Notes under the pieces: generated by a model
What the model was told of the DNA's origin: nothing
The model's database searches: none
What the model saw: the letters and a program-made list of their open reading frames with translations, nothing else
Part shown: in pieces, positions 1 through 64,000 of the stretch
Layout: the number at the start of each line of letters is the position of its first letter
Position numbering within the stretch: the first letter of the stretch is position 1
Source: Chitinivorax sp. PXF-14
GTDB taxonomy: Bacteria; Pseudomonadota; Gammaproteobacteria; Burkholderiales; SCOH01
Direction of reading: 5' to 3'
Length of the DNA stretch: 64,000 nt
Assembly (NCBI RefSeq): GCF_040812015.1
Contig: NZ_JBFNXJ010000005.1
Location: 62,001-126,000, forward strand
Position numbers and translations under genes: made by a program

Positions 1-152
1 GCCTGCTCGGCCAGCGTCCTGACGGCGCTTTCGACGGCTTCCTTGGCTTCGTCGGTCTTGGGCTTGAACTCCCGCTGCAACAGCGCCGCGAATTCACCGC
101 CCTCGGCAAGCTGCGCTTCCGCCTGGAGTTTTTCCTGTTCTGCTTCTGCCAT
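1..152 (-). CDS. tssC: Type VI secretion contractile sheath large subunit TssC (VipB), N-terminal fragment
   Basis: Only the first 50 codons are inside the window and the gene runs off the left edge. The peptide starts MAEAEQEKLQAEAQ and contains FAALLQREFKPKTDEAKEA, the typical start of TssC/VipB/EvpB sheath proteins. TssC assembles with TssB into the cytoplasmic contractile sheath that drives the Hcp tube out of the cell. The ATG ending at 152 has a GAGGAG ribosome site seven bases upstream and lies 57 bp after tssB, the usual tssB-tssC order. Identity rests on a short peptide plus context, but both agree. Confidence 0.85.
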   Translation of the reverse strand, partial: MAEAEQEKLQAEAQLAEGGEFAALLQREFKPKTDEAKEAVESAVRTLAEQ

Positions 153-209
153 GCCGGGTCTCCTCGTACCAGCTAGTCTTCGTCAACGACAACAGGGTAT
201 GGCCGATGC

Positions 210-731
210 TCAGGATGCCGGTTCGGGATTCTCGCCGTCCGCCGGCTTCTTGCTTTCCGCCAGCGTCTTGAGCAAGGCTGGATCGTTCAGAATCTTGGCG
301 ACCAGCTCCTCGGCCCCGGTCTTGCCGTCCATATAGGTGATCAGGTTGGAAAGCTGCTGCCGAGCCTCGAGCAGCTTGCTCAGCGCATCGACCTTGCGCG
401 CCACGGCGGCGGGTGAAAAATCGTCCATGCTGTCGAAGGTGATCTCGACATTGAGGTTGCCCTCGCCGGTGAGCGTGTTGGGCACGGCAAACGCGGCACG
501 CGGCCGGATGGCCTTCATGCGGCTGTCGAAATTGTCGACATCGATTTCGAGAAACTTGCGGTCGGCCACGGCGGGCAAGGCTTCGGCCGGCTTGCCGGAC
601 AGATCGGACAGCACCCCCATCACGAACGGCAGCTGAACCTTCTTTTCCGCACCGTAGAGCTCAACGTCGTATTCGATCTGCACCCGGGGCGCCCGGTTGC
701 GGGCGATGAATTTCTGACTGCTTTCTGCCAT
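210..731 (-). CDS. tssB: Type VI secretion contractile sheath small subunit TssB (VipA)
   Basis: The protein is 173 aa, normal for TssB. It begins MAESSQKFIARNRAPRVQIE and continues with the family's VQLPFVMGVLSDLSG region, then a charged helical C terminus. TssB and TssC intertwine to build the contractile sheath in the cytoplasm. The start chosen is the ATG at 731, preceded by GAGGA; an upstream in-frame start would add 18 non-conserved residues. It lies between tssA and tssC on the same strand. A promoter-like sequence sits about 75 bp upstream, so tssB-tssC may also be transcribed separately from tssA. Confidence 0.93.
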   Translation of the reverse strand: MAESSQKFIARNRAPRVQIEYDVELYGAEKKVQLPFVMGVLSDLSGKPAEALPAVADRKFLEIDVDNFDSRMKAIRPRAAFAVPNTLTGEGNLNVEITFDSMDDFSPAAVARKVDALSKLLEARQQLSNLITYMDGKTGAEELVAKILNDPALLKTLAESKKPADGENPEPAS

Positions 732-803
732 GGTGTCCTCGTCGACGGAATGGGTCCGAAAAACGCAAGCGCACTGCCAGTTCAATCTGCCTGTCGTGCC
801 TTC

Positions 804-832
804 GTTTTAGACCCTGCACCATGACAAATCAA
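804..832 (-). promoter_or_regulatory. Candidate promoter for tssB-tssC
   Basis: On the minus strand TTGATT (827-832) and TAAAAC (804-809) are separated by exactly 17 bp. This fits a sigma-70 promoter in the 152-bp tssA-tssB gap. It is a pattern match only; no transcription start is known. Confidence 0.4.
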
Positions 833-883
833 GCAGCTATGCGGCGCCAGATATAGACGCAGCCCCGGCAAAATATATCTTTG

Positions 884-1888
884 TCATTTTTTTGGCAGCC
901 CTGCCAACTCGTTGATCCGGTTGAGGCTGTCGGGTGCCAGATCCTGGATGATGTCGATGAAACTCTTCGACATCAGGCCTTGCGCACGGCGAATGAAAAG
1001 TGGTGCCGGGTTCGATGGTTCGGTCCGTTCCATGAACTCGCAGACGCGGTCGAGCAGGCGGATGGCATCCTCGCGGCTGCGCAGCTCCCCGCTGCCGGCG
1101 GGCGCCGATGGCGGCACGGCCTGGCCCGTCTGGTCTGCGGCGTCGGGCTCGGCCGCTGCGCTGGCCGCGCCGGCTGCGGCCGGCAAGGCCTTGACGACCG
1201 CTTTCAGGGTACCGACCAGCGGGCTCAGGTCGGGCGCCTGGCCGGCGCCGACCTTGTCGTTCAGCAATGTCTGCAGCCGGACGACACAATCGGCCGCGGC
1301 CCGCAGCGGATCGGCGAGCTCCGGCCGTGGCAACAATACCTCCTGCAACATGCCCTCGACCTGGGCGGCCGGCATCGCGTCACCGACGGCAGGCAACCTG
1401 CCCTGCACGACGAGGATGTCGCGCACGGTCAGCGGCCCGGACTTGGGCGACCTCACCACCACCAGCTCGCGCAGGTCGCGCAGCATGCCGAACGCGTCGG
1501 TCAGCGGTGCCAGGGTATTGAGCCGCATGGTCGGATCGTGATCGTCGTCGGCATCGAGCGCCGGGTGCAGGTGCGCCCAGTGCCGGTCGAGCAGGCCGGT
1601 CAGCAGGGTCAGGCCATCGCGCAAGCCGGGGGCCCCCTCGGTGCACAGCAGCGCACGCGCCAGCAGCACAGCGACACGCAGGTCGAGCGTGCGCTTGAAC
1701 AGCTGGGCCGCGAGCCGCGCCACCACGCTCCAGTTCGGCGGCTCGCCGGCCACGACATTGTCGCCGAGCACCTGTTCCGGCTTGCCCTGGGCTTCGCGCT
1801 CGAGCTCCAGGTATTCGCTGTCGTATTCGAGATCGGGGCCACAGGGCGCGTCGCCCGCCAACGGGGCCAGCAGAGGTTCGATATCCAT
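884..1888 (-). CDS. tssA: Type VI secretion protein TssA (ImpA family)
   Basis: The 334-aa protein opens with MDIEPLLAPLAGDAPCGPDL, the signature start of the ImpA N-terminal domain (roughly residues 5-120). The middle is alanine/proline-rich (about 215-265), and a conserved helical C terminus carries RRAQGLMSKSFIDIIQDLAP. TssA is a cytoplasmic cap and organiser that links baseplate assembly with sheath-tube polymerisation. AGGA lies just upstream of the ATG. It follows pppA and precedes tssB on the same strand, as in other T6SS loci. The length fits the short TssA class; which subclass it belongs to cannot be told by eye. Confidence 0.9.
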   Translation of the reverse strand: MDIEPLLAPLAGDAPCGPDLEYDSEYLELEREAQGKPEQVLGDNVVAGEPPNWSVVARLAAQLFKRTLDLRVAVLLARALLCTEGAPGLRDGLTLLTGLLDRHWAHLHPALDADDDHDPTMRLNTLAPLTDAFGMLRDLRELVVVRSPKSGPLTVRDILVVQGRLPAVGDAMPAAQVEGMLQEVLLPRPELADPLRAAADCVVRLQTLLNDKVGAGQAPDLSPLVGTLKAVVKALPAAAGAASAAAEPDAADQTGQAVPPSAPAGSGELRSREDAIRLLDRVCEFMERTEPSNPAPLFIRRAQGLMSKSFIDIIQDLAPDSLNRINELAGLPKK

Positions 1889-1942
1889 GGGTATCCTGTC
1901 AGCTCAGGCTGTGTCGATCCGGTTCACGCGGCTCAAGCCGCA

Positions 1943-2683
1943 TCAGTGTTCACACCACACCAGCACTGCGGTGTAGTTGTCCTGCCCGGCCCGGCCACGC
2001 GACCGCACCAGGCTTTCGAGCGATTGCAGGCTGTCGCGGCCAACATTTGACGTGAGGATGGCGATGATTTCTTCCTCGTCGAGGTATTCCCACAAGCCAT
2101 CCGAGCACAGCAAGAAGGTGTCGCCCGGCAGGATAGGCTCCGCCGTAGTGGCGGTGTCCGGCTCGATATGCTGACTGGCGCCGATCGCCACCAGCAGGCG
2201 CGAGCGCTCCGGCGCGGTGCGCAATTCGCTTGCCGGCAGGTAGCCTGCGTCGACCATACGTTGTATCACGCTGTGGTCGCGCGTGCGCGTGACCAGCTGC
2301 CGCTGGTGAAAGTAGTACAGGCGCGAGTCGCCGAGATGTCCCCAGCATGCCCGGCGCTGCTCGGTGTCGACGGCCAGCAGCACAGCCGTCGCCTGCATGT
2401 GGTTGAGCCGTTCTTCGCTCTGCTGCTCGGCAAGCACGATATCGTTGGCCTGCTCCAGCGCCTGCCTGACGGCATCCTCGGCCACCGCGCTGGCCGGGTG
2501 CTGCCGGAACCATTCCAGCGCATGCTGCACCACGAGCCGGGAGGCGGTGTCGCCGCCGCCATGCCCACCCACACCATCGGATACCACGCAGTAACAGGCG
2601 CGATCGGTCGACCACACGCCGTAGGAATCCTCGTTGACCTTGCGGCCACCTCGGCTCGAGAGGGTCAATACCTGCAGATCCAT
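1943..2683 (-). CDS. pppA: PP2C-family Ser/Thr phosphatase of the type VI locus (PppA/Stp1 type)
   Basis: This 246-aa protein carries the PP2C motifs in order: SSRGGRKVNEDSYG near the N terminus, VVSDGVGGHGGGDTAS, GHLGDSRLYY, LLCSDGLWEYLD and DNYTAVLVW. The aspartates of these motifs bind the two catalytic metals. In T6SS loci this phosphatase counteracts the kinase PpkA in the threonine-phosphorylation switch that acts on FHA proteins. It lies directly after tagH, its expected pathway partner. No PpkA kinase is visible, so it may lie outside the window. The ATG at 2683 is chosen because GAGGGAGAACGG precedes it; the longer reading adds 13 unconserved residues. Confidence 0.9.
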   Translation of the reverse strand: MDLQVLTLSSRGGRKVNEDSYGVWSTDRACYCVVSDGVGGHGGGDTASRLVVQHALEWFRQHPASAVAEDAVRQALEQANDIVLAEQQSEERLNHMQATAVLLAVDTEQRRACWGHLGDSRLYYFHQRQLVTRTRDHSVIQRMVDAGYLPASELRTAPERSRLLVAIGASQHIEPDTATTAEPILPGDTFLLCSDGLWEYLDEEEIIAILTSNVGRDSLQSLESLVRSRGRAGQDNYTAVLVWCEH

Positions 2684-2751
2684 CACCCGTTCTCCCTCAC
2701 AAGCTGCGCCAGCTTTCGCCACCGGGGCCTGGGCCCGCCAGCGTGGCGAGA

Positions 2752-4374
2752 TCAGTTGTCATCTTTGCCCAAACGGGCGATCTGCGCCTCGTAGGCCCGC
2801 AGGAATGCCTTGCCGAACAAGGCCTGGAAGTCGTCCTGGGCTTCTTTCGAGATGTCGCTGTAGCGCTCGGTGAACAGATCCCACAGCTTCGCGCGGCGAT
2901 TCATCGGCAGCACCGTGTCGATCACCGATTTCTGCGTTAGGCGCTCCTCCAGCTGGGCCGGGTCGAACCGCTGCAACACGCCTTCCAGCGCCGCCCGCAT
3001 GCCGGCCATGAAGCCCACCTGGTGCGAACGCAAATCGTTGTAGGCATCCTGCATCGCGGCCAGCGGCGGCATGAAGCCCGGCACTGGCGCGCCCAGCAGA
3101 TGGGCGAGCGCGGCTTCGACATTGGGCGAGAACTTCAGCGGGTTGTTTTCGCGCGGCGCGATCATGGTCTGGTCGGCGCGGATCTCGCGTTTCAGCGTCG
3201 CCCTTGCCAATAGCAGGTCCAGCGTGCCCTGCATGGCTTCACGCAGCAGTTGCCCGAGCAGCAGCATGGTCTCGGGGCTGACCCCGCCACGTATCGCCAG
3301 CCCCGGCACCCCCAGGCCCGCCAGCAGGGCTTGTAGCAAGGCGTCCGCCTGCTCTGCCGGCACCGTGGGCGGGGGCGCCACCGGCGGCGTATAGGGCACT
3401 GGCTCAGGCACGGCTGCCGGCGGTCTGGCCTCGACAGGCGCCGGCCGCACGGCAGGTGGCGGCTCGGCCGGCTCGCGCCTGGCCGACGAAATCAGTACGG
3501 ACTGAATCTCGCCACGCTCCTCTTCCGGCTTCTCCCACGACAGGATCATGTCTTCGCCAGCCACGGCATCATTGGCCGTAGGCATGCGAAAGGTCGAGCG
3601 AATCTCGGGGGTCGCGTCGCCCTGCGTGGTCGGCGGCATCTGCTGTGCCTGGGCCATGCCGAAGGCGACCAGCGGATCAAGGCTGGCGGCGTCGCCCGGC
3701 GTCGGGGCCGGGTTGAGCAAGGCATCGCTCGCGAACGGATCGACCGAGGGCGATGGGCCCAGCCCGAACAGCTCATCCACGCTGCGTTCGCGCGTGCCCG
3801 GCCCAAGTTCGAGCGGCGTGGTGGACACCGGAGGGGACGTAGGCGTCAGGTCGGCAAACGGGTCGTAGTCCGCCGGAATCGCGGCAAAACCAGCGCCAGG
3901 GGCCGCCTTGGGAGCAGGCGCCGCCTTGGCGGCCGGTGGCACGCCTGGGGCGGGCTGCAGCAGATCGGCGAACGGATTGGTCGCCGCCGCCGAGCCGAAC
4001 ATCTGCAATGGGTCTTCCTTGGGCCGGGATGTGGCGGCAACGCCGATCACATATTCGCCGATGCTGATCTGGTCGCCATCGGCCAGCACCCACTCGTTGC
4101 CGGCACCGAGCGGCCGGCCGTTGACGATGACCGGCAGCGCCGTTCCCTGGTCGATCAGGTGATAGCCTCCGTCCCGATACAGCACGCGCGCGTGGGTGCG
4201 GGAAATGCGTCGCTCCGGGTCGACCAGCACCACGGAGCACCCCTCGCCTCGGCCTATCGTGCCGCCGGATTCGTCGATCTGCACGGGCGCGGCATCGGCT
4301 GGCGGCTCGCCATAGTGGCTGAGGATACGGAGTTCGATCACCAGGGGCCCCCAACGAAACTGATTCAGTTTCAT
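2752..4374 (-). CDS. tagH: Type VI secretion FHA-domain protein TagH/Fha
   Basis: The protein has up to 540 aa. An FHA domain at about residues 30-105 shows GRGEG, RRISRTHARV (the Ser and His of the fold) and NGRPLG. A long Pro/Ala-rich linker follows (about 130-360). The C-terminal T6SS-FHA domain contains LREAMQGTLDLLLARA and MIAPRENNPLKFSPN. It binds phosphothreonine and triggers T6SS assembly downstream of kinase signalling. It is the first leftward gene of the visible T6SS block, 68 bp before pppA. The start is uncertain: a GTG at 4341 would give 529 aa and a start (VIELRILS) closer to the family pattern. Confidence 0.88.
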   Translation of the reverse strand: MKLNQFRWGPLVIELRILSHYGEPPADAAPVQIDESGGTIGRGEGCSVVLVDPERRISRTHARVLYRDGGYHLIDQGTALPVIVNGRPLGAGNEWVLADGDQISIGEYVIGVAATSRPKEDPLQMFGSAAATNPFADLLQPAPGVPPAAKAAPAPKAAPGAGFAAIPADYDPFADLTPTSPPVSTTPLELGPGTRERSVDELFGLGPSPSVDPFASDALLNPAPTPGDAASLDPLVAFGMAQAQQMPPTTQGDATPEIRSTFRMPTANDAVAGEDMILSWEKPEEERGEIQSVLISSARREPAEPPPAVRPAPVEARPPAAVPEPVPYTPPVAPPPTVPAEQADALLQALLAGLGVPGLAIRGGVSPETMLLLGQLLREAMQGTLDLLLARATLKREIRADQTMIAPRENNPLKFSPNVEAALAHLLGAPVPGFMPPLAAMQDAYNDLRSHQVGFMAGMRAALEGVLQRFDPAQLEERLTQKSVIDTVLPMNRRAKLWDLFTERYSDISKEAQDDFQALFGKAFLRAYEAQIARLGKDDN

Positions 4375-4842
4375 CCAGTATAGCCAGCGACAGCCGCCAC
4401 ACTAGGTCGCAGGCCGCCTGACCTGACCAAAGCCGGCAATTGCCGGCTCAGTTCGCCCCTAAACATGCGATTGCCAACCTGGAAAGCCAGGAGGCAGCCT
4501 CGAACAGCTCGATCAACTTGCAGGATGGAGGGCCGGCAACAGCCCGCGGCCCGCCGAGCCCCTGCGCCAGCTCGTGCTAAAGCCTTGCGCCGGCTGCGTG
4601 CAAAGCCGGCTGGAGATTATCGGCTTCGATGAGCAGGCGGTCCGGTGGGAACAGCCCCATTTGCCAACAGCTATGCGGCCGATATGCCCGGCCTGCAGAG
4701 CCGCAGAGTCAGGCCGTCGCGCGCACGCATGGCAAACTACGACCCCAGCGCCGTGTGATGGAGAAGCCGAGAGCCTCACCGCACGGCAGCGACGTGATTC
4801 ACAAGGTATCGGCGTGTTGCCGCAGCCTACCCCCTGAGCGCG
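4375..4842. other. 468-bp gap with an 18-bp perfect palindrome
   Basis: No coding region here is convincing; the short open frames have no recognisable sequence or ribosome site. The one clear structure is the perfect palindrome AGCCGGCAATTGCCGGCT at 4431-4448, about 60 bp upstream of tagH. It could be an operator or a hairpin. The gap should hold the promoter of the T6SS genes, but I could not place it. Confidence 0.5.
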
Positions 4843-5331
4843 TCAATGGCCATTGTAGGTCGACATCTCGCCGGTTTGGGCCTTGCCATCTGCCTCTCCC
4901 TTGCTGCGCGGCTCGAGCTTGGGCACGGGCAAAGCGGCCTCGCCGCATTTGACCCGCACCATCACGCCCGGCGCCGACATGGCCAGGTCAAAAGTGCTCA
5001 TCTCCGGCTTGTTCTGCACCAACTGGCGATAGTCGCGCAGGGCGTCCATGCAGGCATCGCGATCCGACTGCGCATCCGGCGTGCGTGACGGTGACACCGC
5101 ATTGTCCGTCGGCACATTGGCCGGCAGGCGCTCGATCTTGGGCTTGGGCTCGACATGGGTGAATTTGATCTGGTTCTCGATCAACTCGGGCTTGCTCTGT
5201 TCTTCTCCCTTGGGGCAAGGCGAGTTGGCATAGGTCACGTCTCGGGTGACCGGGTTGATGCATTTGTAGATATCGGCGGCCTGTGCGCTGGCGCCGCATA
5301 GGGCCAGACTAACCCACAACCAGACTTTCAT
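4843..5331 (-). CDS. Putative periplasmic DUF4124-like protein
   Basis: This 162-aa protein has a clear Sec signal peptide (MKVWLWVSLALCGASAQAA) and a mature start DIYKCINPVTRDVTYANSPCP. That resembles the DUF4124 pattern of a K-C-x(n)-Y-x-(D/N)-x-P-C region. Two further cysteines occur at CMDALRDYR and VKCGEAALP, so two disulfides are possible. The rest is polar and low in complexity. No function is known for the family. It reads leftward toward the T6SS genes but is separated from tagH by 468 bp, so a link to secretion is not supported. Confidence 0.7.
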   Translation of the reverse strand: MKVWLWVSLALCGASAQAADIYKCINPVTRDVTYANSPCPKGEEQSKPELIENQIKFTHVEPKPKIERLPANVPTDNAVSPSRTPDAQSDRDACMDALRDYRQLVQNKPEMSTFDLAMSAPGVMVRVKCGEAALPVPKLEPRSKGEADGKAQTGEMSTYNGH

Positions 5332-5405
5332 CGGTATACCTTGTCGATCAATATGCCGCCCATTCTAATGCCACAACCGCCCTGAGTGCAGCCCCGCAGC
5401 GGCGC

Positions 5406-6047
5406 TCACCGCCCGGCGAGGATGCGCTTGTTCAGGTCCATCGCTTTCACGCGCGCCACCGGGTCGCCCTGGCGGGCGGCCTGGACATACCAGTGGACGG
5501 CGCGGCGCAGGTCCCGCTCGACGCCGTCGCCGTGCTCATACATCGAGGCGATGATGTATTGCGACGCCAGCTCGCCGTTGTCCGCCGCTCGCTCATACCA
5601 TAGCGCCGCCTGCGCGCTGTCCTGCTCGATGCCGCGGCCCAGGTAGTATTGCGTGGCCAGGCTCTCCTGCGCCGCGGCATGCCCCTGTGACGCCGCACGC
5701 CGGAACCACTCGCAGGCCACGGCCTGCGAGCGCGGCACCATGTAACCGCTCTCGTACAGCAGCGCCAGGTTGTACTGCGCCTGCGGCAGCCCCAGCTCGG
5801 CGGCACTGGCGAGCCAGCTCAGGGCAATCCTCGGATTCACCTCCGTCGCCTCGCCACGCATCATCATCATGGCCAGGTTGAACTGCGCCAGCCGGTCGCC
5901 GCGCTCGGCACCGCCCTGGAACAGGCGCTGCGCGGTTGCATAATCCTGCCGCTGGTAAGCCCCCCAGCCATCATCACCCGCCGCCGACGCCCATGAAAAC
6001 AGCACCGACAACGCGGTGGCCGCCATCCATCGTGCCCATGGTCCCAT
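5406..6047 (-). CDS. Exported Sel1-repeat (TPR-like) protein
   Basis: The 213-aa protein begins MGPWARWMAATALSVLFSWA, a signal peptide ending near ASA. Four to five Sel1-like repeats follow, each with an A-x2-L/G-x3-A-x2-(N/L)-A pattern (AQFNLAMMM, AQYNLALLYESG, AQESLATQYYLG, ASQYIIASMYEHG). Such repeats form alpha-solenoids for protein-protein contacts, usually in the envelope. The start at 6047 has GGAGGT four bases upstream. It is the same strand as its left neighbour, 74 bp away. The partner and role are unknown. Confidence 0.85.
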   Translation of the reverse strand: MGPWARWMAATALSVLFSWASAAGDDGWGAYQRQDYATAQRLFQGGAERGDRLAQFNLAMMMMRGEATEVNPRIALSWLASAAELGLPQAQYNLALLYESGYMVPRSQAVACEWFRRAASQGHAAAQESLATQYYLGRGIEQDSAQAALWYERAADNGELASQYIIASMYEHGDGVERDLRRAVHWYVQAARQGDPVARVKAMDLNKRILAGR

Positions 6048-6290
6048 ATCCACCTCCGTGGCTGAGGTGCTGCCCGTGCCTGTGGCGGCTCCGCGCGACA
6101 GGCGGCAGCGCAAACGTCGGCCGCCAGTCGGCCGCTACGCCTCGACGTCAATGGAACTCCCTGCCATACATTCACGATAGCGTATTGCATGCCGCTCTGC
6201 CGCCGGCTCTCGTGGCCGCTCGATAGCATTGTGCTGGGAGGGACATATCGACGCAAAAGCAGGTCTATAGTGAGTAAAAAGGGGGAAGAT

Positions 6291-6893
6291 ATGTCATCAG
6301 CCTGCATCTATCTGCTGCGTCACGGGGAAACAGACTGGAACCGCCAGGGGCTGGCAATGGGAAAGACCGACATCCCGCTCAACCACCAAGGGCGACGGCA
6401 AGCCGAACAGGCGGCACGGCTGCTCGGCGACGCCGGCATCGCGCGCATCTACAGCAGCCCACTGGCCAGGACACGCGAAACGGCCGAGATCATGGCCGAC
6501 ATACTCGACTGCCCGATTGCCTTCGTCGATGCGTTGAAACAATGCGGCTGGGGTGAGCGCGAAGGGCAGCGGCGCGATCAGGCGCACTGGAAGCAGGATT
6601 GGCACGCCGGCCGGCCATCCATCGGCATGGAGCCCTATGTCAGGTTCGCCGAACGGGTATTGGGGGCATGGCAATGGATCGCCCGGCAACCGTCACCTTG
6701 CTTGGTCGTCGGCCACGGCGCGGTACTGGGCGTCATCGAAGCCCATCTGGGCATGGCCGCGTGCGACCCCCTGCACGGCGTGCCAAGCAGGCTCATACCA
6801 CCCCCTGCCGGCGGTCGCCCGTGGCAGCGCCAGACGCTGCACGGGCCCTTGCACGAGGACGATCAGGCAGCCGAACGATCGACGATGACGTAA
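6291..6893 (+). CDS. Histidine phosphatase (phosphoglycerate mutase-like) superfamily protein
   Basis: The 200-aa protein has the catalytic RHGETDWN motif near residue 10, an arginine-bearing SSPLARTRETAE segment and the second histidine in VVGHGAVLGVIEAH. These mark the phosphohistidine fold shared by phosphoglycerate mutases, alpha-ribazole phosphatases and broad phosphatases. The substrate cannot be told. GGGGGAAG lies just before the ATG at 6291, which removes 34 upstream residues. The C terminus is unusual (GGRPWQRQTLHGPLHEDDQ). The last 31 bp overlap the convergent cupin gene. Confidence 0.85.
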   Translation: MSSACIYLLRHGETDWNRQGLAMGKTDIPLNHQGRRQAEQAARLLGDAGIARIYSSPLARTRETAEIMADILDCPIAFVDALKQCGWGEREGQRRDQAHWKQDWHAGRPSIGMEPYVRFAERVLGAWQWIARQPSPCLVVGHGAVLGVIEAHLGMAACDPLHGVPSRLIPPPAGGRPWQRQTLHGPLHEDDQAAERSTMT

Positions 6894-7234
6894 TACTTGC
6901 GCACCGGCTCGACGACCTCGAACATACCGCGGAAACCAGCCGGGATCACGGCCGCCTCGCCCGGCCCGAACTCGGCGACCAGCCCTGCCTCGTCGTGCAG
7001 CCTGACCCGCCCTTCGATGACACAGAAGAACTCATCCTTGTCATCGGCGAACGCAATACGCCAGCTACCGCGCTCGCATGCCCAGATACCGCAATCGAGC
7101 ACGCCGTTCTGGTAGTGCGTCCACGTCGTGCGCAAGGGGTTGCCCGATACCAGCCGCTCGGCCCTGGGCCGGTCGAAGCTCGGCTCGGGCGGTATCGCGG
7201 ACAGCGAAATGACGGATTTCACCGCCTTCGCCAT
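6863..7234 (-). CDS. Small cupin-domain (DUF861-like) protein
   Basis: A 123-aa single-domain protein. The region GIWACERGSWRIAFADDKDEFFCVIEGRVRL followed by FGPGEAAVIPAGFRGMFEV fits a one-domain cupin of the DUF861/Cupin_3 type, though the canonical metal-binding histidines are poorly conserved. No substrate can be assigned. Its ATG overlaps the metZ stop codon (a GTGATG junction at 7232-7237), so it is translated with metZ and should share its control by the upstream SAM-II element. The start could instead be the adjacent GTG at 7237. Its 3' end overlaps the convergent phosphatase gene. Confidence 0.8.
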   Translation of the reverse strand: MAKAVKSVISLSAIPPEPSFDRPRAERLVSGNPLRTTWTHYQNGVLDCGIWACERGSWRIAFADDKDEFFCVIEGRVRLHDEAGLVAEFGPGEAAVIPAGFRGMFEVVEPVRKYYVIVDRSAA

Positions 7235-8415
7235 CACAAGGCGAGGCCGCGCGCGAGATCGGCCTTCAGGTCTTCGAGCGACTCCAGCCCCACGGCAACA
7301 CGCAGCATGCCGTCAGTAATGCCGGCGGCGGCCCGAGCCTCTGGTGAAATGCGGCCATGGGTGGTGGAAGCTGGATGAGTAATCGTACTCTTCACATCCC
7401 CCAGGTTAGCAGTGATCGAAATCAGTCGGGTCGCGTCGACCACGCGCCAAGCAGCCTCCTTGCCGCCCTTCACCTCGAAGGTGAGAATGCCGCCGCCGGC
7501 ACGCTGCTGCCGCATCGCCAGCTCGTGTTGCGGGTGCGACTCAAGGCCGGGGTAGAACACACGCGACACCTGCGGCTGAGCCTCCAGCCAGCGTGCCAGC
7601 TCCAGCGCATTGCGGCTGTGAGCATCCATGCGCAGCTGCAGCGTCTCCAGCCCCTTGAGGATGACCCAAGCATTGAATGCCGACAGTGTCGGCCCGGCCG
7701 TGCGCAAGAAAGCGAATACCGGCTCCAGCAGCTGGCGCTGACCGAGCACGGCGCCACCGAGCACCCGCCCTTGTCCGTCCAGATACTTGGTCGCGGAATG
7801 GATGACGATGTCCGCCCCCAATTGCAGCGGCTTTTGCAGCGCCGGCGTACAGAAACAGTTGTCGACAGCCAGCAGCGCGCCGTGGCGATGGGCCACAGCG
7901 GCGATCGCGGCGATATCCGCGGTCTCGGTCAGCGGGTTTGACGGCGTTTCGAGGAAGAACAGCTTGGTGTTGGGGCGAACCGCGGCCTCCCAGGCGGCGG
8001 GATCGGACAACTCGACATAGCTTGTTTCGATGCCGAAGCGACTGAAAATCGTGCTGAACAGCTGCACGGTGGAACCGAACAGGCTCTTCGACGAGACGAT
8101 ATGATCACCAGCCGACAACAACCCCATCACGCAACTCGTGATCGCCGCCATGCCGGAGGCCGTCGCTACACAGAATTCCGCCCCTTCGAGCGCTGCCAGG
8201 CGTTCCTGGAAAGCCGTCACGGTCGGGTTGGTGAAACGTGCATAGATGTTGCCGGGCTCCTGGTTACTGAAGCGGGCTGCGGCCTGGGCTGCACTCTCGA
8301 ACACGAAGCTCGACGTCAGGTACATGGCCTCGCTATGCTCGCCAAACTGCGAGCGGTCGATACCGGCGCGTATTGCCAGCGTTTCGGTTTGCCAGTCAGG
8401 GTCGAATGCGGTCAT
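7234..8415 (-). CDS. metZ: O-succinylhomoserine sulfhydrylase MetZ
   Basis: The 393-aa protein belongs to the Cys/Met-metabolism PLP enzymes: YARFTNPTV near residue 60, SGMAA, VDNCFCTP, and the PLP lysine in SATKYLDGQGRVLGG, the pattern typical of MetZ. It makes homocysteine from O-succinylhomoserine and sulfide in methionine synthesis. Cystathionine gamma-synthase is the main alternative, but the DGQGRVLGG pattern favours MetZ. It is transcribed leftward ahead of a cupin gene with a 4-bp type overlap. A SAM-II riboswitch and a terminator lie in its leader, which supports the methionine-pathway call. Confidence 0.93.
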   Translation of the reverse strand: MTAFDPDWQTETLAIRAGIDRSQFGEHSEAMYLTSSFVFESAAQAAARFSNQEPGNIYARFTNPTVTAFQERLAALEGAEFCVATASGMAAITSCVMGLLSAGDHIVSSKSLFGSTVQLFSTIFSRFGIETSYVELSDPAAWEAAVRPNTKLFFLETPSNPLTETADIAAIAAVAHRHGALLAVDNCFCTPALQKPLQLGADIVIHSATKYLDGQGRVLGGAVLGQRQLLEPVFAFLRTAGPTLSAFNAWVILKGLETLQLRMDAHSRNALELARWLEAQPQVSRVFYPGLESHPQHELAMRQQRAGGGILTFEVKGGKEAAWRVVDATRLISITANLGDVKSTITHPASTTHGRISPEARAAAGITDGMLRVAVGLESLEDLKADLARGLAL

Positions 8416-8445
8416 GGTGTCTACTCTCGGCGAAATTCATGCAAT

Positions 8446-8478
8446 AAAAAAACCCGCTTGCAGCAGCTAGCGGGTTTT
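8446..8478 (-). terminator. Intrinsic terminator in the metZ leader (attenuator)
   Basis: On the minus strand a 10-bp stem AAAACCCGCT/AGCGGGTTTT with a 10-nt loop is followed by TTTTTTT. It ends about 30 nt before the metZ ATG and about 22 nt after the SAM-II element. This position suggests premature termination in the metZ leader. It may also stop read-through from purF. Confidence 0.85.
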
Positions 8479-8499
8479 CGTATCGGGTACGGCGAACCA

Positions 8500-8550
8500 C
8501 GATTTAGCTGGATTTATTGAGCGCCCGCAAGCAGTGTCAAATCGGCGCTA
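8500..8550 (-). promoter_or_regulatory. SAM-II riboswitch
   Basis: Minus-strand bases match the SAM-II consensus along its length. The 5-bp P1 stem GCGCC/GGCGC is perfect. The first P1 strand is followed by GATTT-G-AC, the loop ends with TTGC before the second P1 strand, and the 3' tail reads ATAAATCCAGCTAAA against the consensus ATAAAT-x2-AGCTAAA. SAM-II binds S-adenosylmethionine through an H-type pseudoknot and lowers expression of methionine genes. Here it precedes metZ. The family is best known from alphaproteobacteria. The call is from memory of the consensus, not from a covariance-model search. Confidence 0.87.
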
Positions 8551-8606
8551 TGGGCTGATCATCCGCGAATCGAGCGCACGCTGTCAAGCCGCGTCCGAGC
8601 CGGCAA

Positions 8607-10133
8607 TCAGGAGATCAGGTTCTGCTCGGCCACGCCGACGTTGAAGTCGAGGTCACGGTCCTTGTCGGTCTTGGCACTATCGCTGCGCTCCGACTCGATC
8701 TTGTCGAGGTAGGCGTCGTCGATGTCACCCGTAATGTAACGCCCGCTGAAACAGGAGGTCTCGAAGGTCTTGATATCGAAATTGCAGCGGTGCACCGACA
8801 TCTCGAGCGCATCGAGATCCTGGTAGATCACCGCATCGGCGCCGATCTCGCGTGCGATCGCGACATCGTCGCGGCCCGTCGCCAACAGCTCCTTACGTGT
8901 CGGCATGTCGATGCCGTAGACGTTGGGGAAACGCACCGGGGGCGCGGCCGAGGCGAAATACACCTTGGTCGCCCCTGCTTCGCGCGCCATCTGCACGATT
9001 TCCTTCGACGTCGTACCGCGTACGATCGAGTCATCGACGAGCAGCACATTCTTGCCCTTGAATTCGACCGCGATCGGGTTCAGCTTCTGGCGCACCGACT
9101 TCTTGCGCACGGCCTGGCCCGGCATGATGAAGGTACGGCCGATATAGCGGTTCTTCATGAAGCCTTCGCGATAGGGCAGGCCCAGGTGATTTGCCAGCTG
9201 CAGCGCTGCGGCACGGCTCGTATCGGGAATCGGGATCACCACGTCGATATCCATCCCGGGCAGGACGCGGCGCACTTTGTCGGCCAGGAACTCGCCCATG
9301 TAGAGACGCGAGGCGTGGACCGAGATGCCATCGATCACCGAATCGGGACGCGCGAAGTACACGAACTCGAAGATACAGGGTGTGTGGGTTGTCTGCGCGG
9401 CACACTGGCGGGTGAAGACCTCGCCTTCCTGAGTCACGTAGACCGCCTCACCCGGCGCCACATCGCGCACGAGCTGGAAGCCGAGCGATTCGAGCGTGAC
9501 CGATTCCGACGCCAGCATATATTCGCTGCCCGCCGCGGTTTCAGCCTTGCCCAGCACCAGCGGGCGAATGCCGTTGGGGTCGCGGAAGGCGACCAGGCCA
9601 TGCCCGGCAACCATGGCCACAACAGCATAGGCACCGCGAATCCGCTTGTGCACCTCGGCAACCGCGGCGAATACCGCATTCTCGTCGAGGCGACCACCGT
9701 TCGACTGCTTCTGCACTTCATGTGCAAACACATTGAGCAGCACTTCGGAGTCTGAATTGGTATTCACGTGGCGCAGATCGAGCTTGAACATTTCCTGCTT
9801 CAGCTGATCGGCATTGGTCAGGTTGCCGTTGTGGGCCAGCACGATACCGAACGGCGAATTCACGTAGAACGGCTGCGCCTCGGCGAGCGACGACGCCGAG
9901 CCGGCCGTGGGATAGCGCGCATGGCCGATCCCCATATTGCCGTTCAGCGAACGCATATTGCGCGTGCGGAACACGTCACGCACCAAGCCTGAGCCCTTGT
10001 GCATGTGGAAGTGCGGACCGTCGGAGGTCACGATCCCCGCGGCATCCTGGCCACGGTGCTGAAGGGTCAGCAAGCCATCGTAAAGCAACTGGTTGACCGG
10101 AGTCTTTGCGACGACACCAATAATTCCGCACAT
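8607..10133 (-). CDS. purF: Amidophosphoribosyltransferase PurF
   Basis: This 508-aa enzyme makes 5-phosphoribosylamine from PRPP and glutamine, the first committed step of purine synthesis. It starts MCGIIGVV, so Cys2 becomes the N-terminal nucleophile of the glutaminase domain. The GHARYPTAG and LAHNGNLTN segments bind glutamine. The PRPP loop [14 protein letters not shown] lies in the C-terminal phosphoribosyltransferase half. The ATG at 10133 is chosen because Met-Cys must be N-terminal; the longer reading would add two residues. It follows cvpA by 6 bp, the usual cvpA-purF pair. Confidence 0.97.
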
Positions 10134-10139
10134 AATCAC

Positions 10140-10631
10140 TTACTCATATTTTATGTGACGAGACAGCATATCGGGCAGCCAGGGCTTGACCACCGATGCC
10201 GCCGCCTCGAACACGGGACTGAACATTGCATTCTTCCACATCGGCTCTTTCGGCAAGGATGTCAATCCCGCCAGCAGAACCAGCACCACCACGATGAAAC
10301 ACCCGCGAACCAGGCCGAATGCGGCGCCCAGAACCCGGTCGGCCCCTGTCAGGCCAATCACCTTGATAACTTCCGCCAGGGCTATCGTCAGCAAGGTCAT
10401 GATCAACAACGCCCCCAGGAACAAGCCCAGGAAGCCCGCCAGCAGCTTCAGCTCCTCGGAGGGAATCGAAGCCGGCAGCAAGGGCACCACCTCGGTGGTG
10501 TAATTGCGCGCCACCAGGAACGCAGCCACCCAGGATGCCAGCGCCATCACCTCTCGTACCGCGCCGCGCATGACACTTAACAACACCGAAAAACCGACTA
10601 TCAGCAAAACGGCGTAATCGAAAGAGGTCAT
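10140..10631 (-). CDS. cvpA: CvpA family membrane protein
   Basis: The 163-aa protein has four predicted membrane helices (about residues 6-24, 29-46, 65-90 and 105-125). It has the CvpA pattern with FDYAVLLIVGFSVLLSVMRG at the start and GADRVLGAAFGLVRG before the last helix. CvpA is needed for colicin V production in E. coli and for envelope stress resistance in other bacteria; its molecular activity is unsettled. It sits between the SPOR protein gene and purF, as in E. coli, and is probably co-transcribed with both. Confidence 0.93.
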   Translation of the reverse strand: MTSFDYAVLLIVGFSVLLSVMRGAVREVMALASWVAAFLVARNYTTEVVPLLPASIPSEELKLLAGFLGLFLGALLIMTLLTIALAEVIKVIGLTGADRVLGAAFGLVRGCFIVVVLVLLAGLTSLPKEPMWKNAMFSPVFEAAASVVKPWLPDMLSRHIKYE

Positions 10632-10681
10632 GGTGCCTTAGCTATGGGTGAATCGCACAATATCAAGCAGTATAGCCGGCC

Positions 10682-11458
10682 TTACTTGGGGACCACCACG
10701 CCGCTATAACCGAGCGACTGAAGCTTGGCCAAGGCCTTTTCCGCCTGCATACGATTGGCAAACGGGCCCGCGCGGACACGCGTCAACGGCCCCTTCGGCT
10801 CGGCGTAGGCCGGCACACCGGCGGCCGACAACTTGCTGGCCAGCTGCCGTGCCTTGGCCTCTTCGGACAAGGCTGCGACCTGGATGGCCACGGCCCCCTT
10901 CGGGTCGGCCTTGACCGCCGGCACATCCTTTGCCTCGGGCTTCGGTTTGGGCTCGGTCTTGGCCGGTTTCGCTTCCTTCTCAGCCGCTGCTGCATGCTCC
11001 ACGGCGGGCTTGGGCGTGGCGGCGGCCTCCATCTTGCGAGGTTCGGCCTTGTGTATCTCGGGTTTACTGGCTTCGGGCTTGGCGGGTGCCGGTGTGGCTT
11101 CTTTCTTGCTGACGGGCGGCTCAAGCAGCGGCGCCACGGGGGGCGTGGCCGGCATGGGCTTCGCGGCCGGTGCCGCGGGTCCCTGCGAACCGCTATCCAT
11201 GGATTTGTCGTGCGAATCGAGTGCGGACGGCCGGGCCTGGAGCGCCTTGGCGGGCTCAACCGGCTTGAGCTGTGGCGCGTCACTGACAATCTCGACGGCC
11301 TGCACGTTCACATGCTGACTGGCAGACTTGGGCTCACCGTCCAACACGTTCCACAACACGATCACGGCGATCAGGACAAGCGCGACGGCACCGACCAGGC
11401 GGCGTCTGGCGCGCTTCTTCAGTAACAGGAGTTCTTCAGCGGATGTCGGCTCGGACAT
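10682..11458 (-). CDS. SPOR-domain cell-division protein (DedD-like)
   Basis: The 258-aa protein has a short cytoplasmic N terminus with a KKRARRRL basic stretch, one membrane helix (about residues 22-41) and a long Pro/Ala/Lys-rich periplasmic linker. A C-terminal SPOR domain follows (about 185-258: AIQVAALSEEAKARQLASKL ... YAEPKGPLTRVRAGPF). SPOR domains bind denuded glycan strands at the septum. The folC-dedD-cvpA-purF order supports the DedD role. The linker is low in complexity and not conserved. Confidence 0.9.
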   Translation of the reverse strand: MSEPTSAEELLLLKKRARRRLVGAVALVLIAVIVLWNVLDGEPKSASQHVNVQAVEIVSDAPQLKPVEPAKALQARPSALDSHDKSMDSGSQGPAAPAAKPMPATPPVAPLLEPPVSKKEATPAPAKPEASKPEIHKAEPRKMEAAATPKPAVEHAAAAEKEAKPAKTEPKPKPEAKDVPAVKADPKGAVAIQVAALSEEAKARQLASKLSAAGVPAYAEPKGPLTRVRAGPFANRMQAEKALAKLQSLGYSGVVVPK

Positions 11459-11476
11459 TCAATGTGGGTATACCGG

Positions 11477-12751
11477 TCAACGCGCGCGGCGGGCCTGCAG
11501 CACGTCAGCCACGGTATAAAACGATCCAAAGGCCGCGATTCTATCATTTTCGCCAGCCTTATCACAGGCGGCGCGATAGGCTTCCGCCACGGAATCATGG
11601 ATCGAGACTTTTCCCGCCACATTGTGCCTGGCCAGCACTTCAGCCAGCGCCGACGCGGTGATGGTACGCGGCCCCTGCAGCGAGCCTACGAACCAGTGGT
11701 CGAACTGGTCTTTGACGATCTCCACCACGCTGTCGATATCCTTGTCGCCGAGCATGGCGAACACGGCATAGGAGTGCTCGAAATACCCCATGGTCTTGAG
11801 GCTCGCGACCAGCGCACGGGCGGCGTGAGGGTTGTGCCCGACATCAAGCACCACGGCCGGCCGGCCTGGCATGACCTGGAACCGGCCGGGCCAGTCGACC
11901 TGCAACAAACCGCGTTTGATGTCGCCAACGCCAACCGGTAATAGCGCCCGCAACTCATCGAGTGCAGCCAGTGCGGCGCAGGCATTGCCAAGTTGATAGG
12001 CGCCTCGCAGCGCTGGGAACGGCAGCGACAAATGCTTGCCCTGGCGCCCCCAGAATGCCCACTGCAACTCCTGGCGGGTGAAGCCGAAATCCTTGCCGAT
12101 CAACTGCAAGTCGGCACCAATTGCCTTGGCATGATCGAGCAAACGTTGTGGCGGATTCACATCGGCACACAGCGCAGGCTTGCCCGCACGGAAAATACCT
12201 GCCTTCTCGAAACCGATCTGCTCACGGTCATCGCCAAGATAGACCTGATGATCGAGGTCCACGCTGACCACGACGGCACAATCGGGCTCGAACACATTAA
12301 CCGCATCGAGACGCCCTCCCAGGCCAACCTCGAGAATGGCGACATCGACCTGGCGCGACACGAAGTGCTGCATCGCGACCAGCGTACCGAACTCGAAATA
12401 AGTCAGCGGCGTCTCGCCCCTGCCTCGCTCGACAGCCTCGAACGAGTGCATCAAGGCATCATCGTCGATCGCCTGCAGATCGACCGAGACCCGCTCGTGG
12501 TATCGCAACAGATGAGGCGAGGTGTAGCAGCCGACGCGGTAGCCGGCCGCGGTCAGGATCGTCGCCATGAAGGCGCAGACCGAGCCCTTGCCATTGGTCC
12601 CGCCGACCGTGATGACCGGGAAAGCTGGGTGCAGCCCCATCCGGTCGCGCACCGTCGCTACGCGTTCAAGGCCAAGCTCGATCGCGGTGGGATGCAGCGA
12701 TTCCAGGTAGACAAGCCAATCGTCCACCGATGCAAAGGCAGTTGAGGTCAT
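11477..12751 (-). CDS. folC: Bifunctional folylpolyglutamate / dihydrofolate synthase FolC
   Basis: The 424-aa protein adds L-glutamate to dihydropteroate and to folates using ATP. It shows the Mur-ligase-type P-loop ITVGGTNGKGSVCAF near residue 48, TSPHLLRYHERV, the metal-binding EVGLGGRLDAVN and the C-terminal DVGHNPHAA. The ATG at 12751 is preferred over the TTG just before it. It starts 10 bp after the accD stop codon and is 18 bp ahead of the SPOR gene, so it belongs to one transcription unit. Confidence 0.96.
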   Translation of the reverse strand: MTSTAFASVDDWLVYLESLHPTAIELGLERVATVRDRMGLHPAFPVITVGGTNGKGSVCAFMATILTAAGYRVGCYTSPHLLRYHERVSVDLQAIDDDALMHSFEAVERGRGETPLTYFEFGTLVAMQHFVSRQVDVAILEVGLGGRLDAVNVFEPDCAVVVSVDLDHQVYLGDDREQIGFEKAGIFRAGKPALCADVNPPQRLLDHAKAIGADLQLIGKDFGFTRQELQWAFWGRQGKHLSLPFPALRGAYQLGNACAALAALDELRALLPVGVGDIKRGLLQVDWPGRFQVMPGRPAVVLDVGHNPHAARALVASLKTMGYFEHSYAVFAMLGDKDIDSVVEIVKDQFDHWFVGSLQGPRTITASALAEVLARHNVAGKVSIHDSVAEAYRAACDKAGENDRIAAFGSFYTVADVLQARRAR

Positions 12752-12761
12752 CAAGTCCGAA

Positions 12762-13631
<870 letters not shown>

Positions 13632-13659
13632 GGTTTCTTCCATCCCGTTCCCTAGCGAT

Positions 13660-14460
13660 TCAGGAGCGATCGAGCGCCAGTCGGATACCAGACACGAGGG
13701 AGCGAATCCGCTCGACAGCATCGACCCCACCTGCGGTTTCGATTTCCTGAATCAAACGGCTACCAATCACCACGGCATCGGACACCTGGCTGACGGCACG
13801 TGCCGTTTCGCCATCGCGGATACCGAAGCCGACACCGATCGGCAGCTTGATATGCTTGCGCAACAGTGGCATGCGAGCAGCCACCTCCGACATATCCAGA
13901 TTGGCGGCCCCGGTCACGCCCTTCAATGAGACATAATAGACATAACCGCTCGCCAATTCGCCTACCTTTTCAATGCGGGACTCCGGCGTCGTCGGCGCGA
14001 GCAGAAAGATCGGCGCCAGGCCGCGCTTCGACAGCACCGAGACCAGATCGTCAGCCTCTTCGGGCGGCAAATCGACCGTCAGCAGACCATCGACACCGGC
14101 AGCCGCAGCGGTATCGGCAAAAGCCTCATACCCCATCGCCTCGACTGGATTCGCATAGCCCATCAGCACCACGGGGGTGGTGACATTGGTCTTGCGAAAC
14201 TCGGCCGTCATCGCGATCACGTCACGCAGGCTGACGCCAAACTTCAAGGCGCGCTCGGTTGCCCGCTGGATCACCGGGCCATCGGCCATCGGATCGGAAA
14301 ACGGTACGCCAAGCTCGATAATGTCGGCTCCCGCCTCGACCAGTGCATGCATCAGCGGCACGGTCAGTACGGGCGAAGGATCCCCCGCCGTAATGTAAGG
14401 GATCAGCGCCTTGCGACCTTGCGCCTGCAATGCAGCGAATACAGATTCAATTCTGGACAT
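13660..14460 (-). CDS. trpA: Tryptophan synthase alpha subunit TrpA
   Basis: The 266-aa TIM barrel cleaves indole-3-glycerol phosphate to indole and glyceraldehyde-3-phosphate. The catalytic Glu and Asp lie in the segment [19 protein letters not shown] near residues 48-60. The phosphate-binding [12 protein letters not shown] and VVIGSRLI loops are present. The start at 14460 gives [11 protein letters not shown], the family start. It works as an alpha2-beta2 complex with TrpB, encoded 81 bp upstream. Confidence 0.97.
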
Positions 14461-14541
14461 GTTTAAGCGTCGGACTCTACTTGACGGCCCTTCCGGCCGC
14501 GTATTGGGAGAAACCCGCACCGGGCACGGGCCCGGCCGGGG

Positions 14542-15741
14542 TCAGACCTCGATGCCGGACAGGCGCGCGACGGTCGGGATATCCTTGTCGCCACGGCCGG
14601 ACAGGTTGACGAGAATCACCTTGTCCTTGCCGAGCGTCGGCGCCAGTCGCTTGGCGTAGGCCAGCGCATGGCTCGATTCCAGTGCCGGGATAATGCCTTC
14701 GAAGTGGCACAGATCGTGAAATGCCTGCAGCGCCTCGCCATCGTTGGCAGCCACATACTCGGCGCGCCCGGTGTCCTTGAGATAACTATGCTCGGGGCCT
14801 ACGCCAGGATAGTCGAGACCGGCGGAAATCGAATGCGTCTCGATGATCTGGCCGTTTGCATCCTGCATCAGGTAAGTGCGGTTGCCGTGCAGCACGCCGG
14901 GGGTGCCGGCGGACAGCGGCGCCGCATGATGTCCGGTTTCGACCCCTTCGCCACCGGCTTCGACGCCGATCAGACGCACTCCATCGACAGGGATATAGGG
15001 GTAGAAGATACCGATCGCGTTGGAGCCGCCCCCCACGCAGGCGACAACCACATCGGGTTGACGGCCGATCATGTCGGGCATCTGCACCTTGCACTCCTCG
15101 CCGATGACACTGGCGAAATCGCGCACCATTTTCGGATAGGGGTGGGGGCCGGCGGCGGTGCCGAGAATGTAAAACGTGCTGTCGACGTTGGTGACCCAAT
15201 CACGCATCGCTTCGTTGAGCGCGTCCTTGAGCGTCTTGGAGCCGCTCTCGACAGGCACCACGGTAGCGCCAAGCAGCTTCATGCGGTACACATTGGCCGC
15301 CTGCCGCTTGACATCCTCGGAGCCCATATAGACCACACATTCCATGCCGAAACGCGCGGCAACGGTGGCCGATGCCACACCATGCTGGCCCGCTCCGGTT
15401 TCCGCAATCACGCGCTTCTTGCCCATGCGCTTGGCCAGTAGGGCCTGACCGATGGTGTTATTGATCTTGTGGGCGCCGGTGTGATTCAAATCCTCGCGCT
15501 TCAGGTAAATCTGCGCGCCGCCGAGCGATTCGGACCAGTGTTTGGCATGGTAGATCGGGCTCGGGCGCCCGACATAGTGCTTGAGCTCGTGGCGGAATTC
15601 GGCGAGGAATTCCGGGTCCGTCCGGTAGTGCTCGTACTGCTGGCGCAGTTCGTCGAGCGCGGTCATCAGGGTCTCTGCCACATACATGCCGCCGTAAGGG
15701 CCAAAATGGCCGCGTGCATCGGGAAGGTCATACATTTGCAT
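14542..15741 (-). CDS. trpB: Tryptophan synthase beta subunit TrpB
   Basis: The 399-aa PLP enzyme condenses indole with serine to tryptophan. The Schiff-base lysine is in [11 protein letters not shown], followed by [10 protein letters not shown], and the phosphate-binding loop is [10 protein letters not shown]. The start [18 protein letters not shown] is typical. Its first 14 bases overlap the end of trpF, which suggests translational coupling. The open frame extends 43 codons further upstream into trpF, but those residues are antigenic noise from the other frame. Confidence 0.97.
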
Positions 15742-16354
15742 TGCGTACTCCGTTGATGAAGGCCGCGATCTTGCTCGCGTCCTTGATGCCTTTGCTTGAT
15801 TCCACGCCGCTCGACACATCGACGGCCCAGGGCCGTACCGCGCGCGCAGCAGATTCGACATTGGCGGCATCGAGGCCGCCGGAGAGGATGACGGGTAACG
15901 GCAATTGAGGTGGGATCAATGTCCAGTCGAAAGTAGCACCCGTGCCACCAGGCACGCCTTCGACATAGGCATCGAGCAACAAGCCCCGTGCGGATGCGTA
16001 TCGCTCCGCATATTCTAGCAAATTCAGGCCCGGCTTGACCCTCACCGCCTTGATATAGGGCCGGTCGAACTGCTCACAGTAACCGGGTGACTCATCACCG
16101 TGAAACTGCAGCAGGTCGAGACGGCCGGTCTTGAGCGCATGCACCACCTCGTCGGCCGCTGCGTCGACAAACAGGCCGACGGAGGTGACAAAGGGGGGCA
16201 TGCCAGCCACCAGCTTCGCCGCCTGCGGTGGCTCGACATAACGCGGGCTCTTGCCGTAGAAGACAAAACCCAGTGCGTCGGCGCCCGCACTAACGGCCGC
16301 GTCGACGTCACACGCCCGCGTCAGCCCGCAAATCTTGATCCGGGGAATAAACAT
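15728..16354 (-). CDS. trpF: Phosphoribosylanthranilate isomerase TrpF
   Basis: The 208-aa TIM barrel isomerises N-(5'-phosphoribosyl)anthranilate. The catalytic cysteine is in IKICGLTR near residue 9 and the catalytic aspartate in [26 protein letters not shown] and [11 protein letters not shown] are family segments, and it ends with a phosphate-binding [12 protein letters not shown] loop. The trpF-trpB-trpA-accD order is common in beta- and gammaproteobacteria. The 3' end overlaps trpB by 14 bp. Confidence 0.97.
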
Positions 16355-16428
16355 TCACGACTCGTGAACAGGAACAGCCGGAAATTATAAAGGCTCGCGC
16401 AGCCCGACGCGAGCCCGGATCAACCCCA

Positions 16429-18135
16429 TCAGCCAGGCAGGCTAACATTGGTGCGCATGAGACGGGCCATGCCGGCCTGCTCGGCCGAACCGGATTCGAT
16501 CACCTCGTCCAGAATCTCGTTGGCGCTCTCTGCATCCCCCATGTCGAAGTAGGCACGCGCGAGGTCGATCTTGATTGCGATTGGGTCGCCCTCGGCCGGC
16601 TGCACAGGCTCAGGGGCGATATTCGACGGAGACTCCTTGGCCAGAGGCGCGTCGAGGTTCAGGTCGATACCCGTCAGATCGAGTTCGATTTTCCGGTCAA
16701 GCACTTCTGGGATCGGGAATGGCGCCGGCATGGGCGCTTCGCTTTCTCCAGAGTCAAACTCGAAATCAAAATCGAGCACCTTGGCAGGGTCGATGCTCTG
16801 ATAGCTGGGCTGATGCAGCACCGTAGCTTCCACCGGGGCCGGCTCGAGCTCAGCCAGAGGGGCCTGGTCCGCCGCCAGCGGCAACCCCGCCTGCACCTGG
16901 ACCGCAACACCATCCGCCTCAGGCAGCAACAGGTTGAAAGCGCCATCGCCGCCAAGCACACGGCCTGGTGCAGGACGCATCAGCGGCACAGCATGCTCCG
17001 CCGCCGTCTGCGTGCTCTCCCGCACAGCCTCTGGCTCGTATTCTGGCAGCTGCAAATCCACTTCCGGCGACGGCTCGGCCTGCTCGCCAAAAACAAGATC
17101 GGCCTCCGGCACCATCTCCATCGGCGCCTGATGGGTCTCCAACGGCAGCGCTGTTTCGAGCTTGCCTTCCGTCACGGCGGGGGAAATGGGCAGGACGGGT
17201 ACCGCCGCCTCGCCTGGCGTCGCCACGCCGAGGGTATGCGCCAGCTCCATGGCCCGCAGCCAGAACGCCTCATCGCCCGCGACGCCATGCGCCCGCATTT
17301 CACCGAGCACATCTTCAAAAGCAGGGGTCTCCCGGCGATTGGCATAAATTTCAAGCAGCTTGAGGCGCACATCCTGGCGATCAGGCATCTTGTTCAAGGC
17401 GTCGCGCAGAATCTCTTCCGCCTGGTTGTCCCGGCCATAGGCCAAATAGACTTCGGCCTCGGCAACCGGATCGATCGACACCTGATCCATCGGATCCGCA
17501 GCCTGGGTATCGGCTTGCAGCAACGAGCTCATGGTCAGCGTCGTATCAATCACCGCGCCGCCGGTACTCCCGATCACCACATTTTTGAGCGGCGCATGGC
17601 TGGCCAGCAGGCTATCCTCGAACAGCGGCACGCTGGGCTTGGCACGGCGTCGCCGGATCAGCCATCCAGCCGCCAGCAACACGGCCCCCGCCCCGGCGGC
17701 GGCAGCACCGTACCATGCCTCGGCCGGTAGCTGCGACGACCAGTCGGGTGCAGCCGTAGGTACCAACTTGGGCAGCGCCTTCAGCGGCTGCGGGGCGGGC
17801 TCGCCAGATGCCGCTGCCAGGGGGGGCGCAGAAGACTCACTCGGGGCAAGCTCGCCTTTCTCAGCCTTCGTGTCGGCCGTTGCAGCAGGTGCAACCTGAA
17901 CCGGCGCCTGGCTAAGCGATTTACGCAGGGTTGTCATCTCCCGTTCCAGCGCGGCGCTACGCTGTTCTGCCGCTTGGAGCGCTTGTCGTTGCTCGGCAAC
18001 GGCCTGTTCCAGCGTTTGAATTTTTGCAGCCAGATCAGGCGAGTTCCCCTGCTGCTCCGGGGATTCGGCCACAGCAGCAGTCGCCAACGCAAACGACAAG
18101 GTGGCAAACGAGGAGAAACGGGACAACTTGAACAT
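16429..18135 (-). CDS. Second FimV-like protein lacking LysM and N-terminal domains
   Basis: The 568-aa protein has a signal peptide (MFKLSRFSSFATLSFALATA), a coiled coil (about residues 30-75), a Pro/Ala-rich stretch and one membrane helix with RRRR (about 140-165). A TPR-like segment AEAEVYLAYGRDNQAEEILR (about 222-268) and an acidic linker follow. The FimV C-terminal motif [20 protein letters not shown] closes it (about 520-565). From the membrane helix on it matches fimV at 19153-21906, but it has no LysM and no FimV N-terminal domain. It lies between truA and trpF. A role as a polar scaffold related to type IV pili or twitching is inferred from FimV only. Confidence 0.85.
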   Translation of the reverse strand: MFKLSRFSSFATLSFALATAAVAESPEQQGNSPDLAAKIQTLEQAVAEQRQALQAAEQRSAALEREMTTLRKSLSQAPVQVAPAATADTKAEKGELAPSESSAPPLAAASGEPAPQPLKALPKLVPTAAPDWSSQLPAEAWYGAAAAGAGAVLLAAGWLIRRRRAKPSVPLFEDSLLASHAPLKNVVIGSTGGAVIDTTLTMSSLLQADTQAADPMDQVSIDPVAEAEVYLAYGRDNQAEEILRDALNKMPDRQDVRLKLLEIYANRRETPAFEDVLGEMRAHGVAGDEAFWLRAMELAHTLGVATPGEAAVPVLPISPAVTEGKLETALPLETHQAPMEMVPEADLVFGEQAEPSPEVDLQLPEYEPEAVRESTQTAAEHAVPLMRPAPGRVLGGDGAFNLLLPEADGVAVQVQAGLPLAADQAPLAELEPAPVEATVLHQPSYQSIDPAKVLDFDFEFDSGESEAPMPAPFPIPEVLDRKIELDLTGIDLNLDAPLAKESPSNIAPEPVQPAEGDPIAIKIDLARAYFDMGDAESANEILDEVIESGSAEQAGMARLMRTNVSLPG

Positions 18136-18206
18136 GAAAAGCTCGGCTCTATTTTTGAACAACGATTTGGATAACACCGCAACGCACGATATCGACAACG
18201 TCGCCA

Positions 18207-18998
18207 CTAGCACGCACGCGGCAGAATCAAGCCACCCCGAGCCAGCTCGGCGAGCCCTGAGTCAGGGGGATACTCCACACCGCTCAGATACAGTCCATCG
18301 GGAGAAAAGGTAGGCGCGGCCAGCTTGCGGTCCCGCGACAAGAGCACATCACGCATCCACTCTGGTGGATGCCTTCCACTCCCAACATAGACCAAGCAAC
18401 CAACGATATTGCGCACCATGTGATGCAGGAAGGCATTGGCACGCAACTCAAGCGAAATCAGGCCATCATCCAGGCGAATACCGAGCTGCGTCAGCTGTTT
18501 GACGGGCGACTTGGCCTGGCACTCGGCGGCCCTGAATGCACTGAAATCATGCTCACCGAGCAGATAGGCAGCAGCCTCTCGCATGAAATCGACATTCAAT
18601 TGATTATGACACCATCCTGCCCGCCCCTGCAATAATGCAGAACGCACGGGGTGGCTGAACAACAGGTAACGATAACGCCTACCGACGGCACTGAAGCGTG
18701 CGTGGAAATCATCCGCGACGGGCTGCGCCCATCTCACGGCGATCGATGCCGGCAGGTATCGATTCACCCCGCGCACCCAGGCGGTCAGCGGCCTGTTGGC
18801 CGTGGTATCAAAATGGACGACCTGCATGGCTGCATGCACGCCGGCATCGGTCCTTCCCGCGGCAAACACGGCCACAGGCTCGCTCGCCAGCTCGGACAAC
18901 GCAGCCTCCAGCTTATCCTGGACCGTGTTGCGATTAGGCTGCGACTGCCAGCCGTTGTATGGCCGGCCATCATACTCTAGCCCCAATGCAATTCTCAT
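18207..18998 (-). CDS. truA: tRNA pseudouridine(38-40) synthase TruA
   Basis: The 263-aa enzyme converts uridines 38-40 of the tRNA anticodon arm to pseudouridine. The catalytic aspartate is Asp51 in [26 protein letters not shown] at the start and [17 protein letters not shown] near the C terminus are family segments. The start is the ATG at 18998, beginning [11 protein letters not shown]; a longer open frame runs 110 codons back into fimV and is not real coding. fimV-truA adjacency is common in proteobacteria; here truA is flanked by FimV-type genes on both sides. Confidence 0.96.
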
Positions 18999-19106
18999 CA
19001 AACCACCAAGCGTCTGGACATGCCGGCTTATCGACAACGCCCCCCCAGTCCAGCAACGCTGGCCGAACGGGATGTCATGTCTAAGCAGTCCCGGGTTAAA
19101 TGCAAA

Positions 19107-19137
19107 CGGCGGCAGACGAGAAACTCGCCTGCCGCCG
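19107..19137 (-). terminator. Strong hairpin after fimV
   Basis: A 14-bp stem CGGCGGCAG-A-CGAG / CTCG-C-CTGCCGCCG with one mismatch and an AAA/TTT loop lies 15 bp past the fimV stop codon. On the minus strand it is followed by TTTGCATTT. This is a likely terminator or 3'-end stabiliser that separates fimV from truA. Confidence 0.65.
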
Positions 19138-19152
19138 ATCACGACTAATGGT

Positions 19153-21906
19153 TCAGATTTGCTGCAGGAGCGCCTTGGCCGCTGACTGCTGCTCCTGATT
19201 ACCCTCCTGGATAACCTCTTCCAGTATCTCTCTTGCGCCTTCCTTGTCGCCCATGTCAAGGTAGGCCCGAGCCAGATCGATCTTCGTCGCCATAGGGTCC
19301 GCCGCATCGTCGAGCGGCACCTCCGCAACGGCTTCAGGGGCCGCTACCGGCTCATCCAGACTCAGATCAATGCCACCGAGATCCAGCACGGCCGCCTCGG
19401 CAACATCGAGCTTTGGCGCCTCTGCCGCAGGAGCATCAAGCTGGAAGTCGAAGTCGAGCAGATTGCTGTCCGCCTGAGGCGCCGGCTCATCCAGCGCGGG
19501 AAGGGGTGGTGCGGTCAACTCAAGGTCCAGCGGCACCGCTTCGTCAGAAGCAAACGCTACCCCATCGGCCAGTGGCGCCTCTACTACCGCCGCCTTGTGT
19601 TCGGGCTCGGGAATGGAGAAATCGCCAAGATCGAAATCCATCAGGTTCGACGTTTCGACAGGCGCGTCCAGCACGGGTGCCACAGCATTGGTGTCGATCG
19701 TCGCAGCGGAAGAGTCAAACTCCATATCGGCGGCTGCAGCCGGGGCGGCAGGTTCGTCGAGATCGAGCTGGAAATCAACATCGGGATGTGCCGGCTCAAC
19801 GGCAGGTGCGGCGGAGACCAGCCCCTGCGCGGCAGGCGTCACGGGCAGCTCCATTGCCTGCGTCTTGGCGAAGGGATCAACGCTGGGCGCGGCTTCGGCA
19901 GCAGCCGGGCCGTGACCATAAAGGGGATTGGTGGGGTCAAGCTGGCGCCCCATCTCCGCGGCCTTGGCCCACATGGTGCCGTGCCCGCCGGATTCGGCAT
20001 AGAGCTCGGACGCCATATCCTCGAACGTCGACACGTTCTTGCGCGCGGCGTAGATTTCCAGCAGCTTGAGGCGGATTTCCTGGCGCGTCGGGTCTTTCGC
20101 CAACGCATCCTTCAGGATTTCCTCGGCCTGCGCATCCCGACCATAGGCCATGTACACCTCGGCCTCGGCGATCGGGTCCACCTCGTCCGTATCGATCGTC
20201 CCGAGCCCCGCACGGCTGAAGTCGGTCAGGAAGGAGCTCTCGGTCGCGTTGGTATTGATGATGGCACCGCCGGTATTACCCAGCACGGTATTTGCCTTGA
20301 GATCGCTGCCGGTAAGAATACTGTCTTCGAAGGAAGGCTTCTTACGGCGTCTCGTCCAGAGCAAGGCACCGCCACCAAGCGCAAGGGCTGCAGCACCACC
20401 GCCCAAGAGCAACGGATTGCCAAGCAAGCTATCCAGGAACGACGGCTCTGGAGCCGGTGGTGGTGGAACGGCTACCGGCTTGTGTGCAGACTTGGGTTTG
20501 ACGGGTTCTGCCGGTTTCGTTGCGTCGGGAGCGGGCGCAGGTGCCGATGCAGTTTTCTCTGCCTCAGACTTTGTCTCAACAGGGGTTGCTGGAGCTGGCT
20601 TGGCGGCCTCTTCCGGCTTGGCAGGCTGTTTGCCAGCCTGTGCAGATGCCTGCATGTCGGCGCCGGACTTGCTGCGCATGTCCATGAGCTTCTGCATGTC
20701 CTGAATGCTCTTTTGCAACGAAGCAATACGCTCGTTTGCATCCTTCAGCGATTTTTCGCGCGCAGTCGCCTCTTCTTCCATCGAGGCGATCTTGTCCTGT
20801 AAGGCCTTGCTTTCGACGCCACCGGCGCCTTTCGCTCCCTTGGCGGGCTCGCTCTTGGAGAGCTTGACGACTTCTTGGGAAGGCGCCTTCGGCGGTGCAG
20901 CCTTGTCTTCCACCTTACCGGAAATCTTGCCGCTTGCCGACGATTTGGCCTGCGATTCACCCGGCGCTTTGGTCACGGCTTCTGCCAGCTTTTGCCGGTA
21001 GGCGTTCCAGTCGCTCGAGTGCGTCTTGATCTCCTGGACGGCATCGTCCTTACTGATCGCGGCGACCGTGCTCTTGTCCGGGACAGCGAGAATCTTGCCT
21101 GCCTTGAGGCGATTGATATTCTTGCCGTCGAAAGCATCGCCATTGGCACGGTACAACCCAGCCAGCATCTGGTCGAGGCTCACGCCATCGGGCTTCACCT
21201 TCTCCGCGATACTCGCCAGGCTTTCGCCCGGCTTCACCTTGTAGCTGCTGGCGGAGGCAGACTCGGCCTTCGGTGCCTCAGCGGGGGCGGCAGGCTTTGG
21301 TGTCTCGGCCGCCTTGGCCTCCATCTTGGGCGCAGCCTTGATGCTCTCGGGGATGGCTGGCTCACCGATACGGGCACCCTTGCGGGCGTAGGACTTCCCC
21401 GCCTTGGCGGCAGACCCGATCGCGCCAGCCTTACCGTTTCCCGCGTCACCTGTAACAGCCTGGGTCTGCGGTACACGCGACTGGTCCACTTTAGGAGACT
21501 GTTCACCTAGCGGGTCGAGCAGCGCGGTAAATTCTTTTACCAAGCGGCCGGTATTCCAGTTCAGCTCGACCAATACATCGATGAATGGCTCGTTGACCGG
21601 CGAGCTGGATTGCACTTTCAGATAGCGCTGACCACTGGGGCGTTTTTCGACTGCGAATCGCAAGCCGGACAGATGGGAAGGGTATTGCAATTGTGCTTCG
21701 CGGAACATTTCAGGCGAGGCGAGCTTGGCGCTGAGTGTTGCCACCTCCTCCTCCTGAACCGACACCAGATCAATTTCAGCATTCAGCGGCTGGCCTAAAC
21801 CGGAAATAACGGTCATCTTGCCAAGCCCGGCTGCATACGATGCAGCGGATAGCCCCAACAAGGAACACGCCAACACGCATGCTTTAATCTTTGATCTTAT
21901 GCGCAC
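19153..21906 (-). CDS. fimV: FimV, LysM-containing inner-membrane/periplasmic hub protein
   Basis: The 917-aa acidic protein has a signal peptide ([20 protein letters not shown]) and an N-terminal FimV domain (about residues 28-135, [19 protein letters not shown]). A LysM domain follows (about 220-280, [20 protein letters not shown]), then a coiled coil, a membrane helix with RRRKK (about 495-520), a TPR-like region and the FimV C-terminal motif [20 protein letters not shown]. FimV binds peptidoglycan and organises type IV pilus and polar signalling proteins. The GTG at 21906 is chosen because GAGGGTGGG precedes it; the ATG at 21948 lacks a site. Confidence 0.93.
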
Positions 21907-22123
21907 AGTGAAACCCACCCTCAGAAAAAATGACGTGTAAATTAACATTAGCTAATAGCACGCGCAAGCAATTGCTCTAATAACGAAGCCGTTAGCTAAT
22001 GCTTCTTTCTATACTATATAAAAAATCTCTAATGTGATTATTTTTTTGCCCTGCCCTCTTGGCCCTGCCGCCAGACACATGACAAGCCTCTCTGCATCGC
22101 AAATGAATCACCATCCGTGACTC
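21907..22123 (-). promoter_or_regulatory. AT-rich fimV upstream region with two TTAGCTAAT elements
   Basis: This gap is far richer in A and T than its surroundings. It holds a -10-like TATAGT (22013-22018, minus strand). It also holds ATTAGCTAAT, a perfect palindrome at 21947-21956, and TTAGCTAAT at 21992-22000; the TTAGCTAA cores are 44 bp apart, about four helical turns. The repeated palindrome looks like an operator pair, but no known regulator is recognised. The exact promoter is uncertain. Confidence 0.45.
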
Positions 22124-22160
22124 AAAACAAACAGGGCGGTAATTCCGCCCTGTTTGTTTT
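22124..22160 (-). terminator. Intrinsic terminator after asd
   Basis: A 16-bp perfect stem AAAACAAACAGGGCGG/CCGCCCTGTTTGTTTT with a 5-nt loop lies 26 bp past the asd stop codon. The T-rich 3' side (TTTGTTTT) makes it a strong terminator; it is symmetrical and could work in both directions. Confidence 0.9.
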
Positions 22161-22185
22161 CCTGCTTTTTTGACTGCCCCTGTGC

Positions 22186-23292
22186 TCAGCGGGCCAGCAA
22201 TATCCGCAGCATGCGGCGCAACGGTTCTGCCGCGCCCCACAGCAGTTGGTCGCCGCACACGAAGGCGCTGACATATTCCGGCCCCATGTTCAGCTTGCGA
22301 ACACGGCCAACGGCTACTTGCAAACCGCCAGTGATGGCAGTCGGCGTCAGTTCCTTCATCGAAATCTCGCGCTGATTCGGCACGAACTTGACCCACTGGT
22401 TGCCGTTCTTGATCAGCTCTTCGATCTCGGCCAGCGGCAGATCCTTGTTCAGCTTCAGGGTCAGAGCCAGGCTGTGGCAACGCATGGCGCCGATACGCAC
22501 GCACAGGCCGTCAACCGGGATGGTCTTGTCGGTGCCCAAGATCTTGTTCACCTCGGCCTGGCCCTTCCATTCTTCCTTGGATTGGCCGTTGTCGAGTTGT
22601 TTGTCGATCCACGGGATCAGGCTGCCAGCCAACGGCACGCCGAATTGCTCGGTCGGAAAGGCATCCGAACGCATAGTCTCGGCCAGGCGGCGGTCGATTT
22701 CGAGGATGGCTGACGACGGGTTCCCCAGCAGATGAGCAACCGACGCATGCGCCGCGCCCATTTGCGAGATCAGTTCGCGCATGTTTTGAGCGCCAGCGCC
22801 GGATGCAGCTTGATATGTCATCGAGCTGACCCAATCGACCAGCCCCGCCTTGAACAGGCCACCCACCCCCATCAGTAACAGGCTGTTGGTGCAATTACCG
22901 CCGATGAAGTCCTTGCCGCCCTTGGCCAGTGCGCCGTCGATGACGTTCTGGTTGACCGGATCGAGGATGATCTCGGCACCGGCTTCCATGCGCAGTGTCG
23001 AGGCGGCATCGATCCAGTAGCCAGTCCAGCCGGCTGCACGCAGTTTCGGGTGAATCTCGGTCGTGTAGTCGCCCCCCTGGCAGGTGATGATCACGTCCAT
23101 CGCTTTCAGTTCGTCGATGCTCTTGGCGTCTGTCAGTGCCGGCACGTCCTTACCGATGTCGGGGCCTTTGCCACCGACATTCGAGGTCGTGAAGAAAATC
23201 GGATCGATCAGGTCGAAGTCCTTCTCTTCACGCATCCGCTGCATCAGCACGGAGCCAACCATCCCACGCCAACCGACCAAACCTACTCGCAT
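22186..23292 (-). CDS. asd: Aspartate-semialdehyde dehydrogenase Asd
   Basis: The 368-aa enzyme reduces aspartyl phosphate to aspartate semialdehyde, the branch point to lysine/DAP, threonine and methionine. It starts [20 protein letters not shown] with the NADP-binding loop. The catalytic cysteine is in [12 protein letters not shown], and the substrate-binding arginine is in [11 protein letters not shown]. Length and GWRGMVGS are typical of the gammaproteobacterial-type enzyme. It starts 39 bp after leuB on the same strand and is followed by a strong terminator, so it ends the leu transcription unit. Confidence 0.97.
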
Positions 23293-23331
23293 GATTACCT
23301 TCCTTAAACGTTACTCAATCAGATCAATACT

Positions 23332-24396
23332 TTACATCGCCGCAAGCACGGCGTCACCCATGCCAACGGTGGAAACCTTCTCGGTGCCGGCTTCGAAAAT
23401 GTCGGCCGTGCGGTACCCCTGCGCCAGGACTTTCTTCACGGCAGTTTCGATACGCTGCGCTTCAGTTTCGCGGTTGAAGGTATAGCGCAGCATCATGGCG
23501 GCAGACAGGATCGTGGCCAATGGGTTGGCGATATTCTTGCCGGCGATGTCGGGAGCGGAACCGTGGCACGGCTCGTACAGACCCTTGTTGTTCTCGTCCA
23601 GCGAGGCCGACGGCAGCATGCCGATGGAGCCGGTCAACATCGAGGCTTCGTCGGACAGGATGTCGCCGAAGATGTTGCCGGTAACGATCACATCGAATTG
23701 CTTCGGCGCACGCACCAGCTGCATCGCGGCATTGTCCACGTACATGTGGCTGAGCTCGACATCCGGGTATTCCTTGGCGATGTCGGTCATGACTTCTTTC
23801 CAGAACTCGGTGCATTCGAGCACGTTGGCCTTGTCAACCGAGCACAGCTTCTTGTTGCGCTTTTGTGCGATGCGGAAGGCGACGTGGCCGATGCGGCGAA
23901 TCTCGGATTCGCTGTAGAGCATCGTGTTGAAGCCTTCGCGCTCACCCTTGTCGTTGGTGCGGATGCCGCGTGGCTGGCCGAAGTAGATGTCGCCGGTCAG
24001 CTCGCGCACGATCATGATGTCGAGGCCGGATACGACTTCCGGCTTCAACGTGGACGCACCCGCCAACTCCGGATACAGGATGGCCGGACGCAGGTTGCCG
24101 AACAGGTTCAGCTCCTTGCGGATGCGCAACAGGCCGCGCTCGGGGCGCAGCGGGCGATCCAGCGTGTCGTACTTCGGGCCGCCAACGGCGCCGAGCAGTA
24201 CGGCATCCGCCTCCCTGGCCAGCTTCAGCGTGGAATCGGGCAGCGGATCACCGTACGCATCGTAGCCAGCCCCACCGATGGGGGCTTGCTCCATCTCGAT
24301 GTCCAGGCCATCCGCCTTCAGGCGTTCGAGTACGCGTACCGCCTGTGCGACGATTTCCGGACCAATGCCGTCACCCGGCAACACTGCAATCTTCAT
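23332..24396 (-). CDS. leuB: 3-isopropylmalate dehydrogenase LeuB
   Basis: The 354-aa enzyme oxidises and decarboxylates 3-isopropylmalate in leucine synthesis. It begins [15 protein letters not shown], with [16 protein letters not shown] (substrate arginines), the tyrosine in [23 protein letters not shown] with metal-binding aspartates, and [13 protein letters not shown]. The ATG at 24396 fits the family start; the open frame goes 15 codons further. It lies 45 bp after a small membrane-protein gene that separates it from leuD. Confidence 0.97.
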
Positions 24397-24441
24397 ATGT
24401 TCCAATCTATCCGTTTGCGGCGGCTGCCGCCTTGATTCCAT

Positions 24442-24732
24442 TCAATCTTGCGAGGTCAGCTTTTCGACCAGAATCTTCTCGCACGCCTTGACCACCAGGT
24501 AAAAGGCCAATGCCAAGTACCCCGAAACGGCCAGCTCAAACAACTGCCTCAGTGCGCCGTCCTGCACGACGAGCCAGCCATGTTGCCAGAACAGCGCGAG
24601 ATTGGCCGCCAGCAGGCTGACCAGATTGTAAGAAGCCATCGCAAAGCCGACAAAGGCCATGCCCATGACGCAAAACGCTAGCCCGGCATGTCTCTTCAGC
24701 AGGCCGATAACGCGATGCCTGGCCGTCGACAT
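24442..24732 (-). CDS. Small two-helix membrane protein in the leu cluster, unknown function
   Basis: The 96-aa protein has two hydrophobic segments (about residues 18-45 and 66-84) joined by a loop WQHGWLVVQDGALRQLFEL. It has a basic N terminus (MSTARHRVIGLLKRH) and a charged C terminus (KACEKILVEKLTSQD). I do not recognise a family. The start at 24732 has GGAG nearby and overlaps the end of leuD by about 11 bp; a start at 24750 is also possible. Its position inside the leucine operon implies co-expression, but no role in leucine synthesis follows. Confidence 0.7.
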   Translation of the reverse strand: MSTARHRVIGLLKRHAGLAFCVMGMAFVGFAMASYNLVSLLAANLALFWQHGWLVVQDGALRQLFELAVSGYLALAFYLVVKACEKILVEKLTSQD

Positions 24733-24742
24733 GCCTGCTCCA

Positions 24743-25381
24743 CTAGGCAAACAGCCAGGGCTGGGATTGGCGCAGGGCGGCTTCGTAAGCCTTGATCTTG
24801 TCGGCGTGCGCCAAGGTCAGGCCGATTTCGTCGAGGCCATTGAGCATGCAATGCTTGCGATGCGCGGTGATGTCGAACCCAAAGGATGCACCAGAAGGCG
24901 TTGTGACCGTCTGCTTCTCGAGATCGACCTGCAGGGCATAACCAGACTGGGCACCGCACTCCTGGAACAGTTGGTCGACCGCCTCGGACGCCAGCACCAC
25001 GGGCAACAAGCCATTCTTGTAACAGTTGTTGAAGAAGATATCAGCAAAGCTCGGTGCGATCACCACGCGGAAGCCGTAGTCCTCCAGCGCCCAAGGCGCG
25101 TGTTCACGCGAACTGCCACAACCGAAGTTTTCCCGGGCCAACAGCACCTGAGCACCACGATAGCGCGGGAAGTTGAGCACGAAATCCTGGTTGAGCGGGC
25201 GCTGGCTGTTGTCCATGCCAGGCTCGCCGTGGTCCAGATAACGCCACTCGTCGAACAGGTTGGGGCCGAACCCCGAGCGCTTGATCGACTTCAAGAACTG
25301 CTTCGGGATGATGGCGTCGGTGTCGACATTGGCACGGTCGAGTGGGCAGACCAAGCCGTTGAGTAAGGTAAATTTCTGCAT
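24743..25381 (-). CDS. leuD: 3-isopropylmalate dehydratase small subunit LeuD
   Basis: The 212-aa subunit completes the isopropylmalate isomerase active site with LeuC. It starts [20 protein letters not shown] with [12 protein letters not shown], and carries the swivel-domain motif [16 protein letters not shown]. The start at 25381 is 4 bases after the stop codon of a tiny lipoprotein gene, so translation is likely coupled. The length is normal for the bacterial form. Confidence 0.97.
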
Positions 25382-25385
25382 GGCT

Positions 25386-25517
25386 TTACTTGTTGGATGC
25401 GTTGCTGATCTTCTCGCCGACCTTCTCAACGTCCTTGCCGAAACCATGAACGGTGTTGCAGGCGCTCAGAAAAGAGGCAAACACAAGTGCAAAAACGAGC
25501 ACAAAGAGTTTCTTCAT
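25386..25517 (-). CDS. Entericidin A/B-family small lipoprotein
   Basis: A 43-aa peptide with a lysine-bearing signal ([20 protein letters not shown]), a lipobox LSAC at residues 17-20 and the mature sequence [19 protein letters not shown]. This matches the EcnA/EcnB pattern C-N-T-x-x-G-x-G-x-D-x-x-x-x-G. Entericidins are tiny lipoproteins; in E. coli EcnB acts in programmed lysis with EcnA as antagonist, but the role elsewhere is unclear. The gene sits between leuC and leuD, 10 bp after leuC and 4 bases before leuD. It is easily missed because of its size. Confidence 0.85.
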
Positions 25518-25527
25518 GGCGGGCTCC

Positions 25528-26937
25528 TCAGGCGAAACTACGAACGTCCACGAAATGGCCGGCAATGGCTGCAGCAGCAGCCATGGCAGGGCTCACCAGG
25601 TGGGTACGCCCCCCCTGCCCTTGCCGTCCCTCAAAGTTTCGATTCGAAGTCGAGGCACAACGTTCCCCAGGCTCGAGACGATCCGCGTTCATGGCCAGGC
25701 ACATCGAGCAACCGGGCTCACGCCATTCGAAGCCCGCCTCGACAAACACCTTGTCCAGGCCTTCCGCCTCGGCCTGAGCCTTGACTAGCCCCGAGCCAGG
25801 TACCACGAGCACCGCCTTGACGTTGGCAGCTTTCTTGCGCCCCCGCGCAATGTCGGCGGCTGCACGCAAATCCTCGATACGGGAGTTGGTACAGGAGCCG
25901 ATGAACACCTTGTCGACCGGAATATCGGTAATCCTGGTGTTGGCGTCGAGCCCCATGTACTTGAGCGCGCGCTCGATACTGCCCTTCTTGACCGGATCCG
26001 CTTCCTTGGCCGGGTCCGGCACGATCCCGTCCACGGTCACCACCATTTCGGGCGAGGTGCCCCAGGTGACTTGTGGCTTGATGTCTTCCGCCTTCAATTC
26101 CACGACCGTATCGAATTGCGCATCGGCATCCGATACCAAGGTGCGCCAGTAAGCGACAGCCTTGTCCCAATTCTCGCCTGTCGGCGCAAACTGCCGACCC
26201 TGCACGTAGTCGATCGTGGTCTGATCGACGGCGACCATACCGGCGCGAGCGCCTCCTTCGATAGCCATATTGCACAGGGTCATGCGGCCTTCCATCGACA
26301 GACTGCAGATCGCGCTGCCGCCGAATTCGATGGCATAGCCGGTACCGCCGGCAGTGCCAATCCTGCCGATGATGGCAAGCGCCACATCCTTGGCGGTGAC
26401 GCCCTGGCCAAGCTTGCCATCGACGCGGACCAGCATGGACTTGGACTTCTTGGCAACGAGTGTCTGCGTCGCCATCACATGCTCAACCTCGGACGTGCCG
26501 ATGCCGTGAGCCAGGCAGCCAAATGCGCCGTGGGTGGACGTATGGCTGTCGCCGCAGACGACGGTCATGCCGGGCAGCGTGGCACCGTTTTCCGGGCCGA
26601 CGACGTGGACGATGCCCTGCTTCTGATGCTTGAAGGGGAAATAGGCCAGCGCACCAAATTCCTTGATGTTCGCGTCGAGTGTTTCCACCTGCTGACGCGA
26701 AATCGGATCCTTGATGCCTTCGTCCCAATGATCGGTTGGCGTATTGTGATCGGCAGTGGCGACGATGGAAGCAATCCGCCAGGGCTTGCGCCCGGCCAGC
26801 TTGAGGCCTTCGAAAGCCTGCGGGCTGGTGACTTCGTGAACGAGGTGACGATCGATATAGAGCAAGACCGTGCCGTCGGCTTCTTCATGCACGACGTGGC
26901 TTTGCCAGAGTTTGTCGTAGAGGGTGGTTCCGGCCAT
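25528..26937 (-). CDS. leuC: 3-isopropylmalate dehydratase large subunit LeuC
   Basis: The 469-aa aconitase-family subunit isomerises 2- to 3-isopropylmalate. It has the three cluster cysteines ([13 protein letters not shown] and [11 protein letters not shown]), [13 protein letters not shown] and the substrate segment [12 protein letters not shown]. It begins [19 protein letters not shown]. It is the first gene of leuC-ecn-leuD-small membrane gene-leuB-asd. An extended -10 promoter lies about 33 bp upstream. Confidence 0.97.
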
Positions 26938-26969
26938 ATTACGTGACGATTTCAGAGGGTGAGCATTCG

Positions 26970-26980
26970 ATTATACACAC
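26970..26980 (-). promoter_or_regulatory. Extended -10 promoter of the leuC operon
   Basis: On the minus strand GTGTGTATAAT contains a consensus TATAAT (26970-26975) with an upstream TG-type extension, 33 bp before the leuC ATG. No good -35 hexamer is seen, which fits an extended -10 promoter. The short leader holds no attenuator peptide. Confidence 0.65.
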
Positions 26981-27071
26981 AGATTTATTGCCGGGCGGCA
27001 TCAAAAAACGAATTTTTGTTGCTCTGCAATATCTTTGCCAATCAGGCCAATATCGATCCAAAATCTGACAC

Positions 27072-28241
27072 CTAATTGTCGACAACCCGCAGCCATCGCC
27101 ATGCAATCAGCAAGCCAAGCATGGCCGCAAGGGAAGACAGGCCGTAGATGAGTGTCCCGCCCGAGAGCCGCCACAACGCGCCCGCAGCAAGCCCACCGAG
27201 GCTGCCGCCGAGGCCGAACGAGGCACAGATGTAAAGCGCCTGGCCACGAGCCTGATGTCGCCCGGTAAAGAAGCGATGGATGAATGCCATCGACGCGGCA
27301 TGGTGACTGCCAAACGTAGCCGCATGCAGCAACTGGGCAAAAACCAGGCACGACAACGATGCGGCCACCCAGGCAATCAGCAGAAAACGGAGCACGGCCA
27401 ACGCCAGCCCGATCAGGAACAGCCTTCGCCAGCCCAGGATGGCCGCCAGGCGGGGCATGACCAGAAAGGCGACCACTTCGGCAATCACGCCAATCGACCA
27501 TAGATAGCCGATGGCACGCTTGCCATGGCCGCCCTCTTCCAGATAGATCGAGAAGAACGAGTAATAGGGGCCGTGCGCCAGCGCCATGAAGAAACAGGCC
27601 AGAAACAAGGCGATGACGGCCGGCTGGCGCAGCACATCCCATAGGGGTCCAGCCTCCTCATGGCGGCCGGCCATCTCGACATCAGGGATAAACCAGCCAT
27701 ACAAGGCGATCGCCATCATTGTCGACAGGATGAACCAGGGCAAGGCGCGGATGCCGGTCCACTCCAGCAGATACCCCATCCCCAGGGCGGCCACGATGAA
27801 ACCGATGGACCCCCACAGCCTGATCCTGCCGTATCGATGGGTGTGCTTGTCGAGCAGCGTCAGCGTCGTCGCCTCCACCAGCGGCAGGCTTCCGCTCCAG
27901 AAAAAACTCATCAGCGCCAACGACGGCAGCTACCAGCCAAAGCGCTGGTCGATCAAGACGCCAACGAAACTGACGACACTCGCCAGGCCAACAAAGCGGA
28001 TGATCGCAGCACGGCGGCCAATGCGGTCGGCAAGCCAGCCCCACAGATTGGGGCCGACAATGCGCATGATCTGCTGCAAAGACATCAACACGCCAATTTG
28101 CCAGGCGGCAAACGACAGGGCTTTCAGATAAAGCCCCCAATAGGCGGAAAAAATGCCGTTGAACGAGAAGTAAGCAAAGTAGAAGCCAGCCAGACGGTAG
28201 GCGGCAGGCATTCGCCCGCCGGCCCGAGCCGCCTCGTTCAT
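27072..28241 (-). pseudogene. MFS transporter (HcaT/YcaD-like) interrupted by an in-frame amber codon
   Basis: Two reading pieces in the same frame form one protein of about 389 residues. The first (103 codons, from 28241) gives AGFYFAYFSFNGIFSAYWGL and the MFS loop WGWLADRIGRRAA. A TAG at 27930-27932 follows FGW. The second resumes at once with LPSLALMSFFWSGSLPLVEA and runs through eight or more membrane helices to the end. The halves align without gap as an MFS_1-like sugar/aromatic-acid transporter, so a single tyrosine-to-amber-type change is likely. A base-call error or readthrough cannot be excluded. Its ATG overlaps the stop of the upstream nuclease-like gene. Confidence 0.85.
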
Positions 28242-28843
28242 GGCGCATCGCCCGTGTCAGGCAGGGGTGCAATCGGCGTGGGTTGGGCGTCTAGATTCGG
28301 CTGGCGGCCAGCCATTCCAGGATGGCGATACAACCAGGGCGGCACCGGATCGGCGTCCGACCACAGGCCCAGCCCTTGCTCGCGAGCGGACTTTTCAGCC
28401 TCCTGGTAACGCGCGAAATCAGATTTCGACTGGCCTCTGCGCGCATATTGCTGGTAATGCCAGGCATAACCATCTGCCAGCTGGGCCAGGTTGATGTCGG
28501 TGTCCTGCAACCAGATACGCCCGACGCTACGCCCGTAGCGATCCTTGTCGACGACCTCCACCCGCACCGGCTGCCGGAACACTCTGTCGGCAAGTGCCTG
28601 CTTGGCGCGTTGGCCAAAGGCCTGGTGTTTTTCCGGCGCATCGATGAATGCCAGACGTATCTTGTGCTGCACCTGCTCAGCATCGAGCACCGTCACTGTG
28701 TCGCCATCGGCAACGGCGACGACCGTTCCTTCGACCCACTCGACCGGCCTGGCACCGGCATGACAAGCCAGCATCAGCAGAGCAAGCGCTAGCAGCCAGC
28801 CCAGGGGCGCAAACTTGCGTCCGTTGAAATCAATGGCTGGCAT
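28238..28843 (-). CDS. Exported thermonuclease-like (SNase/TNase) protein
   Basis: The 201-aa protein has a signal sequence (LGWLLALALLMLACHAGA), which could also be a weak lipobox at Cys. One staphylococcal-nuclease domain follows (about residues 35-165). It keeps the key pattern: VADGDTVTVL, RLAFIDAPEKHQAFGQRAK with the catalytic Arg, Asp and Glu, and DRYGRSVGRIWL with the second Arg. It would act on nucleic acids in the periplasm or outside. The stop overlaps the start of the disrupted MFS gene by 3 bases, so the two were probably one operon. Confidence 0.88.
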   Translation of the reverse strand: MPAIDFNGRKFAPLGWLLALALLMLACHAGARPVEWVEGTVVAVADGDTVTVLDAEQVQHKIRLAFIDAPEKHQAFGQRAKQALADRVFRQPVRVEVVDKDRYGRSVGRIWLQDTDINLAQLADGYAWHYQQYARRGQSKSDFARYQEAEKSAREQGLGLWSDADPVPPWLYRHPGMAGRQPNLDAQPTPIAPLPDTGDAP

Positions 28844-28846
28844 GAT

Positions 28847-29515
28847 CTACAGCATCTTCCTTACCGAGGCAACCAGCGCCGCATCATCGCCAGCCGGCAG
28901 ATCCCGCCTGACCGGCACGGCAAGGCCACGCTGCACCGCTGGCCTCGCCTCGATGGCGGCCAGCCAGCGCGCCAGATTCGGCAGGCCTTCGATACCCACG
29001 CCAGCCCAGGCGTGAGAGCGCACCCAGGGAAAGGTGGCGATATCGGCAATCGAATAGTCGCCGGCGAGGTACTCCACTACCGTCAGACGGCGTTCGAGCA
29101 CCTCGTAGAGCCGGCGGGTTTCCTTCTGGTAGCGTTCAATGGCATAGGGAATGGGCTCGGGTGCATAACGGAAAAATACATTGGCCTGCCCCTGCATCGG
29201 GCCGACCCCTCCGATCTGGAACATCAGCCATTGCAGCGCAATGGAGCGCTGCCTGGCCTCAGCGGGCATGAGCTGCCCCGCTTTCTCCGCCAGATAAATC
29301 AGGATGGCCCCTGACTCGAACACGGCAAAGTCGCCATTCTGCCGGTCCACGATGGCCGGAATCCGGCCATTCGGATTGATCTCCAGAAACCAGGGCTGTT
29401 TTTGCTCGAGCAAGCCCAGCTGCAACGCGTGCACGGTATAGGACAAGCCCACTTCCTCGAGCATGATGGAGGCCTTGTGGCCATTCGGTGTTGCGGCAGT
29501 ATAGAGATCAATCAT
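28847..29515 (-). CDS. Glutathione S-transferase family protein (YfcG/YghU-like)
   Basis: The 222-aa protein begins [21 protein letters not shown], a thioredoxin-fold N domain with the TPNGHK pattern of nu-class disulfide-bond oxidoreductase GSTs. [12 protein letters not shown], the glutathione-binding [15 protein letters not shown] and an all-helical C domain with [12 protein letters not shown] follow. Likely activity is glutathione-dependent reduction of disulfides or peroxides. The start at 29515 is chosen by fold; the open frame continues 36 codons upstream through the erpA terminator. It is only 3 bp from the nuclease-like gene. Confidence 0.9.
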
Positions 29516-29574
29516 CTTCGCTATCCGTTTCTCAATAAGGACAAGGCAGACTCGTCGAGCTTTCCGTTCAGGCA

Positions 29575-29606
29575 AGAAAAAACCGCCAGCAATCATGCTG
29601 GCGGTT
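29575..29606 (-). terminator. Intrinsic terminator after erpA
   Basis: The stem AACCGCCAGC/GCTGGCGGTT with a 6-nt loop is followed on the minus strand by TTTTTT. It lies 18 bp past the erpA stop codon and just upstream of the GST gene. Confidence 0.92.
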
Positions 29607-29623
29607 TGTCTGGCGTGCGGCAA

Positions 29624-29974
29624 TCAAGCAGAGAATGACGAACCACAGCCGCAGGTGGAATTCGCGTTGGGATTGCGGATCACGAACTGCGAGCCTTCAA
29701 TCCCTTCGGTGTAATCGATCTCGGCACCAACCAGGTACTGGTAGCTCATCGGATCGATCAGCAGCATCACGCCTTCCTTTTCCAGCGCGGTATCGTCTTC
29801 ATTGACGATTTCATCGAAGGTGAAACCGTATTGAAAACCGGAGCAACCGCCGCCCGTCACAAACACGCGCAGCTTCAACTCGGGATTACCCTCTTCGATA
29901 ATCAGATCCTTAACCTTCGCTGCAGCACTGTCGGTAAACACCAGTGGGCTCGGCATCTCGGCAACGGCACTCAT
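29624..29974 (-). CDS. erpA: Iron-sulfur cluster insertion protein ErpA
   Basis: This 116-aa A-type carrier delivers Fe-S clusters to apoproteins such as IspG/IspH. The three conserved cysteines are in [13 protein letters not shown] and the C-terminal [11 protein letters not shown]. It begins [18 protein letters not shown]. The start at 29974 has AGGAG seven bases upstream; an in-frame start six codons earlier lacks this. It is a monocistronic-looking gene with its own terminator. Confidence 0.95.
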
Positions 29975-30098
29975 ATCTAAACTCCTGAACAAAATCGTTT
30001 TTCATTATCCGCCGCTTATGCAGCGATTTCAATCCACCACGGCCTAGGGTTTTTCCCGGCCACCAGCAATGTGACCCGTACCCGGCGAAGTTGTTCCG

Positions 30099-31127
30099 TT
30101 ATGGCAGCAAGGGTACAACATCGAGACCAAGCCGCTCATCGAGCCCGAACAGGATGTTCATGTTCTGCACTGCCTGGCCGGCAGCCCCCTTGACCAGATT
30201 GTCGATCACCGACAACACCACGACAGTATCGCCGCCCTGCGGACGATGCACGGCAATACGACAAAGGTTGGCGCCACGTACCGAACGGGTCTCCGGATGG
30301 CTGCCCGCCGGCAGCACGTCAACGAAGGCCTCCTTGGCATAGCGCTGCTCGTAGAGCGCCTGCAGGTCGATGTCCCGTGTCAAACGGGCATAGAGCGTCG
30401 CATGGATGCCACGAATCAACGGCGTCAGGTGAGGCACAAAGGTCAAGCCGACGTCGCCCCCCGCCACTCGCGCCAGCCCCTGCCGGATTTCGGGCAAATG
30501 GCGATGGCCACCCACACCGTAGGCCTTGAAATTGTCGCCGGCTTCGGCAAACAGGGTATGCACCTCGGCCTTGCGCCCCGCGCCGCTGACGCCGGACTTG
30601 CTATCGGCGATCAGGTTGGCGGTATCGACGACACCCGCTTCGATCAGCGGCAGAAAGCCAAGCTGAACGGCCGTTGGATAGCAGCCAGGATTGGCAATCA
30701 GACGCGCGCCACGAATCTGCTCACGATTGAGTTCAGGCAGGCCATACACAGCCTCGGCCACCAATTCGGGGCTAGCGTGCTGCATGCCATACCATTTTTC
30801 CCAGGTCGGCACATCCTTGATCCGGTAGTCGGCAGCCAGATCGACGACCTTGACGCCGGCATCGAGCAACTCGCGGGCCTGGGACATCGCGATACCATTC
30901 GGTGTGGCAAAGAACACCACGTCGCAGCCCTTGAGATCCGCCCTGGCCGGATCCGAGAAGACCAGATCAACCCAGCCGCGCAGGCTCGGGAACATCTCGG
31001 CCACGGGCATGCCGTCTTCCTTGCGCGAGGTAATCGCGGTCAGTTGCACATTGGGATGCTTGGCCAACAAACGAATCAGCTCGACACCCGTATACCCCGT
31101 ACCGCCAACAATCCCAACCTTGATCAC
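30099..31127 (-). CDS. argC: N-acetyl-gamma-glutamyl-phosphate reductase ArgC
   Basis: The 342-aa NADPH enzyme makes N-acetylglutamate semialdehyde in arginine synthesis. It starts [20 protein letters not shown] with the nucleotide-binding loop. The catalytic cysteine is in [14 protein letters not shown], and [11 protein letters not shown] and GGHRHLPEI carry the active-site His region. It is downstream of rplM-rpsI but separated by a strong terminator, so it has its own promoter. A near-palindrome overlaps its probable transcription start. Confidence 0.97.
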
Positions 31128-31148
31128 GGACTACCCTCCAGAAGACTT

Positions 31149-31170
31149 TGTGTGCAGCGCACAATCATAA
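31149..31170 (-). promoter_or_regulatory. argC -10 element with adjoining palindrome
   Basis: The -10-like TATGAT (31165-31170, minus strand) is followed at once by TTGTGCGCTGCACACAA, a near-palindrome with 7 of 8 arm pairs at 31149-31165. This is the usual place for a repressor operator over the transcription start. It does not look like a standard ArgR box. The regulator is unknown. Confidence 0.45.
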
Positions 31171-31215
31171 CATGACATCACAACGAGGCCATGTCGCAGC
31201 CGCTCCAGCAGAATA

Positions 31216-31243
31216 CAAAAAGCCGCCCAAGGGCGGCTTTTTG
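31216..31243 (-). terminator. Intrinsic terminator after rpsI
   Basis: AAAAAGCCGCCC-AAG-GGGCGGCTTTTT forms a 12-bp stem with T runs on both sides, 18 bp past the rpsI stop codon. Confidence 0.93.
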
Positions 31244-31260
31244 CGGGCAATCCGAAACGA

Positions 31261-31653
31261 TTAACGCTTCGAGAATTGCTTGCGGCGACGTGCACCACGC
31301 AGACCAACCTTCTTACGCTCAACTTCACGAGCGTCGCGGGTGATCAGGCCAGCCTTGCGCAGGGCGGGCTTCAGCGCTTCATCGTAGTCAACCAGCGCAC
31401 GGGCGATACCGTGGCGAACCGCGCCGGCCTGACCATTTTCACCACCACCGGTAACGTTGACCTTGATGTCGAACGATTCGGTGTTGTTGGTCAGCTCGAG
31501 CGGCTGACGCACGATCATGCGGCCAGTTTCGCGCGAGAAGTACTCGTCCAGCGGCTTGCCGTTGACGATGATTTGGCCCTTGCCAGCAGCCAGGAACACA
31601 CGAGCAACAGCGCTCTTGCGACGGCCGGTACCGTAGTTGTATTTACCGATCAT
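31261..31653 (-). CDS. rpsI: 30S ribosomal protein S9
   Basis: The 130-aa protein starts [20 protein letters not shown] and ends with the invariant arginine-lysine tail [12 protein letters not shown], whose last residues reach the ribosomal P site. It follows rplM by 12 bp, the universal rplM-rpsI operon, and is closed by a strong terminator. Confidence 0.98.
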
Positions 31654-31665
31654 GATGCTGATTCC

Positions 31666-32094
31666 TTAGATGTCCAGAACTTTGGGCTGTTGTGCAGTGT
31701 GCGGATGTTCGCCGCCAGCGTACACCTTCAGCTTCTTCAGCATCGCGTAGCCCAGCGGGCCCTTCGGCAGCATGCCCTTGACGGCCTTTTCCAGCGTGCG
31801 CTCCGGGAAGTTTTCCTGCATTTCGCGGAAAGTGCGCTGGTAGATACCACCGGGGTAGCCAGAGTGACGGTAGTAGATTTTGTCTTCGAACTTCGCGCCG
31901 GTGACGCGCAGCTTTTCGACGTTGACGACGACGATGTAGTCACCGGTATCAACGTGCGGGGTGTATTCAGCTTTATGCTTGCCGCGCAGACGGCGGGCAA
32001 TTTCGGCTGCCAGGCGGCCGAGCACCTTGTCGGTGGCGTCCACGACGAACCAGTCGCGTTTCACCTCATGCGGCTTGGCGGAAAAGGTCTTCAT
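31666..32094 (-). CDS. rplM: 50S ribosomal protein L13
   Basis: The 142-aa protein begins [20 protein letters not shown] and includes [20 protein letters not shown] and the YRHSGYPGG segment. It binds 23S rRNA early in large-subunit assembly. It heads the rplM-rpsI operon. A strong promoter (TTGACG-17 bp-TACACT) lies about 40 bp before its start, downstream of the terminator of a candidate small RNA. Confidence 0.98.
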
Positions 32095-32134
32095 CTAATT
32101 GATTCCAAGTAGCTTGAATTTGAGAAAGTTGCGG

Positions 32135-32163
32135 AGTGTAAGCCAGAACAGACGAGACGTCAA
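32135..32163 (-). promoter_or_regulatory. rplM-rpsI promoter
   Basis: On the minus strand TTGACG (32158-32163) and TACACT (32135-32140) are separated by 17 bp. This near-consensus sigma-70 promoter is correctly placed to give a leader of about 30 nt for rplM. Confidence 0.8.
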
Positions 32164-32295
32164 ACAAATGCGATACGCGCAATAATCCCAACCCGATGAA
32201 ATTACAGGGGGTTTATTGCGTCGCACATCTCGTATGTTGCAGCGCAACCTACGCAGGTCACTTGCGTTAACCCCTCCTCCACGCCCCAGAGAGAT

Positions 32296-32398
32296 AAAAA
32301 AAGAGGCGCAACCTTGTGGATTGCGCCAAATTCCACCAAAGAAGGAGGATGGAGGAGACAACACCAAAACACACATTGCGTGTAACGTCTTAGTGTTG
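32296..32398 (-). ncRNA. Candidate small RNA with anti-Shine-Dalgarno motifs, upstream of rplM
   Basis: A complete small transcription unit of about 100 nt is visible. The promoter has TTGCGC (32426-32431), a 16-bp spacer and TATAAT (32404-32409). The 5' end near 32397 can fold by CAACAC/GTGTTG with an inner ACAC/GTGT hairpin. A single-stranded C/U stretch TCTCCTCCATCCTCCTTC follows (32341-32358). A Rho-independent terminator GGCGCAA/TTGCGCC plus TTTTTTT closes it (32296-32327). CCUCC repeats are complementary to ribosome-binding sites, a known way small RNAs block translation. rplM has its own promoter further on, which argues against this being only a leader. Confidence 0.6.
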
Positions 32399-32403
32399 AG
32401 CCA

Positions 32404-32431
32404 ATTATACGGATTTCATAAAATCGCGCAA
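32404..32431 (-). promoter_or_regulatory. Promoter of the candidate small RNA
   Basis: TTGCGC and a perfect TATAAT with a 16-bp spacer on the minus strand. The expected start is 6-7 bases downstream, at about 32397. Confidence 0.7.
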
Positions 32432-32459
32432 GCATTTTTGTGCATCGCAGTGTAAATTT

Positions 32460-32477
32460 ATTGTGCAACTGCACAAT
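32460..32477. promoter_or_regulatory. 18-bp inverted repeat between the sRNA and osmC promoters
   Basis: ATTGTGCAACTGCACAAT has two perfect 8-bp arms around a 2-bp centre. It is about 71 bp upstream of the expected sRNA start and about 35 bp before the -10-like TATACA (32511-32516) of the OsmC gene. It looks like a dimeric regulator site. I cannot match it to a known regulator; it differs from the FNR and CRP consensus. Confidence 0.5.
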
Positions 32478-32552
32478 TTTTCTTGGCAGGTGCCCACCAT
32501 TCCCTTTCGCTATACAATCGCCGCACTGGATACCGACACAAGGAGCACGCAG

Positions 32553-32969
32553 GTGAAGGCAAGAATCAAGTGGGTTGAGGACGTCAGCTTTCTGGGCGAA
32601 ACGGGGAGCGGGCACGCGGTATTGATGGATGGCCCGCCGGAAGGCGGGGGGCGCAACCTCGGACCACGCCCGATGGAAATGGTGCTGCTGGGGACTGGCG
32701 GTTGCACGACTTACGACGTGATCCACATTCTAAAGAAGGGTCGCCAGGACGTGCGGGACTGCGTGGTTGAAATCCAGGCCGAGCGCGCCGAGACCGACCC
32801 GAAAATCTTCACCAAGATTCACTTCCACTTTGTCGTGACCGGCAAGGGCCTCAAGCCTGACGCGGTGAAGCGCGCGATCGACCTGTCGGCGGAAAAATAC
32901 TGCTCGGCATCGATCATGCTGGGCAAAACGGCGGATATCACGCACGACTTCGAGCTAGTCGAGGCCTGA
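32553..32969 (+). CDS. OsmC-family protein
   Basis: The 138-aa protein has the two cysteines of the OsmC/Ohr superfamily (LLGTGGCTTYDVIHIL and KYCSASIMLGKTADITH). Members reduce organic peroxides or have unknown thiol functions; this type, starting KARIKWVEDVSFLGETGSGH, is the YhfA-like branch, whose substrate is unknown. The GTG at 32553 is chosen because AAGGAG lies seven bases upstream; the longer frame from 32463 has no family similarity. It is followed by a bidirectional terminator shared with the convergent coq7. Confidence 0.88.
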   Translation: MKARIKWVEDVSFLGETGSGHAVLMDGPPEGGGRNLGPRPMEMVLLGTGGCTTYDVIHILKKGRQDVRDCVVEIQAERAETDPKIFTKIHFHFVVTGKGLKPDAVKRAIDLSAEKYCSASIMLGKTADITHDFELVEA

Positions 32970-32984
32970 GAATCCCGCGGGTAT

Positions 32985-33016
32985 GAAAAAAGCGTCGCGG
33001 ATGCGACGCTTTTTCT
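32985..33016. terminator. Bidirectional terminator between osmC-like gene and coq7
   Basis: AAAAAAGCGTCGC-GGAT-GCGACGCTTTTTC is a strong hairpin with T runs on both strands, 15 bp after the OsmC stop codon and 34 bp from the coq7 stop codon. Confidence 0.93.
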
Positions 33017-33049
33017 TTGCACTTCAGTCGGGCACGCCTGCCCTGCGGG

Positions 33050-33676
33050 TCATATCCAGTAAGCGGTGCTGGTCATCACCTTCGACGACAGCTTCATCGC
33101 CATTCTGATCGGAAACGGCAACTCGGCCGCACCGTGCTTGACGGCCGTTGTCGCGTGCAGGGCCTCGTCATCGCGCATCTGAGCGAGGACGGCACGGCTC
33201 TTGGCATCATCGGGAGGCAGCTTGCCCAGATGTTCGTCAAGATGGCGACATACCTGGCGCTCGGTCTCGGCCAGAAAACCCAGGTTCCAGCGATCCCCCA
33301 CCACCCCGGCGGCCACGCCAATGGCCAACGACCCGGTGTACCATAGCGGGTTGAGCAGGCTGCGGCGCCCGCCCAGCTCATCGATACGGCGCTCGGTCCA
33401 GGCGAGGTGCTCGATTTCTTCCCAGGCAGCGTGTTCAAGCGCCTCTCGCGCCTGCGTGTTGCGTGCCGTCAGCGCCTGCCCTTGGTAAAGCGCCTGCGCG
33501 CAGACTTCGCCCACATGGTTGATGCGCATCAGCGCTGCGGCATGCCGCTTGTCCGAGTCACTCATCTCGGCCTCGGGCACGTCTTCATCCGGATGCTTGC
33601 GCACGCTATGGGCCGGCGCCAGCAAGGTACGCAGCCCCTTGTCGAAATGGACGATCAATTGGTCGAGATTCAGCAT
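33050..33676 (-). CDS. coq7: Coq7-type 2-nonaprenyl-3-methyl-6-methoxy-benzoquinol hydroxylase
   Basis: The 208-aa di-iron protein has the ferritin-like ligand motifs: [48 protein letters not shown] and [11 protein letters not shown]. Coq7 adds the last hydroxyl of the ubiquinone ring. In many Neisseriales it replaces the flavin enzyme UbiF. The start [18 protein letters not shown] at 33676 fits the family; the open frame adds 7 residues. It is divergent from ppa. Confidence 0.93.
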
Positions 33677-33803
33677 GAAGATCGGGCACACATTCATTGG
33701 GAGATGCCCCGCATTCTACCATGGCTCACTCCGCCAGGCCGCGCCAGAACACGGCAGGAAAGGCAACAGCGGAGACGATCAGCAGTGCTGCGCGGTTTCA
33801 TTT

Positions 33804-33809
33804 TATAAT
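33804..33809 (+). promoter_or_regulatory. -10 element of ppa
   Basis: A perfect TATAAT lies 38 bp before the ppa ATG, within TTTTATAATGG. No convincing -35 hexamer is seen upstream. Confidence 0.55.
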
Positions 33810-33846
33810 GGCGGTCTTTGTTCACCTCTTCACTCGGAGTAGTCAC

Positions 33847-34377
33847 ATGATTCTCGACCGCGTACCCGCCGGCAAAGACGTTCCCAACGATTTCAACGTT
33901 GTCGTCGAAATCCCAGCCAACAGCTCGCCGATCAAGTACGAACTGGACAAGGAAACCGGCGCCATGTTCGTGGACCGCTTCATGGGCACCGCCATGTTCT
34001 ACCCCTGCAACTACGGCTATGTGCCCAACACCCTGTCGGAAGATGGCGATCCGGTCGACGTGCTGGTGGTGACGCCCTTCCCGCTTCAGATCGGTGTGGT
34101 TGTACGTTGCCGCGCGCTGGGCATGCTGAAGATGGAAGACGAAGCCGGCGTTGATGCCAAGCTGGTTGCCGTGCCGGTCGAGAAGCTGTGCCCGATGTAC
34201 AAGGACATCAAGTCGACCGACGACCTGCCGGAACTGCTGCTGTCCCAGATCGCTCACTTCTTCGAGCACTACAAGGATCTGGAAAAGGGCAAGTGGGTCA
34301 AGGTTCAAGGCTGGGCGGACGCCGAGGCAGCCAAGCAGGAAATCGTTGCTGGCGTGGCACGCTACGAAAAGGCGTAA
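33847..34377 (+). CDS. ppa: Inorganic pyrophosphatase
   Basis: The 176-aa soluble family I enzyme hydrolyses pyrophosphate and pulls biosynthetic reactions forward. It has the substrate-binding [13 protein letters not shown], the [13 protein letters not shown] segment and the metal site [11 protein letters not shown], where three aspartates bind magnesium. The start at 33847 ([16 protein letters not shown]) matches the family; the frame extends 50 codons upstream without similarity. It is closed by its own terminator. Confidence 0.97.
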
Positions 34378-34411
34378 ATCTGATCCGGCAGCCATGCCGG
34401 GTTCGGAAACC

Positions 34412-34438
34412 AAAGGGCCGATTCTCGGCCCTTTTTTC
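34412..34438 (+). terminator. Intrinsic terminator after ppa
   Basis: AAAGGGCCG-ATTCT-CGGCCCTTTTTT, a 9-bp stem with a T run, 34 bp past the ppa stop codon. Confidence 0.92.
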
Positions 34439-34550
34439 GCACCAAAAACAAGCGCTACACCATCAACTCGCACCATTTTAGGGCTGATGCGCCAGCCATA
34501 ATTGCACCGAATTTGGATATTTTCGTTTCAAATCAGTGTCATATTTCATC

Positions 34551-34566
34551 TGGAACATGTTTTGCT
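34551..34566 (+). promoter_or_regulatory. Sigma-54 promoter of amtB
   Basis: TGGAACATGTTTTGCT matches the sigma-54 -24/-12 consensus TGGCAC-R-N4-TTGCW with a single mismatch, including the GG and GC dinucleotides at the right spacing. It ends 33 bp before the amtB ATG. This predicts nitrogen-limited expression through RpoN and NtrC. No NtrC site was identified in the short upstream region. Confidence 0.75.
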
Positions 34567-34599
34567 TTTTATTTCGCACCCTTTTGGTGAGATAAACCC

Positions 34600-35802
34600 A
34601 TGGACAAGCTTCAAAACGGTGCCGACGTACTCTTCATCCTGCTCGGCGCCATCTTCATCCTGGCGATGCATGCTGGCTTCGCCTTCCTCGAGTTGGGCAC
34701 GGTACGCAAGAAGAACCAGGTCAACGCACTGGTCAAAATCCTGACTGACTTCGCCGTTTCCGGCATCGCCTACTTCTTCGTCGGCTACGCGGTGGCCTAC
34801 GGCGTGGATTTCTTCAGCGGTGCCAAGGTCCTTGCGGCGAAAAGCGGTTACGAGCTGGTCAAGTTCTTCTTCCTGCTGACCTTTGCCGCCGCCATTCCCG
34901 CCATCATTTCGGGCGGCATTGCCGAGCGCGCCAAGTTCCACCCGCAGTCGATCGCTACCTTCCTGCTGGTTGGCTTCGTCTATCCCTTCTTCGAAGGCAT
35001 CGCCTGGAATCAGCATTACGGTGTACAGGGCTGGCTGAAGGCCACGTTCGGCGCCGAATTCCACGACTTCGCGGGCTCCGTGGTGGTGCACGCCGTCGGC
35101 GGCTGGATCGCCCTGCCGGCCGTGCTGCTGCTGGGTGCCCGCCGCGGCCGCTATCACAAGGATGGTGCGATCTCGGCCCACCCGCCGTCGAGTATTCCCT
35201 TCCTGGCGCTCGGCGCCTGGATTCTGATCGTCGGCTGGTTCGGCTTCAACGTGATGAGCGCGCAAAAGCTCGAGAACATCTCCGGCCTCGTCGCCATCAA
35301 CTCGCTGATGGCCATGATCGGCGGCACGCTCGTCGCGACCTGGATGGGCAAGAACGACCCCGGCTTCATCCATAACGGCCCGCTGGCCGGCCTGGTTGCT
35401 GTGTGTGCCGGCTCGGACCTGATGCACCCGATTGGTGCGCTATTTGTGGGCGGCATGGCCGGCGCGCTGTTCGTGGCAATGTTCACGGTGACCCAGAACC
35501 GCTGGAAGATCGACGACGTACTCGGTGTTTGGCCTTTGCACGGCCTGTGCGGCGCGTGGGGCGGCATCGCTGCAGGCATCTTCGGCCTGGAATCGCTCGG
35601 TGGCATGGGCGGTGTGGCGCTGATGCCACAAGTGATCGGCACCCTGCTTGGCATCAGCGTGGCGCTGGTCGGCGGTTTTGTGGTCTACGGCACGCTCAAG
35701 GCCACGGTCGGCATCCGCCTCGATGCGGAAGAGGAATTCAACGGCGCCGACCTCAGCATCCACAAGATATCCGCGACACCAGAGCGCGAAACCAGCTGGT
35801 AA
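34600..35802 (+). CDS. amtB: Ammonium transporter AmtB
   Basis: The 400-aa protein has eleven predicted membrane helices. The Amt signatures are DFAGSVVVHAVGGWIALPA (first pore histidine) and GVWPLHGLCGAWGGIAAGIF (second pore histidine), with FGFNVMSA between. There is no cleavable signal. It moves ammonium across the inner membrane under nitrogen limitation. It is usually encoded with glnK, but no PII gene lies beside it here. A sigma-54 promoter precedes it. The stop is 7 bp from the convergent aminotransferase gene. Confidence 0.96.
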   Translation: MDKLQNGADVLFILLGAIFILAMHAGFAFLELGTVRKKNQVNALVKILTDFAVSGIAYFFVGYAVAYGVDFFSGAKVLAAKSGYELVKFFFLLTFAAAIPAIISGGIAERAKFHPQSIATFLLVGFVYPFFEGIAWNQHYGVQGWLKATFGAEFHDFAGSVVVHAVGGWIALPAVLLLGARRGRYHKDGAISAHPPSSIPFLALGAWILIVGWFGFNVMSAQKLENISGLVAINSLMAMIGGTLVATWMGKNDPGFIHNGPLAGLVAVCAGSDLMHPIGALFVGGMAGALFVAMFTVTQNRWKIDDVLGVWPLHGLCGAWGGIAAGIFGLESLGGMGGVALMPQVIGTLLGISVALVGGFVVYGTLKATVGIRLDAEEEFNGADLSIHKISATPERETSW

Positions 35803-35809
35803 GCGGCAC

Positions 35810-36946
35810 TCAAGGAATCGCCCGGCGGAAGCGGGCGATTCCTTCTTCCAGCAATGGCCTGGCGCAGCCGAAATTGAGGCGTAGGAAGCCCGGCATGCCA
35901 AAATCAGCCCCGTCCGACAGCCCCACCCCGGCCTCCTCGAAATACTTGCACGGATGAGCCAGCGCCAGCGCCCGGACGTCGATCCACGCCAGGTAGGTCG
36001 CCTGCACGGGGGAAACGCTCACTCCCCGGTAGCCGTCGAGCTCGCTCATCACCATGTCGCGATTGCCCCGCAGATAGTCGATCAACGCCAGGCGCCAGGG
36101 TTCGCCATGGCGGTAGGCGGCCTCGGCGGCCACGTAGCCAAGCAGATTGATATGCGGCACGATGCCGCGCGCAGCCACCTCGACCTGATGTCGTAGCCGG
36201 GCATCGGGGATGATGGCAAATGCGCAACCGAGCCCGGCGACATTCCAGGTCTTGCTCGGCGCCATCAGCGTGATGGTGCGATTGGCAATATCGGCGGACA
36301 GCGCTGCGGTCGGCAGATGAGGGCCCGCCTCGTCGAGCGCCAGATCACAATGAATCTCGTCCGAGCAGATCACCAGATCGTGACGCTCGCAGAAGGCGCT
36401 GATCTCCATCAGCTCCTGCCGTGTCCAGACCCGGCCCACCGGGTTGTGTGGGCTGCATAGCAGGAGCAGGCGGGTATCCGCCGTCACGGCAGCCTCCATG
36501 GCCGGCCAATTCCAGCCCCAATGGCTCCCCTCCTGCTTCAACGCGACCTCGATGACTCGCCGCCCCGAGAGTTTGGGCGCGCTGCGGAACGGTGGGTACA
36601 CCGGGATCGCCGTCATCACAGCGTCGCCTGGCTGCCCCACCGCGCGGCATACCACGTTGAGCCCGCTGACCAAACCCGGCAGCCAGACGATCCAGTCCGG
36701 GCTGATCTGCCAGCCGTGACGCTGGGCAAGATAGGTGCAAATGGCATCCGCCAGTGCCGGCAGCGGTGCCGAATAGCCGAATACGCCTTGCTCGACGCGT
36801 TTGGCCAGCGCCTCCACCACTGCCGGCGGAGAACGGAAATCCATGTCGGCCACCCACATCGGGATGACGTCGTCGGAGCCATATTTATTCCATTTCACGC
36901 TGTCGCCGGCGCGGCGGTCAGGTGCATCGTCAAAGTCGAAGGTCAT
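35810..36946 (-). CDS. MalY/PatB family PLP-dependent cystathionine beta-lyase
   Basis: The 378-aa fold-type I enzyme begins MTFDFDDAPDRRAGDSVKWN and has PMWVADMDFRSPPAV, the MalY/PatB signature. SPHNPVGRVWTRQEL, ICSDEIHCDLAL and the PLP lysine in MAPSKTWNVAGLG follow. Members cleave cystathionine or other C-S compounds to homocysteine, pyruvate and ammonia. A role in methionine or sulfur salvage is likely, but the true substrate is not known. It is convergent with amtB and divergent from the aldo/keto reductase gene. Confidence 0.9.
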   Translation of the reverse strand: MTFDFDDAPDRRAGDSVKWNKYGSDDVIPMWVADMDFRSPPAVVEALAKRVEQGVFGYSAPLPALADAICTYLAQRHGWQISPDWIVWLPGLVSGLNVVCRAVGQPGDAVMTAIPVYPPFRSAPKLSGRRVIEVALKQEGSHWGWNWPAMEAAVTADTRLLLLCSPHNPVGRVWTRQELMEISAFCERHDLVICSDEIHCDLALDEAGPHLPTAALSADIANRTITLMAPSKTWNVAGLGCAFAIIPDARLRHQVEVAARGIVPHINLLGYVAAEAAYRHGEPWRLALIDYLRGNRDMVMSELDGYRGVSVSPVQATYLAWIDVRALALAHPCKYFEEAGVGLSDGADFGMPGFLRLNFGCARPLLEEGIARFRRAIP

Positions 36947-37056
36947 GTCGCGTCCTGATCATCATCGGGAGGGAGAGACGTTTGATAACCCCCGTCATCG
37001 CAGGCAGACTATGCTGGGGTTGCCAACGCCGGCGATCAAACAGGGAGAGGATTCAC

Positions 37057-38097
37057 ATGCAGTATGTCAGTTTGGGCGAGAACGCGCTTACCGTGTCGAA
37101 GATTTGCCTCGGCAGCATGACCTGGGGTGAACAGAATACCGAGCAGGAGGCGCACTCGCAGCTCGACTACGCCATTGGGCGGGGTGTCAATTTCATCGAT
37201 GCGGCGGAAATGTACCCGGTGCCAACGCGTGCCGAGACCCAGGGACGGACGGAATCCTGCATCGGCAGCTGGCTCGCGCGTCAGGATCGCAGCAAGCTCG
37301 TGCTCGCGACCAAGGTCGCAGGCCCTGCGCGCGGCCTGGAATGGCTGCGCCAGGGCCGCCCGATCGCACTCGACGGGGCCCAGATTCGCGAGGCGGTGGA
37401 AGGCAGCCTGCGCCGCCTGCGCACCGATTACATCGATCTTTACCAAATCCACTGGCCCGCGCGCTATGTTCCGATGTTCGGCCAGGTCGGCTACGATCCG
37501 CGGCTCGAGCGCCCGGCGCCGGCGATCCGGGAGCAGCTGGAGGCGCTATCCCGGCTAGTGGAAGAAGGCAAGCTGCGGCACATCGGCGTCAGCAATGAAA
37601 CCTCGTGGGGAGTCTGTCAATTCATCCGGCTCGCCGAGGACTACGGCCTGCCTCGCGTGGTCAGCATCCAGAACGCCTACAGCCTGCTGAACCGCAGCTT
37701 CGAGATGGGGCTGGCGGAAACCTGCCACATGGAGCGAGTGGGCCTGCTCGCCTACAGCCCCCTGGCCTTCGGCCTGCTGTCGGGAAAATACCTCGACGAC
37801 CCGGCGGCAGATGGCCGCATGACGCGCTTTCCGCGCTTTGGCGGGCGTTACCAGAAACCTGGCGTGAGCGAGGCCGTGCGGGAATACGTGGCACTTGCCC
37901 GCGAGCACGGGCTGAGCCCGGCGCAGATGGCGCTGGCTTTCGTCAATTCGCGCTGGTTCGTCGCCAGCAATATCGTCGGCGCTACCAGCCTGGGCCAGCT
38001 CAAAGAGAATATCGACAGCCTGTCGCTGGCGCTCAGCGATCCCGTCGTTTCTGCCATTGAGACGATCCACCAGCGTTATTCGAACCCGGCACAGTAG
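37057..38097 (+). CDS. Tas-like aldo/keto reductase
   Basis: The 346-aa TIM barrel uses NADPH. The catalytic tetrad is visible: Asp and Tyr in FIDAAEMYPVP, Lys in LVLATKVAGPA, His in LYQIHWPARY. GLLAYSPLAFGLLSGKYL and the C-terminal NIVGATSLGQLKENIDSL are typical of E. coli Tas. The start at 37057 is preceded by AGGGAGAGG. The physiological carbonyl substrate is unknown. The last 65 bp overlap the 3' end of the convergent TonB-like gene. Confidence 0.93.
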   Translation: MQYVSLGENALTVSKICLGSMTWGEQNTEQEAHSQLDYAIGRGVNFIDAAEMYPVPTRAETQGRTESCIGSWLARQDRSKLVLATKVAGPARGLEWLRQGRPIALDGAQIREAVEGSLRRLRTDYIDLYQIHWPARYVPMFGQVGYDPRLERPAPAIREQLEALSRLVEEGKLRHIGVSNETSWGVCQFIRLAEDYGLPRVVSIQNAYSLLNRSFEMGLAETCHMERVGLLAYSPLAFGLLSGKYLDDPAADGRMTRFPRFGGRYQKPGVSEAVREYVALAREHGLSPAQMALAFVNSRWFVASNIVGATSLGQLKENIDSLSLALSDPVVSAIETIHQRYSNPAQ

Positions 38098-38839
38098 CGG
38101 GCAACGTCACGATCGGCGGCTTGGCGACACCGTCGCCGAAGGTGATCTCGATCTTCTTGCGGCTGCGCACATACTTGCCATCCTTCATCGCCGGGGTGAA
38201 GCGCGCGTTGCGCCAGACAGCGAGCCCCGCGTCGTCCATCAGGCCAGGCGGGTCGGATTCGAGCAGCTGCACCTCGTCCACCTGCCCGGTTTCATCGATC
38301 AGCAACAGCAGCAGCGCCCTGCCATCGGGCGCCGACTGTGCCTCGGCAAGCGGAATGTAGGGGGTGATCTCGCCCAGCGGTTTGGCCAGCTGATCGAGCT
38401 CGGTGGGCGGATAGTAGTTGAGATCGGGCGCCTCGATCACACCAAGGCTCGGCAGCCAGGGCAGTGGCGACGCGTTCGCGCTATGGCTGGCGGGTGCGTC
38501 CGAATCCGGCGCAGTCGCGGGTGCCGGGGGCTCGGCAGGCGGGCTGCCTGGGTCGGCTTGCGGCGGCAACGGTGCCTCGACATGCACGGCAGAGGTGCTC
38601 TGCGTCACAATCTTCGGTACGGGCGCAGGCGCGGGCAGCTTCGTCGGCGCAGGGCGCGGCTTGGCAAGACGCAGATTGAGCACCACATCATGCTGGCGCG
38701 GCGCGCCCTCGCCGTACACCGCCAGCCCGAACACGACAAATATATGCAAGGCCAGGGCCAGCACCAGCGCGATGGCCAAGCGCATCAGCTGGCGCACATT
38801 CCATCGTTGTTCCGCTACGGGCTGGCCACTCGGCGCCAT
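38033..38839 (-). CDS. TonB-family energy-transducing protein
   Basis: The 268-aa protein has a basic N terminus, one membrane helix (about residues 19-41), a long Pro/Ala-rich periplasmic linker and a C-terminal TonB-like domain. The latter reads LLLLLIDETGQVDEVQLLES ... AVWRNARFTPAMKDGKYVRS. TonB couples the proton gradient to outer-membrane transport through ExbB/ExbD, which are not in this window. The tail after ITFGDGV is unusually long and lies in the overlap with the aldo/keto reductase gene. It is 19 bp after dsbC on the same strand. Confidence 0.82.
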   Translation of the reverse strand: MAPSGQPVAEQRWNVRQLMRLAIALVLALALHIFVVFGLAVYGEGAPRQHDVVLNLRLAKPRPAPTKLPAPAPVPKIVTQSTSAVHVEAPLPPQADPGSPPAEPPAPATAPDSDAPASHSANASPLPWLPSLGVIEAPDLNYYPPTELDQLAKPLGEITPYIPLAEAQSAPDGRALLLLLIDETGQVDEVQLLESDPPGLMDDAGLAVWRNARFTPAMKDGKYVRSRKKIEITFGDGVAKPPIVTLPATVPGSNNAGGSSQWQKRRDR

Positions 38840-38858
38840 GAGTCAGCTCAGGGTTGGC

Positions 38859-39641
38859 TTACTTGCCTTCCGCAGCCTTGAGCTCCGCCTCGATCTGCTC
38901 GCGCGGGACCGCACCGGGCACCAGTTTGCCGTTCGAGAACACGATGCCTGGCGTGCCGCTGATACCGTTGCGTGCGCCGAGTTCGGCAATCTCCGCGAGT
39001 GGCGTGTCGCACTTGCCATCGTTCGCGGGCAGCTTGCCGTCGAGCATGAAGTCCGTCCATGCCTTGGCACGATCCGGCGCACACCAGATCAGCGCCGACT
39101 TGTGTGGCGCATCGGGGTGCAACTGCGCCAAGGGATACAGCAAGGTGTAGATCGTAACATCGGTCACGTCCTTCAGGCTCTGCTGCTCCAGCCGCTTGCA
39201 GAACGGGCAATCGGGGTCGGAGAACACCACCATCTTGCGCGAGCCATTGCCCTTCACCACCTTGATCGCACGATCGAGCGGCAGGCTGGCGAAGTCGATC
39301 TTGCTGAGTTCGGCGACACGGGCCTCGGTCAGGCTCCTGCGGGATTTCAGATCGACCATGTCACCGTCAAATAGGTAACGTGCTTCGCGGTCGACATAGA
39401 CGATGTCCTTCTTGTTCAGCACAACCTCGAACAAACCGGCAAGCGGCGTCGGCGAAATGCTGACCACCTTGGCGTTGGGAAAATTGACCAGGAGCTTTTT
39501 CTGCACATCAGCAGTGACCAGCTTGCCGTCCTTCGCGTCAGCCGCGCCGGCGGCATTGGTATCGTTCAACAGGCAGGCAGAAAGCGACAGTGTCAAGGCC
39601 GCAACGGCGCTGACACGGCTGAATCGAGTGGAAAACGTCAT
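38859..39641 (-). CDS. dsbC: Periplasmic disulfide isomerase DsbC
   Basis: The 260-aa protein has a signal peptide with a possible lipobox (LTLSLSACLLN), a dimerisation domain (about residues 35-100) and a thioredoxin fold. The catalytic CPFC is in VVFSDPDCPFCKRLEQQ, and the cis-proline in GISGTPGIVFSNGK. Two more cysteines form the structural disulfide (IWCAPDRAKAW and NDGKCDTP). It rearranges wrong disulfides in the periplasm, kept reduced by DsbD. The start at 39641 leaves an 11-bp gap from the flavin monooxygenase gene. Confidence 0.95.
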   Translation of the reverse strand: MTFSTRFSRVSAVAALTLSLSACLLNDTNAAGAADAKDGKLVTADVQKKLLVNFPNAKVVSISPTPLAGLFEVVLNKKDIVYVDREARYLFDGDMVDLKSRRSLTEARVAELSKIDFASLPLDRAIKVVKGNGSRKMVVFSDPDCPFCKRLEQQSLKDVTDVTIYTLLYPLAQLHPDAPHKSALIWCAPDRAKAWTDFMLDGKLPANDGKCDTPLAEIAELGARNGISGTPGIVFSNGKLVPGAVPREQIEAELKAAEGK

Positions 39642-39651
39642 GAATATTCCT

Positions 39652-40821
39652 TTATCCCAGGGCATGGCGGACCAGGGCATGCTTTATCGGCCCCAGCTTA
39701 TCGGTGAACGCGAGCCCGGTATTGCGTAGCCAGGCCAGCAGCTTGTTGTCGTTGTTGAAGAGGCGCTGCAAGCCGTCCGTGACGGCCTGCATGGCCACGA
39801 TGTCTTCCTTGCGCGCACGCTCGTAGCGACGCAGCAGCAGGTGCTCGCCGATATCGCTGCCGGCCGGCGCCTCACCCAGCACACGCGCCAGTTCACGGGC
39901 ATCCTGAAAGCCAAGATTGACGCCCTGCCCGGCAAGCGGATGCACATTATGGGCAGCATCGCCGATCAGCGCGAGACGATGGCTGGCGATACGCTCCAGA
40001 TGCAGCAGGCGCAGCGGGAAGGCCGCTGCCGGTGTGATCAGCTCGAGCCGGCCAAGCGCATGTTCGCCAGCCTCGGCCACACGCTCGCACAGCGTCGCGG
40101 CATCCAGCGTGAGCAGCGCATCCGCCTGTTCATCCCAGGTCGACCACACCATGGACACGCGCCGACCGGGCAAGGGCAGCCACGCCAGAATGCCGTCGGG
40201 AAAGAACCACTGCCGGGCAACGCCGTCGTGCGGCTGCTCGGTTGCGAAATTGGCGACGACCCCCTTCTGCCGGTACAGCCGTGGTGCGGCGCCGATGCCG
40301 GCTTGCTGGCGCACCCAGGAGTTGGCGCCATCCGCACCGACCACGAGCGGCGCGCTCAGCACGCGGCCGTCGGCCAGCGTCAGGCGCGCGGCGTCATCGT
40401 CGAGCTGCAAGGCGGTCGGCTCTGCCGGCGCGATCACGTCGATGGCGTCGCAGCCCTGCACCGACTGCCACAGGGCGGCCTGCAACAGGCGGTTTTCGAG
40501 GATGCAAGCAAGCTCCTCTGTACGAATTTCATCCGCGCTGAATTCGAGCACCGAAGACCGGCGATCGCCCGCCACCCGCATGCGTTCGACGGCGCATAGC
40601 CGGCCCGCATCCATATGCTGCCAGGCGCCGATATCGGTCAGAAAACGGCGACTGCCTGGGCTGATCGCATAGATGCGCACATCCCAGCTGTCGTCCTGCG
40701 GCAAGGGCTGTGGTGGTCGCCCCTCCAGCAAGGCGATGCGACGGCCACTGTCACGCAGAGCGGCCGCCAGACTGGCGCCGACCAGGCCGGCGCCGACGAT
40801 AATGAGGTCGTAGGAGGTCAT
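39652..40821 (-). CDS. UbiH/UbiF-family FAD-dependent ubiquinone-ring monooxygenase
   Basis: The 389-aa flavoprotein has the N-terminal dinucleotide site DLIIVGAGLVGASLAAAL, the DG motif LVVGADGANSWVR and the FAD/ribityl motif LIGDAAHNVHPLAGQGVNLG. This defines the UbiH/UbiF/UbiI/UbiM group of ring hydroxylases. The position that it hydroxylates cannot be told. Since Coq7 is encoded at 33 kb for the last hydroxylation, this is more likely a UbiI- or UbiM-type enzyme than UbiF. Its ATG overlaps the ubiH stop codon (ATGA). Confidence 0.88.
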   Translation of the reverse strand: MTSYDLIIVGAGLVGASLAAALRDSGRRIALLEGRPPQPLPQDDSWDVRIYAISPGSRRFLTDIGAWQHMDAGRLCAVERMRVAGDRRSSVLEFSADEIRTEELACILENRLLQAALWQSVQGCDAIDVIAPAEPTALQLDDDAARLTLADGRVLSAPLVVGADGANSWVRQQAGIGAAPRLYRQKGVVANFATEQPHDGVARQWFFPDGILAWLPLPGRRVSMVWSTWDEQADALLTLDAATLCERVAEAGEHALGRLELITPAAAFPLRLLHLERIASHRLALIGDAAHNVHPLAGQGVNLGFQDARELARVLGEAPAGSDIGEHLLLRRYERARKEDIVAMQAVTDGLQRLFNNDNKLLAWLRNTGLAFTDKLGPIKHALVRHALG

Positions 40822-42002
40822 TTTCCGCTGCCAAACACCATATGTTGGGTAAACCGCCTGCGTGCCGCCGGCAGCAGATCGAGCGCCACCAAGCCTGTCC
40901 CACGCGCAGTGCTCAGCAAGGAGCCGTGCAAACCGAACAGCTTGATCAGACTATCGGTAAAGGCGGTGGTTGCCGTCACATCGCGCGCGCGGCGGCGCTG
41001 ATAACGCTGCAGCATGTCGCTATTACCGATTTCGCCGCGTGGGCACGCCTTGATCTCCAGCGCCAGATCCAGCGCGTCGCGCAGCCCGAGATTGGCGCCC
41101 TGCCCGGCAACCGGATGCAGCACCTGGGCCGCGTTGCCGATCAACGCCGTACGGGTGGTGACCGGCTGTACCAGGCGCTTCAGCGCCAACGGGAAAGCCA
41201 CACGCGGGCCGGCGCCGACAAAGCGCCCTGCCCGGTCACCAAATGCCTGCTGCAAGCGCTCGATGAATACCTCGTCCGTCAGAGCAAGCCATTCCGGCGC
41301 GACGGCGCTGTCTCGCGTCCATACCAGAGCAAAGCCGTCGCCATGCGGCAGCAGCGCCATCGGGCCATCCACATCGAAGCGCTCGTAGGCCACGCCACGA
41401 TGCGGCTTGTCGCTTCGCACATTGCAGACGATGGCATGCTGGCCGTAGTCGTGCTCACGCCGTTCAATGCCGGGCAGTTGGGTCAGCCCCTTGCCGCCAT
41501 CGGCCACCACGACCAGGCCCGCCGTCAGCAGGCGTACCTCGCCACCCTGCCGCACGCGTAGGGCTGCATACCCGGACAAGAGCTTGATCTCGTCGAGTGC
41601 GACACCAGTGACGTAGTGGCAGGGGCCATCCTGCAAGGCCTGCTCGCAGGCGCGGGCCAGGCTGCTGTAATTGACCACATAGCCCAGGGCCGGCAGCCGC
41701 AGCTCATCACAGCTCAGGGTGGCATGGCCGAACCCATCGCGCTGCGACACGTGCACGGTTTCGATCGCCGTGCCATCACCGATCTGGCGCCAGACGCCGA
41801 GCTTGTCCAGGGCGTCGATACTGCCGTAGGACAAGGCCAGCCCGCGCGGGTCGGCGCCGACCGGCTCGCTGCGTGCTTCGAGCACCGCCACTGCGAGGCC
41901 GCTGTCGCATAGGGCGAGAGCCAGTGCCGCGCCAACCGGGCCACCGCCGACGATGGCGATATCGAGATGTTCGGGAAGTCGTGCTAGCGAGGAAATCATC
42001 AT
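40818..42002 (-). CDS. ubiH: 2-octaprenyl-6-methoxyphenol hydroxylase UbiH
   Basis: The 394-aa flavin hydroxylase has LDIAIVGGGPVGAALALALC at the start, VVVADGGKGLTQLPG (DG motif) and LIGNAAQVLHPVAGQGANLG, the UbiH form of the FAD motif. It adds a hydroxyl in aerobic ubiquinone synthesis. The pepP-ubiH order matches many proteobacteria. It overlaps the next flavin monooxygenase gene by 4 bp and follows pepP by 30 bp, so the three form an operon. A second ATG one codon later is equally possible as start. Confidence 0.92.
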   Translation of the reverse strand: MMISSLARLPEHLDIAIVGGGPVGAALALALCDSGLAVAVLEARSEPVGADPRGLALSYGSIDALDKLGVWRQIGDGTAIETVHVSQRDGFGHATLSCDELRLPALGYVVNYSSLARACEQALQDGPCHYVTGVALDEIKLLSGYAALRVRQGGEVRLLTAGLVVVADGGKGLTQLPGIERREHDYGQHAIVCNVRSDKPHRGVAYERFDVDGPMALLPHGDGFALVWTRDSAVAPEWLALTDEVFIERLQQAFGDRAGRFVGAGPRVAFPLALKRLVQPVTTRTALIGNAAQVLHPVAGQGANLGLRDALDLALEIKACPRGEIGNSDMLQRYQRRRARDVTATTAFTDSLIKLFGLHGSLLSTARGTGLVALDLLPAARRRFTQHMVFGSGK

Positions 42003-42032
42003 TGAACCATCAGCTTGAGAAAGGTATCGGCC

Positions 42033-43337
42033 TCAGTGGCCGAGCATCAGGGCTTCGATGTCGTCCACCCGCTTGGGTGTGGCGGCGGTCAGGTTGTCGC
42101 AGCCCTGCGCGGTGATCACCACATCGTCTTCGATGCGAATACCGATATTCCAGTATGCCTCGGGCACGCCGTCGGCTGGACGAATATAGAGGCCGGGCTC
42201 CACCGTCAACGCCATGCCCGGCTCGAATACCCGCCAGGCACCGCTTTGCTTGTAATCGCCGACATCATGGACGTCCATGCCGATCCAGTGCCCGGTGCGA
42301 TGCATGTAGAACTGCCGGTAGGCTTCCGACTCGATCACGCCATCGACGGTACCGGACAGCAACTTGAGGTCCAGCATGCCCTGCACCAGCACTCGGACAG
42401 CGGCATCGTGCGGCTGGTTCCAGTGCTGGCCCGGGCGGCAGGCCTCGATGGCCGCTTCCTGCGCGGCCAGCACAATCTCATAGGCGGCCCGCTGCGGCCC
42501 GCTGAAGCGCCCGTTGACCGGAAAGGTGCGGGTGATGTCGCTGGCGTAGCCCGCGTATTCGCAGCCAGCGTCGATCAGTAGCAGGTCGCCGTCCGCCAGC
42601 ACGGCATGATTGTCACCATAATGCAGCACGCAGGCATTGGCACCACCGGCGACGATGCTGCCATAGGCCGGCGAGCGGCTGCCCTGACGGCAAAACTCGT
42701 GCAGCAGTTCGGCCTCGATCTGGTATTCGAACATGCCGGGCCGGGTGGTGCGCATGGCCCGCATGTGGGCATCGCGTGAAATCTCGGCGGCACGGCGCAT
42801 CAATGCGAGCTCGTGCTCATCCTTGAACAGGCGCATATTGCCGACCAGACGCCGCAAGTCGGCGAACTGCTCGGGTGCGCTTACACCGCTTCGTGCCCGC
42901 CCGCGCACCGTATTGACCCAGCCGATCAGGCGCGCATCCCAGCGCACATCGTCGCCAAGCAGGCTGTACAGCGACGGTTGGTTCTCCAGCAGCGACGGCA
43001 TCAGCTCGTCGAGCCTGGCGATCGGATAGGCCTCGTCGAAGCCAAACAACGATTTCGCCGCATCGGGGCCGTGGCGGAAGCCGTCCCAGATCTCGCGTTC
43101 CATGTCCTTTTCGCGGCAAAACAGGATGCTGCGCGGCGATTCGCCGGCCATCAGCACCAGCACGGCCTCAGGCTCGGGAAACGCCGTCAGGTAGTGGAAG
43201 GTGCTGTCGTAACGGAACGGAAAGTGGTTGTCGGCGTTACGCACCTGCTCCGGCGCGGTGGCAACAACCGCCACGCCCTGTCCGATCAAGCCGGCCAGCC
43301 TGGCGCGGCGGGCAATGTGCGGGGCAATGGTGAGCAT
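42033..43337 (-). CDS. pepP: Xaa-Pro aminopeptidase PepP
   Basis: The 434-aa metallopeptidase removes N-terminal residues before proline. It has a creatinase-type N domain (MLTIAPHIARRARLAGLIG) and a pita-bread domain with the dinuclear metal ligands: LLIDAGCEYAGYASDITRTF (two Asp), the His in MHRTGHWIGMDVHDVG, and two Glu near TVEPGLYI and GIRIEDDVV. The start at 43337 has AGAGAG upstream; 43364 is an alternative. It leads the pepP-ubiH operon. Confidence 0.94.
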   Translation of the reverse strand: MLTIAPHIARRARLAGLIGQGVAVVATAPEQVRNADNHFPFRYDSTFHYLTAFPEPEAVLVLMAGESPRSILFCREKDMEREIWDGFRHGPDAAKSLFGFDEAYPIARLDELMPSLLENQPSLYSLLGDDVRWDARLIGWVNTVRGRARSGVSAPEQFADLRRLVGNMRLFKDEHELALMRRAAEISRDAHMRAMRTTRPGMFEYQIEAELLHEFCRQGSRSPAYGSIVAGGANACVLHYGDNHAVLADGDLLLIDAGCEYAGYASDITRTFPVNGRFSGPQRAAYEIVLAAQEAAIEACRPGQHWNQPHDAAVRVLVQGMLDLKLLSGTVDGVIESEAYRQFYMHRTGHWIGMDVHDVGDYKQSGAWRVFEPGMALTVEPGLYIRPADGVPEAYWNIGIRIEDDVVITAQGCDNLTAATPKRVDDIEALMLGH

Positions 43338-43525
43338 GCTCTCTGGTCGATCTTGGCTATTCATTGGCGCTGGCGGGTGCCTTCCAGTGCAATCAAGGGC
43401 AGGCCCGCCAAGTACGCCATTATATGGGATCACGGCGAGCCCTATCCGCCAGCGATCCGCAATATTTTACCGGCGATCCAGCCGCAGCCCCCGGGCTCAG
43501 TGGCCGCAACGTGGCGATTACCCAA

Positions 43526-43556
43526 CAAAAAACCGGCGGATTCCGCCGGTTTTTGC
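43526..43556 (-). terminator. Intrinsic terminator after the ComEA-like gene
   Basis: AAAACCGGCGGA-TT-CCGCCGGTTTTT with a T run on the minus strand, 20 bp past the stop codon; the symmetrical shape could also serve the other strand. Confidence 0.92.
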
Positions 43557-43575
43557 AGATGGCTCGCCGTCGAGC

Positions 43576-43905
43576 CTACTTCTTTTTGTCGCCCGGCACG
43601 GCTGCCGGCGCTGCCGGTTTGGCCGCAGGCTTGGCAGCCGGTGCGGCTGTCTTGCCCCCGACCGACACGTCGGCCTTGATCTTGCTGAACGTGCCTTCCT
43701 TGATGCCGGGCACCTTCATCAGGTCTTCCGGCGTCTTGAATGGGCCATTCTTGCTGCGATAGTCGATGATGGCCTTGGCCTTGCCTGGCCCGATTCCCTT
43801 CAGCGCCTCGAGCTGCTGCTGATTGGCGGTATTCAGGTCGACCGCGGCGAATGCCGAGGTGGCAAATGCCAAAGCCATGGTGAGAGCAAGCAGAATTCTT
43901 TTCAT
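43576..43905 (-). CDS. Exported ComEA-like helix-hairpin-helix protein
   Basis: The 109-aa protein has a signal peptide (MKRILLALTMALAFATSAFA) and the ComEA HhH domain VDLNTANQQQLEALKGIGPG ... KTPEDLMKVPGIKEGTFSKI. A Lys/Ala/Pro tail (KPAAKPAAPAAVPGDKKK) follows. ComEA binds incoming DNA in the periplasm during natural transformation, but many proteobacterial genomes have several short paralogues with no known role. It is flanked by terminators, so it is a single-gene unit. Confidence 0.88.
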   Translation of the reverse strand: MKRILLALTMALAFATSAFAAVDLNTANQQQLEALKGIGPGKAKAIIDYRSKNGPFKTPEDLMKVPGIKEGTFSKIKADVSVGGKTAAPAAKPAAKPAAPAAVPGDKKK

Positions 43906-43979
43906 TCAATCACTCCTTGTGGGGCAAACGAAACAAGAATGTTCCGAGAATCAGCCTAGATAAGCCCCCCGCAGAATGC

Positions 43980-44009
43980 AAGGTTCAGCCTGTCATCAGG
44001 CTGAACCTT
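43980..44009 (-). terminator. Hairpin after gyrA
   Basis: AAGGTTCAGCCTG-TCAT-CAGGCTGAACCTT is a 13-bp perfect stem 4 bp past the gyrA stop codon. The following T run on the minus strand is poor (GCATTC), so it is a weaker terminator or an RNA 3' end. Confidence 0.7.
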
Positions 44010-44013
44010 CTGC

Positions 44014-46617
44014 TTACTCGTCGTCTCCGCCGGCGGCCTGGGAGTCATCGGCGGCATCGACACACGAGTCGCCGTCCTCATCATCCCCATCGCTCTCGAT
44101 GACCTTTTCCAGGCCGGAAAGCGTTTCGCCTTCGTCCAGGTTGATCAGCCGCACACCTTGCGCAGCGCGGCCAGTAGCGCGGATTTCCGCGACACCGGTA
44201 CGGATCAGCACACCGCCGGTGGTGATCAGCATCACCTCGTCGCGGTCTTCGACCAGCGTCGCAGCGACCAGCTTGCCGTTGCGCTCCGAGGTGTCGATCG
44301 CGATCACGCCTTGCGTGCCACGGCCCGAGTGGCGGTACTCGGACACCAGCGTGCGCTTGCCATAGCCATTTTCGGTCGCGGCCAGCACGTAGAGCTCGTC
44401 GTTCGGCACCACCATCAGCGAGATGACCTGAGCACCATCGGGCAGGCGCATGCCGCGCACGCCGCGGGCGCCACGGCCCATGGCGCGGACTTCATCCTCG
44501 TCGAAACGCACCGCCTTGCCTTCATCCGAGCACAGCATGATCTGGCTGTTGCCGTTGGTGATGGCGACGCCGATCAGGTGATCGCCTTCGTCCAGGTCGA
44601 CGGCGATGATGCCGCGTTTCAGCGGGCGCGAGAAATCGGACAGTGGCGTCTTCTTCACCGTGCCGAAGCTCGTGGCGAAGAAGATATAGTGGTCGTCGGT
44701 GAATTCCTTGACCGGCAGAATCGCGTTGATCTTCTCCCCGTCCTGCAGCGGCAGCACGTTGACGATGGGCTTGCCGCGCGAGGCGCGCCCGCCCTGCGGC
44801 ACTTCGTAGACCTTGACCCAGTAGACGCGGCCCAGGCTGGAGAAGCACAGCACGTAATCGTGCGTGTTGGCGATGAACAGGTTGTCGATGAAATCGTCTT
44901 CCTTCGTCGCAGCCGCCTGCTTGCCGCGGCCGCCGCGCCGTTGCGCGCGGTAGTCGTCGAGCGGCTGCGCCTTCATGTAACCGCCGTGCGACAGGGTGAC
45001 CACCATGTCCTGCGGCGTGATCAGGTCTTCGAGGCTGATGTCCTCGCCGAACGGGATGATTTCCGAGCGGCGCGCATCACCGAACTGCTGCTTGGTCTCG
45101 GCCAGCTCGTCGGCGATGATCTGCGTGACGCGCTCGGGCTTGGAGAGGATGTCGAGCAGGTCGACGATACGGTCCATCACTTCGCGGTATTCGGCCTGCA
45201 GCTTGTCCTGTTCCAGGCCGGTCAGGCGTTGCAGACGCATGTCGAGAATGGCCTGGGCCTGCGTATCGGACAGCCTGTAGCCGTTGGCCTTGAGGCCAAA
45301 CTCGGGCGACAGCCACTCGGGCCGGGCCGAATCGCCGGCAACGCGCGCCAGCATGTCTTCGACGAGCGCCGAGCGCCATTCGCGCGACATCAGCGCGAGC
45401 TTGGCTTCAGGCGGGGTCGGCGAGGCCTTGATCAGCGCGATCACCTCGTCAACGTTGGACAGTGCAACCGCCAGGCCTTCCAGGATGTGGGCACGCTCGC
45501 GCGCCTTTTTCAGCTCGAACACCGTGCGGCGCGTCACCACTTCGCGGCGATGGCGCAGGAAGCACTCGAGGATCTGCTTCAGGTTCAACAGGCGCGGCTG
45601 GCCGTCGACCAGCGCCACCATATTCATGCCGAAGGTGCATTGCAGCTCGGTCTGCTTGAACAGGTTGTTGAGCACTACCTCGGGCATTTCGCCGCGCTTG
45701 AGCTCGATATAGACGCGCATGCCGGATTTGTCCGACTCGTCGCGCAGGTCCGAGATGCCCTCGATGGACTTGTCGCGCACGAGCTCGGCGATCTTCTCCA
45801 GCAAGGTCTTCTTGTTGACCTGATAGGGCAGCTCGTCGACGATGATCGCCTGCTTGTCCTTGCTGACCTCTTCGAAGTGGGTGCGGGCGCGCATCACCAC
45901 GCGGCCACGGCCGGTGCGATAGCCTTCGCGCACGCCGCTGATGCCATAGATGATGCCAGCCGTCGGGAAGTCTGGTGCCGGGATGATGTCGATCAACTCG
46001 TCGAGCGTGATGTCCGAATTGCGCAGCAAGGCAAGGCAGCCATCGATCACTTCGTTGAGGTTGTGCGGCGGTACGTTGGTGGCCATGCCGACCGCGATAC
46101 CGGAGCTACCGTTGATCAAGAGGTTGGGCAGCCGGGTGGGCAGCACCAGCGGCTCGAGTTCCTTGCCGTCGTAGTTGGGCCCGAAATCGACGGTTTCCTT
46201 GTCGATGTCGGCCATCAGTTCGGTCGAGATCTTTTCGAGACGGCACTCGGTGTAACGCATCGCGGCGGCATTGTCGCCGTCGATCGAGCCGAAGTTGCCC
46301 TGGCCATCGATGAGCGGGTAGCGCAGGCTGAAATCCTGCGCCATACGCACCAGCGTGTCGTAGATCGCGCTGTCGCCGTGCGGGTGGTATTTACCCATCA
46401 CTTCGCCGACGATACGCGCACATTTCACATAAGGACGGTTCCAGAAATTGCTGGATTCGTGCATCGCGAACAACACACGGCGGTGAACCGGTTTCAAACC
46501 ATCCCGTACATCAGGTAGCGCGCGGCCGACGATCACGCTCATGGCGTAATCGAGGTAGCTCTTGCGCATCTCTTCTTCGAGGCTGACGGGGATCGTTTCT
46601 TTGGCGAACTGTTCCAT
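44014..46617 (-). CDS. gyrA: DNA gyrase subunit A
   Basis: The 867-aa subunit cuts and rejoins DNA during supercoiling. It begins [20 protein letters not shown]. The catalytic tyrosine is Tyr122 in [10 protein letters not shown]. The quinolone region keeps Ser83 and Asp87 (GDSAIYDT), the sensitive form. The C-terminal beta-pinwheel has the GyrA box QRRGGRG and an acidic tail. A promoter-like pair (TTGGTC-18 bp-TAAAAT at 46656-46685) lies 39 bp upstream. It is the only large gene between the ComEA-like gene and the rmpM-like gene. Confidence 0.98.
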
Positions 46618-46927
46618 TTAGAATTCTGGTGGCCTGCAACGAAAAAATAGCGTCAATTTTAGCATGCCGGTCGCTTCCCGACCAAACCGCGCTAGGTCGC
46701 GCGGGCAGCGGGTTTTGCAAAAAAACAACAGTTGCGGCCCGGTTTCACATTCCAGCCACATTCCGTTTGGTATGCTTCGGGCTTTGCAGCTATCCTTAGG
46801 ACGTTGCCGGGATTGGGGCCTGCAGGAGGTCTCGCCGCGAAAACGCTAGCGGCGAAGAAGGCACCAAAAGCAACCCGTGGGATAAAAACATCTGGGTGTG
46901 ACCCTATTTCAGTCAGGAGAAAACAAC
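46618..46927. promoter_or_regulatory. Divergent gyrA / rmpM-like regulatory gap
   Basis: This 310-bp gap holds a plausible gyrA promoter on the minus strand (TTGGTC 46680-46685, 18 bp, TAAAAT 46656-46661). For the OmpA gene a 6-bp hairpin CGCCGC/GCGGCG (46833-46854) lies in the probable leader, and the ribosome site CAGGAG is 8 bases before the ATG. I could not place the rmpM promoter with confidence. No coding region is seen. Confidence 0.5.
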
Positions 46928-47608
46928 ATGACCAACAAACTGATCAAGTCCGTGTTGGCAGCGTCGCTGGCAATGGCCGGCTTTGCCGCTCAAGCTCACG
47001 ACGGCTACACGGTTGACCAGCAGACCAACGCAGTCGTCAAGAACAGCTACAGCGAATGCTGGCGCACTGGCTTCTGGACCAAGGAAAACGCATTCGAAGA
47101 GTGCGATGCCAACCTGATGCCGCCGAAGCCCGCCGCTGCCCCCGCACCGGCTCCTGTAGTAGAAGCACCGGCTCCGGCCCCTGCTCCGGCACCGGCCAAG
47201 CCGAAGATCGAACACTTCTCGCTGCAAGCTGACGTGCTGTTCGCGTTCAACGGCGACAAGCTGTCCGACGATGGCAAGAAGGCCCTGGACCAGATCACCG
47301 CTGATGCCCTGGCCGAGCACGTGAAGTCCATCGAAGGCACGATCAACGTCGAAGGTCACACCGACCGCATCGGCAGCGACAAGTACAACAAGGCACTGTC
47401 CGAGCGTCGCGCTGGCGCCGTGAAGGAGTACCTGGTGAGCAAGGGCCTGCCGGCAGACAAGATCACGACCGAAGGCTATGGCAAGACCAAGCCGGTTACC
47501 AAGCCTGAAGATTGCAAGGGCAAGAAAGTGACCAAGAAGCTGAAGGAATGCCTGCAGCCTGACCGTCGCGTCGAAATCGACCTGAAGGGCACCAAGGCCG
47601 TCAAGTAA
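46928..47608 (+). CDS. OmpA-family outer-membrane protein (RmpM-like)
   Basis: The 226-aa protein has a signal peptide (LIKSVLAASLAMAGFAAQA). A short domain with two cysteines (YSECWRTGFWTKENAFEECD) follows, as in neisserial RmpM/class 4 protein, then a Pro/Ala hinge. A C-terminal peptidoglycan-binding OmpA domain has INVEGHTDRIGSDKYNKALS and SERRAGAVKEYL. RmpM stabilises outer-membrane porin and receptor complexes. There is no eight-strand OmpA barrel. CAGGAG eight bases before the ATG at 46928 supports this start. High expression is likely. Confidence 0.92.
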   Translation: MTNKLIKSVLAASLAMAGFAAQAHDGYTVDQQTNAVVKNSYSECWRTGFWTKENAFEECDANLMPPKPAAAPAPAPVVEAPAPAPAPAPAKPKIEHFSLQADVLFAFNGDKLSDDGKKALDQITADALAEHVKSIEGTINVEGHTDRIGSDKYNKALSERRAGAVKEYLVSKGLPADKITTEGYGKTKPVTKPEDCKGKKVTKKLKECLQPDRRVEIDLKGTKAVK

Positions 47609-47628
47609 GCCGGTTCCCGCGCCTGACG

Positions 47629-47654
47629 AAGCCCCGGCCCAGCCGGGGCTTTGC
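47629..47654 (+). terminator. Intrinsic terminator after the rmpM-like gene
   Basis: AAGCCCCGG-CCCAG-CCGGGGCTT followed by TGCATTT, 21 bp past the stop codon. The stem is strong but the T run is short. Confidence 0.8.
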
Positions 47655-47702
47655 ATTTCTGCCAGGGAACCACAAAGGCATTTCGTGATTCATAATCGCA
47701 CC

Positions 47703-48306
47703 ATGAAAAAGACTCGTCATCTCCTCGCCCTATGGGCATGCCTCCCGCTCGCCGCGCAGGCCGGTGCCATCGACCAGCTCAAGGCCTTCGTGGCCGGCAC
47801 CAGCTCGCTACGGGCGGACTTCAGCCAGCAGGTGTCCGGCCAGCGCAGCGCCAAGCAGACCTCGAGCGGCACATTGTCGTTGCAGCGGCCGGGCAAGTTC
47901 CGCTGGGTCTACACCAAGCCCTATGAGCAACTGATCGTCGGCGATGGCAGCAAGCTGTGGCTCTACGACAAGGATATCGAGCAGGTCACGATGAAGAAGC
48001 TCGACCAGGCGCTGGGCTCGAGCCCGGCTGCATTGCTGGCCGGCAGCAACGACATCGACAAGGCCTACACGCTCAAGGAAGCGGGCCGCAGCGACGCGGT
48101 GGAATGGCTAGAGGCAACGCCCAAATCGAGCGACTCGACCTTCCAGAGCGTGCGCATGGGCTTCACCCAGAACGAGCTGCAGCTCATGGAGCTCAAGGAC
48201 AACTTCGGCCAGACCACGCTGATCCGCTTCACGAAGCTGGAAAAGAACCCCAAGCTCGGCGCCGACCTGTTCCGTTTCACCCCGCCCAAGGGCGTGGACG
48301 TCATCA

Positions 48307-48314
<8 letters not shown>
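47703..48314 (+). CDS. lolA: Outer-membrane lipoprotein carrier protein LolA
   Basis: The 203-aa periplasmic chaperone moves lipoproteins from LolCDE to LolB. It has a signal peptide (MKKTRHLLALWACLPLAAQA), and family segments LRADFSQQVSGQR, GTLSLQRPGKFRWVYTKPYE and LWLYDKDIEQVTMKKL. It ends with FRFTPPKGVDVI. The start at 47703 is chosen by the signal peptide; an earlier in-frame start adds 6 residues. Its end overlaps rarA by 8 bp, so the two are coupled. Confidence 0.95.
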
Positions 48315-50912
<2,598 letters not shown>

Positions 50913-50938
50913 CGCCTGGCGCGACACGGTACAAATCA

Positions 50939-50965
50939 AGGCAGCCCCGAGGGCTGCCTTTTTTC
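50939..50965 (+). terminator. Intrinsic terminator after serS
   Basis: AAGGCAGCCC-CGA-GGGCTGCCTTTTTT, a 10-bp stem with a T run, 26 bp past the serS stop codon. Confidence 0.93.
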
Positions 50966-51035
50966 TTGCCTGCAACCCCTGCAATGGTTGGCGATAGGCC
51001 CGAGCTATCCGGCGCATTGGTAAATACAAACGCCA

Positions 51036-51057
51036 ATTACATTGCTCACAATCTAAT
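51036..51057. promoter_or_regulatory. Candidate operator upstream of ohr
   Basis: ATTACATTG-CTCA-CAATCTAAT is an inverted repeat with 8 of 9 arm pairs, in an AT-rich stretch 65 bp before the ohr ATG. Ohr genes are commonly repressed by the MarR-type OhrR, whose sites are AT-rich palindromes. No ohrR gene is seen in the window, so the link is an inference. Confidence 0.4.
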
Positions 51058-51121
51058 TATTTGCAATCATAACCTCATACGATCGCAGCAACCGATCTTC
51101 GATCAACCTCATGGAGAATCA

Positions 51122-51541
51122 ATGATGAAAGCGCTCTACCAAGCCCGTGCAACTGCCGTGGGTGGCCGCGAAGGCCATGCAAGAACCGACGATGGCAAAC
51201 TCGAGGTGTCGCTGGCCCTGCCGCGCGAACTCGGCGGCAACGGCAATGGCACGAACCCCGAGCAACTGTTTGCAGCCGGCTATGCAGCCTGCTTCGAGAA
51301 TGCGGTGCGCCACGTGGCGCGCCTGCAGAAGAAGACGATTACCGCCTCGTCGGTCACGGCCACAGTCGGTATCGGGCCGAACGAATCGGGTGGTTTCGGG
51401 CTCGAGGTCGCGCTCGATGTGCGACTCGAAGGGATAGAACGCAGCGATGCCGAGATGCTGGTAAAAATCGCACACGAGCAGGTCTGCCCCTACTCCAATG
51501 CTACACGCGGCAATATTCCGGTCACCGTTACGCTGGCGTGA
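51122..51541 (+). CDS. ohr: Organic hydroperoxide resistance protein Ohr
   Basis: The 139-aa thiol peroxidase reduces lipid and organic hydroperoxides. Its two catalytic cysteines are in FAAGYAACFENAVRHVA and HEQVCPYSNATRGNI, the Ohr pattern as distinct from OsmC. The arginine near GGREGHARTDDGKL completes the site. It starts MMKALYQARATAVGGREGHA with GGAG upstream. It is separated from serS by a terminator and convergent with efp. Confidence 0.93.
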   Translation: MMKALYQARATAVGGREGHARTDDGKLEVSLALPRELGGNGNGTNPEQLFAAGYAACFENAVRHVARLQKKTITASSVTATVGIGPNESGGFGLEVALDVRLEGIERSDAEMLVKIAHEQVCPYSNATRGNIPVTVTLA

Positions 51542-51551
51542 ACGACAGCCA

Positions 51552-51586
51552 CAAAAAAAGGCAGCCAGTTGGCTGCCTTTTTTCCG
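51552..51586. terminator. Bidirectional terminator between ohr and efp
   Basis: AAAAAAAGGCAGCC-AGTT-GGCTGCCTTTTTT has T runs on both strands and lies 11 bp after ohr and 14 bp from the efp stop codon. Confidence 0.94.
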
Positions 51587-51599
51587 TTTCAAGCAGGGC

Positions 51600-52163
51600 T
51601 TAAACGCGCTTCTTGAATTCGTTGGTGCGGGTGTCGATTTCGATCTTGTCGCCGATTTCCACGAATGCGGCAACTGGGATTTCGAAAGTCGTGCCCTTCA
51701 GGCGTGCCGGCTTCAGCACCTTGCCCGAGGTGTCGCCGCGTACGGCCGGCTCGGTGTACTCGACTTCGCGCACGATGGTGGTCGGCAGTTCAACCGAGAT
51801 GGCCTTGCCGTCGTAGAAGGTAACCTGGCAGACATCTTCCATGCCGTCGCAGATGAAGTTGAGCGTGTCGCCGAGGTTTTCGGCTTCGACTTCGTACTGG
51901 TTGTACTCGGTGTCCATGAATACATACAGCGGATCAGCGAAGTAGGAGTAGGTGCAATCCTTGCGGTCGAGGTTGACGACGTCGAACTTTTCGTCAGCCT
52001 TGTAAACCGATTCGGTCGCGGCGCCCGACAGCAGGTTCTTCAACTTCATCTTGACGACGGCAGCGTTACGGCCGGACTTGTTGTACTCGGTCTTCTGCAC
52101 GACCATCGGGTCGCTGCCGATCATCACGACGTTGCCTGCGCGGAGTTCTTGTGCGGTTTTCAT
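51600..52163 (-). CDS. efp: Elongation factor P, Arg32 type
   Basis: The 187-aa protein relieves ribosome stalling at polyproline. It begins [20 protein letters not shown] and has the tip loop [12 protein letters not shown], in which the modified position 32 is arginine. Arg32 EF-Ps are activated by rhamnosylation by EarP, not by beta-lysylation. The earP gene lies 131 bp upstream on the same strand. AGGA precedes the ATG. All three OB-type domains are present. Confidence 0.97.
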
Positions 52164-52294
52164 GTTGAGTCCTGTTACCTATTTCTAATCAGAGAGTTGC
52201 CGCCTGTTTCAGCCGGGGCTGCGCTTGCCTGGAAACAGGCGACCCGGCCGACCGCGCCACTGCGGCAACCGGAATAATTTTACAAAACATATCA

Positions 52295-53425
52295 TTATAG
52301 CCGACTTTGACTGAAGCGCGCCAGATTACCGGCAAGATCGCCGAGCGTGCGCAGACTGGCGGCCCAGCCCTCGCCGTGGCGGGCGAGCTCCGTGTCGAGT
52401 GTGGCAAACGCGGGCCACGCATGGTCGACCTCGCCGTCGCCATTCCACGCATGCCACATGCGCCTGACCGTCTCGGCCTGCCCTGCCGGTAGGGCGGCGC
52501 AATAAAGCGCGAGGAATGCATCGAGCTTGGCGCGATGCGCGTCGTCTTCCTGCGGATAGATGTGCCAGACGAAGGGGCGCCCGGCCCACTGCGCGCGCAC
52601 GAACGAGTCTTCGCCGCGAACGAAGTTGATGTCGCAACACCATAGCAGCCTGTCGTAATCGGGCTGCTCGACAAAGGGCAGGATATGCGCCGTCAACGCC
52701 CCGAGCCGCCAGCAGTCACCTGCCTGCGACGGTGCGCCAAAGCGCGCGGCCAGCCGCTCGGCGGCCCTACCTTCCGGGATCAGCGCGCGAACGGGCCGCG
52801 GCGAATGGCGCCAGGCATCGAACAGCGCGTCCAGCGCCGGGTTGGCATAGGAGAACAGGGACACACACAGCTCGCCGGCCATCAACGCAGGTACACCCAG
52901 GCGCGCCAGGAAGGCTTGCCTGGCGGCGTGGTCGAAGCCGGCACGAGCCCGCTCCAGATCGCCCTCGCACAGCAGGCCGCCGGTGCCGGCCTCGAAGCCG
53001 GGGAAGAAGAAATACTTGGTCAGCGGCAGGCGCGGATGGCGCGAGACCATGGCGTGACAGTCGCGCACCCAGGGCTCGGCGCTCAGGTATTCGAGGTTGA
53101 TCCAGAGCGGTGGCACGCCCCGCGCGGCCATGGCCTCGACGAAACCGGCCGGCAGCTCGCAGGCGAACGCCTCGATCACGACATCACCGGGCTGCCGCGC
53201 CGGCAAGGGCTCTGCCCAATGCAGCACCTCGACGCCCTGCACCATCTGCTCGCGCGATTCTGGCGCCACGTCCGGGCAGATGCGCGCGAAGCTCGCCAGA
53301 TCGTCCACCCACAGCCTGGCCGCAACGCCGTGCTCACGCTCTAGCTGGCGCGCGAGCCGCCAGCACACGCCGATATCGCCGAAGTTGTCGACGACGGCGC
53401 AGAAGATGTCCCAGACCGGTTTCAT
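52295..53425 (-). CDS. earP: EF-P arginine rhamnosyltransferase EarP
   Basis: The 376-aa GT-B glycosyltransferase transfers rhamnose from dTDP-rhamnose to Arg32 of EF-P. It starts WDIFCAVVDNFGDIGVCWRL, which carries the Asp of the DNFGDIGV active-site loop. The C-terminal donor-binding region has the FVRGEDSFVRAQWAGRPFVW motif. The start at 53425 (MKPVWDIFC) fits the family; the frame continues 33 codons upstream. earP and efp are adjacent and on the same strand, as in Neisseria and Pseudomonas. Confidence 0.96.
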   Translation of the reverse strand: MKPVWDIFCAVVDNFGDIGVCWRLARQLEREHGVAARLWVDDLASFARICPDVAPESREQMVQGVEVLHWAEPLPARQPGDVVIEAFACELPAGFVEAMAARGVPPLWINLEYLSAEPWVRDCHAMVSRHPRLPLTKYFFFPGFEAGTGGLLCEGDLERARAGFDHAARQAFLARLGVPALMAGELCVSLFSYANPALDALFDAWRHSPRPVRALIPEGRAAERLAARFGAPSQAGDCWRLGALTAHILPFVEQPDYDRLLWCCDINFVRGEDSFVRAQWAGRPFVWHIYPQEDDAHRAKLDAFLALYCAALPAGQAETVRRMWHAWNGDGEVDHAWPAFATLDTELARHGEGWAASLRTLGDLAGNLARFSQSRL

Positions 53426-53678
53426 GGCTCGGCACGATAGCACTACCCTCCTGCTGCGAGAAGACATCCGCGCGCCGCGCAGCCCCTGCGACACGGGCAC
53501 AGTCCTGAGCCGGCCATTCACCAATGCCTTGCGCAGTCATCTGACACGCGCCCGGCCTGCCCAGTTTGCCTGGCTTTCACGCACCAGCCGCGCTCGATGC
53601 GCCCATTCGCGCCGGGGCCGCTTACACGGCGCCCCGCTTGCCGTTACACTGCGCCCAGTCCCCCTTTGCTTGCCTGCG

Positions 53679-55466
53679 ATGAATTACCTGAGCCAGACCC
53701 TGCTTTTCCTGACGGCCGCCGTGGTGGTGGTGCCGCTGTTTCGCCGACTCGGGCTCGGCGCCGTGCTGGGCTACCTGATCGCCGGCGTCATCATCGGCCC
53801 CTGGGGCCTCAAGCTGATCGGCAATGTCGATGCCATCCTGCACCTGTCGGAACTCGGCGTGATCCTGCTGCTGTTCGTGATCGGCCTCGAGCTGCAGCCC
53901 TCGCGCCTGTGGGTGTTGCGGCGCCCGGTGTTCGGGCTCGGCGCGGCGCAGGTCGCACTCAGCGGCCTGGCACTCGGCGCGGCCGGCATGTGGCTCGGCC
54001 TATCGTGGAAAGCAGCGCTGGTGGCCGGGCTTGGGCTCGCCATGTCGTCGACCGCCTTCGTGCTGCAGACGCTCGCCGAGCGCGAGGAGCTGACCGCGCG
54101 CCACGGCCGCGACGCCTTCGCCATCCTGTTGTTCCAGGATCTGTCGGTGATCCCGCTATTGGCGCTGCTGCCGCTGCTGACGCCGATCCGCGAGGTGGAC
54201 AACAGCAACGACCTGGTCGATGCCGCACGTGCCATCGGCACCGTGCTGGCGGTCGTCATCGGCGGGCGCCACCTGCTGCGGCCGACCTTCAAGATCGTCG
54301 CGCGCAGCGGCAGCCGCGAGCTGTTCACCGCCGCGGCCTTGCTGGTGGTGATCGGCAATGCGGCGCTGATGGAATGGGCCGGCCTGTCGATGTCGCTCGG
54401 GGCCTTTCTCGCCGGCGTGCTGCTGGCCGACTCCGAATATCGCCACGAGCTCGAAGCCAATATCGAGCCGTTCAAGGGGCTGCTGCTCGGGCTGTTCTTC
54501 ATGGCGGTCGGCATGTCGGCCAACCTCGGCGTGGTGCGGCATCACCCGCTCGGCATCCTGGCGATCACGCTCGGGCTGATGCTGATCAAGACACTGATCC
54601 TGATCGTCGTCGCACGTATCAGCGGCGCCAACCGCGACAGCGCGGTCAAGCTCGGTTTCGCCATGGCCCAGGGCGGCGAATTCGCCTTCGTGCTGTTCGG
54701 CGTCGCCGAGCAGTTCAAGATCCTGTCGTCGAACCTCGCCGACGTGCTGGTGGTGGCCGTCACCGCCTCGATGCTGCTGGCGCCCTTCCTGTTCATCGCC
54801 TACGACAAGCTACTGGCCCGTATGATCAGCAAGCCCGCCGCGCCAGAATTCGACGCGATCCAGGACGACGGCCGGCCGGTGATCATCGCCGGCTTCGGCC
54901 GCTTCGGGCAGATCGTGGCGCGCGTGCTGGCGACGCATCACATCCCCTTCACTGCGCTCGAAAAGAGCCCGCAGCAGGTGGACTTCGTGCGCCGCTTCGG
55001 TAACCAGCTGTATTACGGCGACGCCTCGCGCCTCGATCTGCTCGAAGCGGCTGGCGTGGGCCGGGCGCGGCTGTTCGTGCTGGCCATCGACGATGTCGAG
55101 GCCTCGATCAAAACTGCCGAGCTGATGCGCCGCCATTTCCCGCAGGTGCCAGTGCTGGCGCGCGCGCGCAACCGTTTTCATGCCTACAAGCTGCTCGATG
55201 CCGGCGTGCAGACGTTCTACCGCGAGACATTCGGCTCGAGCCTCGACATGGCGCGCGACGTGCTCGTCGGGCTCGGCTTCGAGAGCGCGCACGCGCGCCG
55301 CATCATCCGCACCTTCCGCAAGGCGGACCTGGCGCTGCTCGAACGCCAGCACGCGGTGTACCAGGACGAGAACCTGCTGATCCAGACCTCGCAGCAGGCG
55401 ATGGAAGAGCTCAAGCACCTGTTCGAAACCGATGCTGCCGCGCAGGAAAATGATTCAAAAAACTGA
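53679..55466 (+). CDS. Kef-type K+/H+ antiporter with RCK (TrkA-N) domain
   Basis: The 595-aa protein has a twelve-helix CPA2 antiporter domain (residues 1-380) with VIGLELQPSRLWVLRRPVFG, FQDLSVIPLLALLPLL and the KefB/C loop KLGFAMAQGGEFAFVLFG. A cytoplasmic RCK domain follows (about 400-520: VIIAGFGRFGQIVARVL, YYGDASRLDLLEAAG). KefB/KefC release K+ when glutathione adducts of electrophiles form. Which of KefB or KefC it is cannot be told, and no KefF/KefG partner is adjacent. It is divergent from earP. Confidence 0.9.
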   Translation: MNYLSQTLLFLTAAVVVVPLFRRLGLGAVLGYLIAGVIIGPWGLKLIGNVDAILHLSELGVILLLFVIGLELQPSRLWVLRRPVFGLGAAQVALSGLALGAAGMWLGLSWKAALVAGLGLAMSSTAFVLQTLAEREELTARHGRDAFAILLFQDLSVIPLLALLPLLTPIREVDNSNDLVDAARAIGTVLAVVIGGRHLLRPTFKIVARSGSRELFTAAALLVVIGNAALMEWAGLSMSLGAFLAGVLLADSEYRHELEANIEPFKGLLLGLFFMAVGMSANLGVVRHHPLGILAITLGLMLIKTLILIVVARISGANRDSAVKLGFAMAQGGEFAFVLFGVAEQFKILSSNLADVLVVAVTASMLLAPFLFIAYDKLLARMISKPAAPEFDAIQDDGRPVIIAGFGRFGQIVARVLATHHIPFTALEKSPQQVDFVRRFGNQLYYGDASRLDLLEAAGVGRARLFVLAIDDVEASIKTAELMRRHFPQVPVLARARNRFHAYKLLDAGVQTFYRETFGSSLDMARDVLVGLGFESAHARRIIRTFRKADLALLERQHAVYQDENLLIQTSQQAMEELKHLFETDAAAQENDSKN

Positions 55467-55564
55467 CTGACTCAGACCAATCTCTTCGCTATCAACCGCC
55501 ATGCGCTTAGGCTAATCTGCTTGCAAGCGCCAATACGTGCGCCGAACTCACTGAGGAACGCAAC

Positions 55565-56266
55565 GTGATCATCATCAGAAAAGCAGAAGAACGTGGCCAT
55601 GCAAACTTTGGCTGGCTCGACAGCCGCCACAGCTTCTCTTTCGGCAGCTATTACGACAAGCGCTACATGGGCTTCTCGGACCTGCGCGTGATCAACGACG
55701 ACCGCATCAACGCCGGCTCGGGTTTCGACACGCACCCGCACAGCGATATGGAGATCATCTCCTACGTGCTCGACGGCGCGCTCGCGCACCGCGACTCGGC
55801 CGGCAACGGCTCGGTGATCGAGCCGGGTGACGTGCAGCTGATGAGCGCGGGCTGGGGTATCGCGCATAGCGAGTTCAATCACGCGGAACAGGCGCAGACG
55901 CACTTCCTGCAGATCTGGATCATGCCCAATCAGCGCGGCACGCGCCCGGGCTACCAGCAGCAGCGCTTCAGCGACGCCGACAAGCGCGGCCGGCTGCAGC
56001 TGATCGTGTCGCCCGATGGTGCCGACGGCTCGTTGACCATCCGACAGGACATGCGGCTCTATGCGGCACTGCTCGACGGCGACGAGGCCATCGACTTCCC
56101 CCCGGCGCCGGGACGCAAGCTGTGGCTGCAGCTCGCGCGCGGCAGCGCACGCGTCAACGGCCAGATGCTGCAGGCTGGCGACGGCGCCGCGCTCATCGAC
56201 GAGGCAACCGTGCGGCTCGATGCCGGGCAGGACGCGGAGCTGCTGCTGTTCGACCTGGCCGGCTGA
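55565..56266 (+). CDS. Pirin-family protein (YhhW-like)
   Basis: The 233-aa bicupin has the pirin metal site FDTHPHSDMEIISYVLDG and SAGWGIAHSEFNHA, with the two His of the first motif and the His and Glu of the second. E. coli YhhW has quercetinase activity in vitro; the physiological role is unknown. The GTG start at 55565 has GAGGAA upstream. It stands between the Kef-type gene and the histidine kinase, all on the same strand but with gaps near 100 bp. Confidence 0.92.
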   Translation: MIIIRKAEERGHANFGWLDSRHSFSFGSYYDKRYMGFSDLRVINDDRINAGSGFDTHPHSDMEIISYVLDGALAHRDSAGNGSVIEPGDVQLMSAGWGIAHSEFNHAEQAQTHFLQIWIMPNQRGTRPGYQQQRFSDADKRGRLQLIVSPDGADGSLTIRQDMRLYAALLDGDEAIDFPPAPGRKLWLQLARGSARVNGQMLQAGDGAALIDEATVRLDAGQDAELLLFDLAG

Positions 56267-56391
56267 GCTTGCGGCGGCATGGCCGGGCAGCCTATAACCC
56301 ATAGGGTATGTATTGCCGTCGCTGTGCCGGCCGGTCCCCGCGACAGGCCGGCACAGCGGGTGACACCGCTTTCGGAACAGGCCACCCCGAC

Positions 56392-58431
56392 ATGCAAGCG
56401 CAAGACGACTCGCCGGAACTGGAAACGCTGCGCGCACGCAACGAGCGGCTGCAGGCGGTGCAGCAGTCGCTATTCCATATCAGCGAGCTAGCCAGCTCCT
56501 GCCGGCAGCTCGACACCTTTTTCCCCAAGGTGCACGCCGAGCTTGCGAGCCTGATCTACGCCGAGAATTTTTACATCGCGCTGTACGACAGCCGGCAGCG
56601 GGCGCTGCGCTACCCTTATTTCATCGACATCCAGGAAGACCACCCACCGCCGCCGGGCAGCCTGTTTCCGATCGGCGACGAGCGCGATTCGCCGACCGCC
56701 GTGGTGATCAAGCGTGGCGCGCCGCTGATGATGAGCCGCGCCGAGGATGAGGCCATGACGCGCGCCGATCTGCTCGGCGGCTCCGGCCCCGTCGCCGAGT
56801 ACTGGATGGGCATCCCGCTGCGCAACGCTGCCGGCGAGGTCATCGGCGCCGTGGTGGTGCAGACCTACAGCGCCGAGCACATGTACAGCGACGAGGACAA
56901 ATCGCTGTTCGCGGTGTTCGCGAGCCATATCGCACTGGCGATCGACCGCGTGATGCGCATGGCGACACTGGAACAGGAGGTGGCGGAACGCACCGCCGCG
57001 CTCGCCAGCGAGGTGGCGCAACGGAAGCGCGCCGCCACCCTGCAGGCCGCCATGTACCGGATCGCCTCACTGAGCACCGACGACATCTCGCTGCCGGAAT
57101 TCTTCACCAGCGTGCATCGCGTGATCGCCGAGCTGATGTACGCGCGCAACTGCTATGTCGCGCTTTATGCACCCGAGACGCAGACGGTCAGCTTTCCCTA
57201 CTATGTCGATGAAAAGGGTGCGCCGACGCGCCCCGGCAGCGACCGCCCGCTCGGACGCGGCATGATCGACTATGTGCTGCGCACCGGCGTCGCCCGGCGC
57301 GTCGACCAGGCCGGCTTCCGCGCGCTGCTCGATGCGGGTGAGCTGGCCGATGTGAAAGGCAGCCTGGCATTCCGCCGCTGGCTCGGTTGCCCGCTGCTGA
57401 TCCACGGCGTGGTGCGCGGGGCGGTGGCCATCCAGAGCTATGACGACGAGCACGACTACAGCGACGAGGACCTGGGCCTGCTCAGCTTCGTCGCCAGCCA
57501 CATCGCCCGCGCCCTCGAACGGCGCCAGGCGGCGGACCAGCTGCAAGCGGCCAACCGCGAGCTGGCCACGCGCACGGTGAAGCTGGAGGCATCGAATCGC
57601 GCGCTGGAAGACACACTGGCCACGCTGGAGATGACGCGTGACGAGCTGGTGCGCAGCGAGCGGCTGGCGTCGCTCGGGGCGATGGTGGCCGGCATCGCGC
57701 ACGAGCTCAACACGCCGATCGGCAACGCCGTCACCGTGTCGAGCGTGCTCGATGCCACCGCCAAGGCGCTGTCGGGCTCGCTGAACGCGGGCACCATCCG
57801 TAAATCCGAGCTGATGACCAGGCTCGCCGACATCGAGCACGCGGCCGAGCTGCTGGCGCGCAATCTCGAACGCGCGCAGGAGCAGATCGCCAGCTTCAAG
57901 CAGGTGGCGGTCGACCAGACCAGCGAGAAGCGCCGTCCCTTCGACCTGCTCACGCTGGTCAACGAGATCCTGTTGACGCTGCACCCGACGCTTCGCCGCA
58001 CGCGCCTCGACATCGGCATCGACGTGGCACCGGGGATCGTGATGGACAGCTACCCAGGGCCGCTCGGGCAGGTGCTGTCGAACCTGATCAACAACGCGGT
58101 GCTGCATGCCTTCGATGAAGGCGCACCGGGCCACGTCCAGATCAGCGCCAGCCGGCACAACGGGCAGGTGACGCTGAGCGTGGCCGACAACGGCAAGGGG
58201 ATACTGGCCGAGCACCTGCCGCGCGTCTTCGACCCGTTCTTCACCACGCGCCTGGGCTCGGGTGGCTGCGGGCTCGGGCTGCACATCGTCTATTCCATCG
58301 TCCGCACCGTGCTGGGCGGCAGCGTGCGGGTGGAAAGCACGCCCGGTGCCGGCACGCGCTTTACCTTCGAATTGCCGATCGACGCCCCGGCGGCACAGGC
58401 GGCGCTCAGTCCGGCAGCCGCTCGACCCTGA
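56392..58431 (+). CDS. Orphan GAF-GAF sensor histidine kinase
   Basis: The 679-aa soluble kinase has no membrane segment. It contains a GAF domain (about residues 20-170), a coiled coil, a second GAF domain (about 215-370), another coiled coil and a HisKA-type segment with His437 in GIAHELNTPIGN. The ATPase has NLINNAVLHAF, VADNGKG and GGCGLGLHIVYSIV. It should sense a small ligand or redox state in the cytoplasm. No response regulator is nearby and no receiver domain is fused. The start at 56392 is favoured over 56308, but the ribosome site is weak. Its end overlaps the convergent STN gene by 26 bp. Confidence 0.88.
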   Translation: MQAQDDSPELETLRARNERLQAVQQSLFHISELASSCRQLDTFFPKVHAELASLIYAENFYIALYDSRQRALRYPYFIDIQEDHPPPPGSLFPIGDERDSPTAVVIKRGAPLMMSRAEDEAMTRADLLGGSGPVAEYWMGIPLRNAAGEVIGAVVVQTYSAEHMYSDEDKSLFAVFASHIALAIDRVMRMATLEQEVAERTAALASEVAQRKRAATLQAAMYRIASLSTDDISLPEFFTSVHRVIAELMYARNCYVALYAPETQTVSFPYYVDEKGAPTRPGSDRPLGRGMIDYVLRTGVARRVDQAGFRALLDAGELADVKGSLAFRRWLGCPLLIHGVVRGAVAIQSYDDEHDYSDEDLGLLSFVASHIARALERRQAADQLQAANRELATRTVKLEASNRALEDTLATLEMTRDELVRSERLASLGAMVAGIAHELNTPIGNAVTVSSVLDATAKALSGSLNAGTIRKSELMTRLADIEHAAELLARNLERAQEQIASFKQVAVDQTSEKRRPFDLLTLVNEILLTLHPTLRRTRLDIGIDVAPGIVMDSYPGPLGQVLSNLINNAVLHAFDEGAPGHVQISASRHNGQVTLSVADNGKGILAEHLPRVFDPFFTTRLGSGGCGLGLHIVYSIVRTVLGGSVRVESTPGAGTRFTFELPIDAPAAQAALSPAAARP

Positions 58432-59170
58432 GCCGGATAAGCGACGAGGCCTGGGCACGCCGGTTGTCATGCCCGCCCAAGCCGCTGGTTTGGCTCGCGG
58501 CCAGCTGCTCCAGCCCGCCGATGCTGATCCACTCGCCGAGCCGGCCCCGCACCGTGGTCGTGAGCTGCTGCCCCGACACACCGCCCAGCCGGTTCAGCGC
58601 CTCCCGGCTCACCGCCAGCTCAAGCGTAATCTGCGCGCCCTGCAGCTGCGGGCGCACATAGAAGCCGGTGCTGGCCTGCACCAGCATCGAGCCAGTCGGC
58701 CCCCGCGACGGCACGACACGGCTGGCGCCGAGCTGGATCTCGGCGATGCCGCCATCAACGGCCTGCACGCGCTGGGTGATGCCATCGCGGCTCAGGCTGT
58801 CGCGGTCGCGGATTTCCGCCAGCAGCGCGCCGCCGGCACCGCGCTCGTGGATCACCAGCGAGCCGTCGACACCGACACCGCGCTCGCGCAGCCTGGCGTC
58901 TTCATCCTGCGTCACGCTGATCATCAGGCGCGCCGGCAGCGTATCGAACTGCAACACCAGCCGCTCCAGCTCCTGCAGGCGGACGGGCGAGGCGCTCAGC
59001 ACCAGCTGCCCCGCCAGCCCGCTGACGCGCTCGTCGGGCTGCAGCAGCGGGCTGAGCAGGGCGACGATGTCGTCGGCCGAACGGTAGTGGATCGGCAATA
59101 CATACAGCGTGTCCGCGAAACAGGCTGTCGCGGCCAACAGGGCGATGGCGAAAAGGCGGCGAAGACGCAT
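58406..59170 (-). CDS. Exported secretin-N/STN-type protein, unknown role
   Basis: The 254-aa protein has a signal peptide (MRLRRLFAIALLAATACFA). An N1/STN-like fold follows (TLYVLPIHYRSADDIVALLS ... VSGLAGQLVLSASPVRLQEL), as found at the start of secretins. The C-terminal half has beta-rich segments (GEWISIGGLEQLAASQTSGL) resembling a secretin core fragment without its pore region. It is too short to be a full secretin. No pilotin or secretion genes are adjacent. Function is not known; a partner of a secretin or type IV pilus is a guess from the fold. Confidence 0.72.
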   Translation of the reverse strand: MRLRRLFAIALLAATACFADTLYVLPIHYRSADDIVALLSPLLQPDERVSGLAGQLVLSASPVRLQELERLVLQFDTLPARLMISVTQDEDARLRERGVGVDGSLVIHERGAGGALLAEIRDRDSLSRDGITQRVQAVDGGIAEIQLGASRVVPSRGPTGSMLVQASTGFYVRPQLQGAQITLELAVSREALNRLGGVSGQQLTTTVRGRLGEWISIGGLEQLAASQTSGLGGHDNRRAQASSLIRLRVERLPD

Positions 59171-59501
59171 GGCAAGACGGGCGGAGGGGTCAGCCCTCAT
59201 CATAGCAGGCCCACCGGCCCGGCAGCAGGCAGGGGACCAGTGCCACGGCCCAGCGAGGCGCAGGGACCGCCAACGCGTCGCACGGCCTCGATCAAGGCTG
59301 ATCGGGCACTGCCTCGATAACGGGGGTGGGACACCTGGCGAGGTGTGCTGCCGCATGGAGAAAAAGTGGCCGCGTGGGAGCGCGGCCGGAGATGGGGGGG
59401 CGGTTCACTGGCGAGATCGAACCGGGCCGGGCCTGCTGCTGCCCTACCCGATCCGGCTAAACAGCATCAGCCGCCCGCCGGCAGCCCGATGCCCTGCGCC
59501 G
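59171..59501. other. 331-bp gap without recognisable genes
   Basis: I see no credible coding region. A perfect 7-bp hairpin GGCCGCG-TGGGAG-CGCGGCC occurs at about 59369-59388 without a T run. The gap separates two leftward genes and should contain the promoter of the STN-type gene, which I could not place. Confidence 0.5.
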
Positions 59502-60332
59502 TCAGGCGGCGGCCAGCGACTTGCGGAAGCGGTTCAGGTCACCCACCGTCTTGAACTCCGAGCCGAACAGGCTGGACAGGTTGCGCAGGATGCCGCCGAT
59601 CACGCGCTCTTCCCATTCCTTGCCGAACTGGATCTGCTTGTCGAGCCAGCGTTCGAGCCAGTCCGGATCGGGCAGGCGGCTCTGGATGGTGTCGTTGGGG
59701 AACAGCGATTCGTTCACATGCAGATTGGTCGGGTGCAGCGGCTTGCCAGCACGGCCGCCGGATGCCATCAGCACGCCGATCTTGGCGAAGGCGCGCTTGG
59801 CCTCGATGCCGAACTGCTCGATCGAGCGCTTCATGTACTTGAGGTAGGCACCGCCATGGCGCGCCTCGTCGCGCGAAATCGTCTCGTAAATGAACTTGAT
59901 GACGGGCTCGGTGTGCCATTCCGACGCACGCCGATACCATTGCGTCAGACGCACCTCGCCGCAGAAATGCAGCATCAGCGTCTCCAGCGCCGGCGCGGGG
60001 TCGAACTGGAAGCGCACCGCGTGCAGCTCCTCTTCCGTCGGGTAGAGGTCGGGGCGGAAGCGGCGCAGGTATTCCATCAGCACCAGCGCGTGCTTCTGTT
60101 CTTCATAGAACCACACCGACATGAAGGCGGAGAAGTCGCTGTCGTTCTGGTTGTCACGCAGGAACATCTCGGTGGCCGGCAAGGCAGACCATTCGGTGAT
60201 GGCGTTCATCTTGACCGTCTGCGCTTGCTCGTCGGTCAGCTTGGCGGCCTCGAACTGGCCCCAGGGAATGTCTTCTTGCAGGTTCCAGCGCGCCTTTTCA
60301 AGGGACAGGAACAGATCGGGATACAGCATCAT
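59502..60332 (-). CDS. Ferritin-like / acyl-ACP-desaturase-type di-iron protein
   Basis: The 276-aa helical protein has the spaced carboxylate-histidine pairs of a di-iron four-helix bundle: EWSALPATEMFL, WFYEEQKHALVLMEYL, HFCGEVRLTQWY and SRDEARHGGAYLKYM. It resembles ferritin-like proteins related to stearoyl-ACP desaturase and R2-type oxidases. No known activity can be assigned. The sequence begins MMLYPDLFLSLEKARW, with an ATG that may also start one codon later. A -10 TATAGT and a perfect FNR box lie upstream. Confidence 0.82.
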   Translation of the reverse strand: MMLYPDLFLSLEKARWNLQEDIPWGQFEAAKLTDEQAQTVKMNAITEWSALPATEMFLRDNQNDSDFSAFMSVWFYEEQKHALVLMEYLRRFRPDLYPTEEELHAVRFQFDPAPALETLMLHFCGEVRLTQWYRRASEWHTEPVIKFIYETISRDEARHGGAYLKYMKRSIEQFGIEAKRAFAKIGVLMASGGRAGKPLHPTNLHVNESLFPNDTIQSRLPDPDWLERWLDKQIQFGKEWEERVIGGILRNLSSLFGSEFKTVGDLNRFRKSLAAA

Positions 60333-60360
60333 CTCACTCCACTGGTGTTATCAACCCGGA

Positions 60361-60366
60361 ACTATA
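60361..60366 (-). promoter_or_regulatory. -10 element of the di-iron gene
   Basis: TATAGT on the minus strand, 28 bp before the ATG. The expected start is near 60354. No clear -35 hexamer is seen, as expected for an activator-dependent promoter. Confidence 0.5.
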
Positions 60367-60413
60367 CCGCGCAAACAAGACAAGCACATGACGCAAATAC
60401 TTCAAGCAAACGA

Positions 60414-60427
60414 TTGATTAATATCAA
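60414..60427. promoter_or_regulatory. Perfect FNR/ANR box
   Basis: TTGAT-TAAT-ATCAA is identical to the FNR consensus TTGAT-N4-ATCAA. Its centre is about 66 bp before the expected start of the di-iron gene, which fits a class I activator position. It is about 200 bp from the divergent nuclease gene, so that gene is a less likely target. Confidence 0.75.
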
Positions 60428-60620
60428 CAATCCCACGTTCAAGCAGACTGTTCGACAAGCCGTGGGTAGCGGGCGGCCACAGATCGACGCGACCGGACGG
60501 CCCTCTTTCCGGCAAGCTGGCCGGCTGCCGCGCCGCGTCGCGCCCCGTGGGCTATAACCCAGATGGGGCGCCCTGCCCCGCCTCACGCCGACCGCCAGTG
60601 CGCATGGAGGATAGCCCCAG

Positions 60621-61703
60621 ATGAACCAACGCGAGATACGTACCGTCGTCATTCCGCTGGAAATCACGCTTCACATCGATGGTCCGGGCAACGCCACGGT
60701 CAGCGCCGATCTGGCCCCCGGCCTGGCTGCGCCGGCGCTCGCCGCAGCCGCCATCACGCCCAGCGCACCGCCATTCGACGGCGATTATGAAAAGCGCCAG
60801 GGTTACGACCCGGATTTTCTCGGCGCGCGCTGGCGTGTGGGCTTGCCGCAGCTGTCGAGCCAGCTCGCGCAACAGGCGGCCAGGCTGATCCACCCCAGGC
60901 CCGACAACAGCCACATCCTGCACTACCACCATTTCAGCGTGGTGATGCACGCCGAGCGCCGCTTTGCCGTCTATAGCGCGGCCAACGTCAGTTTCACCCA
61001 GCGCTACAGCATGAACCGCCCCCGCGATGTATGGCGCATCGATCCGCGCATCGCCGCCAGCGCCCAGGTGGGCGCCGATTATTACGCGGACAATCAGTTC
61101 GATCGCGGGCACCTGAGCCGGCGCGAGGATCTCGAATTCGGCGACACGCCACTGATGGCGCTGCAATCGGCGGCCGACACTAACCATTTCACCAACTGCA
61201 CGCCGCAGCACAAGCTGTTCAATCAAGGCAAGGCGCTGTGGCAGGGCATCGAGCGCCACATCCTGGAAGACGCCATCCTGAGCGGCCGTTTCAAGGCGCA
61301 GGTGATCACCGGCGCGGTGTTCGACAACGCCGACCCGCTCTACCGCCAGCTGCAGTATCCATTGCAGTTCTGGAAAGTCGTCGCCGCGGTCAACGACAAG
61401 GGCACGCTGTTTGCCACGGCCTATCTGGCAAGCCAGCGCGACACGATCGCGCAATCGGGGCTGGAGGCCGCGCCCGCGCTGCCGTTCACGCCCTACCGCA
61501 CGTTTCAGCTGAAGATCGCCGAGGTGGAGCGGCTGACCGGCCTGCGCTTCGTCTGCGGCGCAAAAGACAGCAAGCCGCTGCGCCAGTACGACCCGCTGGA
61601 GCACCCGCTGCCGCCAACGGCCAGCGGCAACGCACCGGCACTGGCCGCGGGCGCGGCCCCCGTCTATATCGAGCTCCACAGCCTGGCGGACATCGTCCGC
61701 TGA
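60621..61703 (+). CDS. NUC1-family DNA/RNA non-specific endonuclease without signal peptide
   Basis: The 360-aa protein carries the beta-beta-alpha-metal nuclease core with the motif DNQFDRGHLSRREDL, in which the His of DRGH is the general base. The metal-binding Asn lies in the NHFTNCTPQHKLFNQG segment. Most of this family are exported, but here the N terminus (MNQREIRTVVIPLEITLHID) has no signal peptide. The N-terminal 50 residues and a Pro/Ala-rich tail are not recognised. GGAGG lies ten bases before the ATG. Neither neighbour looks like an immunity protein. Confidence 0.9.
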   Translation: MNQREIRTVVIPLEITLHIDGPGNATVSADLAPGLAAPALAAAAITPSAPPFDGDYEKRQGYDPDFLGARWRVGLPQLSSQLAQQAARLIHPRPDNSHILHYHHFSVVMHAERRFAVYSAANVSFTQRYSMNRPRDVWRIDPRIAASAQVGADYYADNQFDRGHLSRREDLEFGDTPLMALQSAADTNHFTNCTPQHKLFNQGKALWQGIERHILEDAILSGRFKAQVITGAVFDNADPLYRQLQYPLQFWKVVAAVNDKGTLFATAYLASQRDTIAQSGLEAAPALPFTPYRTFQLKIAEVERLTGLRFVCGAKDSKPLRQYDPLEHPLPPTASGNAPALAAGAAPVYIELHSLADIVR

Positions 61704-61721
61704 GGCCGGTGGCCGAGCCAT

Positions 61722-61750
61722 GAAAAAGAGCGCCCCGCGGGGCGCTCTTC
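61722..61750 (-). terminator. Intrinsic terminator after the tetR-type gene
   Basis: AAGAGCGCCCC-GC-GGGGCGCTCTT; the minus strand continues TTTTTCATGG. It is 21 bp past the TetR stop codon and also closes the convergent nuclease gene. Confidence 0.9.
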
Positions 61751-61770
61751 ATGCTCGGGATGTGCGGCAC

Positions 61771-62442
61771 TCAGGCCTTCGGTACATCGCTGCCGGCGAG
61801 CAAGTCCTGGTAATCGTAGCGGAAACGCTCGTAGATGGCCTCGAACTGGAGCCGGTACTGGCTCGTCACATACGGCCGCATCGCGATCAGCACCTGCCCG
61901 ATCGCGCGCTTGCAGGCAGCCTCGGTAATCGGTGTATTGGGCCGCAGCGCCCGCTCGAAGCTGAACCAGTTGTTGCTGATGACCTGGGCATTGAGCACCA
62001 CGCCGATCAGGTCCTCGCTCGGCCAGTTGAACCAGCCGAGCCCCGACAGCTGATGGTGGATGCGGATCAGCGAGGGCACGATGACATCGCGCTGGAAGTC
62101 GTGATGCAACTCGGCGAGCTTTGGGTCGCGCTCGACAAAGCCGGGCAGATCGTAGAACAGGAAGCGGTAGCGCCACAGGGTATCGAACACGGCATCGAGA
62201 TAGTTCGACAGGAAATCCGAGGTGACTTCCGCTGCCATCGGCGCCTGCAGGCGCTTGCTCATGTAGTCGCGATACTCGGTGAAAATATCGCGGATGATCT
62301 CTTCCTTGTTGCGGAAATGGTAATACAGGTTACCCGGGCTGATGCCCAGGTTCGCCGCGATATGGTTGGTGGTGACCAGACGCTCGCTGTGCTCGTTGAA
62401 GAGCTGCAAGCCGCTCTGGATGATGCGGTCGCGTGTCTTCAT
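61771..62442 (-). CDS. TetR-family transcriptional regulator
   Basis: The 223-aa protein has an N-terminal helix-turn-helix (about residues 5-50: TRDRIIQSGLQLFNEHS ... VTTNHIAANLGISPGNLYYH) with the invariant YYHF and KEEI. An all-helical ligand domain follows, with a TetR_C-like segment FLFYDLPGFVERDPKLAELH. Ligand and target are unknown. The gene is divergent from nothing: the upstream neighbour, the chemoreceptor, is on the same strand 240 bp away. Autoregulation is possible; no operator was identified. Confidence 0.93.
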   Translation of the reverse strand: MKTRDRIIQSGLQLFNEHSERLVTTNHIAANLGISPGNLYYHFRNKEEIIRDIFTEYRDYMSKRLQAPMAAEVTSDFLSNYLDAVFDTLWRYRFLFYDLPGFVERDPKLAELHHDFQRDVIVPSLIRIHHQLSGLGWFNWPSEDLIGVVLNAQVISNNWFSFERALRPNTPITEAACKRAIGQVLIAMRPYVTSQYRLQFEAIYERFRYDYQDLLAGSDVPKA

Positions 62443-62683
62443 TATCCAACTCTCCCAAGGGGTTATTCGTTTCCGCCGGTGCCAGGAAGCGCGCGCGGCC
62501 TGGTGGCTGGCGGCGATTCCCGGGTTTTATTGCATAGCAGCATAGACGAAGGATAAGGGAGTTGCCGGGACTTTGGCTAGGCAAAACGCGCCAAATGACA
62601 TTCGCATTTTTTGATATATCGCCACCGTCCCGGCCCCCGCGTCGGGCCACTGCAGCAGCGGCTCCGCGGCGGCGCCTGCCGCA

Positions 62684-64000
62684 CTAGACCTCGTATTGCG
62701 TCACCGCCTTGCGCATGCGCAGCACCATCTGGTCGAGCACCGCCGCCATCTGCTGTGTTTGTTGCACCGACACCACATTGCGCTCGGTCATCGCGGCAAC
62801 GCGCTCGACATTCTGCGCCATCACGTTCATCGCGCTGCTTTGTTCGGCCGACGACAGCGAGATGTGGGCCACCCTGGAGATCGCGTGTTCCATCTGCTCG
62901 TTGATCCGCTGCAAGGCGCCCTGGGCGTCGCGTACCAGCGTGACGGCATGGCCCACCTGGCCGGCACCGGCACGCATGCCGCTGACGGCACGCTCGGAAT
63001 CGCGCTGGATCGCCACGATCAGCTTATCGATCTCCTGCGTCGCCTTACCGGTCCGCTCTGCCAGCTTGCGCACCTCGTCCGCCACGACGGCGAAACCGCG
63101 CCCCGATTCGCCCGCGCGCGCCGCCTCGATGGCCGCATTGAGCGCGAGCAGATTGGTCTGCTCGGCAATCTCCTTGATCGCGGCGGCAATCGCCCCGACC
63201 TCGGCCGAGCTGCGCCCCAGCGCCTCGACCTCTTCCGACGACGCCTTGACGGTTTCCGCCAGGCGCTCGATTTCCCGGCTGGCGCGCTCGGACAGCGTCG
63301 CCCCCTCCACCGCCGCCTGGCCGGTCTGCGACACACTATCCGAGGTAGTGCCGGCATTGCTGGCGACTTCCTGCACCGACACGCTGATCTGTTCGACCGC
63401 CGCAGCCGTCGAGGCCGTGGCCTCGTTCTGGATCTGCGCAGCCTGATGGATTTCCGACACGCCGCAATTCACCTCGCCGGTGGCCACGTGCACCTGCGAT
63501 ACCGCGTCGCCGATGCCTTGCACCGTCGCCTGTACCGACGACACGAAAGTACCGACCTGCCGCCCGATGGTGCCCACCACGTCGCGCCGCGACAGGTCGA
63601 AGCCGGATTTCAGGTTGCCCGACTCCAGCACATCGTCGAGATAGCCGCGCACCTGCCCCAAATCACGCTTGAGCCGTGGGACGAAGCTGAACAGCAGGTA
63701 GACACCGAACAGCAGGTTCAGCACCAGCAGCGTGTTGATCGCCGTCGCCCAGTCGGCGTGGCGCCATTGGGCCAGCGCCACGATCGCAGCCGTCAGCATC
63801 GGCAGCAGCGCGGCGCAGCTCAGCTGCACATGCAGGGCACCGAGCCAGTTGCGCCAGGCGGCCCGCTTGACAATGACGCGGCCGTTCTCGATGGCAAGCC
63901 GACTGTCGCCCTGCTTGATGCGCCGATAGGCGTCGGTCGCCGCCTCGATCTCGTCCCGTGTGGGCCGTGTGCGCACCGACTGGTAGCCGACGATCTGACC
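62684..64000 (-). CDS. Aer-like PAS chemoreceptor, N-terminal part missing at the window edge
   Basis: At least 438 codons are inside the window; the frame stays open to the right end, reading [18 protein letters not shown]. That is the end of an Aer-type PAS domain. Two membrane helices (near [20 protein letters not shown] and [19 protein letters not shown]) follow, then the MCP signalling domain with the invariant tip [20 protein letters not shown]. It has no CheR-binding pentapeptide. Aer proteins sense redox state through FAD and steer energy taxis. The GTG at 63976 is internal, not the start. Confidence 0.92.

Follow-up and report, generated by a model that had tools for sequence, protein, structure and literature searches.

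A SAM-II leader of metZ that probably acts as an OFF attenuator through a P2-strand antiterminator

Organisation of the metZ locus

The DNA analysed, referred to here as the window, is a 64,000-nucleotide stretch from Chitinivorax sp. PXF-14. On its minus strand purF (8607-10139) is followed downstream by metZ, and transcription towards metZ would pass, in order, a sigma-70-like promoter (8587-8558), a SAM-II aptamer (8549-8498) and an intrinsic terminator (8478-8446) (Table 1). The leader reads, from 5' to 3', P1 AGCGCC, GAUUU, CACUGCUUGCG, GGCGCU, AAUAAAUC, CAGCUAAAUCGUGG, a linker and the terminator AAAACCCGCUAGCUGCUGCAAGCGGGUUUUUUU, which ends at 8446. A promoter scan found one promoter against 0.1 expected by shuffling, and the predicted transcription start, about 8551, coincides with the base of P1. 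The promoter of SAM-II elements likewise lies just before P1 (Corbino et al., 2005; PMC1273637).

The terminator hairpin spans about 8478-8450, and the terminator is separated from the metZ ATG by 30 nt (8445-8416), as a preliminary description of this DNA had stated. The motifs on which that description based its SAM-II assignment, namely P1 AGCGCC/GGCGCT, GATTT and ATAAAT-CC-AGCTAAA (8517-8503), are all present in the sequence on the minus strand. The folding-energy z-score of the whole region (-1.18) is uninformative, as is expected of a structure that contains a pseudoknot. Low-scoring Rfam hits, to the Leu, Trp and Thr leaders and to small sRNAs, coincide with the terminator hairpin; they lie far below their cut-offs and were rejected. 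The sole Rfam match above cut-off in the window is a Betaproteobacteria toxic small RNA (RF02278) at 32298-32360 on the minus strand (53.6 bits).

Table 1. Features of the metZ leader and the gene that follows it; positions are those of the window.
Feature	Position	Strand	Remarks
Sigma-70-like promoter TTGACA-18-GATGAT	8558..8587	minus	10/12 consensus matches
P1 5' strand AGCGCC	8544..8549	minus	pairs with 8520-8525; 4/6 P1 pairs vary on both sides across relatives
L1 core GAUUU	8539..8543	minus	nearly invariant
P2 5' strand CACUGCUUGCG	8526..8536	minus	C8536-A8535-C8534 with G8498-U8499-G8500; U8530-U8529 with A8504-A8505; 87-100% of cells in the P2 helices paired
P1 3' strand GGCGCU	8520..8525	minus	partner of 8544-8549
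P2 3' strand CAGCUAAAUCGUG	8498..8510	minus	includes GCUAAA 8508-8503, ligand-contact segment by homology
Antiterminator 5' side: CAGCUA 8510-8505, CG 8501-8500, GGUU 8498-8495	8495..8510	minus	minimum-energy fold
Antiterminator 3' side: AACC 8476-8473, CG 8472-8471, UAGCUG 8469-8464	8464..8476	minus	overlaps terminator 5' arm
Intrinsic terminator AAAACCCGCU...AGCGGGUUUU with U-tract 8452-8446 (seven T)	8446..8478	minus	hairpin about -16.7 kcal/mol
metZ, O-succinylhomoserine sulfhydrylase, 393 aa, regulated gene	7234..8415, ATG at 8415	minus	NF006003 725.8 bits (cut-off 522); TIGR01325 603.4 bits

Assignment to the SAM-II class

Scoring with the Rfam SAM-II model (RF00521), the check that the preliminary description had proposed, gave a divided answer. 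The alignment covers the whole length of the model and matches GAUUUGAC, GCUUGC and GCUAAA, but its 21.8 bits lie under the gathering score of 36, a curated search threshold rather than a structural feature, so that default Rfam annotation misses the element. Because so low a score could have sunk the SAM-II claim, models were built from relatives. A model of 32 sequences, all from outside the family of the window (R2), scored the site at 60.8 bits (E 1.5e-15) in a cmsearch of the 64-kb window, where the runner-up reached 10.3 bits. A second model (R1), built from 39 beta/gamma sequences with the window included, recovers canonical SAM-II of the alphaproteobacterial type where RF00521 places it too, with 65-88 bits; at one such site R1 gives G598:C1:430635 and RF00521 gives 430628, with 87.7 bits. 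The homology to SAM-II is thus reciprocal, RF00521 matching the element (weakly) and R1 matching the alphaproteobacterial form. RF00521 matches were obtained in 89 of 274 genomes of the class, and in 24 of the 274 they exceed the cut-off.

The conserved segments GAUUU, GCUUGC and GCUAAA are all present, GCUAAA being invariant in 39/39 aligned sequences. Besides the P2 pairs in Table 1, G8528-C8507, C8527-G8508 and G8526-C8510 can form, while P2b is short, with three pairs (CAC/GUG) compared with the longer alphaproteobacterial consensus.

The SAM-II structure of P1 and the P2 pseudoknot (13 pairs) is borne out by the alignments (A2 and A3), in which 96.3% of cells are paired and six pairs vary on both sides. 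These measures were matched by none of 500 shuffles, and slid registers drop to about half or less. P1 is 96-97% paired, with the both-side changes listed in Table 1. The helices of the P2 pseudoknot, in which the P1 loop pairs with the 3' tail, are 84-100% paired with one compensatory pair per part, several core P2 pairs being invariant and so uninformative for covariation. At 8526-8510, where the base after GCUUGC meets the base two before GCUAAA, G-C is replaced by A-U in two distant sequences (L090 and L100); earlier data had led to the prediction that the last loop nucleotide takes part in a Watson-Crick pair (Barrick and Breaker, 2007; PMC2258182). Judged by sequence comparison, the element is a real member of the SAM-II class, in which both P1 and P2 covary.

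Antitermination by the P2 strand

The antiterminator that we favour pairs the 5' arm of the terminator with the P2 3' strand (8510-8505 with 8469-8464, 8501-8500 with 8472-8471, and 8498-8495 with 8476-8473), and it is supported by complementarity beyond that of ordinary terminators. In folding programs that ignore pseudoknots, SAM and co-transcriptional kinetics, it is the minimum-energy structure (-23.9 kcal/mol) of the transcript that ends before the terminator 3' arm, and once that arm is complete the terminator wins (-35.7 vs -29.9). The antiterminator leaves P1 intact and excludes the SAM pocket.

The same pairing recurs among relatives. In 102 elements with a detectable terminator, the pairing of the terminator arm and loop with segments of the aptamer was measured. 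With the P2 3' strand (NGCUAAA+5) the terminator 5' arm reaches a mean of -11.2 kcal/mol, compared with -5.1 for shuffled arms. For unrelated terminators at the same loci (n = 331) the mean is weaker, at -6.6 (p = 3.9e-23). Native arms also bind their own P2 strand better than do arms exchanged between relatives (p = 2.4e-5), a sign of co-evolution. Both p-values are optimistic, since the 102 elements include related sequences. At least four expected arm/P2-strand pairs occur in 94 of the 102 pre-terminator ensembles, against 24% after shuffling. In alphaproteobacterial SAM-II leaders inspected by eye, a terminator arm (for example ACCGGCC) is likewise complementary to the P2 3' strand (for example GGCCGG), the same logic in a different sequence.

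The preliminary description had placed the antiterminator elsewhere, between the P1 3' strand GCUUGCGGG (8532-8524) and CCCGCUAGC (8474-8466), to be removed on SAM binding; in this reading SAM would stabilise P1. The complementarity exists, GCTTGCGGG matching CCCGCTAGC at 8/9 bases, and 1.8% of shuffled arms in the window leader attain its duplex energy of -14.9 kcal/mol; Leyn et al., 2014 (PMC4239095) speculated that GC-rich regions 3 and 4 might be used in a comparable way. However, this fold requires P1 to open, and its energy before the terminator 3' arm is transcribed (-19.2 kcal/mol) lies 4.7 kcal/mol above that of the P2-strand alternative. Across the 102 elements the corresponding segment (GCUUGC with the P1 3' strand) gives -11.81, compared with -11.87 for unrelated terminators (p = 0.56), with native arms nearly equal to swapped ones, and the pairing is dominant in one element. 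On these three tests the pairing was rejected as the main antiterminator, and we consider it unlikely that metZ is controlled in this way. The preliminary description is supported in its SAM-II assignment, its attenuator layout, its choice of metZ as target and its OFF logic, and not in its antiterminator pairing.

Proposed mechanism

Overall, the leader is very probably a SAM-II OFF attenuator of metZ that works through the P2-strand antiterminator. The aptamer homology, the covariation, the terminator and the conserved complementarity between P2 strand and terminator were computed; we infer the OFF direction and the order of co-transcriptional folding. Transcription would begin at the foot of P1, and P1 would fold first and persist with or without SAM. 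At low SAM the nascent 5' arm of the terminator (AACCCGCUAGCUG, 8476-8464) would capture the P2 3' strand (CAGCUA..CG.GGUU, 8510-8495), and the resulting antiterminator hairpin would allow transcription to continue into metZ. At high SAM the ligand would sit between L1 (GAUUU), the GCUUGC strand and GCUAAA and lock the P2 pseudoknot, leaving the terminator 5' arm free for its 3' arm, with a stop at 8446.

Distribution and targets

With model R1 the element was found in 5/5 genomes of the family, three copies being in the source genome, in 228 of 300 sampled genomes of the order, and in 114 of 398 genomes of the phylum, the last figure including SAM-II of the alphaproteobacterial type. The motif lies upstream of metZ in other betaproteobacteria and at many beta/gamma loci, and across the class and order it is carried by leaders of metZ, metX, metK, metF, metH and a metN-like transporter gene, all of these names except metZ being read from translations. 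Taken alone, the window element is ordinary, SAM-II being the rule in its lineage. The preliminary description had thought a SAM-II element outside the alphaproteobacteria worthy of remark, but betaproteobacterial SAM-II was already on record (Barrick and Breaker, 2007; PMC2258182; Meyer et al., 2009; PMC2704228).

SAM-II leaders also precede metK (SAM synthetase, from translation) at four loci (L092, L103, L146 and L148). This gene was without a known methionine regulator in betaproteobacteria according to Leyn et al., 2014 (PMC4239095).

A tandem SAM-II arrangement is present at G000:C15:11885-12079, minus strand (L001). Its first copy has a terminator; the second is divergent (ACUUGC, GAUUUAA), with no terminator detected. 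Downstream of the tandem lies a gene for a 107-aa protein (MFDCYLDESR...) that matches nothing in Pfam or NCBIfam, and after it, in the same direction, a MATE-family transporter. Further genomes of the order repeat this arrangement (L002, L131, L144 and L145). Tandem SAM-II is already known (PMC9481103); the MFDCYLDESR... target does not appear to be named there. In L084, L131 and L144 there is an extra L3 insertion, apparently a hairpin, between P1 and GCUAAA, and the consensus of the Rfam family RF02424, read in reverse, has the same; the insertion may explain why RF00521 misses Burkholderia copies. It is conceivable, though we put little weight on it, that the beta/gamma elements form a distinct SAM-II subclass with a common P2-strand antiterminator, a ligand preference or affinity of its own, and a divergent second version used in tandem before a conserved 110-aa protein and the MATE transporter.

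Relation to described elements

The window element shares with SAM-II (SAM_alpha, RF00521; PMC1273637) P1, GAUUU, GCUUGC, GCUAAA, the P2 pseudoknot, a near-consensus promoter just before P1, a terminator between P2 and the gene, and a target in methionine synthesis. It differs in its shorter P2b, in L3 (AAUAAAUCC) and in its score below the cut-off. Terminators with SAM-II have been described (Corbino et al., 2005; PMC1273637), in both alpha- and betaproteobacteria (Barrick and Breaker, 2007; PMC2258182). A known parallel is the metZ switch of Sinorhizobium meliloti, one of two studied with that of metA (Scheuer et al., 2022; PMC9373788), in which an aptamer and then a terminator also precede metZ and a transcriptional OFF switch is predicted; its sequence is alphaproteobacterial, and a Northern blot revealed its terminated sRNA.

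Leyn et al., 2014 (PMC4239095) listed, separately from SAM_alpha, a 'novel' metXZ element that most betaproteobacteria carry ahead of metX or metZ. To judge by text, taxon, target and described anatomy, the window element is apparently this metXZ element. The two have in common the betaproteobacterial host, the targets, a pseudoknot, a downstream terminator and a proposed antitermination, and differ in that the metXZ element was assigned no ligand and was not recognised as SAM-II. Its target is metZ in Methylophilales, Nitrosospira and Thiobacillus, and metZ is also the target at L024, L029 and L042.

We infer that SAM is the ligand. The segments bearing the SAM-contact nucleotides of the SAM-II/SAM-V crystal structures, with contacts taken here from the SAM-V paper (PMC6061858), are conserved in the window, with a putative residue-by-residue mapping. 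L1 is the third strand of the SAM pocket in these structures, a role that it would have here by homology (PMC6061858). The score under the RF00521 cut-off, the shorter P2b and the listing of the element as novel, apart from SAM_alpha (PMC4239095), might suggest a SAM-II relative with a different ligand (e.g. SAH or methionine) and in its own class. Such a ligand is nevertheless very improbable, as the matched contact segments include the uridines that lie close to the sulfonium and give SAM its advantage over SAH (PMC6061858), the models match reciprocally, and the targets metZ, metX, metK, metF and metH fit SAM feedback. SAM-V has the same logic of a pseudoknot with a SAM pocket, but it is translational, acting at the ribosome-binding site without a terminator. 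As a candidate it was rejected, given the terminator in the leader and no SAM-V family match to the leader at E up to 10 in the Rfam scan.

Bp2_287 (RF02424; Khoo et al., 2012; PMC3521395), reported beside methionine genes as Bp2_Cand287 in that Burkholderia study, shares sites with the element and adjoins methionine genes, but is modelled as an sRNA on the opposite strand. In G555:C2, for example, the R1 match lies at 701158-701217 on the plus strand and RF02424 at 701125-701297 on the minus strand; further RF02424 sites are G525:C12:118211-118387, G392:C1:260553-260755 and G000:C15:11967-12103. RF02424 is thus the opposite strand of SAM-II (metXZ) leaders, and its strand or classification deserves a check. 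A constitutive terminator with a conserved leader-derived small RNA and no switch, as suggested for Bp2_287, would accord with the accumulation of terminated SAM-II leaders as sRNAs in Sinorhizobium (PMC9373788) and with the RF02424 match on the opposite strand, but it is very improbable, since the conserved, lineage-matched complementarity of terminator and P2 strand and the fixed place before methionine genes fit a cis switch, and RF02424 is the antisense strand at the same place.

Significance

In the open-licence literature we found no paper that equates the metXZ element, SAM-II and RF02424. Most copies of this betaproteobacterial element are hidden by the Rfam cut-off, and one Rfam 'sRNA' family is their antisense strand. 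The analysis adds a corrected pairing for the antiterminator and connects the element with metXZ and RF02424. It offers a precise antiterminator for a riboswitch class whose effects on expression were called not yet studied in 2022 (PMC9373788), and by present evidence the metXZ element, left without a ligand in 2014, is a SAM-II riboswitch across most betaproteobacteria.
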